39,646 bases of DNA from an uncultured Chloroflexota bacterium (lineage in GTDB: Bacteria > Chloroflexota > Chloroflexia > Chloroflexales > Chloroflexaceae): the NCBI GenBank assembly GCA_937120965.1, contig CAKZKA010000306.1, positions 1 through 39,646 on the forward strand. The letters are read 5' to 3'. The translations under genes and the position numbers were made by a program. Every line of letters starts with the position of its first letter. Positions within the stretch are counted from its first letter, which is position 1. The notes under the pieces were generated by a model that saw nothing but the letters and a program-made list of their open reading frames with translations, was not told the origin of the DNA and did not search any database. Shown here in pieces: positions 1-39,646 of this stretch.

Positions 1-1382
<1,382 letters not shown>

Positions 1383-1383
1383 T

Positions 1384-1668
1384 ACCATTTCAGTCATCCA
1401 TGCGGCTGCGCCGCACAACGCCAGAATGAAAATAGTATTGTTCTTGGGAGGGCTGCGCCCTCCCAAACCCTCCCGCGGGGGGGGCTATGTTCACCTCAGT
1501 GCGGCTGCGCCGCACAACGCCAGAATGAAAATAGTATTGTTCTCGGGAGGGCTGCGCCCTCCCAAACCCTCCCCGCTGGCGGGTTGGTTCCTGTGAGGGG
1601 GTAGGGGCGCGGCGGCGCCGCGCCCCTACGCCCAAACCCTCCCGCGGGCGGGCTATGTTCACGTTAGT
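1384..1668. repeat. Three type B palindromic modules
   Basis: Fills the gap after the methyltransferase. Each module has a GCGGCTGCGCCGC palindrome, a GAAAATAGTATTGTTC linker, the hairpin GGGAGGGCTGCGCCCTCCC, and a CCCTCCCGCGGG palindrome, ending in the tag TATGTTCACCTCAG (1486-1499). The second copy (about 1500-1590) repeats the first almost base for base; the third (about 1590-1668) substitutes a long GC palindrome (GGGGCGCGGCGGCGCCGCGCCCC variant, split by position 1618) for the first half. No gene is supported here. The hairpins could end transcription of the upstream gene. Confidence 0.85.
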
Positions 1669-1725
1669 CCTGTTTGCGGAAAGCGCTTCCCTGTCAACGG
1701 CCCAACATTTCGCCGCCCCTCGGCG

Positions 1726-1731
1726 TATAAT
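1726..1731 (+). promoter_or_regulatory. Candidate -10 element for the 89-aa gene
   Basis: Perfect TATAAT 35 bases before the ATG at 1767, in a short stretch free of repeat modules. No good -35 hexamer is seen at the usual spacing. Confidence 0.4.
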
Positions 1732-1766
1732 GGAAGAAGCACTCCACAGCAAAGGGGAAGCGCGCC

Positions 1767-2036
1767 ATGTCCACTGAAACGTTCCGCGACCGCACGCGGC
1801 AAATCCTGGAGAATCTCCTGAACGAGACGCCCAAGGCCGATCGTTTCGAACTGATCGAGGTGTACACCGACCTGATTACCCGGTTGCACGCTGCCGAGGC
1901 CTACTCGCTGCTCAACGAGGTGATTAACGACGCCCGTACCCGCCTCGATGCGCGCCTTTCGCCCGATCCCGTGCGCCAGACCATCGCCGGCGTGCAGACC
2001 ACGTTGCAGGATATCTGGGATGCCCTGTGGCGCTGA
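1767..2036 (+). CDS. Small helical protein of unknown function
   Basis: Encodes 89 residues with a ribosome site AGGGGA eight bases before the ATG and a TATAAT box further upstream, so it is probably real. The sequence is dominated by predicted amphipathic helices (FRDRTRQILENLLN, FELIEVYTDLITRLHAAEAYSLLNEVI), with no signal peptide, cysteines or known catalytic motif. I do not recognise a family. It lies 72 bases before the HerA-like ATPase on the same strand and could be cotranscribed with it. Confidence 0.6.
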   Translation: MSTETFRDRTRQILENLLNETPKADRFELIEVYTDLITRLHAAEAYSLLNEVINDARTRLDARLSPDPVRQTIAGVQTTLQDIWDALWR

Positions 2037-2108
2037 GCGCGGGCGCAACCACGCTCCGCCCCTGCCTGGGCGCCCTGGCAATGCACGTTCACCCCGAAAG
2101 GAGTCACG

Positions 2109-3665
2109 ATGCCCGAACCATTGCTGATCGCCCGTAGCACGCAGGATGTGTACCTCCTCCCCGCCATGGCCAACCGCCACGGTCTGGTCGCCGGGGCCAC
2201 GGGCACCGGCAAGACGGTGACCCTGCAAGTGATCGCCGAGCAGTTCAGTCGCATCGGCGTGCCCGTCTTCGCCGCTGACATCAAGGGCGACCTCTCGGGC
2301 ATCAGTCAGCCCGGTGTGGCGAAGCCTAAGATTGTCGAACGCATCGAGAAGTTGGGGTTGCCCGCCTACACCTGGGAGGGCTGCCCGGTGACCTTCTGGG
2401 ACGTGTTCGGCGAGCAGGGCCACCCGATGCGCACCACTGTCTCGGAGATGGGGCCGCTGCTCCTCGGGCGCCTGCTCAACCTGAACGAGACCCAGGCCGG
2501 CGTGCTCACCCTGCTCTTCCGCATCGCCGACGATAACGGTCTGCTGCTGCTCGACCTGAAGGACCTGCGGGCCATGGCTCAGTTCGTCGGTGACAATGCG
2601 CGTGAGTTTACCACCAGTTACGGCAATATCTCCGCGGCGAGCGTCGGGGCCATCCAGCGCAACCTGCTGGCGCTGGAGGAGCAGGGCGCCGAGGCGTTCT
2701 TCGGCGAGCCGGCGGTAAGCCTGGATGACCTGTTGCAGACTGATGCCCGGGGGCGCGGGGTGATTAATATTCTGGCCGCCGACAAGCTTATCCACGCGCC
2801 GCGGCTCTATGCTACCTTTTTGCTCTGGTTGCTCTCGGAGCTGTTTGAACAACTCCCCGAGGTGGGCGATCCGGAAAAGCCGAAGCTGGTCTTTTTCTTC
2901 GACGAGGCCCATCTGCTCTTCAACGATGCCCCTGCGGCCCTGCGCGAGAAGATCGAACAGGTGGTACGGCTGGTGCGCTCAAAGGGCGTGGGCGTGTACT
3001 TCGTCACCCAGAGCCCCGGCGACATCCCCGAGACGGTGCTCGGGCAACTGGGCAACAAGGTGCAACACGCCCTGCGCGCCTTCACCCCCAACGACCAGAA
3101 GGTGATCAAGGCCACCGCTCGTAGCTTCCGCCAGAACCCCGACCTGGACCTCGAAACGGTGCTCACCGAGCTGGGTGTGGGTGAGGCGCTGATCTCCTTC
3201 CTGAATGACAAAGGCCAGCCCGAGGTGGTCCAGCGGGCCATGGTGGCGCCGCCGCGGAGCCAGATCGGGCCGATCACACCCGAGCAGCGCCAGGCGCTGC
3301 TGAAATCCAGCCTGGTGGCGGGGACCTACGATACGCCGGTAGATCGCGAGTCGGCCTACGAGATCCTGAAGGCCCGCGCCGAGCAGGCCGCCGAGGCGGC
3401 GGAGGCGGAGGCGGCGCGCAAGCAGGCAGAGAAAGAAGCCGAAGAGGCGCGGAAACTGGCGGAGAAGGAAGCCCGGGAGGCCGAGCGGGCAGCCCGGGAA
3501 GCGGCGAAGGAGGCCGAGCGGCAGCGCCGCGAACTCGAGCGCCAGCAGCGCGAGCAGCAGCGCCAGATCGAGCAGATGGCCAAGGGCGCCTTCAAGTTCC
3601 TCAACAGCCGTAGCGGCCAGTCGCTGGTGCGCGGGATCCTGGGGAACTTGACCAGCAAGAAGTAG
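2109..3665 (+). CDS. HerA-like ATPase, DUF853 family
   Basis: A 518-residue ATPase of the HerA/FtsK superfamily (DUF853, YjgR-like). Walker A is GATGTGKT at residues 29-36, Walker B with the following acidic residue is FFFDEAHLL near 262-270, and the [28 protein letters not shown] region (split near residues 300-327) is the sensor/arginine-finger part typical of this family. Residues about 418-490 form a long charged Ala/Glu/Arg coiled coil, then a short hydrophobic end. Ribosome site AAGGAG lies five bases before the ATG. Family members are thought to be hexameric DNA-dependent motor ATPases; the substrate here is unknown. The next gene starts within its stop codon. Confidence 0.88.
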
Positions 3666-6061
3666 TGCCAGAGCATAAGGCGATTGCTGTCAGGGTAACA
3701 CCGAATCTTAGCAAGAACCAACCCCGAATGACGCCTGCCGCTCCCCCGATTGCCATCCACCCTGGCGCGCTCCTGGTCACCGCCGCCGCCACGCTGCTGA
3801 TCGAAGACCTTAATGCGGCGCTGGCGCCCCACGGGCTGTGTCTGCCGATTTACCCCCTCGTTCCGGGGCGCTCCCTGGCTGACCTGGTGGCACGCAATGC
3901 CGGTGGGCGGCGCATGCTCCGCTATGGCCCTATCGGGCGCTACCTGCGCGCCGCAACGCTCGAGGCAGGCGCCGAGCCGCTGGCCGTCGGCGGTCCGATC
4001 ATCAAACATGCCACCGGCTACGGGCTGCACCGCGCCCTGGCCGGCGGGGCGCTCGACCCCGGCGCGCCTCGGGAGCTGACCTTCAGCCTGCGCCCGCTCC
4101 CCGTGGCGCGTGAGGCGCGCCTGCTCCGCTGCGCCGACATGTCCGCCGCCTGTCGCCTGGCCGGACACCTGCTCGCCGAGGGTCTGGCCCTGAGCGCCCT
4201 GGCCGTCAGCGATGCTGGCGACACGGGCCTGCTGCTGGCCGAGCTGGAGGGCCGACCGGCGGTGCTGGCGCGTCAGACGGCGCTGATCGAGCGTGTGGCT
4301 GCCGCGGCGGCGGTGCAGCCTGTGGCCGAACCCGACCCCTGGGCGCGCTGGGAGCGGCTCGCCGCCGCGGGCGCCGACCTGGCCCTGAGCCTGCCGCGCG
4401 CCGCGCTGTCAGCCTTTGCGGATGAGGCCCGCGCTCTGGCGCGTCGGTACCGCGCCACGCTGACCCTCTGGGGCGACGCCGGGGTGGGGCGCCTGTGCCT
4501 GCGGGCAGCGACGGCGCATCCCGGCGAGGCGGCCCAGCTTGTGGCCCTGCTGCGGGCGCGCGCCGCTGCTGCGGGCGGTAGCCTGGCGACCGAAGAGGGG
4601 CCGCTGCCAGCCCCCGTCTGGCGCTTTGCGCCCGGCCAGGCGCCAGCGCCATCTCCGCCCGCGCCCGTTCTCGGAGGGGCGCGTCGCGCGGCGTTCCTCG
4701 AAGCACTCGCCGCCGTGGTCGGCCCGCGCTACCTGCTCACCCGAGCCGAAGCGCTCGCCTGCTACGAAACCGACGCCTCCATCGCCCGGCCCGGTGGCGC
4801 GCCACTGGCGGTGGCGTTGCCCGCCACCACCGCCGAGGTGGCGGCCCTGGTGCAGCAGGCCGCGGCCCACGGCGTGCCCGTCGTTGCACGGGGCGCCAGC
4901 AGCGGCCTGGCCGGCGGCGCGACGCCGACGCCGGGCGCCCTGGTAATCGGGCTGAACCGCATGCAGCAGATCCGCGTTGACCGGGAGCAGCAGGTGGTCC
5001 ATACGCAGGCCGGCGCGATCACTGCCGAGGTGCAGCGGGTCGCCGAGGCCGCGGGCCTGTTCTACCCGCCCGACCCGTCGAGCCAGAGCGTCTCGACCAT
5101 TGGCGGCAATCTTGCCTGCAACGCCGGTGGCCCGCGCTGCGTCAAGTACGGCGTCACCGCCGACTATGCGCTGGCCGTCACCGCTGTGCTGGCCGATGGC
5201 CACGTCGTTCGCTGGGGCGATGGGCTGGCCGGGCAGGGCGCCGACACCGGGCTGGCCCAGCTCCTGATCGGCTCCGAGGGCACGCTGGGGATCATCACCG
5301 AGGCTACGCTGCGCCTGCTCCCCCTGCCGCGCAGCCGGCGCACCGCAATGGCGATCTTCGAGAGCCTGGAGGCGGCCTGCGCGACCGTCGAGCAGATCAT
5401 GGCCGCCGGGATCGTGCCGGCGGGCCTGGAGCTGATGGACGATACCACCCTGGCCGCAGTGGAAGCCTATCTGCGCATCGGCCTGCCCCGCGACGCGGGA
5501 GCCATGCTGCTGATGCTCGCCGATGGCGAACCGGAAGATGTCGAAGCCGACACGGCGCGCCTGGCCGCCCTGGCGCGGGCCGGCGGCGCGCGGGAAGTAC
5601 ACCTGGCCCGCAACGCGGCCGACGAGGCCAACCTCTGGAAGGCCAGGCGCGCCGTCTCCATCGCCCTTGCCCGTGTGCGCCCCCATCGCCTCGGCGAGGA
5701 TATCTGCGTGCCCTTGCCGCAGATTGCCGCCTGCGTGCGGCGGATCAAGGCCATCTCCGCGGCGTGCGGCCTGCCAATCGTCGTCTTTGGCCATGCCGGC
5801 GATGGCAATCTGCACCCCAACATCCTCTTCGACGCGCAGAACCCCGTCGAGGCCGCGCGGCTCTGGCCCGCTGCCGAGGCGGTCTTCGCCGCGGCGCTGG
5901 AGCTGGGCGGCACCCTGTCGGGCGAGCACGGCATCGGCACGCTGAAACGGCCCTTCATGCGCCAGGCCCTCGGCCCCACCGCCCTGGCCGCCCAGCGCCA
6001 GATCAAAGCCTGGCTTGACCCCCTGGGGTTGCTCAATCCAGGGAAGGTGCTGCCGGACTGA
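3665..6061 (+). CDS. GlcD-type FAD-linked oxidase with fused degenerate N-terminal copy
   Basis: The C-terminal ~460 residues are a complete FAD-linked oxidase of the glycolate/D-lactate dehydrogenase (GlcD) type: PCMH FAD-binding domain with AVALPATTAEVAALVQQA, VVARGASSGLAGG, PPDPSSQSVSTIGGN and LLIGSEGTLGIITEATLRLLPLP, then the C-terminal domain with FGHAGDGNLHPNI and the end motif SGEHGIGTLKR. The N-terminal ~330 residues look like a second, degenerate FAD-oxidase module (RSLADLVARNAGGRRMLRYG, GGPIIKHATGYGLHRALAGG), joined by a Pro/Ala linker near 335-345. GTG 3665 overlaps the previous stop by one base; ATG 3729 is an alternative start. The normal substrates would be 2-hydroxyacids; the actual one is unknown. 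Glycolate oxidase partner GlcF is not in view. Confidence 0.85.
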   Translation: MPEHKAIAVRVTPNLSKNQPRMTPAAPPIAIHPGALLVTAAATLLIEDLNAALAPHGLCLPIYPLVPGRSLADLVARNAGGRRMLRYGPIGRYLRAATLEAGAEPLAVGGPIIKHATGYGLHRALAGGALDPGAPRELTFSLRPLPVAREARLLRCADMSAACRLAGHLLAEGLALSALAVSDAGDTGLLLAELEGRPAVLARQTALIERVAAAAAVQPVAEPDPWARWERLAAAGADLALSLPRAALSAFADEARALARRYRATLTLWGDAGVGRLCLRAATAHPGEAAQLVALLRARAAAAGGSLATEEGPLPAPVWRFAPGQAPAPSPPAPVLGGARRAAFLEALAAVVGPRYLLTRAEALACYETDASIARPGGAPLAVALPATTAEVAALVQQAAAHGVPVVARGASSGLAGGATPTPGALVIGLNRMQQIRVDREQQVVHTQAGAITAEVQRVAEAAGLFYPPDPSSQSVSTIGGNLACNAGGPRCVKYGVTADYALAVTAVLADGHVVRWGDGLAGQGADTGLAQLLIGSEGTLGIITEATLRLLPLPRSRRTAMAIFESLEAACATVEQIMAAGIVPAGLELMDDTTLAAVEAYLRIGLPRDAGAMLLMLADGEPEDVEADTARLAALARAGGAREVHLARNAADEANLWKARRAVSIALARVRPHRLGEDICVPLPQIAACVRRIKAISAACGLPIVVFGHAGDGNLHPNILFDAQNPVEAARLWPAAEAVFAAALELGGTLSGEHGIGTLKRPFMRQALGPTALAAQRQIKAWLDPLGLLNPGKVLPD

Positions 6062-6124
6062 GAGCCGGGGTCACCTGTCCACCCACCGGGAGGGTCTGGG
6101 AAGGGACAGCCATCCCAGGAATAA

Positions 6125-6226
6125 TACCAATTACCGTTGATGATGCCGCATTGCCTGAAGCGATTTCAGGCGTTGTGCTGCCCAGTGTGGCAATCCACAA
6201 TCCAAAATCTAAAACCAAAAATGGTA
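6125..6226 (+). mobile_element. MITE-like element C, copy 1 (102 bp, TAA duplication)
   Basis: Ends TACCA and TGGTA are inverted, and the element is flanked by TAA on both sides (6122-6124 and 6227-6229). Internal landmarks are TTGATGATGCCGCATTG, an imperfect CCTGAAGCGATTTCAGG palindrome and a tail AATCCAAAATCTAAAA. Other copies are at 10068-10169, 26831-26939 and a fragment at 29498-29526. It has no coding capacity. The 3-bp TNA duplication is what the IS1031 subgroup of the IS5 family produces, so a non-autonomous IS5-type derivative is a reasonable inference. The rest of 6062-6285 holds nothing else recognisable. Confidence 0.85.
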
Positions 6227-6285
6227 TAAAACCTGTTCTGATCGTGTCCACATGCGGCGCAGCCGCTCAGGCGCCTGACTCCAGG

Positions 6286-7080
6286 CTAAGTGGCGCCGCA
6301 CTGCCGCAGCAACTCGTAGAGCATCACCCCCGTAGCAACCGCCAGGTTGAGCGAGTCACTGCGGCCGCGCATGGGTATAGCAACCATCAGGTCGCAGTGG
6401 GCCTGGTGTTCGGGCGCGAGTCCCGCGCGCTCGCTGCCCATCAGCAGCACTGCCGGTTGAGGATAGACGACGGCCTGGAAGCTGGTAGGGGCCTTATCGG
6501 AAGTGCCGATCAGCGGTAGACCCGTGGCCCGTTTCCAGGCCACAAAATCCTCCCACGACGCGCGGACGATGGGCAGGGCAAAGACGGCGCCCATGCTGGC
6601 GCGCAGGGCCGCGGGGTCGTAGGGATCGACCGCCGGGCCGAGCACGATCACTCCGGCAGCGCCAACCGCGTCGGCGGTGCGAATAATTGCGCCCAGGTTA
6701 CCCGGGTCGGCCGGTTCGAGGAGCGCGACCGGGCCGGGGCGCCGGTCGCGCGGCAGGTCCACCAGGCGGGCGAAATGGCGACGCACCACCGCGGCAAGCC
6801 CCTGAGGGTCTTCCTTCTGCGCCAGGCTGGCAAAGACGTCGGGTGACAACTCGAGGATGGAAGTGCCGGCGGCAACCTGCGCGGCGACCAGGTCACGGGC
6901 GAAGGGGCTGGTCAGCAATGCGGGAGCGACGAGTAGATGCTCCACCCTGGCGCCGCACTGCACGGCCTCGGCTACCAGGCGAATGCCCTCGACCAGGCAC
7001 AGCCCGCTCTCCTCGCGGGCCTTGCGCTGCCGCAGGGCGCGCAGGCGCTTGATGGTCGGATTGGTGACGCTGGTGATCAT
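6286..7080 (-). CDS. SpoU/TrmH-family RNA 2'-O-methyltransferase
   Basis: A 264-residue SPOUT methyltransferase of the TrmH/RlmB/TsnR type. The N-terminal ~100 residues form the L30e-like substrate-binding domain (SVTNPTIKRLRALRQRKARE, FLVEG-like CLVEGIRLVAEAV). The catalytic domain carries NLGAIIRTADAVGAAGVIVLG split as motif 1 (arginine included), then LLMGSERAGL and IPMRGRSDSLNLAVATGVMLYE, the trefoil-knot SAM-binding motifs 2 and 3. The ATG at 7080 starts the conserved domain; a longer reading upstream runs only through repeat sequence. It likely 2'-O-methylates a ribose in rRNA. The upstream side abuts a type A module whose tag lies five bases from the start codon. Confidence 0.88.
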   Translation of the reverse strand: MITSVTNPTIKRLRALRQRKAREESGLCLVEGIRLVAEAVQCGARVEHLLVAPALLTSPFARDLVAAQVAAGTSILELSPDVFASLAQKEDPQGLAAVVRRHFARLVDLPRDRRPGPVALLEPADPGNLGAIIRTADAVGAAGVIVLGPAVDPYDPAALRASMGAVFALPIVRASWEDFVAWKRATGLPLIGTSDKAPTSFQAVVYPQPAVLLMGSERAGLAPEHQAHCDLMVAIPMRGRSDSLNLAVATGVMLYELLRQCGAT

Positions 7081-7085
7081 GGTCA

Positions 7086-7450
7086 CTGAGGTGAAAATAC
7101 GGGGAACCCGGGGTTCCCCACCTGCGGTGAGCCTGTCGAACCGCACCCCTGCCTGTGGAGGTGCCAGCCGCTCCCACCAGCGGTTGGGACATGGGGAAAC
7201 CGGGTTTCCCCACCCCCCTCCCTGGGGAGGGTTTGGGAGGGCTGCGCCCTCCCAGGAAAAACCCAACTTGTCGTTACGCGGCGTAGCCGCGTGGATGTCT
7301 GATGTGAACATACGGGGAAACCGGGTTTCCCCAACCCCCTCGCGCATGGGGCCTGAGGTGAAAATATGGGGAAACCGGGTTTCCCCACCTGCGGTGAGCC
7401 TGTCGAACCGCACCCCTGCCTGTGGGGCGCCGGGCGCTCCCAACACCGGG
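7086..7450. repeat. Array of type A and B palindromic modules
   Basis: Between trmH-like and the flavoprotein gene. Tags begin at 7086 (CTGAGGTGAAAATA), 7299 (CTGATGTGAACATA) and 7353 (CTGAGGTGAAAATA). Four near-perfect palindromes of the type GGGGAAACCGGGTTTCCCC occur at 7101-7119, 7193-7211, 7314-7332 and 7368-7386; a type B hairpin GGGAGGGCTGCGCCCTCCC lies near 7235-7253. Two copies are followed by CACCTGCGGTGAGCCTGTCG. No gene is supported; 7451-7483 shows nothing. Confidence 0.85.
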
Positions 7451-7483
7451 GGTTGGCCAGGGCGCCCTACCTTGCTTGCGGGC

Positions 7484-8764
7484 CTACGGGCTTCCTTCCA
7501 GCAGGGCAGCAGCGCACTTCTCGCCGGAGATCATCGCGGCATTGATACTACTGGCCTCGGTGAACTCGGCGGCGAAGAAGAGGCCGGGTCGCCCGCTGCG
7601 ATTGTCAGGCAGGCCCGGATGCAGCCCCGGCGGCTGGGCGAACTGCGCGTAGGGGATGCGGTAGATGCGCAAGGGGCGGTAGCTGTCGAGGACCTGCAGG
7701 GCGGCGCGGTCGCCGGCGAACATGCAACGCAGATCGGCCAGCGCGCGCCTGAACAGCTCATCATCATCGAGGGGCGGCACGCCAAGCACGCTGGCGCTGA
7801 GCAGGTGCATGCCGGGGGGCGCATAGCTCGGAGCCACGTTACTGATCAGTACCGCGTTGTTCACAAAAGCGTCGGGGGCGGCGTTGAGCAGCAGCTTCTT
7901 GCCCCGGTAGAGCTGCCGCGCGCCGGCGAAGTAGAGGTTGGTCGTGCCGACGAAGCCCTCGGGCATTGGCAGGCCGCTCAGGCGAGCCGCCTCGGGCGCG
8001 GGCGTCGCCACCACCACCGCATCGCCCATTACCAGGCTGCCATCGGCGAGGGTGATGCCGGTAACCCGCTCCCCCTCGGTGGCAAGCGCCACGACCCGGG
8101 TGTTGAGGCGAATGCAGCCAGCCGCCTGCAACTCGGCGGCGAGCTGCCGGCTGATCGCCCCCATACCGCGGGCAGGCACAACCGTGTCGCCATCGCTGAG
8201 CATCTTGAAGTCGAACTTGAAACACTTGGCGCTGGTGGAGAGGGACCGGTCGAGGAAAATGCCCCCGTAGAACGGGCGGAAGAAACGCTCGATGGCGGCG
8301 CGGCTGAAGCCGCGTTCGCGCAGAAACGCCTCCGTTGGCTCATCGGGACCGACGAGCAACTCGTCCACGCTGCGGCCGCGGAACTCGGCGGCGAGGGCCA
8401 GGGTGCGAAGCTTATCGGCCGGGCCAATGACCAGACTGAGGGCCGCGCCGAGAACCGCGGCAGGGTCGTGGTCACGCAGGGGATCGGTAAGAATGGCCCG
8501 GCGGCCACCCTCGCAAATGATCGCCCCCGGATCGAACGGCTGGAGATCAAGCTCCGGGTAGACGAGTTGGCGACGGGCCGCGGGGTAGGCGGTAAAGAGC
8601 ACCTGAAAGCCCCGGTCGAACGTAAAGCCGTTGTGAGTGTCGGAGCGAACGCGCCCACCGACATCATCGTCCGCTTCAAAGACCGACACCTGATGCCCGG
8701 CGCGCAACAGTGCCCGCGCGCAGGTAAGACCGGCCAGGCCGGCGCCGATAACCAGAGTATGCAT
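7484..8764 (-). CDS. FAD-dependent amine-oxidase/phytoene-desaturase-like protein
   Basis: A 426-residue flavoprotein. The N-terminus has the dinucleotide-binding Rossmann motif GAGLAGLTCARALL (residues 7-20) with the acidic FEAD after it, and the VGGRVRSD motif (about 36-43) typical of amine oxidase, protoporphyrinogen oxidase and carotenoid desaturase relatives. The C-terminal FAD motif is LFFAAEFTEASSINAAMISGEKCA (split near 395-418). Central RPFYGGIFLDRSLSTSAKCF fits the NAD(P)/FAD-dependent oxidoreductase group common in Chloroflexota and cyanobacteria. The substrate is not known. It is transcribed away from the BFN gene; its 276-base upstream region holds an inverted repeat (GCCCGAAGCATT near 8898 with AATGCTTCGGCC near 8949) and element D. 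Confidence 0.82.
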   Translation of the reverse strand: MHTLVIGAGLAGLTCARALLRAGHQVSVFEADDDVGGRVRSDTHNGFTFDRGFQVLFTAYPAARRQLVYPELDLQPFDPGAIICEGGRRAILTDPLRDHDPAAVLGAALSLVIGPADKLRTLALAAEFRGRSVDELLVGPDEPTEAFLRERGFSRAAIERFFRPFYGGIFLDRSLSTSAKCFKFDFKMLSDGDTVVPARGMGAISRQLAAELQAAGCIRLNTRVVALATEGERVTGITLADGSLVMGDAVVVATPAPEAARLSGLPMPEGFVGTTNLYFAGARQLYRGKKLLLNAAPDAFVNNAVLISNVAPSYAPPGMHLLSASVLGVPPLDDDELFRRALADLRCMFAGDRAALQVLDSYRPLRIYRIPYAQFAQPPGLHPGLPDNRSGRPGLFFAAEFTEASSINAAMISGEKCAAALLEGSP

Positions 8765-9039
8765 GGGTCATCTGGCACGCCCGTGTACGCGTCGGCGACA
8801 GCCACGGACGTGATAGGGCGGAGTGCGGAGCCCCCGCCGGGGGATCATGCGTGTGGGAGTATACCACACGGCAAGGGCGCACAGCGCCAACCGTAGGCCC
8901 GAAGCATTCGCGCCCACCCTGCCGCGGGGACAATGGTCGCCCACGCCAATGCTTCGGCCTTACCCCCGCCAGGGTCGCCCCGCCCGCCCTGGCCATGCCG
9001 CCTCCCGCGGCGTCACCGCACCACGCTCTCGCGGTCACG

Positions 9040-9150
9040 TACGTGTTCACACTTCTCCCGGGAGCGCGGGCGGGACGCCCGCAAGGGCCTGGATGCGGGC
9101 AAGCTGCCCGCGCTCCCGGCGTGAGGCCTTACCCCAACTCTGAACACGTA
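9040..9150. mobile_element. MITE-like element D, copy 1 (111 bp, 10-bp target duplication)
   Basis: Terminal inverted repeats TACGTGTTCA (9040-9049) and TGAACACGTA (9141-9150) are perfect. They are bracketed by the direct repeat CGCGGTCACG at 9030-9039 and 9151-9160, a 10-bp target duplication. The interior is a GC palindrome series (GGGAGCGCGGGCGGGACGCC, CGGGCAAGCTGCCCG). No coding capacity. It sits just upstream of the promoter of the BFN gene. Confidence 0.85.
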
Positions 9151-9165
9151 CGCGGTCACGATTGC

Positions 9166-9195
9166 TTGACGTATCCTTTCAGAACGTGCTAAGAT
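9166..9195 (+). promoter_or_regulatory. Sigma-70-type promoter of the BFN gene
   Basis: TTGACG (9166-9171), an 18-base spacer and TAAGAT (9190-9195). The -35 begins only 15 bases after the end of element D (6 bases after its target duplication), so the insertion separates the promoter from any upstream control sites. The leader 9200-9280 contains a hairpin AACCCTG...CAGGGTT and the ribosome site AGGAAGGG before the ATG. Confidence 0.6.
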
Positions 9196-9280
9196 GTCAG
9201 CAAATGATGGGCCGAAAACCCTGTGCGCCTTGCCGCACCGTCCAGGGTTTGCCTACTAACTTTTCAGGAAGGGCCGACAG

Positions 9281-9847
9281 ATGATACGCGTCGTCGTAGA
9301 TAGTATCCGTGTCAGCCTGCTGACACAACATCGTGTCGTTGTGCTGCGCGAGACCGACAGCAAGCGCTATCTCCCGATCTGGATCGGGCCGTTCGAAGCT
9401 GACGCAATCGCAATGGCAATCCAGGGCCACGAGCCGCAGCGCCCGATGACCCACGATTTGCTCAAGGCGACGATTATCGATCTGGACGGTCAGATCAGCC
9501 ATATCTTCATCAACGATATTCAGGACAATACTTTCTTTGCCCGCATCGTGATCGAGCAGCGTGGGCGCACCGTCGAGATTGACGCCCGCCCGAGCGATGC
9601 TATCGCCCTCGCTGTGCGCACCGACGTTCCCATCTTCGTCGAAGCGCACGTGCTCGATCAGGCCGGGGTCTTCTTTGATGAGGAAGAACAGGCGGCCTCC
9701 TCCGAGACCACCTCTCGCGAGCCGGTTGAGGAACCCGAGTCCGAGAATGAGCCTGAACTCAACGACGAGACCATGTCCATCTTTCGGAACTTCATCAATA
9801 CACTGAACCTCGATAACCCCCCCAAAGGGGGACAGGAGAACTCCTGA
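9281..9847 (+). CDS. Bifunctional nuclease (BFN/DUF151) domain protein
   Basis: A 188-residue protein whose first ~135 residues are the BFN (DUF151) domain: VVDSIRVSL, VVVLRETDSKRYLPIWIGPFEADAIAMAIQG (split), RPMTHDLL, and ARIVIEQRGRTVEIDARPSDAIALAVRTDVPIFV. The family is widespread in Chloroflexota, Actinobacteria and plants, where members have DNase/RNase activity or stress roles. The C-terminal ~50 residues are acidic and Glu/Ser-rich with no known motif. Start chosen by the ribosome site AGGAAGGG seven bases upstream and by the conserved N-terminus. An intrinsic terminator follows. Confidence 0.9.
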   Translation: MIRVVVDSIRVSLLTQHRVVVLRETDSKRYLPIWIGPFEADAIAMAIQGHEPQRPMTHDLLKATIIDLDGQISHIFINDIQDNTFFARIVIEQRGRTVEIDARPSDAIALAVRTDVPIFVEAHVLDQAGVFFDEEEQAASSETTSREPVEEPESENEPELNDETMSIFRNFINTLNLDNPPKGGQENS

Positions 9848-9905
9848 CCCCTCCCGGCTACAGATGTTCCGGGTGCGCTCCCGTGCGCGAGGCGTACCCC
9901 ATTCT

Positions 9906-9940
9906 AAAGCGCCGAACACCTGGATGGTGTCCGGCGCTTT
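9906..9940 (+). terminator. Intrinsic-type hairpin after the BFN gene
   Basis: AAAGCGCCGAACAC pairs with GTGTCCGGCGCTTT around a 7-base loop; the 3' arm ends in TTT. The stem is symmetrical (A-run and T-run at either foot), so it could work in both directions. It lies 58 bases after the stop codon. Confidence 0.7.
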
Positions 9941-9947
9941 ACCGCAT

Positions 9948-9982
9948 CAGGAAGCCCATCCCAGAGCAGGTGACACTCTCTG
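9948..9982 (+). repeat. Fragment of repeat E
   Basis: CAGGAAGCCCATCCCAGAGC and following AGGTGACACTCTCTGAAG match the right half of the ~100-bp repeat E found at 18778-18875 and 34608-34713. It is followed by a GC palindrome region (about 9985-10030) and then element D copy 2. Confidence 0.6.
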
Positions 9983-10045
9983 AAGCCTCTCCCCCTTTCG
10001 GGCTGGCGGACAGGGGGTGAGGGGGAGAGGCTGTGGCTCAGAAAG

Positions 10046-10231
10046 TACGTGTTCACATGTGGGGTAATACCATTTTGGATTTTAGATTTTGGATTGTGGA
10101 TTGCCACGCTGGGCAGCACAACGCCTGAAATCGCTTCAGGCAATGCGGCATCATCAACGGTGATTGGTATAAGGCGTCGGGAGCGCGGGCGGGACGCCCG
10201 CAAGGACCTGGATGCGGGCAAGCTGCCCGCT
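10046..10231. mobile_element. Element D, copy 2, split by element C
   Basis: Begins TACGTGTTCACATGTGGGGTAA at 10046, as in copy 3 (TGCGTGTTCACACGTGGGGTAA at 14119). After the inserted element C (10068-10169) the D sequence resumes at AAGGCGTCGGGAGCGCGGGC. The right end is missing: homology stops near 10231 (CTGCCCGCTGTGG). Removing the insertion and one TAA restores GGGGTAAGGCGTC as in copy 3. Confidence 0.8.
10068..10169 (-). mobile_element. MITE-like element C, copy 2, nested in element D
   Basis: Inverted copy of the 102-bp element at 6125. Ends TACCA/TGGTA; flanked by TAA at 10065-10067 and 10170-10172. Because the interrupted element D is known from copies elsewhere, this insertion defines both boundaries and the 3-bp duplication directly. 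Confidence 0.88.
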
Positions 10232-10248
10232 GTGGAGAGGGTTTGAGC

Positions 10249-10274
10249 GGAGAGGCACAGCGCTGTGCCTCTCC
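10249..10274. terminator. Perfect 26-bp palindrome GAGGCACAGC/GCTGTGCCTC
   Basis: GGAGAGGCACAGC is followed at once by its exact complement; downstream is TCCGTTTT, so a plus-strand terminator is possible. A related palindrome (core GAGGCGCAGCGCTGCGCCTC) is at 36560-36587. Confidence 0.5.
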
Positions 10275-10324
10275 TCCGTTTTGCATTGCGTCATTGCGCT
10301 GCTGCGCCGTAGGGATATGTGATT

Positions 10325-10532
10325 TGTGGATAAGTAGCCGATATTTGTGGATAACCCTTGCACTTTGTGGATAAGCCGGCCCATTGTTCGTGGAAGGGCT
10401 GTGTACGGAGTCGCGCTTCCTCCACTCTCTTGACCGTACTTCGTGGTTTTGTGGACGCTCTTCCACACTCTCTCCCCCGTCGTTTCAGCGCGTCCTCAAG
10501 CATGCTTTTATCGTCTTTCCACGCTATCCACA
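10325..10532. other. DnaA-box cluster, candidate oriC or DnaA-binding locus
   Basis: Three exact copies of TGTGGATAA, the complement of the DnaA box TTATCCACA, lie in the same orientation at 10325-10333, 10346-10354 and 10366-10374, spaced 21 and 20 bases (about two helical turns). One-mismatch CTATCCACA is at 10524-10532, and core-only sites (TGTGGA or TCCACA) at about 10450 and 10462. The interval has no gene. Just downstream is the SRP RNA gene. AT-rich stretches exist (10541-10580) but are modest. dnaA itself is not in the window, so an origin is a hypothesis; a titration or regulatory cluster is the alternative. Confidence 0.6.
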
Positions 10533-10697
10533 GCCCTACGGTGAGTGCTACATATCCTAAACCCTTTTCATCATTTTGATGTGAACATGCGGTAATCCCG
10601 TTCCCAATCCAGCGGAGAGGTAACTACCCGCAGCACCGGTTTGTTGGAGGGTTTGAGAAGATCACGCTCGCCCACGCAAATCGCTTTGCCAATGTGG

Positions 10698-10703
10698 TAT
10701 AAT
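10698..10703 (+). promoter_or_regulatory. -10 element of the SRP RNA gene
   Basis: Perfect TATAAT eight bases before the predicted 5' end of the SRP RNA. No clear -35 hexamer at 16-18 bases. Confidence 0.6.
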
Positions 10704-10710
10704 AGCTGCT

Positions 10711-10800
10711 GGCACCAAAGAACGGCAGATACTTGCTGAACCCCGCCAGGGCTGAAAGGCAGCAACGGTAGGTGAGTTCCTCTGGGTGTTCTGAGGTGCC
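10711..10800 (+). ncRNA. ffs: Small bacterial SRP RNA (4.5S type)
   Basis: The apical domain is unmistakable: GCCAGGGCTGAAAGGCAGCA contains the 5' CAGG and 3' AGCA internal-loop strands and a GAAA tetraloop that bind Ffh. Flanking strands extend the hairpin, and the ends GGCACC (10711-10716) and GGTGCC (10795-10800) pair, giving about 90 nt, a normal size for the small form without an Alu domain. A TATAAT box lies just upstream and an intrinsic terminator ends at 10903. The RNA forms the signal recognition particle with Ffh for cotranslational membrane targeting. Confidence 0.92.
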
Positions 10801-10871
10801 CCCTTTATTTGTGTGCCGCTACGCGGAGAAGGATCGGGAATCTCCGGTCCCTACACCACCTTCAGACGATA

Positions 10872-10903
10872 GTGGGAGGGCAATGCCCTCCCACGGCTTT
10901 TTT
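10872..10903 (+). terminator. Intrinsic terminator after SRP RNA
   Basis: GTGGGAGGGC, loop AAT, GCCCTCCCAC, then GGC and six T (10898-10903). A textbook rho-independent terminator for the plus strand. Its stem resembles the GGGAGGGC...GCCCTCCC hairpin of the type B modules. Confidence 0.85.
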
Positions 10904-10922
10904 GCGCCTTGCGTAGCCCGGC

Positions 10923-11357
10923 TCACACTGCCGGGCCATCGCGCAGCCGGGAAGATGGTTCGTTCTCGCCCGCTCTCCCCTTTCCCGGCAACAATTCTTC
11001 CGGTGTGGTGATGCGCTGTTTGCCGTCAATGCTCAGCAGCACCACGGTGCATCCCGGCGCCAGTTCGACCAGCACCTGGCGACACATCCCACACGGGCTG
11101 GCCACGGTCACGGTGGGGGTGACGACCGCAATGGCGGCGATTGCGCGCTCGCCGGCGGCGTAGGCGCTGAGCAGCGCGACGCGCTCGGCGCACACGCTGG
11201 CCTGGATGGCGCGGTTCTCGACGTTGCCACCCCGAAAGATCGCCCCTGAGGCGGTCAGTACCGCGGCGCCGACCCGGAACTGCGAGTAGGGCGTGTAGGC
11301 CAGATCACGCGCTGCGAAGGCTGCGGCGACGAGATCCGCGTAGTCAGGTTGGTCCAT
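10923..11357 (-). CDS. cdd: Cytidine deaminase
   Basis: A 144-residue zinc-dependent cytidine/deoxycytidine deaminase that converts (deoxy)cytidine to (deoxy)uridine in pyrimidine salvage. YTPYSQFRVGAAV and the substrate-binding GGNVENRA precede the catalytic CAER (zinc Cys and proton-shuttle Glu, about residues 55-58); PCGMCRQ (about 88-94) supplies the other two zinc cysteines. Length fits the tetrameric class. The last ~20 residues past ITTPEELLPG are a variable tail. Its start lies inside the end of the upstream CorC-like gene (14-base overlap), so translation is probably coupled. Confidence 0.93.
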   Translation of the reverse strand: MDQPDYADLVAAAFAARDLAYTPYSQFRVGAAVLTASGAIFRGGNVENRAIQASVCAERVALLSAYAAGERAIAAIAVVTPTVTVASPCGMCRQVLVELAPGCTVVLLSIDGKQRITTPEELLPGKGRAGENEPSSRLRDGPAV

Positions 11358-12654
11358 GGGCCTTCTCCGTGGCCAGCACCCCGTTGGCGCCAGGATCAGG
11401 GGCCGGCTTGCGCCGTTCGATGCGCAGTTTGTGCGCGCGCATCCCCTTGATTGATTGAACCGTCACCAGCACCTCGCCCAGATCCACCTGATCGCCTGCG
11501 CGCGGCACGCGCCCCAGGTGTTCGTAGACCAGCCCGCCGATCCGCTCAGCACTCTCCGAGGTCAGGTGCGTATCCAGCAGGTCGTTCACGTCTTCAATCG
11601 GCAGGCGCGCGTCAACAACGAACTCGTTGTCGCTCACCGGCTGCACCGACGGATCTTCGGTGTCGTACTCGTCCTGGATCTCGCCGACGATCTGCTCGAT
11701 CAGGTCCTCGATCGTCGCCAGCCCGGCCGTACCGCCGTACTCATCCACGATAATTGCCATGTGGACCTTGCGTCGCTGGAGATCCTCGAGCAGCGCGTTG
11801 ACCTTCATCGTCTCGGGCACAAAGTGGGCCGGTCGCAGCATGGCCCGGATTGGCATGCTCCTGCCGTTGTGGCGCAGCGCGGGGATCAAGTCCTTGGCGT
11901 AGAGGATGCCGACCACCCGATCAATCGTCCCCTCGTAGACAGGGATGCGAGAATGGCCACTGGAGCTTACCACGTCGAGGGCGTGTTCGAGGGTACTGTC
12001 GCTCTCCAGGGCCACGATGTCAACGCGGGGGACCATGATCTCGCGCACCAGGGTGTTGCCGAAGGCGATGACACCCTCGATCATCTCCCGCTCGTCCTGC
12101 TCGATCAGCCCCTTTTCCTCACCAACGTTCATCAGCAGCCGGAGTTCCTCCTCGGTCACCAGGGACGCCACGGGGGCGGCCTGCCCGCTGACCAGACGGA
12201 ACCAGGCCCGCACCAGGGCCAGCACCGGCCACAGCAGGGTTGAGATGACCACCAGCGGGCCGCCGAGCAGGCGCACAGTACGCTCAGGGTCGCGGCTGGC
12301 CCACGCGCGGGGCAGCAACTCGCCAACCACCAGCCCGCCGATCAGCAGGCTGGCCAGTCCACCGCCCAGCGCCCCCGCTCCCTGGCCGGCGCTAAGCCCG
12401 ATGGTGAGCGCCGTTGCCGTGATCAGGGTAACGGTATTCAGAAAGATAATGGTAGCGTTGAAGAAATACGTATCGTCAATCAGCCGGACAAGTGCTTTTC
12501 GAATATGCTTATTGCCCGGCGATTCGCTCAACAGCGTGCTGAGCCGGTGGCGCCCGAGCACGTTTACCGCGGCATCAATCGCCGAAGCACACGCGAGCAC
12601 CAGCAAACACAGTGCAATGCCAATGATCATAAAACCAGGTTCGGGTTCCTCCAA
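11344..12654 (-). CDS. CorC/HlyC-family membrane protein with CBS domains
   Basis: About 436 residues. An N-terminal DUF21 (CNNM) transmembrane domain (first ~190 residues, several hydrophobic helices such as LLVLACASAIDAAVNVLG and ASLLIGGLVVGELLPRAWA), then a CBS pair (EIMVPRVDIVAL, SRIPVYEGTIDRVVGILYAKD, HMAIIVDEYGGTAGLATIEDL) and a C-terminal CorC/HlyC domain (about 350-425). Relatives are implicated in Mg2+/Co2+ efflux. The TTG start at 12654 is preferred because AGGAGGA lies eight bases before it; ATG 12630 has its nearest site 17 bases away. The gene ends overlapping cdd, forming a two-gene unit. Confidence 0.87.
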   Translation of the reverse strand: MEEPEPGFMIIGIALCLLVLACASAIDAAVNVLGRHRLSTLLSESPGNKHIRKALVRLIDDTYFFNATIIFLNTVTLITATALTIGLSAGQGAGALGGGLASLLIGGLVVGELLPRAWASRDPERTVRLLGGPLVVISTLLWPVLALVRAWFRLVSGQAAPVASLVTEEELRLLMNVGEEKGLIEQDEREMIEGVIAFGNTLVREIMVPRVDIVALESDSTLEHALDVVSSSGHSRIPVYEGTIDRVVGILYAKDLIPALRHNGRSMPIRAMLRPAHFVPETMKVNALLEDLQRRKVHMAIIVDEYGGTAGLATIEDLIEQIVGEIQDEYDTEDPSVQPVSDNEFVVDARLPIEDVNDLLDTHLTSESAERIGGLVYEHLGRVPRAGDQVDLGEVLVTVQSIKGMRAHKLRIERRKPAPDPGANGVLATEKAHGPT

Positions 12655-12676
12655 GGAAGCACTCCTCCTGATACGA

Positions 12677-12905
12677 ATATGGGGAAACCGGCTTTCCCCA
12701 AACCCCTGCCTGTCGGGGTGGCAGGCTTTCCGCACCGGGACGGTTTGAAAAGGCGCAGCCCTCCCAGGAAACAACCCGGGTTCATCCGGCGCGGGATGGA
12801 GGGTGGGGTATCCCGGTTGCCCCACCTGCGGTGAGCCTGTCCAACCGTGCCCCTCGCGGCGGGGCGGGTGTGGGAGGGCGTAGCCCTGCAGACAGTCCCC
12901 GCAGC
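12677..12905. repeat. Degenerate type A modules
   Basis: The 264-base gap contains GGGGAAACCGGCTTTCCCC (12681-12699), a diverged copy GGGTATCCCGGTTGCCCC followed by CACCTGCGGTGAGCCTGTCC (around 12806-12842), and scraps of the type B hairpin. No gene or promoter is evident. Confidence 0.7.
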
Positions 12906-12918
12906 CGGCGCGGGAAGG

Positions 12919-13866
12919 TTACGAGAACAGAGCGCTGAGGGAAAGATCTTTGTGGATGCGCATGATCGCCTCTGCGAACAGGGGCGCCACGCTGATGGCG
13001 CGCACGCGGGCCGTCGCTGCAGCCGCGCTCTGGGGAATGGTATTGGTGACGATGGTCTCGATCAGGTCCGATCGGGCAATCAGCTCCAGCGCGTTGGCTG
13101 CGAAGATGCCGTGGGTAGCACAGGCGTACACCTTCCTGGCGCCGCGCTCGACCAGGGCCTGTGCCGCCTCGATCAGGGTGCCGCCTGTGGAGATCATATC
13201 ATCCACAATGATCGCCGTCTTGCCCTCAACCTCGCCGACCATCTCGATCACTTCAGCCGTATCCGGTTCGGGTCGCTGCTTGGCGATGATCGCCAGCCCT
13301 GCACCGATCCGCTCACGAAAGCGGTTGGCCCGCCCCACCCCGCCTGCGTCCGGTGAGACAACCACCGGGTTTTGCAGGTTCAGACCGTGGATGTAGTCGG
13401 ACAGCAAGGGAGCGGCCTGCAAGTGGTCCACCGGGATGTCAAAAAAGCCTTCGATTGCCGGCGCGTGGAGATCCATGGTCAGCACCCGGTCGGCGCCGGC
13501 GGTGCGGATGAGATTGGCCACCAGCTTTGCGGAGATCGGCTCGCGCCCGGCGGTTTTCTTCTCCTGCTTGGCATAGCCGTAGTAGGGGATGACCGCGGTG
13601 ACCCGGCGGGCCGAGGCCCGTCGCACGGCGTCGATCATCAGCAGCAGTTCCATCAAGTTGTGGTCAACCGGCGTGCAAGTCGGCTGAATAACAAAGACAT
13701 CGCAGCCGCGCACATTGTCGTGGATCTTGATCCGCGTCTCGCCGTTCTTGAATTCACCGACCATGGCGCGGCCCAGGGTCATGCGCAAGTTTGCCGCAAT
13801 CTCTCTGGCCAGAGCAGGGTTGGCATTGCCACTGAAAATGAGCAGACGACCATCCATAGCTGGCAT
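12919..13866 (-). CDS. prs: Ribose-phosphate pyrophosphokinase (PRPP synthetase)
   Basis: A 315-residue PRPP synthetase that makes phosphoribosyl pyrophosphate from ribose 5-phosphate and ATP for nucleotide, His and Trp synthesis. Seen: FSGNANPALAREIA and GEFKNGETRIKI at the N-terminus; the flexible-loop region YYGYAKQEKKTAGREPISAK; LHAPAIEGFFDIPVDHL; the ribose-phosphate and PRPP loop IIVDDMISTGGTL. KQEKK replaces the commoner RQDRK, a conservative change. ATG 13857 is an alternative start with better ribosome-site spacing (AGGGA, nine bases). The gene follows tRNA-Gln on the same strand. Confidence 0.92.
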   Translation of the reverse strand: MPAMDGRLLIFSGNANPALAREIAANLRMTLGRAMVGEFKNGETRIKIHDNVRGCDVFVIQPTCTPVDHNLMELLLMIDAVRRASARRVTAVIPYYGYAKQEKKTAGREPISAKLVANLIRTAGADRVLTMDLHAPAIEGFFDIPVDHLQAAPLLSDYIHGLNLQNPVVVSPDAGGVGRANRFRERIGAGLAIIAKQRPEPDTAEVIEMVGEVEGKTAIIVDDMISTGGTLIEAAQALVERGARKVYACATHGIFAANALELIARSDLIETIVTNTIPQSAAAATARVRAISVAPLFAEAIMRIHKDLSLSALFS

Positions 13867-13888
13867 TCCCTATCGCCGGCATCGAAAA

Positions 13889-13915
13889 CGGCAGTGAAGC
13901 CACGCCCCACTGCCG
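13889..13915 (-). terminator. Hairpin between tRNA-Gln and prs
   Basis: CGGCAGTG and CACTGCCG form an 8-bp stem with an 11-base loop; on the minus strand it is followed by TTTT. It could end the tRNA transcript or attenuate read-through into prs. Confidence 0.45.
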
Positions 13916-13999
13916 CTCGTTCCGCCGGTGGTACGGCAAACAGGCGTTTTCACCCTGTTCATTGCCTGGTACTCGTTGTGTGGCACTCAACCGCGATGG

Positions 14000-14073
14000 T
14001 GGCTGCCGGGCCAGGACTCGAACCTGGACAGACGGATCCAAAGTCCGTAGTGCTACCATTACACAACCCGGCA
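14000..14073 (-). tRNA. tRNA-Gln (anticodon UUG)
   Basis: Complete cloverleaf on the minus strand: acceptor TGCCGGG/CCCGGCA, D-arm region TTGTGTAATGGTAGCAC, anticodon arm ACGGA-CTTTGGA-TCCGT with anticodon TTG, T-arm CAGG-TTCGAGT-CCTG, discriminator G and an encoded CCA end. A TATAAT box lies 10 bases upstream. Confidence 0.95.
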
Positions 14074-14083
14074 ATGCCTCTTC

Positions 14084-14089
14084 ATTATA
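14084..14089 (-). promoter_or_regulatory. -10 element of tRNA-Gln
   Basis: ATTATA on the plus strand, TATAAT on the minus strand, 10 bases before the mature tRNA 5' end. Confidence 0.55.
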
Positions 14090-14118
14090 CCACATATGCT
14101 GTGAGCATTGGGGCAACG

Positions 14119-14271
14119 TGCGTGTTCACACGTGGGGTAAGGCGTCACCCCGGGAGCGCGGGCGTCCCGCCCGCAAGGGCCTGGATGCACCCCGGGAGCG
14201 CGGGCGTCCCGCCCGCAAGGGCCTGGATGCGGGCAAGCTGCCCGCGCTCCCAGGCGAAGTGTGAACACGTA
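14119..14271. mobile_element. Element D, copy 3, with internal 42-bp duplication
   Basis: Ends TGCGTGTTCACAC and GTGTGAACACGTA are inverted. The inside carries a 42-bp unit twice in tandem (14147-14188 and 14189-14230: ACCCCGGGAGCGCGGGCGTC...). No target duplication is visible, so the copy is older or rearranged. The rest of 14272-14430 has a degenerate type A palindrome (GGGGAAACCGCGTTTCCC near 14333). Confidence 0.75.
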
Positions 14272-14430
14272 CTGCTCGCCCCGACTGCCTGCTCGCCAGG
14301 GTGTCGCGCCCATACCCTCCCGGTGGGGGGATGGGGAAACCGCGTTTCCCTTCCCTTGCGCGAGGGTTCGGGGTTCGTTGCGCGTGCTATAATCGCCCGG
14401 AGACTGCATGCGAGAAGGAGGAGGTTTGTT

Positions 14431-15477
14431 GTGCCGCTTCGGAACGATCTGGGGGTTGCGTTCCACACCTTACGCGAAATTGATGTTGCGGCCATTCGTG
14501 ACGAGTGCGAGCGACCGGTCACGATTGCCTGTTCTGGCGCCTACGCCCTCTGGACGCGCGCCAGCGCCGCGCTCCGCGAGCAGGCGGGGCCGGGCGCCGG
14601 CCCCGCCACGCCCGATCCGCTCCTCTACCGGCCGCTTGCCCCTGCCACGTTCGAGGACTGGCGCCTTCCAGCCGATATGGCCCTGGTCCTGATTGACGCT
14701 CGCGCGCCCCTCACCAGCGCAGAGGCGGCGGCCCTCAGCCGGCTGGCCAGACTGTCGCTGCCCACCACCGTGGTGATTGCTGGCGTTGCTGGCAGCGCCG
14801 GGTTCCGGCTGCCTCTCCCTCATCTTCCCCAGGCCCACGTAGTCACGCTCCCGGATCTGGACGCGCCATCCGCGCGTGAGGCGCTGGCGGCGGCCATCTT
14901 TGAACGCCTGCCCGCCGATAAGCGTCTGGGGGCGGCTCGCGCCCTGCCGGGCTTGCGACAGGTTTATGCCACCGAGTTGATCGGTTCGGTCTCGTTCGCC
15001 AACGCCACGTATGCCCTGGTTTCGGCCATCCCCGAACAGTTTCCGCTGCTCGCCGCGCCCTTTGCCGTGGCCGACATTGTTATTCTCACCAAGAACCAGG
15101 CCCTCATGGTCTATCGCCTGGCGCTGGCCCACGGTTTGGCGCCTGACGATTACGCCCGCATCGGCGAACTGCTTCCCGTGATCGGCGGCGGATTCCTGTG
15201 GCGACACCTCGCCCGCACCGTGGTCTCTCTGGTGCCCCTCTGGGGCATCGTCCCCAAGGTGGCCATCGCCTACGCCGGCACGTATGCCACCGGCGTCAGC
15301 GCCTGGCGCTGGTTTGCAGCCCGCGAGCAGCTCTCGCCGGAACGGCTGCGCGAGGTGAGCGCCGAGGCTCTGCGTCTCGGGCGCGAGCACGCGCAGGCGC
15401 TCATCGAGTCCTACCAGCAGCGCAAGACCGCCGACGCGCCCCCTCGCACGAACCCGCGCGACGCAAGGCGCCCCTGA
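14431..15477 (+). CDS. Membrane-associated protein, possibly DUF697/YcjF-like
   Basis: The start is GTG at 14431, set by the excellent ribosome site AGGAGGAGG six bases upstream; reading further upstream would run through a tRNA and repeats. Encodes 348 residues. The N-terminal ~200 residues are soluble-looking with an Ala-rich domain that resembles a GTPase-like fold in outline (LVLIDARAPLTSAEAAAL, TTVVIAGVAGS) but has no Walker motifs. The C-terminal part (about 195-310) has hydrophobic helices: PLLAAPFAVADIVILTKNQALMVYRLALA (split) and ARTVVSLVPLWGIVPKVAIAYAGTYATG (split), reminiscent of the DUF697 module attached to some GTPases. Function unknown. Confidence 0.72.
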   Translation: MPLRNDLGVAFHTLREIDVAAIRDECERPVTIACSGAYALWTRASAALREQAGPGAGPATPDPLLYRPLAPATFEDWRLPADMALVLIDARAPLTSAEAAALSRLARLSLPTTVVIAGVAGSAGFRLPLPHLPQAHVVTLPDLDAPSAREALAAAIFERLPADKRLGAARALPGLRQVYATELIGSVSFANATYALVSAIPEQFPLLAAPFAVADIVILTKNQALMVYRLALAHGLAPDDYARIGELLPVIGGGFLWRHLARTVVSLVPLWGIVPKVAIAYAGTYATGVSAWRWFAAREQLSPERLREVSAEALRLGREHAQALIESYQQRKTADAPPRTNPRDARRP

Positions 15478-15496
15478 GCGGGTATGCTTCGACAGG

Positions 15497-15608
15497 CAGG
15501 GGGATGGGGAAACCCGGTTTCCCCATGTTCCAACCGCTGGTGGGAGCGGCTGGCGCCCCCACAGGCAGGGGGATGGGGAAACCCGGTTTCCCCGGATGTT
15601 CACATCAG
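15497..15608. repeat. Two type A modules
   Basis: Two copies of GGGGAAACCCGGTTTCCCC (about 15506-15524 and 15575-15593) separated by CAACCGCTGGTGGGAGCGGC and CTGGCGCCCCCACAGGCAGG. The inverted tag (15594-15608) contains the stop codon of the minus-strand YedK-like gene. Confidence 0.85.
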
Positions 15609-16285
15609 GAGTTTGCTGCCACGTCCACCGGCGCAATCAGAGCGGCGCCTTCGTTGCGCACAGAGTTGACCGCTTTGCCGACGGGGTAAACGCGCATGCG
15701 TTCAGCCGGGTAAGGGATGAGCAAGGCCTGGAGCGGCCCGGCGTCGCGGAGGCCGGGGTCGAGCCAGAGGTTGTAGTGTTCCGGCGCGAGGATCACCGGC
15801 ATACGCTCATGCAGCGGCTGTATAAGCGCATTCGCTGTAGTGGTAATGATCGTGCAACTCTGGATCCACGCGCCATCAGGCGCCTGCCAGCGCTCCCAGA
15901 GACCAGCCATGGCGAATGGCTCACCTGTGGTCAGGAGCGCATAGTACGGCTGCTTGCCCCCGGCGCGCGCCTGCCACTCGTAGAAGCCGTCGGCAGGGAT
16001 CAGGCAGCGCCGCTGCCGCAAGGCAGCGCGAAAGGCTGGCTTCTCTGCCACGGTTTCGGCCCGGGCGTTGATCATCCGCGCGCCAGCGCTGGCGTCCTTC
16101 GACCGGGACGGTATGAGTCCCCAGCGGGCCAGTTCCGCGATGCGTCGCCCGTCCTCTTGCCTGATGATGACCACGGGTTGGGTCGGCGCGATGTTGTAAC
16201 GCGCCTCCACCACGGGCGCCTCGTCCAGGTTGAAGTGCAACGCCAGTTGTTCGCCCGACGCGGCCAGCGTAAAACGCCCACACAT
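15605..16285 (-). CDS. SOS response-associated peptidase (YedK/HMCES)
   Basis: A 226-residue SRAP-domain protein. The start at 16285 gives MCGRFTLA, placing the catalytic Cys2 that forms a thiazolidine crosslink with abasic sites in single-stranded DNA. Other family landmarks are EARYNIAPTQPVVII, MINARAETVAEKPAFRAALRQ (split), RCLIPADGFYEWQ and the His-containing HERMPVILAPEHYNLWL. Family members shield abasic sites during replication. The stop codon TGA lies inside the tag CTGATGTGAACATC of the adjoining type A module. Confidence 0.92.
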   Translation of the reverse strand: MCGRFTLAASGEQLALHFNLDEAPVVEARYNIAPTQPVVIIRQEDGRRIAELARWGLIPSRSKDASAGARMINARAETVAEKPAFRAALRQRRCLIPADGFYEWQARAGGKQPYYALLTTGEPFAMAGLWERWQAPDGAWIQSCTIITTTANALIQPLHERMPVILAPEHYNLWLDPGLRDAGPLQALLIPYPAERMRVYPVGKAVNSVRNEGAALIAPVDVAANS

Positions 16286-16349
16286 ACATGCTCCAGATGG
16301 ACGGAGGAAGATCCCCCCTGGGGCGTCCCGCGAAGAGGTGAGGAGGGCT

Positions 16350-16475
16350 TGCCCCCCCACAGGCAGGGGGATGGGGAAACCCGGTTGCCCCGTTTCCCAA
16401 CCGCTGGTGGGAGCGGCTGGCGCCCCCACAGGCAGGGGAATGGGGAAACCCGGTTTCCCCGTATGTTCACCTCAG
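16350..16475. repeat. Two type A modules
   Basis: Copies of GGGGAAACCCGGTTGCCCC (about 16374-16392) and GGGGAAACCCGGTTTCCCC (about 16442-16460) with the same CGCTGGTGGGAGCGGCTGGC spacer as at 15530. The terminal tag TATGTTCACCTCAG (16462-16475) directly touches the stop codon of the next gene. Confidence 0.85.
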
Positions 16476-16913
16476 TTACTTCTCGTCCGGATCCAGCCGT
16501 GTGGTCTCACCGGTTGCGGCGGACTCATCGGGGGGAGGCGGGGCCTGCTCGCCGGCGCGTATACGGTTGACAAAGCCGGCCAGTTGTTCATTGAGCATAG
16601 CCACACCGCGGGCCAGGGTCTCCTGGAAATCCTGCGCTACCTTGCTTTGCTGGGCCTGGCTCACTGCCTGCTCGCCGCGCTGCACCAGTTCCTTCACCTG
16701 CGGATTTTCCTGGATCGCCTTCATTGCGTTCTGGAGCTGGGCGCCGATCTCGCGCAGGCCCGCAGAAATGTCGGACTGGAGTTGACGGGCGCGATCGCTT
16801 TCCAGGGCGCTGCGAATGGTCTGTTCGATCTGGTGGCCCAGCTCGCGCAGTTCGTTGGCCAGGTCGCTTTGCGGCTGCTGCGGCGGTTGGTGCTGATCCT
16901 CGGGCTGGCTCAT
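16476..16913 (-). CDS. Helical protein of unknown function
   Basis: Encodes about 145 residues from the ATG at 16913 (ribosome site GGAAAGGA about eight bases upstream; a GTG at 16931 is a weaker alternative). A Gln/Pro-rich N-terminus is followed by long amphipathic helices (ELRELGHQIEQTIRSALES, LQNAMKAIQENPQVKELVQR, VAQDFQETLARGVAMLNEQL) and a Pro/Glu-rich acidic tail. No signal peptide, membrane segment or catalytic motif. The heptad pattern suggests a coiled coil. Family not recognised; the pattern is common in short Chloroflexota proteins. Its TAA stop abuts a type A module tag. Confidence 0.68.
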   Translation of the reverse strand: MSQPEDQHQPPQQPQSDLANELRELGHQIEQTIRSALESDRARQLQSDISAGLREIGAQLQNAMKAIQENPQVKELVQRGEQAVSQAQQSKVAQDFQETLARGVAMLNEQLAGFVNRIRAGEQAPPPPDESAATGETTRLDPDEK

Positions 16914-17076
16914 GTGTTTGTTCCTTTCCACCTACGTCACCGGTGCGGCTATACCGCCCAATATCGGAAACGAAACGGGGCATTCAGGGAAGGCGCAACC
17001 CTCCCCGCCGACGGAGCGTGGGCAAGGCTGTCGTCTCGGGCAGGCAGGGGTAGGGAGCAACCAGGCTGCCCGACCG

Positions 17077-17754
17077 TCAGAAGCGGACGTAGCGCCGTCG
17101 CAGCATCCACAGCCCGCCGGCGAGCAGCAAAAGCGCGCCGGCCTCGAGCGCCCCGCGCAGGCGCGTGGAGGAAACTCCCGCAACCGGGACCTCGGCGATC
17201 GCCAGGCCGCGCTGAAGGGCGGCTGCGTACAGATCTGCCGGCACGGGCGCATCGGGCCCTTCAGGCGCCAGCAGGTCGCGCAAGTCGGCGCGGATCAGGA
17301 ACGTGCGCAGGAGCGGATCGCGCGGCAACGGCCTGCCACGGGCGCGCAGGGCGACGGTGCGCAGCCAGGCGAACGGGTTGCGCGGCGACTCGACGCGGTA
17401 GCCGAATACGGCATCGTAGTCCGCGGCGATGGCCAGCAGCCGTGCCACTTCTGCCCCGCCGGCCAGACGCTCCTGGTCAAAGGTCAGAATATAATCGCCG
17501 CGGGCAACGCTCCATCCCTGCCGCAGGGCAGTGCGGAACCCCGGCGGTCGTGTAAAGGGCAGCGCCGAAACTCGCCAGTGGGTCGCAGCCAGCCGTGAGA
17601 CCGTCGCGCCGACGTCGGTATTGCGCGCTGCGGTGAGTATCAGTTCGTAGTCGTCAACGTAGCGCGCGGCAACCGCGAGGCACTCCGCCACCAGGCTGTC
17701 AAGCCCTTCGCTGCGATGTACCGGCAACACGATTGATAGACTGTACTGACCCAC
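17077..17754 (-). CDS. Glycosyltransferase family 2-like membrane protein
   Basis: 225 residues. The N-terminus SLSIVLPVHRSEGLDSLVAE is the nucleotide-sugar-binding start of GT-A family 2 enzymes, followed by DDYELILTAARNTD and the region ALRQGWSVARGDYILTFDQE, where the usual DxD metal motif would be; here it is DQE, a weak match. The C-terminal ~25 residues form a transmembrane helix (ALEAGALLLLAGGLWMLRRR). Shorter than typical (about 240-330), so it may be a divergent or inactive member. Start ATG 17754 gives the canonical N-terminus. Confidence 0.7.
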   Translation of the reverse strand: MGQYSLSIVLPVHRSEGLDSLVAECLAVAARYVDDYELILTAARNTDVGATVSRLAATHWRVSALPFTRPPGFRTALRQGWSVARGDYILTFDQERLAGGAEVARLLAIAADYDAVFGYRVESPRNPFAWLRTVALRARGRPLPRDPLLRTFLIRADLRDLLAPEGPDAPVPADLYAAALQRGLAIAEVPVAGVSSTRLRGALEAGALLLLAGGLWMLRRRYVRF

Positions 17755-17827
17755 GCTTGTGCCCCCTGTCCCTCAGGTATTTGCCATCAGTATAGCACAC
17801 CCGCCGTGGAACTTGCTGGCGCCGCGA

Positions 17828-18062
17828 CGTTCCTGAGGTGAAAATAGCCCGCCCGCGGGAGGGTTTGGGAGGGCGTAGCCCTCCCAAGAAAAACCTGGTT
17901 TTATCTTGGCGTTGTATGGCGCAGCCGCGTGGATGGCCGATGTGAACAAATGGGGAACCCGGGGTTCCCCGGGCCCCTGCCGGTGAGGAACTTGCTGGCG
18001 CCGGGCGACGTTACTAATGTGAACATATGGGGAAGCCGGGCTTCCCCAGGCCCCTACCTGTG
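17828..18062. repeat. Type B module followed by two type A modules
   Basis: Tags start near 17833 (CTGAGGTGAAAATAGCCCGC), 17937 (CCGATGTGAACAAA) and 18014 (CTAATGTGAACATA). The type B hairpin GGGAGGGCGTAGCCCTCCC is near 17867-17885; palindromes GGGGAACCCGGGGTTCCCC (about 17951) and GGGGAAGCCGGGCTTCCCC (about 18029) follow. This fills the gap before the lipoprotein gene; only the last ~45 bases look like its own leader. Confidence 0.85.
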
Positions 18063-18109
18063 GGGTGGCAAGCCATCCGCCCTGTGTCGTGATCAGTCAG
18101 GAGGACCCT

Positions 18110-18736
18110 ATGCTGCTTGTATCTACAGCCAGGCGCTGGAAGTCCTGGATCGTCTTGCTGCCGAGTATCGCTATCTTCCTGTTAATCGGCGCCTGTGGGG
18201 CCGCGTCCGCGCCGCCCGTCACCGAGGCGCCGGGGACGACCCCGAGCGTTACACCAGCGGCGCCGGGTGGGGCGCCTACGGCCTATCCCGCGCCGGGTGG
18301 GGCGCCTACGGCCTACCCCGCGCCGGGTGGGGCGCCCACCCCTGCGTCGGTGGTCAGCCCCTCTCCTGCCGCTCAGGCTTCTCCTCTCGTCCCGACGGCA
18401 AGTGTGGCGCAGGTCCGACCCACGCCGGCGCGAGTCACGCCGACCGACACCCCGCCGCCGCTTGCGGGCCCGGGCGAGGCGCCCGCGGATAAGGTTGCCG
18501 CCGCCATCGCCGATCTTGCCCGACGCACCGGCGCCGATCCCGCCGCGATAACCATCGTCTCCGCCGAGGCGGTTACCTGGAACGATGGCGCACTGGGTTG
18601 CCCTCAGCCGGGTATGGCCTACACGCAGGCCCTGGTTGATGGGTATCGCCTGATCCTGAGCCTGAACGGCGTTACCTACGCCTACCACGCTGCCGTCAGA
18701 GGCGATTTTTTCTACTGTGAACGACCGGCGCCATAG
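18110..18736 (+). CDS. Lipoprotein with Pro/Ala/Gly repeat linker
   Basis: 208 residues. The start ATG 18110 follows the ribosome site AGGAGGA. Residues 1-29 are a lipoprotein signal (WIVLLPSIAIFLLIGACG, lipobox LIGAC). A low-complexity Pro/Ala/Thr linker follows, with AYPAPGGAPT units encoded by a 30-bp DNA repeat. The C-terminal ~85 residues form a compact domain (DKVAAAIADLARRTGADPAA, WNDGALGCPQPGMAYTQALV, DGYRLILSLNGVTYAYHAAV) with two cysteines; similar domains occur in exported Chloroflexota proteins, function unknown. Likely tethered outside the membrane. Confidence 0.8.
   Translation: MLLVSTARRWKSWIVLLPSIAIFLLIGACGAASAPPVTEAPGTTPSVTPAAPGGAPTAYPAPGGAPTAYPAPGGAPTPASVVSPSPAAQASPLVPTASVAQVRPTPARVTPTDTPPPLAGPGEAPADKVAAAIADLARRTGADPAAITIVSAEAVTWNDGALGCPQPGMAYTQALVDGYRLILSLNGVTYAYHAAVRGDFFYCERPAP
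18257..18335 (+). repeat. 30-bp coding minisatellite
   Basis: The unit GCGCCGGGTGGGGCGCCTAC plus GGCCTATCCC is repeated about 2.6 times within the lipoprotein gene, giving the AYPAPGGAPT linker. In-frame unit length (30) allows linker length changes without frameshift. Confidence 0.8.
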
Positions 18737-18777
18737 GGCGGGCTTCAGTCAAGGGGTATCACGAGACCATCCTGGAA

Positions 18778-18875
18778 GAGTCAGGCACACCGTTCGCATT
18801 CGTTTATTCGTTTCCCATTCGTTGGCGCATTTCCCCCCGCGTCTCAGGAAGTCTATCCCGGAGCAGGTGAAACTC
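18778..18875 (+). repeat. Repeat E, copy 1
   Basis: GAGTCAGGCACACCGTTCGC, CATTCGTTTATTCGTTTCCC, TTCGTTGGC and the end AGGAAGTCTATCCCGGAGCA match 34608-34713 over about 100 bases, and the end matches 9948-9982. No inverted ends are seen. It lies between two convergent genes; nothing else is recognisable in 18737-18963. Confidence 0.75.
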
Positions 18876-18963
18876 TTGAGGCGGCGAGCCGCAATCGGAA
18901 ACCTCAGTTCACGGACCACCCGGCGCCTGACGGAAGTGTATCGGGGCCTGCCCGATGCGCTGC

Positions 18964-21435
18964 TCAGGGCCAGCGGTAGCGCATCCCCGGCGGCAGGCGT
19001 AGCGTTTCGTCGCCAAGCCGGCCCAGGGCCGGATCGCCCCCTCCTGGCGGGCGCTCCAGACGCGCCTGTTCGGTCCACTGCACGATCCAGCCGTTGCGGA
19101 GGATCTCGCCGCTCAGGGCCGGGCCAGGCTCCCCAAAGCGCTCGGTGGCCAGGGCGAACCCGGGGCACACGTCGCCAGCGGCTGCGCTTCCGTCCAGGCA
19201 GCGATCACCGCGGATGGTCTCGGCCAGGTATAGACGCGCGCCAAGGGGACGCATCTGCACCGTTCCTTCCCGCAACTCCAGGCAGACGCGCTCGAAGCAC
19301 TGCAGGTGTCCCCAGGCGAAGGGCACCACCGGGGTCAAGGGGTATCCGGCGCGCTCCACCGCCCCCAGCTCGGCCCAGACGCGCCGCAGCGTTGCCGGCA
19401 CGAACTGCCCGGTCTCGCTCATGTAAGCCCCGCCGGCGTCGGCCAGCGCCAGGCGTATGAGGGTCCGCGGGGCGAACGTAGCGGAGTTGCTGCTTCGCAG
19501 CCCCACTGCCAGGAGGTAGTCGCCCGCCGGCAGTTCGGGCGGCAGGGACAGGGGCTGCACGTGCTGCACCTCCGCATCGGGTGGCCAGTCTGCCGGCGGA
19601 AACACACCGTAGAGCAGCGGTCGCTCGGTTTCGAGGATCGGCGTGCCCCCCGCGGTGAGGAGACGTGTGACTACAGTCAGCGGGGCGTCGGGGGCGCCGT
19701 CGGCAACTGCCCACACCAGGCCGAGGACCAGCACGGCGCCCGGCTCGTAGGTCGCGCCGGGGGGCGGCGCCAGGCTGTAGCCGGTCAGGCGCAACGTGCC
19801 GCCGGGTACGAAGAAGGGCAGATCGGCATCCCGCGGCGAACCCAGATCCACTGGCCGGTAGAGATCGAACGTGCCGAGCGAGCCGTCCTGGGCATAGCGA
19901 CGGGCCAGGATCTCGGTAACGCCCGGGGTGAGCCAGTTGCCCAGGTAGTCGAGCACAGCCAGGGGGATGTCGCCATTGGCCAGTTCGCGCAGCAGGGGCC
20001 GCTCATCGCTCAGGCCCTGATCGAAGAGCTGGCGCGCCTCGAACACCTGCAACCGCGAGCCAACCCCCGCCGCGGCGGCGACCCCCGGCATATCGGTGAA
20101 GATCAGCGGCCCCGCAGCGCGCACCTCCGGCATCAGCGCATCGCCGACGCGGGTCAGCGCGGCGAGAACCTGTCGTTCGCGCGCGGCGTCGGCCCACAGC
20201 CCGTAGCGGCCAACGGCCAATCGTGGCGGAGAGGGCGCGATCAGCCCCGCCGGGCGCAGGCGGTCCGCGTCCCACAGGGGCGGGTAGTAGAGCAGCGCCG
20301 CAGCCAGCAGGGCGTAGAAGACGCCGCTGACGACCACAGGCGCGCGGCCCGATCTGGACGTTGCTGCGCCCCGGCTCAGCGCCAGGTGCGCCGCGGCCCG
20401 GGCGGCCAGCCACACCAGCCCGGCGTACAGTTCGAGGAAGTAGTTGCTATAGGCTCCCACTTTGCCCACGCCGAGAGCCGTGACCACTCCCCCGGCGGTG
20501 TACAGCAGCGCAGGCAGGGCGGGGTCGGCCTCGGGTCGGCGCCGATTTTCCACCGTTATCCACAATGTTCCCACAAGAGCGGCGCCAGCCAGTGGCCAGC
20601 GCAGCGCCATCTGCTGCTGCCAGAAGCCGCGCGCCAGGTGCGCCTCCCAGCGGTTGGCGTTGGCGGCAACCACGTGGAACCAGAACCAGCCCTCGCTAGC
20701 GATCTGGACCAGGGCGAGGATCAGGCCGCCTCCCAGGCCAACAACGCCGGCGAGCAGCAGGGCGGCGCGCTGCCAGGCGCGGCGCTCGGCAGAAGGCCCT
20801 CGCCAGGCGTTCCACAGGAGCCAGCCGCCGGCAGCGACAGGCGCAGCGATCAACGAGGGCTTGGTGTACAGACATGCCAGCAGCAGCAATCCGGCTCCGA
20901 CGACGCGCCGTGGCGGTGGGGCGCCCGCGCCGCTGTTGAGCGCCACCAGCCCCCACAGCCCCAGGGCAATGCCGGGCATATCCACACGCAACAGCGCCGC
21001 CCACTCGCGAGCGACCGGCACGCTGAGAAAGAGCAGTGGAAGCGCGAGCGCGGCAAGCGGCGTTGACGGAGCGCGCCGCGCTCGCGCCAGCAGCGCAATG
21101 GCGCCCACCACGGCGAGCGCCGAGAGCAGCGAGAGCAGCCGCCCCGCGCTCAACACCGAGCCCGTGAGCGGCGTCACCAGCGCGGCGAGTAAGAGGTAGC
21201 CCGGCGGGTAGTTAACGATCAGGAAGGGCGCTTCGGCGGGATTGGCGTACAACCGCCAGATCGGCGTTCCTGCGCGCAGGCGCTCGATCTGAGCCAGCAG
21301 CGGCCCCTCGCCGTAATCGAGCGGGTACACGAAGCTGAGCAACTGGAGCCCGTGGTCGAAAAAATAGACCAGGTAGGCCGCAGCCAGCGCGGCGAGGGCC
21401 AGTTGCGCGGCCCGGAGCAGCAAGCGGTACGCCAT
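18964..21435 (-). CDS. Large GT39/PMT-like integral membrane protein
   Basis: 823 residues from ATG 21435. The N-terminal half (about 1-450) is hydrophobic with roughly ten membrane helices; the first extracytoplasmic loop has PLDYGEGPLLAQIERLRAG, matching the acidic catalytic loop of the GT39/ArnT-type polyprenyl-phosphate-sugar-dependent transferases, followed by NYPPGYLLLAAL. The C-terminal ~370 residues are soluble and outside the membrane, with a beta-rich segment (LRLTGYSLAPPPGATYEPGA) and PERCLE-like Cys pairs near the end. Role inferred: transfer of sugar from a lipid carrier. A -10 box sits six bases before the ATG, suggesting a leaderless message. Confidence 0.75.
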   Translation of the reverse strand: MAYRLLLRAAQLALAALAAAYLVYFFDHGLQLLSFVYPLDYGEGPLLAQIERLRAGTPIWRLYANPAEAPFLIVNYPPGYLLLAALVTPLTGSVLSAGRLLSLLSALAVVGAIALLARARRAPSTPLAALALPLLFLSVPVAREWAALLRVDMPGIALGLWGLVALNSGAGAPPPRRVVGAGLLLLACLYTKPSLIAAPVAAGGWLLWNAWRGPSAERRAWQRAALLLAGVVGLGGGLILALVQIASEGWFWFHVVAANANRWEAHLARGFWQQQMALRWPLAGAALVGTLWITVENRRRPEADPALPALLYTAGGVVTALGVGKVGAYSNYFLELYAGLVWLAARAAAHLALSRGAATSRSGRAPVVVSGVFYALLAAALLYYPPLWDADRLRPAGLIAPSPPRLAVGRYGLWADAARERQVLAALTRVGDALMPEVRAAGPLIFTDMPGVAAAAGVGSRLQVFEARQLFDQGLSDERPLLRELANGDIPLAVLDYLGNWLTPGVTEILARRYAQDGSLGTFDLYRPVDLGSPRDADLPFFVPGGTLRLTGYSLAPPPGATYEPGAVLVLGLVWAVADGAPDAPLTVVTRLLTAGGTPILETERPLLYGVFPPADWPPDAEVQHVQPLSLPPELPAGDYLLAVGLRSSNSATFAPRTLIRLALADAGGAYMSETGQFVPATLRRVWAELGAVERAGYPLTPVVPFAWGHLQCFERVCLELREGTVQMRPLGARLYLAETIRGDRCLDGSAAAGDVCPGFALATERFGEPGPALSGEILRNGWIVQWTEQARLERPPGGGDPALGRLGDETLRLPPGMRYRWP

Positions 21436-21441
21436 AGCGCC

Positions 21442-21447
21442 ATTATA
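21442..21447 (-). promoter_or_regulatory. -10 element directly before the GT39-like gene
   Basis: TATAAT on the minus strand, followed by GGCGCT and the ATG. With usual spacing the transcript would begin at the start codon. No clear -35. Confidence 0.5.
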
Positions 21448-21470
21448 CTCCGATGGCGCATCTCCGGGCA

Positions 21471-21532
21471 TACGTGTTCACTTTTAGGGTCAGGCGTCGC
21501 CCCGGGTACGCGGGCATCTTGCCCGCATCCAC
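21471..21532 (+). mobile_element. Element D, copy 4, left part only
   Basis: TACGTGTTCACTTTTAGGGT at 21471 and the following GGCGTCGCCCCGGGTACGCG match the left end and interior of element D; the right inverted end is absent where the tandem repeat begins. Confidence 0.6.
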
Positions 21533-21865
21533 ATGGGGCCTCCCGACATCCGCTCCCCCCTCTCCCGCAAGGGAGAGGGGGGCCGGGGGGGGTGAGGACC
21601 AGCCGCGCCTCCGGACACCGTCGCTGCTCGCGCTCAGGGAGGGCGAGCGCTCACATGGGGCCTCCCGACACCCACTCCCCCCTCTCCCGCAAGGGAGAGG
21701 GGGGCCGGGGGGGTGAGGACCAGCCGCGCCTCCGGACGCCGTGGCTGCTCGCGCTCAGGGAGGGCGAGCGCTCACATAGGGCCTCCCGACATCCGCTCCC
21801 CCCTCTCCCGCAAGGGAGAGGGGGGCCGGGGGGGTGAGGACCAGCCGCGCCTCCGGACGCCGTCC
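21533..21865 (+). repeat. 121-bp tandem repeat, about 2.7 units
   Basis: The segment from CACATGGGGCCTCCCGACAT through a CTCCCCCCTCTCCCGCAAGG hairpin to GAGGGCGAGCGCT repeats with a period of 121-122 bases (TCCCGAC at 21541, 21663, 21784) and few differences. The inner CCCCTCTCCC/GGGAGAGGGG inverted repeat would form a strong hairpin in each unit. No gene is supported; open frames across it are consequences of the period. 21866-21960 continues with hairpin-like GC sequence. Confidence 0.88.
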
Positions 21866-21975
21866 GCCAGAAACTCCCCACCTGAAAAGGGGGACCAGGG
21901 GCGTGAGGAGGAGAGGCCGTAGCCCCAAAAATCTACCCGTGAAAGCTCCCCGCCCGCGCAGGGGCTATGTTCGCC

Positions 21976-22215
21976 TCAGTCATCATCATCATCGTCGTCG
22001 TCGTCGTCCTCGTCGTCGTCCTCGTCGTCGTCCTCGTCGTCGTCCTCGTCGTCATCCTCGTCGTCGTCCTCGTCGTCGTCCTCGTCCTCGTCGTCCTCGT
22101 CGTCGAACTCTTCTTCGATCTCCTCCTCGATCTCCTCCTCGGGCTCTTCGCCGGTCTCTTCGGCGGCTGGCTCTTCCTCTTCCTCGGCGGGTGGGATGGA
22201 CTCTTCGGTGGCCAT
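21976..22215 (-). CDS. Extremely acidic small protein (poly-Asp/Glu)
   Basis: 79 residues beginning MATEESIPPAEEEEEP; after residue ~10 it is nearly all Glu then Asp, ending in ten Asp. A ribosome site AGGAG stands six bases before the ATG, supporting translation. The coding DNA is a GTC/GTCCTC-type microsatellite on the plus strand. No hydrophobic core is possible, so it must be disordered; acidic proteins of this sort can bind cations or basic proteins, but no function can be assigned. The TGA stop is inside the tag CTGAGGCGAACATAGCCC of an intergenic module. Confidence 0.6.
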   Translation of the reverse strand: MATEESIPPAEEEEEPAAEETGEEPEEEIEEEIEEEFDDEDDEDEDDDEDDDEDDDEDDDEDDDEDDDEDDDDDDDDDD

Positions 22216-22401
22216 GGGACGCTCCTCATATGCAGGGCGGTGAAACCGTGAAGTGAGTGTAGCGTATCCCGTTTAAGGGCGAATTAAGGATTGGTGAAGC
22301 GAGTCGTGACACCGGGGGGAGATCTGAATCTAGCGTTGCGGTGCGCCAGATGCCATCCGCCGTTCACCGGCGTGGCGCGCGCGCCGCGCCAGCGGCGACG
22401 C

Positions 22402-22490
22402 GCCTGTTCACCCGGGGGCGCAGGCATCCTGCCCGCACGAACACCAGTGCGGGACGGATGCCCGCGCCCCCGGGTGAAGGGTGAACAGGC
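22402..22490. mobile_element. Element D-like inverted repeat, copy 5
   Basis: GCCTGTTCACCC (22402-22413) and GGGTGAACAGGC (22479-22490) are perfect inverted ends around a GC palindrome (GGGCGCAGGCATCCTGCCCG and GATGCCCGCGCCC). ACGC flanks both sides. It is a diverged relative of element D. 22216-22401 otherwise shows nothing recognisable. Confidence 0.65.
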
Positions 22491-22500
22491 ACGCGGCAAC

Positions 22501-23712
22501 TCAGGAGTGCGGGGCGTGCTTGGGCGTGGGGTACACCCCTTCGTGGCGATGGATGCGGTAGCCCACCTGCTTGAGCAACTCAGAAGCGATGACCGACTTC
22601 TGGATCTCGTTGGTACCCTCGAAGATGCGCGTGACGCGGGCGTCACGGTACATGCGCTCAAGCGGCAGCTCTCGCGAGAAACCCATACCACCGTGGATCT
22701 GGATGGCCTCGTCGATCACCTCGCTGGCCATTTCGGAGCAGTAGAGCTTGACGATGCTGCTCTCCAGAGTGGCATTCTTCCCGGCGTCCACCTTTCTGGC
22801 GGTATCGTAGACGATCTGCTCCATCGTATAGATTTTGACTGCCATTTCGGCCAGCTTGAACTGAATGGCCTGGAACTCGGCGATGGGCCGCCCGAACTGG
22901 TGCCGGGTGATGGCGTACTGGCGGCTGAGCTCGAAGGCCTCCTTGGCCCCGCCAACGGCGCCGCCGCCGAGACCGCAACGCCCGATGTCGAGGGTCTTCA
23001 TCGCCAGGGGGAAGCCGTGGCCCACGCCACCGAGGACATTCGCGGCAGGCACGCGCATATCCTCGAAGTAGAGGCTGGCGGTGTGCGAGGCGCGCAGGCC
23101 CATCTTGTCCTCGATCTTGCCGACATTGAAGCCCGGGAAGTCTTTCTCCACAATGAACGCGGTAATGCCGCCACGGGCGCCCTTGGACTTATCCGTTACG
23201 GCGTGGACGACGATCACATCGGCGAAGCTGCCGTTGGTGATCCACATCTTCTGCCCATTGATCACCCACTCATCGCCGTGCAACTCGGCGGTGGTGCTGA
23301 TGTGCGCGGCATCGCTCCCCGCATTCGGCTCGGTGAGCGCCCAGGCGCCGATCAGCGTGCCCCGGTTCAACCCCCGGAGGTACTTGTCCTTCTGCGCCTC
23401 ATTGCCGCCGAGATGAATACTCATCGCGCACAACTGAGTATGAGCGCCGATAATCGTGGCGATGCTGGCATCGCCTCGCTGCAACTCCTCCATCAGCACG
23501 CAGTAGCCGGTGATGCCCAGCTCGAGACCGCCATACTTCTCCGGGAAAGGCACGGCGAGAAGGCCAAGTTCCCCGGCCTTCTTGATCACGTCCAGGGGCA
23601 CCCGCTCCTCTTCATCAATCTCGCGCGCGATGGGGCGGATCTCCTTGTTCACGAACTCGCGGACGGTCTGGCGCAGCATCTTGATTTCGTCGCTGTGCTC
23701 GTACTCGATCAT
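22501..23712 (-). CDS. Acyl-CoA dehydrogenase
   Basis: 403 residues; start ATG 23712 with ribosome site GGGAGGA four bases upstream. Three-domain acyl-CoA dehydrogenase: N-terminal helices (FVNKEIRPIAREIDEEER, LGLLAVPFPEKYGG), the FAD/substrate middle domain (AWALTEPNAGSDAAHISTTA, KMWITNGSFADVIVVHAVTD) and the C-terminal helical domain (AITRHQFGRPIAEFQAIQFK, IHGGMGFSRELPLERMYRDA). The catalytic Glu is expected in RIFEGTNEIQKSV. It oxidises acyl-CoA to trans-2-enoyl-CoA with electrons to ETF; chain-length preference cannot be told. It follows the CocE-like gene after 34 bases and is probably cotranscribed. Confidence 0.92.
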   Translation of the reverse strand: MIEYEHSDEIKMLRQTVREFVNKEIRPIAREIDEEERVPLDVIKKAGELGLLAVPFPEKYGGLELGITGYCVLMEELQRGDASIATIIGAHTQLCAMSIHLGGNEAQKDKYLRGLNRGTLIGAWALTEPNAGSDAAHISTTAELHGDEWVINGQKMWITNGSFADVIVVHAVTDKSKGARGGITAFIVEKDFPGFNVGKIEDKMGLRASHTASLYFEDMRVPAANVLGGVGHGFPLAMKTLDIGRCGLGGGAVGGAKEAFELSRQYAITRHQFGRPIAEFQAIQFKLAEMAVKIYTMEQIVYDTARKVDAGKNATLESSIVKLYCSEMASEVIDEAIQIHGGMGFSRELPLERMYRDARVTRIFEGTNEIQKSVIASELLKQVGYRIHRHEGVYPTPKHAPHS

Positions 23713-23746
23713 TGGGTCCTCCCATGTGCGGCGGCGCCTGGCCGCC

Positions 23747-25519
23747 CTATGCCTCTCCGTTTCCTTCCATGGCCCGGCGGGTCGTGGCCGAGACAATTGG
23801 AAGCACAAGTGCCGAGGGGTGATCCACATCGTGGTAGATCGTCTGCTCGACTACCGGGCCCGGCACGGCGCCGGCGTCGCGGAAGCGGCGCCCATCGCCA
23901 GGGTTGGCGCCCCAGCGCGGATGCGCCGCGCTACACACATGCACCCGGATCCGGTGGCCGCGCCGAAAGCGCTGGGCCGTCGCGCCCAGATCGAATTCCA
24001 GGCGCAGGCTGCCATCGGATTGCAACGCGCCCACCCCGGGTGTGATGCGGCACAGCCCTTCACACACGTTGATCGAGCGTCCGTCGGGATACACGTCGCA
24101 CACCCGGGCAACAACGTCGGTCCAGGGCCGACTCGGGCGCGCATACAGTTCCAGACGCACGTAGCCGATCACGTCCACCTCGGCGTGGAGGGGCGGGGTG
24201 GTGTAGCAGATCAGGTCGGAGCGTCCCTCAATCGGGCGCTGATCGCGGGGGCCGCCGCGCGGGCCCAGCACCGGACCACCGATGGACGGTGTGGGATCGC
24301 GGGGATCGTAGCAGTAGCGATCCGGCGCGCTGCTGGCAGCGGGCGGATGGGTCGAGAGCACACCCTCGGCGTGGAGGTAATACCGCGTCATGGCGGCGGG
24401 CGGTGGCCAGTAGTCCATCTCGTGCCACTCACGGCTGCCCATCAGGGCCAGCCGCACAGGCCGGCGCCGGAGGCGTTCCCGACGCCCTTTGAGCTGAACG
24501 TCGAACCACCAGAGACCCTCGCGCACCGCGTCCGTGGCGAGCGCGGGGTGATTATGATGGCGGGGCAACACGGTGAGATACGGGGTGCGCCCCGCGGCGA
24601 GAAGCGTGGCATAGTCGGCGAGTTGTTCGCGCAAGAAGAGGTCGTACCAGCCGGCCACGAGATGGACCGGCACATTGATCTCGCCCAGGTTGCGATGCTG
24701 ATCGACCTGCCGCCAGTAGCTCCCCTCGGGGTCGGGGTCATCGAGCCAGCGCTGGTAGAAGCCTACCGACGCGCCGGTCACTGCCCGGTCGGCCTCACCC
24801 ATCGGGTAAGCGGCCATGGCGGCGGCAAGGGCCGCCTCACGGCGTGGTGAGAGTAGGAAGAGAGCCGAGGCCAGGTCGAGATCGCCGCCGGGCCGATGGG
24901 TTGCCTGGAGCAGACTGACCCAGCGCAGACTTGACTCGAAGGCAAAGGCGCCATAGGGATAGATGGCCCGCGAGAAGCGCGCCGTAATGACCGCGGGCGT
25001 CAGAGCCTTGAGGTACGGCGGCGCGTTGCGGGCAACTGCCCACTGCGTATAGCCGGGGTAGCTGAACCCCCACATACCCAGGTTACCGTCGAACCAGGGC
25101 TGCGTTGCAACCCAGTCCAGCGTTGTCCGTCCATCGGCGGCCTCGCGCACAAACGGCTCGAAGACCCCTTCGGAGCGGTACCGCCCGCGCACGCCCTGCA
25201 CCACCACGTTGTAGCCTTGCCCGGCAAAGAGCGTGGCGATGAAGCCGGCGAAGGGACCGAGCGCCCGCAGTTCCGAGGGGCGGCCATAGGGCGTGCGCAC
25301 CAGAATGGTCGGGAAACGCCCGGTGGCGCGCGGCAGGTACCGGTCGGCGTAGAGCACCACTCCATCGGCCATGGGTACAGGGATGTCGCGCTCAACGGCG
25401 ACGGCATAGGCTGGCGGCGGCAGGCCCAGGGCCCGTGCCGCCAGTTTGTGCCGGGCCAGGTAGGCCCCCACGCCGGCAAGGCCGATCCCGGCGAGGCTCA
25501 GAGCGGTTGAGCGCCTCAT
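23747..25519 (-). CDS. CocE/NonD-family alpha/beta hydrolase
   Basis: 590 residues; ribosome site AGGAGGGG precedes the ATG. An N-terminal signal or anchor segment (LSLAGIGLAGVGAYLARHKL) is followed by the X-Pro dipeptidyl-peptidase S15 fold: VPMADGVVLYADRYLP, ILVRTPYGR, GYNVVVQGVRGRYRSEGVFE, and the nucleophile elbow GFSYPGYTQWAVA (Ser of GxSxxG). Later WYDLFLREQL carries the Asp region and PRHHNHPALA a candidate His. The C-terminal ~200 residues are the jelly-roll domain of PepX/CocE (PSIGGPVLGPRGGPRDQRPI, FDLGATAQRFRRGHRIRVHV). Likely an exported or anchored esterase/amidase; substrate unknown. Confidence 0.88.
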   Translation of the reverse strand: MRRSTALSLAGIGLAGVGAYLARHKLAARALGLPPPAYAVAVERDIPVPMADGVVLYADRYLPRATGRFPTILVRTPYGRPSELRALGPFAGFIATLFAGQGYNVVVQGVRGRYRSEGVFEPFVREAADGRTTLDWVATQPWFDGNLGMWGFSYPGYTQWAVARNAPPYLKALTPAVITARFSRAIYPYGAFAFESSLRWVSLLQATHRPGGDLDLASALFLLSPRREAALAAAMAAYPMGEADRAVTGASVGFYQRWLDDPDPEGSYWRQVDQHRNLGEINVPVHLVAGWYDLFLREQLADYATLLAAGRTPYLTVLPRHHNHPALATDAVREGLWWFDVQLKGRRERLRRRPVRLALMGSREWHEMDYWPPPAAMTRYYLHAEGVLSTHPPAASSAPDRYCYDPRDPTPSIGGPVLGPRGGPRDQRPIEGRSDLICYTTPPLHAEVDVIGYVRLELYARPSRPWTDVVARVCDVYPDGRSINVCEGLCRITPGVGALQSDGSLRLEFDLGATAQRFRRGHRIRVHVCSAAHPRWGANPGDGRRFRDAGAVPGPVVEQTIYHDVDHPSALVLPIVSATTRRAMEGNGEA

Positions 25520-26179
25520 CAGCGCCCCTCCTGCTGAAAGGCGCCAGCAATGCGATCCACACTGATCAGCAGGCCCGCCATCGGAACAGTCTCGCTTTCA
25601 TGGGTTCAAACGGGAATCATTAGCCAGGCCCAGATACGGCCGCCGTCCTGCTCATACGAGATTGACGCGCTCTACGTACCGTTTCGTCCGAGCCGTGTTT
25701 CCTCACACCTCTGCCGGATGGGAGGATGGGGGAGGGCGCAGCCCGCCCCGAAAAACGCTGTTCGTCACCGTGGAATGTCGCGCAGGCGCGATAAGGTCAC
25801 ATCGAGTACGGAGCTTGCCGAATGCGCGATGTTGTGTATTACACGCTGCGTTATAAAAATCATAACATGTAAGCTGATAGCCTGTCAAGATGACGCTACG
25901 CGTCAGCGTTGCACTGGCCCGGTCGCAGCGACGGCCCCCGGGCCGCGCCTCGAGCCGCGCGCATCGGCGGCGCAATTCACGTATAATCGAACTAAGTGAA
26001 AATAGCTCGCCCGCGGGAGGGTTTGGGAGGGCGCAGCCCTCCCAGGAATAAATATTTTCATTCCGGCGTTGTGCGGCGCAGCCGCGTGGACGGCTATTGT
26101 GAAGGGGTAACAGGCAAGCCCGGTTGCCCCCCGCCAGGGGGGGGCTCCCACGGGTAGCGTTACCGGGCCACGACCACTG
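25520..26179. other. Long intergenic region upstream of ruvA
   Basis: 660 bases without a supported gene. It contains a GC hairpin near 25720-25760, an AT-richer segment (25830-25890, CGTTATAAAAATCATAACAT), TATAAT at 25982-25987 (a possible plus-strand -10 for ruvA about 190 bases away), and a type B module from about 25992 to 26095 (tag CTAAGTGAAAATAGC, hairpin GGGAGGGCGCAGCCCTCCC, palindrome GCGGCGCAGCCGC). A 149-codon open frame across 25550-25999 lacks coding character. Confidence 0.6.
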
Positions 26180-26776
26180 ATGATCGCCTCAATACGGGGA
26201 ACACTGCAACACATCGGCGCCGACCACCTGGTGGTGGAGACGGGGGGGATCGGCTTTCTGGTCTTCGCGCCGCGACCGGTGCTGGGCGCCGCAGGCGCGC
26301 CGGGCGACCCGATCTTTCTCCACACCTTGCTCATCGTGCGCGAAGACGCCCTCAGCCTCTACGGTTTCGCCACTCCCGAACAGCGCGCCCTGTTCGAAAG
26401 CCTGCTAACCGTCACCGGCGTGGGGCCGCGGGTGGCCCTGAGCCTGCTCTCCTCGGGTGACCTGGACGACATCCGCGCCGCGATTGCCCACGGCGACACG
26501 GCGCGACTGGCCCGCGTCCCCGGTATCGGCAAGAAGACCGCCGAGCGGATCGTCCTGGAGCTGAAAGGCAAGCTCGATCTAGCCGGGTTGCCCCTGCCTG
26601 CGGGCGGCGCCATCTCGACCGCCAGCGCGATCAACCGCGACCTGGCCGACCTGCTGCTCAACCTCGGCTACTCTCAGGCCGAAGCCGCCGCGGCCATTGC
26701 CGCGCTGCCCGCCGACGCCCCCGATGACCTCGAAGAGCGCCTGCGCCTGGCGCTGCGCTATTTTGGGGGTGTTTGA
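26180..26776 (+). CDS. ruvA: Holliday junction branch migration protein RuvA
   Basis: 198 residues. Domain I (OB fold) is [12 protein letters not shown] to about residue 62 with [20 protein letters not shown] (split) after it; domain II has two helix-hairpin-helix motifs ([14 protein letters not shown] and [20 protein letters not shown]); domain III ([13 protein letters not shown]) is the mobile RuvB-binding part. The acidic pin residues would be near 55-56. RuvA binds the four-way junction and loads RuvB. RuvB and RuvC are not next to it. No strong ribosome site at ATG 26180. The stop is followed eight bases later by a type A palindrome. Confidence 0.95.
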
Positions 26777-26783
26777 TCGCTCA

Positions 26784-26829
26784 TGGGGAAACCGGGTTTC
26801 CCCACACCCCTCCCGGCGGGGAGGGTGTG
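26784..26829 (+). repeat. Type A palindrome after ruvA
   Basis: GGGGAAACCGGGTTTCCCC (26785-26803) followed by CACACCCCTCCCGGCGGGGA, immediately 3' of the ruvA stop. Confidence 0.8.
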
Positions 26830-26830
26830 A

Positions 26831-26939
26831 TACCAATTACCGTTGATGATGCCGCATTGCTTGAAGCGGTTTCAGGCGTTGTGCTGCCCAGCGTGGCAAT
26901 CCACAATCCAAAATCTAAAATCTAAAATCTAAAATTGTA
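26831..26939 (+). mobile_element. MITE-like element C, copy 3 (TGA duplication)
   Basis: Begins TACCAATTACCGTTGATGAT as in copy 1; the right end TTGTA is diverged and the TAAAATC tail is expanded, making it 109 bp. TGA flanks both sides (26828-26830 and 26940-26942), again fitting a TNA target. Confidence 0.85.
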
Positions 26940-26984
26940 TGAGAGGGCGCAGCCGTCCCGGGAAAAAATAAAGGACCCCGACGC

Positions 26985-28733
26985 TCATTCCGATACCGGA
27001 TACTGCGCCATCCCTCCCTCTTCCCCGGACCTCAGGGCCTCCAGCGCCGCGCAGATAGCCTCCGCCGCCCCTGCCCGCGCCAGGCGCGCGGGCGCGCCGC
27101 GCCGGGGCTTGAGTTCGACCTCGCCTGTGGCGAGCAGCTTCTCGCCTACCACCAGGCGCAACGGCAGACCGATCAGATCGGCGTCGTTAAACTTGACCCC
27201 GGCGCTCTCATCGCGGTCATCGAGCAAGGGGCTCAGCCCGGCGGCGGCCAGTTCGTCGTACAGTCGCGCCGCCTCAACTCGCGGGGCCTCTCCTTTGCCC
27301 AGGGCGATGATGTGCACATCGGCGGGGGCTACCGCCGCCGGCCAGACGATGCCGCGCTCGTCGTGGTGCTGCTCGATCACGGTCTGCAGCAGCCGTTCGA
27401 CGCCGATCCCGTATGCCCCCACCGCCACCGGGCGCGCTGCGCCCTGCTCGTCGAGGCAGGTTACCCCCAGAGTCTCGGCGTGGCGCGCGCCGTACTTGCG
27501 AAGGTGGCCCAGTTCCACCCCCCGCTCCAGCGCCAGGGGCGCGCCGCAGCGCGGGCACGGGTCGCCCGCGCGCACCACGGCGATATCCGCCACCAGCGTG
27601 GCATGCCAGTCGCGCCCGTAGACGACGTTGCGCAGATGGTAGCCCGCGCGGTTGGCCCCGGCCACCAGCGGCCCCGCCGCGACCACCGAGCGGTCGGCGA
27701 TGACGAAGACCCCTTGCAGGCCCACCGGCGAGGCGTAGCCCGGCGTCGCTCCCGCGGCGGCGATCTGCTCGGGGGTCGCGGGTCGCAGGTCGCTCACGCC
27801 GGCGACCGCGCGCAGGCGAGCTTCGTTCACCTCCAGATCGCCGCGAATGACCACGAAAAGCAGGCCCCGCTCCGGCGTGGCGAAGAAGACAGCCTTGGCC
27901 GTCGCCGCCTCGCTGATGCCCAGAAAGGCCGCCAGACCGGCGATGGTAGCCGTGTCAGGCGTGGCGACCTCCTCCAGCGGAGGCGCGTTCGTCACCGCCG
28001 GCGGTGTGGGTCGCGCGGCGGTGGCTGTCTCGATGTCGGCCGCGTAGCCGCAGGCGCGACACAGCGCCAGCGTGGCATCGCCGGACGACGAGAGGGCCAT
28101 ATACCTGCGAGCCTCGCCTGCGCCCACCTCGTCGCCGGGCGCCTCCACGGCGAAGAAGCGCACCCCGCAGCGCCTGAAGACGCGCTCGAAGGCCGCGCCG
28201 ACACGCGCATAGACCGCATCGAGACCGGCGCGGTCGGCATCGAACGAGCAGGCGGTAAAGAGGGTGAACTCGCGCAGGCGGAGCAGACCGCCCCGCGGTC
28301 GCCCCTCATCGCGATAGACCGGCTGGAGAGCGTAGACCAGCGCCGGCAGATGGCGGTACGACGTGATCGCGCTGCGGGCGAGGTCAATCAGCGCTGCCTC
28401 GTGACCCGGCGCAACCACCAGCGGGCGTTTGCTGCGGTCCAGGGCCGTGAGGCCCTGCCGACCGTCGTCGGCAGCGCGGTCAAATGGCTCCCAGAGGGCC
28501 TCCGGTTGCACAATCGGCGTGCGCGTCTCCTGGCCGCCGATACGCGCCATCTCGGCGCGCAGCATCGCCTCGAGGCGATGCGCAGCCGCCAGACCCAGGG
28601 GCAGCAACGCGAAGCTGCCGGGGGCCAGCGCCCGCGCCAGTCCGGCGCGCAACACAAGCTGGTAGCCGATGTGCTGCTGCGCCTCGACGGGCGCCTCGCG
28701 CAGAGTGCGACCGAGAAGGGTGCTCAGGCGCAT
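26985..28733 (-). CDS. proS: Prolyl-tRNA synthetase, bacterial type
   Basis: 582 residues from ATG 28733 (ribosome site AGGAG). Bacterial-type ProRS: catalytic core with motif 1 region [19 protein letters not shown], motif 2 [17 protein letters not shown] (140-156), the inserted editing (YbaK-like) domain about 225-385 ([20 protein letters not shown]), the CPRCGAPL cysteine pair, motif 3 [11 protein letters not shown], and the anticodon-binding C-terminal domain ([29 protein letters not shown]). It charges tRNA-Pro. Oddity: the string after motif 2, [11 protein letters not shown], replaces the usual MKDAYSFD form. Divergent N-terminal third compared with typical ProRS. Confidence 0.92.
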
Positions 28734-28756
28734 AAACGTATCTCCTGAACGTGAAA

Positions 28757-28858
28757 TCAGGCCGTGTGTGGGAGGGTTTGGGAGGGCGCAGCCCTCCCAA
28801 ACCCTCCCCGCAGGCAGGGATGGGGAAACCCGGTTTCCCCCTATGCTCACGTTACCTT
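28757..28858. repeat. Type B hairpin plus type A palindrome
   Basis: GGGAGGGCGCAGCCCTCCC (about 28782-28800) and GGGGAAACCCGGTTTCCCC (about 28822-28840) followed by the degenerate tag CTATGCTCACGTTACC. They lie between fabZ and proS. Confidence 0.8.
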
Positions 28859-28886
28859 CCCAAGCTCTCCGCCCTCCCTCCGCGCT

Positions 28887-29315
28887 TCACCCCTCGCTAA
28901 TAGCAAAGAGCAGCCCGGCCTCGCATGCCAGCTCCCCGTTGACCGTGGCGTGGCCCTGGGCCTTGCCGACGCCGCGCCGGAACTTCTCCACAGCGACCTC
29001 CAATCGCAGCGCCTCGCCGGGGCGCACGACCCGCCGGAAGCGGCAGGCGTCAATTCCCGCAAAGACAACCAGCTTACCCCGGTGCTCAGGCAGGCTCAGG
29101 GCGGCGACCGCGCCCGTCTGGGCCAGGGCCTCGACGATCAGCACGCCGGGCATGATCGGATTGCCAGGAAAATGTCCGGCGAAGTGCGGCTCGTTGGCGC
29201 TGACCAGCTTCTCGGCTACTGCCCGCGCTCCCGGCTCAAGCTCCAGAACCCGATCGATCAGCAGGAATGGGTAGCGGTGCGGGATGACCGCCATGATCTC
29301 TTGAATGGACAGCAT
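28887..29315 (-). CDS. fabZ: 3-hydroxyacyl-ACP dehydratase FabZ
   Basis: 142 residues from ATG 29315 with ribosome site AGGAA seven bases upstream. A hot-dog-fold dehydratase: [13 protein letters not shown] carries the conserved PHR(Y/F)PFLLVD motif, and [20 protein letters not shown] contains the catalytic His (GHFPG) and the Glu further along ([10 protein letters not shown]). The last conserved part is [20 protein letters not shown]. FabZ removes water from 3-hydroxyacyl-ACP in fatty acid synthesis. Length is normal. No other fab gene is adjacent. Confidence 0.94.
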
Positions 29316-29595
29316 ACGGCGTTCCTGTTTCGTCAGTTGGCTTCTGGCGGGAGCGCGGGAACTACGGACCTCCGCAGACACCCTTACGGCTGCGTCGCCC
29401 AACGCCAGCATGAAAACACTTCTTCCCCGGAGAGCGAGGTCCTCCCAAATTCTTTCGCCGGGGAGCAGCGCGCGAAAACCCGGTTGCCCCTATTTTATAC
29501 CAATTACCGTTGATGATGCCGCATTGTGAAGGGCTCTGTCCCCGCAGGCAGGGGGGTGGGGAAACCCGGTTTCCCCACCTCCCTGCTCCGCGCTT
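29316..29595. repeat. Intergenic remnants: degenerate type B, element C fragment, type A
   Basis: GGCTGCGTCGCCCAACGCCAGCATGAAAA (29389 on, split) is a degenerate type B start. 29498-29526 is a fragment of element C (TACCAATTACCGTTGATGAT then GCCGCATTG), preceded by TTA. A type A palindrome GGGGAAACCCGGTTTCCCC lies at about 29558-29576. No gene is supported. Confidence 0.7.
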
Positions 29596-29624
29596 TTGCG
29601 CGCCCCCGTCTCACCTGATATAAT
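29596..29624 (+). promoter_or_regulatory. Promoter of the ABC importer binding protein
   Basis: TTGCGC (29596-29601), 17-base spacer, and an extended -10 TGATATAAT with TATAAT at 29619-29624. Transcription would start near 29631, leaving a ~105-base leader containing AAGGAGGTGG at about 29669. Confidence 0.65.
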
Positions 29625-29737
29625 CCCGCCATCACAAATACCAGCCCGCCAGGCCCCGGACCGCTGTCAAGGAGGTGGTGCCTATCACCAATAGCACGCT
29701 CCTGGAATAGCCTTCCCTGAGAGTGAGGTAATTCCCT

Positions 29738-31519
29738 ATGCAAACAGGCACCCTTCTGCGGCGCCACCGTATCGCCGCGCTCATGCTCCTGGCCCTGCTC
29801 GTCCCGCTGATCGCCGCCTGTGGCGGCGCCCCGGCTACCCAGGCTCCCACCACGGCGCCCGCGCCCACGGCTGCGCCGGAGGCGCCCACTGCCGCGCCTG
29901 CGCCCACTGCCGCGCCCACCGAGCCTGCCGCCGAGAGCCAGGCGATCTATACCACCGAGAATGGTCTGATGACCGTTGCCGCCGTCGAGTGCGGCGGTGA
30001 TTATACCGGCCTGCTCAAGGAGATCGCCGCCGTTGACCCGCTCACCGTCCGCTTTACCTTCTGCGTGCCCGACCCGGCCTTCCGCGCCAAGGCCGCTTTT
30101 ACGCCCTTCGCCATTCTGCCGAGCGAGTACCTGGAGAGCACCGGCGGCACCGGCGAGCTGATCGAGCGGCCCATCGGCACCGGCCCCTACCAGGTCGAAA
30201 GCTGGACTCGCGGCGACAACATCACCCTCAAGCGCTTCGATGACTACTGGGGCGAGGCGGCCAAAACCGAGACGCTGATCTTCCGCTGGAGCGCCGAGGC
30301 CGCCCAGCGCCTGCTCGAGTTGCAGTCGGGCACGGTGGACGGCATTGACAACATCGCCCCCGATGCCTTCGAGGTGGTCGCCGCCGACCCGAGCCTGCAA
30401 CTGATCGAGCGCGAGGCCCTCAACGTCTTCTACGTCGGCATGAACAACACCTCGCCGCCGTTCGACAATGAGAAGGTGCGCCAGGCTATCGCCATGGGCA
30501 TTGACCGCCAGCGCATCGTGGACAACTTCTACCCGCCCGGCTCCGAAGTGGCGAGCCACTTCACGCCCTGCGCCATCCCCAACGCTTGTGTCGGCGAGGA
30601 GTGGTACGAGTACAACCCGGAGATGGCCAGGCAGTTGCTCGCCGAGGCCGGCTTCCCCAACGGCTTCGAGACCGTGCTCGAATACCGCGACGTGGTGCGC
30701 GGCTATCTGCCCGAACCGGGCCGCGTGGCCGAGGACATCCAGGCCCAGTTGGCCGAGATCGGCATCAAGGTCACAATCAACGTGATTGAGTCGGGCACGT
30801 TCCTCGATAAGGCCGATGCCGGCGAGTTGAAGGGACTGCACCTGCTGGGCTGGGGCGCCGACTACCCCGATATGACCAACTTCCTCGACTTCCACTTCGG
30901 CGCTGGCGCCTCGAAGCAGTTCGGCGACAAGTTCCCCGATCTGGTCGAGGCCCTGAAGCAGGGCGCCTCGAAGGCCGACGACGCCGAGCGCGAGCCGTTC
31001 TATGTCGAAGCCAACAACCTGATCAAGAAGCACGTGCCCATGGTGCCCATCGCCCACGGCGGCTCGGGCGTGGCCTACAAGGCCGACGTCAAGGGCGCCT
31101 TCGCCAGCCCGCTCGGCAACGAGTACTTCGCCGTGATGGACCCCGGCGGCCGCGACACCTTCGTCTGGATGCAGAACGCCGAGCCGGCCGGCATCTACTG
31201 CGCCGATGAAACCGATGGCGAAGCCCTGCGCGTCTGCGAGCAGGTCACCGAGGGGCTGCTGGCCTATGAGATCGGCGGCACCGAGGTGGTGCCCGGCCTG
31301 GCCGAAGAGTGTACCGCCAACGCCGACCTGACCGTGTGGATCTGCAAGCTCCGCGCGGGCGTGAAGTTCCACGACGGCTCCGAACTCGACGCCAACGACG
31401 TCGTGATGTCGTGGGCCGTGCAGTGGGACGCGGCCAATCCGCTCCACAAAGGGCGCGACGGCAGCTTCACCTACTTCTCGTCGCTCTGGGGCGGCTTCTT
31501 GAACGCACCGGCGGAGTAG
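29738..31519 (+). CDS. ABC importer binding protein, family 5, apparently circularly permuted
   Basis: 593 residues. Residues 1-27 are a lipoprotein signal (LLALLVPLIAACGG); about 28-68 is an Ala/Pro/Thr linker. The rest is a family 5 (peptide/nickel/dipeptide) binding protein but in rotated order. First come the elements usually met after residue ~150: VDPLTVRFTFCVPDPAF, PIGTGPYQVESWTRGDNITL, LQSGTVDGIDNIAPDAF, VRQAIAMGIDRQRIV, LLGWGADYPDMTNFLDFHFG and the end-type KHVPMVPIAHGGSGVAYKAD. After these, from about residue 465, come the normally N-terminal elements: DGEALRVCEQVTEGLLAYE, TEVVPGLAEECT and VKFHDGSELDANDVVMSW (about 541-560). The stop TAG adjoins a type A palindrome. Permease genes follow. 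Confidence 0.88.
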   Translation: MQTGTLLRRHRIAALMLLALLVPLIAACGGAPATQAPTTAPAPTAAPEAPTAAPAPTAAPTEPAAESQAIYTTENGLMTVAAVECGGDYTGLLKEIAAVDPLTVRFTFCVPDPAFRAKAAFTPFAILPSEYLESTGGTGELIERPIGTGPYQVESWTRGDNITLKRFDDYWGEAAKTETLIFRWSAEAAQRLLELQSGTVDGIDNIAPDAFEVVAADPSLQLIEREALNVFYVGMNNTSPPFDNEKVRQAIAMGIDRQRIVDNFYPPGSEVASHFTPCAIPNACVGEEWYEYNPEMARQLLAEAGFPNGFETVLEYRDVVRGYLPEPGRVAEDIQAQLAEIGIKVTINVIESGTFLDKADAGELKGLHLLGWGADYPDMTNFLDFHFGAGASKQFGDKFPDLVEALKQGASKADDAEREPFYVEANNLIKKHVPMVPIAHGGSGVAYKADVKGAFASPLGNEYFAVMDPGGRDTFVWMQNAEPAGIYCADETDGEALRVCEQVTEGLLAYEIGGTEVVPGLAEECTANADLTVWICKLRAGVKFHDGSELDANDVVMSWAVQWDAANPLHKGRDGSFTYFSSLWGGFLNAPAE

Positions 31520-31645
31520 GGGAAACCAGGTTTCCCCCGATCTCCTGCTCAAGGTTTGGGAGGGCGCAGCCCTCCCAAACCCTCCCCACTGCGTCTCTGG
31601 AGGGAAATGGGGAACCCCGGGTTCCCCCACGACACGCTCACTCGT
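31519..31645. repeat. Type A, type B and type A modules
   Basis: GGGGAAACCAGGTTTCCCCC starts at the stop codon of the binding-protein gene; then the hairpin GGGAGGGCGCAGCCCTCCC (about 31558-31576) and GGGGAACCCCGGGTTCCCCC (about 31611). They separate the binding protein from the first permease and may lower expression of the latter. Confidence 0.82.
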
Positions 31646-31677
31646 TACCCGGTCATCGGGCCAACTCTGTCACCACG

Positions 31678-32754
31678 ATGCTCCGTTACACCATCCGTCG
31701 TCTGATCGTCGCCGTACCCGTGCTCTTCGGTGTGCTGGCGGTAACCTTCGTGCTGGTGCGCCTGATCCCGGGCGACCCCTGCACGGCCCAGCTTGGCGAG
31801 AAGGCCACCGAGGCGATCTGCGCCCGCTTCAATGCCGAGAAGGGCCTCGACAAGCCCATCCTGGTGCAATTCGGTATCTATATCCGCGACGTGTTCCAGG
31901 GCGATCTGGGCACCTCGATCCGCTTCAACCGCCCCGTCACCCAACTGATTGCCGAGCGTCTGCCGGTCACCCTCGAGCTGGGCTTCTTCGCCCTGCTGCT
32001 GGCCTGCATCGTGGGAGTGCCGCTGGGCATTATCGCCGCGCTGCGCCGCAACTCAGCCATTGACGTGGCGACCATGGTCGGCTCCAATATCGGCGTCTCG
32101 ATGCCGGTCTTCTGGCTCGGCCTCATGCTGGCCTACGTCTTTGCCCTGCTGCTCAAAGACACTCCCTTCCACCTCCCGCCCTCGGGGCGCCTGACGGCCG
32201 GCGTCACCAGCGTGCCGTTCTACGTTGTCTGGGGGTGGAACATCGATCCGAAATCGGGCTTCGGGCAGGTGTTGCAGTTCCTGGCCAACATGTACCTGTT
32301 CAACAGCCTGATCACCTTCCAGTGGGAGGTGTTCCGGGACGCCCTGCGCCACCTGATCCTGCCGGCGATGGCCCTCGGCACCATCCCGATGGCGATCATC
32401 GCCCGGATGACCCGCTCCTCGATGCTGGAGGTGCTCGGGCGCGACTACGTGCGCACCGCCCGGGCCAAGGGCCTGGCCGACTTCGTGGTGACCATTCGCC
32501 ACGCCCTGCGCAACGCCCTGCTGCCGGTGGTGACGATCATCGGCTTGCAGCTTGGCACGATCTTCAGCGGCGCCGTCCTCACCGAGACGATCTTTAACCT
32601 TGCCGGCGTGGGGCGCATTCTCTACGACGCCATTTCTACCCGCGATTATCCAATTATTCAGGGCTTTACCCTGGCGATTGCGTTCAGTTATGTGATGATC
32701 AATTTGCTGGTGGATCTTTCGTATGGGTTTCTGGATCCCCGGATTAGATACTGA
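31678..32754 (+). CDS. ABC importer permease, DppB type
   Basis: 358 residues from ATG 31678 (no obvious ribosome site). First helix MLRYTIRRLIVAVPVLFGVL with the LVRLIPGDPC motif typical of DppB/OppB; GDLGTSIRFNRPVTQLIAERLPVTLEL (split) precedes the membrane domain. The EAA loop that contacts the ATPase is YVRTARAKGLADFVVTIRHALRNALLP (split). A long loop about 160-210 is normal for this family. It forms a heterodimer with the DppC-type permease at 33214. Its TGA stop (32752-32754) lies inside the tag CTGAGGTGAACATATGGGG. Confidence 0.93.
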   Translation: MLRYTIRRLIVAVPVLFGVLAVTFVLVRLIPGDPCTAQLGEKATEAICARFNAEKGLDKPILVQFGIYIRDVFQGDLGTSIRFNRPVTQLIAERLPVTLELGFFALLLACIVGVPLGIIAALRRNSAIDVATMVGSNIGVSMPVFWLGLMLAYVFALLLKDTPFHLPPSGRLTAGVTSVPFYVVWGWNIDPKSGFGQVLQFLANMYLFNSLITFQWEVFRDALRHLILPAMALGTIPMAIIARMTRSSMLEVLGRDYVRTARAKGLADFVVTIRHALRNALLPVVTIIGLQLGTIFSGAVLTETIFNLAGVGRILYDAISTRDYPIIQGFTLAIAFSYVMINLLVDLSYGFLDPRIRY

Positions 32755-33186
32755 GGTGAACATATGGGGAAACCCGGTTTCCCCACCTGCGGTGAGCCTG
32801 TCGAACCGAACCCCTCCCTGCGGGGAGGCGCCCGGTTCCCTCCCCCAGCGGGGGAGGGCCAGGGAGGGAGCGGCCCTCCCAGAGACACCCCATTTTCATT
32901 CCAGCGTTGCTGAGGTGAACATATGGGGAAACCGGGTTTCCCCACCTGCGGTGAGCCTGTCGAACCGAACCCCTGCCTGTGGGGGCGGCAAGCCCTCCCC
33001 ACCGGGAGGGTTTGGGAGGGCGGAGCCCTCCCAGGAAAAACCCATGTTCATCTTGTCGTTGTGCGGCGCAGCCGCATGGATGACTGAGGTGAAAATAGCC
33101 TGCCGGCGGGGAAGGTTTGGGAGGGCGAAGCCCTCCCAGGAACAATACTATTTTCATTCCGGCGTTGCGCGGCGCAGCCGCATAGA
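32751..33186. repeat. Chain of two type A and two type B modules
   Basis: Tags at 32751, 32910 and 33084. Type A palindromes at about 32766 and 32926, each followed by CACCTGCGGTGAGCCTGTCG; type B hairpins at about 33012 and 33119 (GGGAGGGCGGAGCCCTCCC, GGGAGGGCGAAGCCCTCCC), each with the GCGGCGCAGCCGCAT end. The modules sit head to tail in one orientation and fill the gap between the two permease genes. Confidence 0.88.
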
Positions 33187-33213
33187 AGCCTGACATCCGT
33201 TGCAGCGAAACCT

Positions 33214-34158
33214 ATGAGCAGCACCCCGACCGTCAGCAGGCCAGTGACCCTGATCGCCCCCATGCGCCCCGCCGAGGGTCCCTGGCGGCGGGCATGGCGC
33301 CAGTTCATCCGCCAGCGCTCGGCGATCATCGGCATGGCGATCATCGGCGTGCTGGTCTTCACCGCCGTCTTCGCCCCCTGGATCGCGCCCTACGACCCGA
33401 TCGAGGTGCTGCTGGGCAAGGAGGAGGGCATCCAGAAGCGCTCCGGGCCGTGTATCCATCTCCTGGGCTGCCCGCCCGACCGGCCCCAGCACCTGATGGG
33501 TGTGGACGGGAACTTCCGCGACCTCTTCAGCCGCGTGATCTACGGCGCGCGGCTGTCGCTGTTCATCGGCTTTGTGACAGTGTCAATCTCGGTGGCCATC
33601 GGGGTGCTGCTGGGAGCGGTGGCGGGCTTCGTCGGCGGCTGGGTTGACAACCTGATCATGCGCGTGCTCGATGTGGTGCTGGCCTTTCCCTTTTTGCTGC
33701 TCGCCATCGCCATCGTGAGCGTACTCGGCCCTGGCCTGCTCAACGCCATGCTCGGCATCGCCATCGTCTCCATCCCCGCCTACGCGCGGGTGATCCGCGC
33801 CAGTGTGCTCTCGGCGCGCGAGGAGGAGTACGTGCTGGCCGCGCGCACCATCGGCCTCGGACCACTGGCGATCCTCTCCAGACACGTCCTGCCCAACGCC
33901 ATTTCCCCGCTGATCGTGCAGGCCACACTGGGCATCGGCACGGCAATCATCGAGGTGGCGGCGCTCTCCTTCCTCGGCCTCGGGGCGCAACCCCCCACCC
34001 CCGAATGGGGCTCCATGCTCAGCGCCGAGCGCAACCAGGTCTTCACGGCTCCGCACCTGGTCTTCTTCCCCGGCCTGGCGATTATGCTGACGGTGCTGGG
34101 CTTTAACCTGCTCGGCGACGGCCTGCGCGATGCCCTCGACCCGCGGTTGAAGCTCTGA
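33214..34158 (+). CDS. ABC importer permease, DppC type
   Basis: 314 residues. N-terminal RRAWRQFIRQRSAIIGMAII and VFAPWIAPYDPIEV match the OppC/DppC N-terminal region; HLMGVDGNFRDLFSRVIYGARLSL (split) is the usual start of the membrane domain. The EAA loop is YVLAARTIGLGPLAILSRHVLPNAISP (split). ALSFLGLGAQPPTPEWGSML and GFNLLGDGLRDALDPRL are C-terminal signatures. It pairs with the permease at 31678 and the binding protein at 29738. No ATPase genes (DppD/DppF) follow in the window, so they are elsewhere. Confidence 0.94.
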   Translation: MSSTPTVSRPVTLIAPMRPAEGPWRRAWRQFIRQRSAIIGMAIIGVLVFTAVFAPWIAPYDPIEVLLGKEEGIQKRSGPCIHLLGCPPDRPQHLMGVDGNFRDLFSRVIYGARLSLFIGFVTVSISVAIGVLLGAVAGFVGGWVDNLIMRVLDVVLAFPFLLLAIAIVSVLGPGLLNAMLGIAIVSIPAYARVIRASVLSAREEEYVLAARTIGLGPLAILSRHVLPNAISPLIVQATLGIGTAIIEVAALSFLGLGAQPPTPEWGSMLSAERNQVFTAPHLVFFPGLAIMLTVLGFNLLGDGLRDALDPRLKL

Positions 34159-34162
34159 ACCA

Positions 34163-34858
34163 TTTAAGATTTTAGATTTTAGATTTTAGATTGCAGATTG
34201 TTGTTTAAGTTGTTCGGGTGCGGGTTGATGCGACGCTGCCTGTGGATTGTTCAAGTGAAATTGGTGTGAGAGATCCCCGCGCGCCTGGCGCACACTGTGT
34301 GGGAGCGGCTGGCGCCCCTCCAGGCAGGGGCCCGGGGAAACCCGGTTTCCCCATCCCCCAACCGCCGTTGGGGGCGCCTGGCATCCCGGTGAACACGAGC
34401 GGAGGGAACCCCGGGTTCCCTATGTTCACATCAGGCATCCATGCGGCTGCGCCGCACAACGACACGATGAACATGGGTTTTTCCTGGGAGGGCTGCGCCC
34501 TGCCAAACCCTCCCGCGGGCGGGTTGGTTCCTGGGAGGGCGTAGAGGCGCGGCGCCGCCGCGCCTCTACGCCCAAACCCTCCCGCGGGCGGGCTATGTTC
34601 ACCTCAGAGTCAGGCACACTTTGCGCATTCGTTTATTCGTTTCCCCTTCGTTGGCCCATTTCCCCTCTGTGTCCCAGGAAGCCCATCCCAGAGCAGGTGA
34701 AACCCTTTGAAGGGGCTGCGCCCTGCCAAACCCTCCCTCCAGGGAGGGGGGGGAAACCCGGTTTCCCCACCTCCCAACCGCTGGTGGAAGCGGCTGGCGC
34801 CCCTCCAGGCAGGGGCCTGGAAAAACCCGGTTTCCCCATATGTTCATCTCAGCAACAG
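34163..34858. repeat. Mixed intergenic repeats, including repeat E copy 2
   Basis: 34163-34200 is an AGATTTT-rich remnant like the tail of element C. Type A palindromes are at about 34336 (GGGGAAACCCGGTTTCCCC), 34403, and 34746; a type B module with tag TATGTTCACATCAG (34421-34434) and another ending at tag 34594-34607 follow. Repeat E copy 2 runs 34608-34713. A last tag TATGTTCATCTCAG is at 34839-34852. No gene is supported across this 750-base gap. Confidence 0.8.
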
Positions 34859-34860
34859 TC

Positions 34861-34884
34861 GAGGGCAGGACACAACCTGCCCTC
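34861..34884 (-). terminator. Hairpin after the beta-propeller gene
   Basis: GAGGGCAGG, six-base loop, CCTGCCCTC: a perfect 9-bp stem 26 bases past the stop codon. No T-run follows, so efficiency is uncertain. Confidence 0.5.
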
Positions 34885-34909
34885 AGGATCGGGAGACGTA
34901 GTTCGCAGA

Positions 34910-36109
34910 CTACGCTTTCGCTCCAATCAGCGCCATCCGGGTTGGCATCCCGCCTACTCGCAGACTGCGGGTCGTTTTACCCGACTCCCAGTTGACCTCT
35001 AAAACCAGACCTCGATGCGGCAAGCTTACATAGGCGTAGCTGCCACGGACAACGATGGCCGGCATGATTGCGCCACTCACGTCTTCGTCCATTGTGGGCA
35101 ACCAGGGGCCGAGCCTGATACTGCGCACAAGTTCGCCCTGTTTTCCGTCGCGCACTTCCAGCACGCCGTTCTGTAGGAGGACGAGGACAAACTTATCGTC
35201 CTCAGTCGTGCTGTGCGCCATCAAGGTGCTACCAAGGGGGACGGCGGTCAGCTCCATTCCCATCGGGTCGAGGCGCTGCAGGTTAACCACGCCTTCCGAG
35301 GCGCCGAAAAATCCATCGGCTGTTTCAATAAACGTGCCGATGCGTTCTGAGGCAGGATAAGGGATGCGCGTTTTAATTTGCCGATCTTCGATTACCAGCA
35401 CATCCTGAGCGCAGGCAAAAAAGGCGCGTCCGGTTTCGTCGTCATACGTCAATCCGTGGAAGCGTGGACACGGATAACGCACAAGTTCCTTACCCTCTTG
35501 ATTGAGCAGGCGAACAGCTTCTGTGCGTAATCCGCCAACCCAAACACTATCGTCCATCGGCAAGAAATCGTAGTGATCCGGCGCGCCCAGGTTGAGCGTC
35601 TCGGTAGTAAATGCCGATCGTGGATCGAGCGCCTGCACCTCAAAACGATGGACCTTTCCGTCTGCCTCGGAGCACAGGAAAAGCCTGCCCCACATCTCAT
35701 CCAGATGACCGCCGTGCACGCCTCCAATTGCTTTGCCTAGTAGAAGCGTCTTTGCGATATACGGGCGATGGAAGCCGTCCTGCTCTACACCGCTCGCGAT
35801 AACGCTGACGTGCTGGCGATCGACATCACGGCCTCGAATGGCCAGGATATAGGCGTGGTCCGGCGACGCGGCCAGAGTCATCGTCCTGGGCGGAACATCA
35901 AGTCGGGAGACCACTTGCCCATCGGGCAGATCAACTGCCACAATCTCACTGGCGGCATTGTCGGCTATAAAGAGACGCGCTTCAGCCGTCCATACCTCAG
36001 TCCACTCGGGGGCAGGGCCATGCGCTAGAACAAGACTTCGCCCCGCGATCAGCACCGCTATTGCCAGGCCGATAACGCCTAGCACACGGACGAACGCCTT
36101 GGATTGCAT
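34910..36109 (-). CDS. Exported beta-propeller-like protein
   Basis: 399 residues; start ATG 36109 with ribosome site AAGGAGAGG. Residues 1-30 form a signal peptide (VLGVIGLAIAVLIAGRSLVLAHG). The mature part has repeated short beta-strand blades: EARLFIADNAASEIVAVDLP, DHAYILAIRGRDVDRQHVSV, GRLFLCSEADGKVHRFEVQ, DDSVWVGGLRTEAVRLLNQE, YAYVSLPHRGLVLEVNWESG. His-containing spots (GGVHGGHLDEMWG, APDHYDFLP, RFHGLTYDDETGRAFFACAQ) recall periplasmic metallochaperones such as AztD, but that is only a suggestion. No transporter is adjacent on this strand. Base composition is slightly lower in GC than neighbours, so acquisition is possible. Confidence 0.7.
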   Translation of the reverse strand: MQSKAFVRVLGVIGLAIAVLIAGRSLVLAHGPAPEWTEVWTAEARLFIADNAASEIVAVDLPDGQVVSRLDVPPRTMTLAASPDHAYILAIRGRDVDRQHVSVIASGVEQDGFHRPYIAKTLLLGKAIGGVHGGHLDEMWGRLFLCSEADGKVHRFEVQALDPRSAFTTETLNLGAPDHYDFLPMDDSVWVGGLRTEAVRLLNQEGKELVRYPCPRFHGLTYDDETGRAFFACAQDVLVIEDRQIKTRIPYPASERIGTFIETADGFFGASEGVVNLQRLDPMGMELTAVPLGSTLMAHSTTEDDKFVLVLLQNGVLEVRDGKQGELVRSIRLGPWLPTMDEDVSGAIMPAIVVRGSYAYVSLPHRGLVLEVNWESGKTTRSLRVGGMPTRMALIGAKA

Positions 36110-36403
36110 TGTCGACCTCTCCTTCCTATCCTGAATAAGCGTTGCACTCGACAAGTAAGCGTATGCGAACCTGGTAATAGATAGGCTTTCAAAAGGAACA
36201 AGCGTTGTTTCTGGAAGGGCGCAGCCCTCCCAAACCCTGGAGCGGGAGCGATTCGGCAAGTTCACCGCAGGTGGAGAAACCAGATTTCGCCATCTTTCAT
36301 GTCCAGACAACTTGACGGATGCACGGATAAGTGACGGCGTTTTGACAAGGCTCTGTCTCGTCAGCCACGCCAGGCCGGCGAATGGTCGTCGTGCTTGCAA
36401 TAC

Positions 36404-36440
36404 TTGACAATGTAAATCAAATGATAGATTATTTCATTTG
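36404..36440. promoter_or_regulatory. TTGACA box with AT-rich inverted repeat
   Basis: TTGACA at 36404-36409 is followed by CAAATGA (36418-36424) and TCATTTG (36434-36440), inverted around nine bases. This looks like a promoter with an operator-type site; the gene it would serve is unclear. Confidence 0.4.
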
Positions 36441-36559
36441 CCAAGCCTAGCAAGGGTCGCCTGGAGGATCAAGTTCAATAGCGTACACACAAGGTTAAGG
36501 AAGTATAATCGTCGACCGATCCGAATTGAATCTCTTGAATATGCGCGAAGAGAAATGGC

Positions 36560-36587
36560 GAAAGAGGCGCAGCGCTGCGCCTCTTTC
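36560..36587. terminator. Perfect 28-bp palindrome, related to the one at 10249
   Basis: GAAAGAGGCGCAGC is followed by its exact complement, ending CTCTTTC. The core GAGGCGCAGCGCTGCGCCTC differs from the 10249 palindrome at one base per arm. With TATAAT at 36504-36509 it would bound a short transcript of about 75 bases. Confidence 0.5.
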
Positions 36588-36797
36588 AGTTCTCCTGACC
36601 CCTCCCCCGGACCTTAGGAAAGAATAGAGCATTTGAGCTATCTGTGCCACTGCCCCGAGAGTACTCCGCGCCGAAGCGCATCTGGGCGCTTCGCGCGATA
36701 ATCTGCAATCCAGGATCTCTAATCTGAAACAGGCATCGAATGCTGGTTCCACTGCCGTCACATCGCGTTGCTATTATGCAGCGGAGTTGATGGCTTG

Positions 36798-37313
36798 ATG
36801 TTCGCCCTCGACGGCCACCCCTGGCGGGTGATCGCCCGCGCCACACGTGGCGACGAGCACCCCTGGGCCGGCGCGGCAAGCTACGAGGAGCTGGCCGCGC
36901 TCCTGCTCGAACGCCCGGGCAGTTTGCCCTCGCGCTGGGATCTGAGCTTCAGCTCCCCCGTCACCTTCCGGCGGCGGGGGATGAACATGCCATTGCCGCT
37001 CCCGGAACTGGTCTTCGGGAGCCTGCTCGACAAATGGAACGCCTTCGCGCCCCTGGCGCTCCCCGATGAAGCGCGTCGCTACGCCGAAGAATGCCTGGCC
37101 ATCAGCCGCTACGACCTGCGAACCGTCGCCAGCCCGACCAGCGGCGGCGCATTGCAGATCGGCGCGGTGGGGCGGTGCAGCTACATCGCCACCACCGGCG
37201 ATCGCTACTGGCGGGCAGTCGTCACCACCCTGGCGCGGCTGGCCTTCTACAGCGGGGTGGGCGCGGGCGCCACACGCGGCTTTGGCCAGGCCCGGCTGAT
37301 CGAACCGCGCTAA
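36798..37313 (+). pseudogene. cas6: Cas6 endoribonuclease, N-terminus missing
   Basis: The reading frame gives about 171 residues (TTG 36768 would add ten). It is the C-terminal two-thirds of a Cas6/RAMP protein: WDLSFSSPVTFRRRGMNMPL, PELVFGSLLDKWNAFAP, RYAEECLAISRYDLRTVAS, and the glycine-rich end FYSGVGAGATRGFGQARLI that contacts the crRNA repeat. Cas6 proteins usually have about 240-270 residues; the N-terminal ferredoxin-like domain, where a catalytic His often lies, is absent, and upstream DNA does not encode it in any obvious frame. It would process CRISPR transcripts if whole. cas1 starts 62 bases later. Confidence 0.78.
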
Positions 37314-37375
37314 CGGCTCGCCCGGAAGGGATGCGCAGGATACTCGCTTCGTCATACTCGCCACGCACCACCACC

Positions 37376-38395
37376 ATGGCAACCCTCTACCTCATCGAAC
37401 AGGGCGCAATGCTCCACTGCGACGGCAAACGACTCGAAGTTCGTCGCGAAGGTGAGGTCATCGGCAGCGCGCCCCTGGTAAAGATCCACGACATCGTCGT
37501 CTTCGGCAACATCGGCCTGAGCACCCCGGCGATCAAACGCCTGCTCGAACGCAACATTGACGTTGTGTTCCTGACCCTCGACGGCCACTACCACGGGCGG
37601 CTGGTGGGCGAAATGAGCGCCCACGTCGCCCTGCGGCAGGCCCAGTACGCCCGCACCGGCGACGCCGAGAGGAGCCTCCGGCAAGCCCGGCAGATCGTCG
37701 AAGGCAAACTACGCAACCAGCGCGCGGTCCTCCAGCGTTTCAACCGGAACCGCGCCTCTGCTCCCGACGAACTTACAACCATCATTGATGAAACCGAACG
37801 CAACCTGCGCCGCGTCAGCCGCACCACGCGGCTGCACGCCCTGCTGGGCCTCGAAGGCAGCGCCACCGCGCGCTACTTCAGCGGCGTGCGCGCCCTCATC
37901 GGCCCCGAATGGCGTTTCAACAGCCGCCAGCGTCGTCCGCCGCCCGATCCGGTGAACGTACTCCTCTCACTGGGCTACACCCTGCTGGCCCACAAAGCCC
38001 TCGGCGCGGTGCAGGCCGCCGGGTTCGACCCCTACCTCGGCATCCTGCACCAGTACGCCTACAAACACCCATCGCTGGCGCTCGACCTGATGGAAGAGTT
38101 CCGGCCCATCCTGGTCGACTCACTGGTCATCCGCCTGTGCAACGACGGGCGGATCACCCTCGACGACTTCACCCCGGGCGACGAAGCGCGCCCGGTGGTC
38201 CTGAGCGATGACGGCATGCGCCGCTTCCTGGCCGCCTTCGAGGAACGCATGCGCACCGAAGCCACCCATCCCGAAGGCAGCGACAGCGGACCGGGGAAGG
38301 TCAGCTACCTGCGCTGTCTGGAACTCCAGGCGCGCCGGCTTGCGCGGGTCGTGCGCGGCGAGACCGACCTCTACGAACCCTTCAGCGCGCGCTGA
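37376..38395 (+). CDS. cas1: CRISPR-associated endonuclease Cas1
   Basis: 339 residues, the metal-dependent integrase that inserts new spacers together with Cas2. N-terminal beta domain: MATLYLIEQGAMLHCDGKRL, VVFGNIGLSTPAIKRLLERN. The C-terminal helical domain has the metal-binding residues: Glu in LLGLEGSATARYF (about 161), His in GILHQYAYKHPSLALDL (about 226) and Glu/Asp in DLMEEFRPILVDSLV. Full length for type I-B/III-associated Cas1. ATG 37376 begins the conserved domain; an in-frame ATG at 37331 would add 15 residues. No strong ribosome site. Confidence 0.96.
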   Translation: MATLYLIEQGAMLHCDGKRLEVRREGEVIGSAPLVKIHDIVVFGNIGLSTPAIKRLLERNIDVVFLTLDGHYHGRLVGEMSAHVALRQAQYARTGDAERSLRQARQIVEGKLRNQRAVLQRFNRNRASAPDELTTIIDETERNLRRVSRTTRLHALLGLEGSATARYFSGVRALIGPEWRFNSRQRRPPPDPVNVLLSLGYTLLAHKALGAVQAAGFDPYLGILHQYAYKHPSLALDLMEEFRPILVDSLVIRLCNDGRITLDDFTPGDEARPVVLSDDGMRRFLAAFEERMRTEATHPEGSDSGPGKVSYLRCLELQARRLARVVRGETDLYEPFSAR

Positions 38396-38429
38396 GCGGC
38401 GCACCGGCGCCTTCGGTGAACCGCCGATA

Positions 38430-38503
38430 TAAAGATGGCCCGCCCGCGGGAGGGTTTGGGAGGGCGCAGCCCTCCCGGGAACAAACATTCTGGCGTTGCG
38501 CGC
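38430..38503. repeat. Type B module between cas1 and cas2
   Basis: CCCGCCCGCGGGAGGGTTTG, hairpin GGGAGGGCGCAGCCCTCCC and ACATTCTGGCGTTGCGCG are a type B module lacking the final palindrome. It separates two genes that are usually adjacent or overlapping. Confidence 0.8.
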
Positions 38504-38582
38504 CCCGCGAATGCCGCCTGACACAAACACGCTTAACCGCAATCCATTCGCGTCTGTTACCCCCATCACCGGAGCGCCAGCC

Positions 38583-38864
38583 ATGCTCTACCTGATCAGC
38601 TACGACATCAGCATAGACAAGCGTCGGACAACCATCGCCAGACTCCTGGAAGGCTTTGGCCAGCGCGTGCTCGAAAGCGTCTTCGAATGCGACCTCGATC
38701 AGCGCGAGTATGCCACTTTACGCAAGAAACTCAACCGGCGAGTACGTCCGGAAGAAGGGGATCGACTGCGCATCTACCAGCTCTGCGCCACGTGCCACGG
38801 GCGGGTCGAAGTCATCGGCGAAGGCCCGGCGGTGGAACGCAGCCCCACCGTCATTATTATCTGA
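38583..38864 (+). CDS. cas2: CRISPR-associated protein Cas2
   Basis: 93 residues. A ferredoxin-fold protein that forms the Cas1-Cas2 integration complex: MLYLISYDISIDKRRTTIAR has the conserved D in the first strand (YDI), GFGQRVLESVFECDLDQREY the second strand, and DRLRIYQLCATCHGRVEVIG the last. Complete. Distance from cas1 is 187 bases, enlarged by a type B module. The TGA stop (38862-38864) is inside the tag CTGATGCGAACACAGCCC of the next module. Confidence 0.95.
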   Translation: MLYLISYDISIDKRRTTIARLLEGFGQRVLESVFECDLDQREYATLRKKLNRRVRPEEGDRLRIYQLCATCHGRVEVIGEGPAVERSPTVIII

Positions 38865-39060
38865 TGCGAACACAGCCCGCGCGCGGGAGGGTCTGGTCAT
38901 AGCGGCGCGGCGCCGCCGCGCCGCCACGCCCTCCCAGGAATGATTATTTTCATTCCGGCGTTGTGCGGCGCAGCCGCATGGATGACTGAGGTGAACATAG
39001 GCGGCCCGCGGGAGGGTTGGGGAGGACGACGCCCTCCCGGGAACAAGACTTTTCATTAAC
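38861..39060. repeat. Two modules between cas2 and the CRISPR leader
   Basis: Tags at 38861 and 38986. The first copy carries a GC palindrome GCGGCGCGGCGCCGCCGCGC in place of the GGGAGGGC hairpin (as at 1618 and 34550), then the TTTTCATTCCGGCGTTGTGC and GCGGCGCAGCCGCATGGATG end. The second has GGAGGGTTGGGGAGGACGAC. Confidence 0.82.
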
Positions 39061-39263
39061 CGTCATCTAGCCCCTTGACAACCCGCGGCGTAGCCGCTAA
39101 GCTAAGGATCGAAAGCCAATGCCGCGCAACCGCATCAGAAAGGCCAGAACCCCGTGGCTGCCGCCACCCGCGCGCCCCGGCCAGCGCCTCGAAACCGGAA
39201 TTATACCGCCCACCGCGCAAACAGCGCGCCCTGAGGCTTCAGGAACCCTGAGGTAGAGACGGG
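39061..39263 (+). promoter_or_regulatory. Candidate CRISPR leader
   Basis: The ~200 bases directly before the first repeat. TTGACA (39075-39080) with TAAGCT (39098-39103) after 17 bases is a possible promoter towards the array. A short imperfect repeat CTTCAGGAACCCTGAGG lies just before the array. A minus-strand TATAAT is at 39200-39205. Leader orientation (same direction as cas genes) is inferred from cas1-cas2 being upstream. Confidence 0.45.
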
Positions 39264-39523
39264 CTCAGAAACACCAGAATCCCCGCGAAGGGATTTCAAC
39301 CATGACGCCTGAGCTCATCGCGGCCCTCACCACGCTCAGAAACACTAGAATCCCCGCGAAGTGATTTCAACCTTTTTGTTTTGTCGATTCGAGCCCTGGT
39401 AGCATTACCTCAGAAACACCAGAATCCCCGCGAAGGGATTTCAACCCTTGCGCGCATTCTCGGTCAGTATGTCGGAAACAGCGAACCTCAGAAACACCAG
39501 AATCCCCGCGAAGGGATTTCAAC
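39264..39523 (+). CRISPR. CRISPR array, four 37-bp repeats and three whole spacers
   Basis: Repeats at 39264-39300, 39335-39371, 39409-39445 and 39487-39523; consensus starts CTCAGAAACACCAGAATCCC and ends CGCGAAGGGATTTCAAC. Spacers are 34, 37 and 41 bases. Repeat 2 has two changes (C to T at base 12, G to T at base 28). The repeat contains an ATCCC/GGGAT stem and ends in the 8-base tail ATTTCAAC, so in this direction Cas6-type cleavage after the stem would leave an ATTTCAAC handle. A fourth spacer-like segment (39524-39566) is followed by CTCAGA, the first bases of another repeat, where the array is broken. Confidence 0.95.
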
Positions 39524-39566
39524 GGAGAGGTGCGAGAGGCGAGCATAAGATGCGCGGATATGCGAC

Positions 39567-39646
39567 CTCAGAGCGTGTCCAATATTCCAAGTATCACGGG
39601 TAAGCCATTCGCAAGAAGCGCCATTTAGCCCGTTGTGATGCGACAA
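39567..39646 (-). mobile_element. Left end of a probable insertion sequence in the CRISPR array
   Basis: After CTCAGA the repeat is lost and GAGCGTGTCCAATATTCC begins, a form typical of IS terminal repeats. On the minus strand an open frame entering from the right ends RAKWRFLRMAYP then TGA (stop at 39595-39597), plausibly a transposase C-terminus close to the terminal repeat. Only about 75 bases are in the window, so family cannot be named. Confidence 0.5.

Follow-up and report, generated by a model that had tools for sequence, protein, structure and literature searches.

A circularly permuted, DppA-like family 5 substrate-binding lipoprotein of Chloroflexota and Acidimicrobiia, with a probable second permutation in Thermoflexales

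DppA of Escherichia coli (1dpp/1dpe) belongs to the dipeptide branch of the family 5 substrate-binding proteins (cluster C) and salt-bridges both ends of the dipeptide, R355 binding the carboxylate and D408 the amino group; reversing the charge of both residues abolishes dipeptide binding and uptake (PMC12136057). Among binding proteins, the titles and abstracts of the open-access literature yield a single natural circular permutant, Tp0684 (TpMglB-2) of Treponema pallidum, a cluster B protein that has been termed 'Type Ic' or 'Cluster Bc' (PMC4990184). For family 5 itself these titles and abstracts describe no natural permutant, in keeping with an earlier note on the DNA presented here, which was not aware of one in this family; subscription papers may hold a description. 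Since a permutant is known in cluster B and that literature yields none for family 5, the proteins discussed below are filed as a circularly permuted family 5 subfamily. Like Tp0684, they are natural permutants of an ABC transporter binding protein, with an N-terminal tether and with the first strands moved to the C-terminus (PMC4990184). Unlike them, Tp0684 is a glucose-binding cluster B protein whose moved part is of low similarity, with a reported identity of 13% (PMC4990184), and a single permutation has been described for it, as against two in the family 5 clade.

The window, that is the whole stretch of 39,646 nt that was analysed, derives from an uncultured member of the Chloroflexaceae and encodes one such protein. 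The block that normally comes first is here called N and is followed by A and then B, so that the standard order is N-A-B and that of the window gene is A-B-N. The gene, its parts and the permease genes downstream are as follows:

29738-31519, plus strand: gene of a circularly permuted family 5 substrate-binding lipoprotein, order A-B-N, 593 aa (open reading frame, PF00496, phmmer, block profiles)
29738-29818, plus strand: lipoprotein signal peptide, residues 1-27, lipobox I-A-A-C with Cys28 (direct sequence reading)
29819-29947, plus strand: linker rich in Ala, Pro and Thr, residues 28-70 (sequence reading)
29999-30457, plus strand: segment A, residues 88-240, approximately DppA 119-265 (phmmer, block profiles)
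30458-31135, plus strand: segment B, residues 241-466, the C-terminal lobe and the return to lobe I, approximately DppA 266-502 (phmmer, profiles, structure alignment)
30698-30700, plus strand: Arg321, equivalent to mature DppA Arg355 (precursor R383; alignment to DppA)
30860-30862, plus strand: Asp375, equivalent to mature DppA Asp408 (precursor D436; alignment to DppA)
31124-31153, plus strand: new join of the native C-terminus to the native N-terminus, residues 463-472 (EYFAVMDPGG), by comparison with the free ends of standard-order relatives
31145-31486, plus strand: segment N, residues ~470-583, the normally N-terminal block in C-terminal position (phmmer, residues 506-583 matching DppA 35-118; profiles)
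31678-32754, plus strand: DppB-type permease, the next gene downstream (homology; scoop E41-K42 against E41-R42 of E. coli DppB)
33214-34158, plus strand: DppC/GsiD-type permease (homology)

Compared with E. coli DppA (1dpe), the window protein gives two non-overlapping phmmer matches in exchanged order, residues 91-465 corresponding to DppA 122-502 (170.1 bits) and the N-block match scoring 43.9 bits (i-Evalue 1.3e-10), and it departs from the canonical N-A-B order. PF00496 is its sole significant Pfam family (280.4 bits; cut-off 32.4) and matches in two stretches, the strongest covering residues 91-392; the protein is not of the cluster B sugar-binding kind, and with the DppA equivalog model NF043070 it scores 228.3 bits, below the curated cut-off of 1005. 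Annotation by profiles conceals the permutation, for it records the gene as a family 5 member like any other. Neither the window ORF nor any other ORF scanned with the block profiles contains a duplicated N, A or B block. On the strength of its sequence, the window protein appears best described as a DppA-like circular permutant of family 5, in which two homologous parts are exchanged and none is duplicated or missing. The earlier note had read the block order as reversed and the protein as complete with nothing duplicated, and both readings are borne out, the former by phmmer and the block profiles and the latter by the presence of each block once in the ORF. Its further claim that this amounts to circular permutation is supported by the swapped blocks, the short B-to-N join, the intact ORF with its signal peptide and the distribution of the permuted genes as one clade across two phyla.

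The ATG start of the ORF lies two codons past an in-frame stop. The lipobox is recognisable in 86 of the 100 A-B-N relatives, several of the remainder being 5'-truncated, and the median distance from lipobox to core is 48 aa. At the new join the native C-terminus (...PLGNEYFAVM) runs on into the native N-terminus (DTFVWMQNAEP...) through a linker of few residues, about half a dozen; in standard relatives both of these are free ends. The permuted proteins are like DppA in their homology over both blocks, their predicted two-lobed fold, the retained ligand residues Arg355 and Asp408 and the adjoining DppB/DppC-type permease genes. They are unlike DppA, which is N-A-B, in being ordered A-B-N or B-N-A, in placing the lipoprotein tether at a different point of the fold and in having two additional cysteines at the new N-terminus. 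Standard-order paralogs of this family (e.g. loci L082-L089, L099-L112 and L142-L149) are encoded in the same and in related genomes; they share 25-42% core identity and often lie upstream of DppB, but are N-A-B and without a cysteine pair at the start of A.

Block profiles derived from relatives, one each for N, A and B, were run on all long ORFs of every locus. The first scan found 97 A-B-N, 33 N-A-B and 1 B-N-A ORFs, with N-A-B order confined to the more distant paralogs, and the distinct permuted genes number 102 (100 A-B-N, 2 B-N-A), spread over Chloroflexota and Acidimicrobiia. The earlier note had proposed a search for homologues of the same order in other Chloroflexota; these were found, the permuted N block being present in 36 of 301 sampled Chloroflexota genomes at no less than 46% identity to that of the window. 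Among genomes of the class of Ilumatobacter nonamiensis (Acidimicrobiia), 15 of 148 have the permuted gene. The gene is patchily distributed within the family of the window genome itself, where one genus (g1) and part of a second (g2) are positive and a third (g3) is negative.

A tree was computed from an alignment in which N, A and B had been put into a common order, and E. coli DppA served as the outgroup. Every permuted gene falls into a single clade (100/100), which is present in 100% of bootstrap trees and sits on a long stem of 0.94 changes per site, and the standard-order genes all fall outside it. A single origin of the A-B-N permutation is thereby shown.

Acidimicrobiia copies (L042, L047, L050, L061, L079, L152, L155 and L157) occupy at least two places inside the Chloroflexota tree, which suggests more than one transfer of the permuted gene between Chloroflexota and Actinomycetota. 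A third phylum, indicated by the label 'Acidobacteria' on L072, was rejected, as the genomes around that of L072 are shared with the Acidimicrobiia set. One genome carries, besides a typical copy, a second and strongly diverged A-B-N copy with 37% identity (L114, G104:C23).

Two genes from Thermoflexales, the first of which stood out by match pieces in an unexpected order, are arranged B-N-A:

1866-3605 of L078, Thermoflexales MAG: B-N-A gene, complete ORF that starts with a signal peptide of its own and is followed by DppB
1167-2927 of L138 (G307), Thermoflexales: B-N-A gene, 89% identity over residues 1-579 of the L078 protein

As the arrangement recurs in G307, the order in L078 is not an assembly error. 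The cut site lies near the lobe crossover. The closest relative of the B-N-A genes is the A-B-N gene of G304, the three grouping at 99/92, and a topology that keeps all A-B-N genes together to the exclusion of B-N-A is rejected by the AU test (p 0.0148). The B-N-A genes thus nest within the A-B-N clade and most likely derive from an A-B-N gene that was permuted again.

The re-formed join of the B-N-A proteins carries what looks like a scar. A-B-N proteins have one cysteine near the new N-terminus and a second ~24 residues on (APDCDYGG ... FTLC), represented in the window protein by C85 and C109, which flank the start of segment A. This pair is present in 93 of 95 A-B-N proteins and in both B-N-A proteins, as against none of 33 N-A-B proteins. 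In B-N-A the stretch with the pair is internal, at the re-formed N-to-A join. Ahead of it stands PPATATDTKYEAP, similar to the Pro/Ala/Thr linker found behind the signal peptide of A-B-N lipoproteins. Permutation by duplication is a standard model (PMC3320104), and two A-B-N copies fused in tandem with loss of the outer pieces would leave the cysteine pair and the linker inside a B-N-A chain. The pair and the linker-like insert thus look like the remnant expected from serial permutation by duplication, and in-frame tandem duplication followed by trimming is the likely route of permutation.

The fold of both permutants was modelled with AlphaFold2. The A-B-N model, computed from window residues 72-593 with 64 relatives, has a mean pLDDT of 93.9 and a pTM of 0.91, and its residues 18-399 (A+B) superimpose on residues 120-507 of 1dpp with a Z score of 31.5 and 1.8 Å over 381 residues; the N block is absent from this alignment because structure aligners are sequential. 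The B-N-A model was computed from a separate alignment that used the N-A pieces of standard-order relatives (pLDDT 91.5, pTM 0.88), and its residues 242-517 (N+A) match 1dpp 1-266 with a Z score of 28.2 and 1.6 Å over 254 residues, so that the two partial superpositions, from two permuted chains, jointly span the whole DppA fold. Had the 121-residue N block not been confidently placed, a pTM as high as 0.91 would hardly be expected, and the predicted position of this block in the A-B-N model rests on that value and on the model of the second permutant. The permuted protein is accordingly modelled as keeping the usual two-lobed clamp. The possibility raised in the earlier note that the C-terminal ~130 residues form a separate domain, rather than completing lobe I, is argued against by the pTM and indirectly by the B-N-A model.

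A DppB gene directly follows 93 of the 102 distinct permuted genes (91/100 A-B-N, 2/2 B-N-A). The DppB scoop, formed in E. coli by E41 and R42 and contacting DppA R383 and D436, reads E-K or E-R in 100 of 102 A-B-N loci. The equivalents of R355 and D408 (R321 and D375) are invariant in all 65 aligned permuted proteins; they are also found in most standard-order relatives, and therefore these residues do not single out one ligand. On the simplest reading, the window protein is probably a working subunit of a dipeptide-type importer.

Several A-B-N proteins have become two-headed lipoproteins through N-terminal fusion, according to Pfam, to Peripla_BP_6 (L005, L008 and L117) or to SBP_bac_3 (L015, L019, L023, L045 and L115). 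A further protein, L116, has ~400 additional N-terminal residues without a Pfam match. In L141 (409-3666, G301), caspase (Peptidase_C14), HEAT-like and FHA domains and a hydrophobic stretch stand ahead of the permuted binding domain, and the protein is possibly a membrane receptor with a cytoplasmic caspase-like part. Such architectures suggest, without demonstrating it, that the relocated N-terminus lends itself to N-terminal attachments; a comparable idea on tethering was put forward by those who solved the Tp0684 structure (PMC4990184).

Other explanations of the swapped order and of its use have to be weighed against these data. The window assembly is a draft of 307 contigs and most relatives are MAGs, so a misassembly, a chimeric contig or frameshifted tandem genes might in principle mimic a swap; this has a negligible chance of being correct, as the order is common to independent genomes, being colinear over residues 1-593 in two genomes of the same genus (G190 with 94% and G222 with 93% identity), recurring in the 97 loci of the first scan and occurring in single-contig genomes (L068, CP075367.1; G208; G005), while the blocks are never duplicated and the permuted genes sit together on a single long branch with full support. 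Misassembly, which the earlier note had named as the finding that would overturn its reading, is thereby excluded. A domain-swapped oligomer, in which each relocated N block would fill out lobe I of its partner chain and make a dimer the working unit, draws on the altered connectivity and on the blindness of monomer prediction to intermolecular arrangements, but it is very improbable given that the B-N join is only a few residues long, that the monomer pTM implies confident placement within one chain and that Tp0684, another permuted binding protein, is consistent with a monomer (PMC4990184).

The route and the role of the permutation also admit of other readings. By fission and fusion, for which a general model exists (PMC3320104), the N block and the A-B part would once have been separate genes and been rejoined in opposite order, and it speaks for this that no tandem or half-duplicated intermediate of A, B and N was found among all ORFs scanned. 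It is nevertheless unlikely, as the 301 Chloroflexota genomes hold no convincing free-standing N-block gene, the N-block matches lying in ORFs of at least 477 aa with one exception, and as the linker-like remnant and the A-B-N-specific cysteines inside B-N-A accord with a secreted lipoprotein gene that was duplicated and then trimmed. The exception is a match in a 173-aa open frame (G163:C35:57725-58009), a candidate for a free N block, a pseudogene or a frameshift. The fusions described above speak for a different role, in which the permuted protein would act chiefly as a sensor or adaptor and not as part of a transporter, its rearrangement having freed the N-terminus for further domains. Yet this too is improbable, and somewhat more so than fission and fusion, since the window protein, like most of its relatives, is a simple lipoprotein encoded immediately upstream of DppB and the scoop residues of DppB are retained.

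Taken together, the gene very probably encodes a permuted DppA homologue that serves as a subunit of a DppBC-type importer, with one origin of the permutation and a second permutation in Thermoflexales. It is proposed that the protein is a membrane-tethered substrate-binding protein in which the native C-terminus became joined through a few residues to the native N-terminus, the chain being reopened inside the normally N-terminal part, between DppA residues ~118 and 122. The clamp would probably capture a dipeptide or a similar ligand with an alpha-amino and an alpha-carboxylate group between its lobes and pass it on to DppBC. The A-B-N order would have arisen once in a lineage spread over Chloroflexota and then have been passed to Acidimicrobiia, and in Thermoflexales the already permuted gene would have been permuted again, by duplication and trimming, to B-N-A. 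A more tentative reading, given slightly less than an even chance, sees in the two-phyla clade the ancient event of a serial permutation, in whose second event, still marked by a scar, the permuted chain was opened anew close to the lobe crossover (~DppA residue 266), leaving one lobe-to-lobe strand no longer covalent in a working clamp; the moved N-terminus may have been selected for easier tethering or sensor-domain fusion.

The permuted clade is a genuine new topological variant of family 5, and the serial second permutation is its most unusual part; that the family is widespread and that a second permutation exists both go beyond the earlier note. A large, two-lobed binding protein of the peptide class has tolerated a changed chain order, which lineages have kept and which has changed twice in succession, and it thus provides a natural experiment in which the chain is rewired and the shape, as predicted, retained. 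With the living series N-A-B, A-B-N and B-N-A and the sequence scar left where N and A were rejoined, two things become directly testable: the duplication model of permutation and the part that hinge connectivity plays in binding proteins of the clamp type. Natural permutants are also useful starting points for biosensor design.

Between 28821 and 34846 of the window, a 29-nt palindromic intergenic repeat with the core GGGGAAACCCGGTTTCCCC occurs in ten copies, one of which overlaps the stop codon of the permuted gene, and a 35-nt GC-rich palindrome occurs in seven copies. Further downstream (36768-38395), CRISPR genes are recognised by Pfam, Cas6 at 36768-37313 and Cas1 within 37091-38395.
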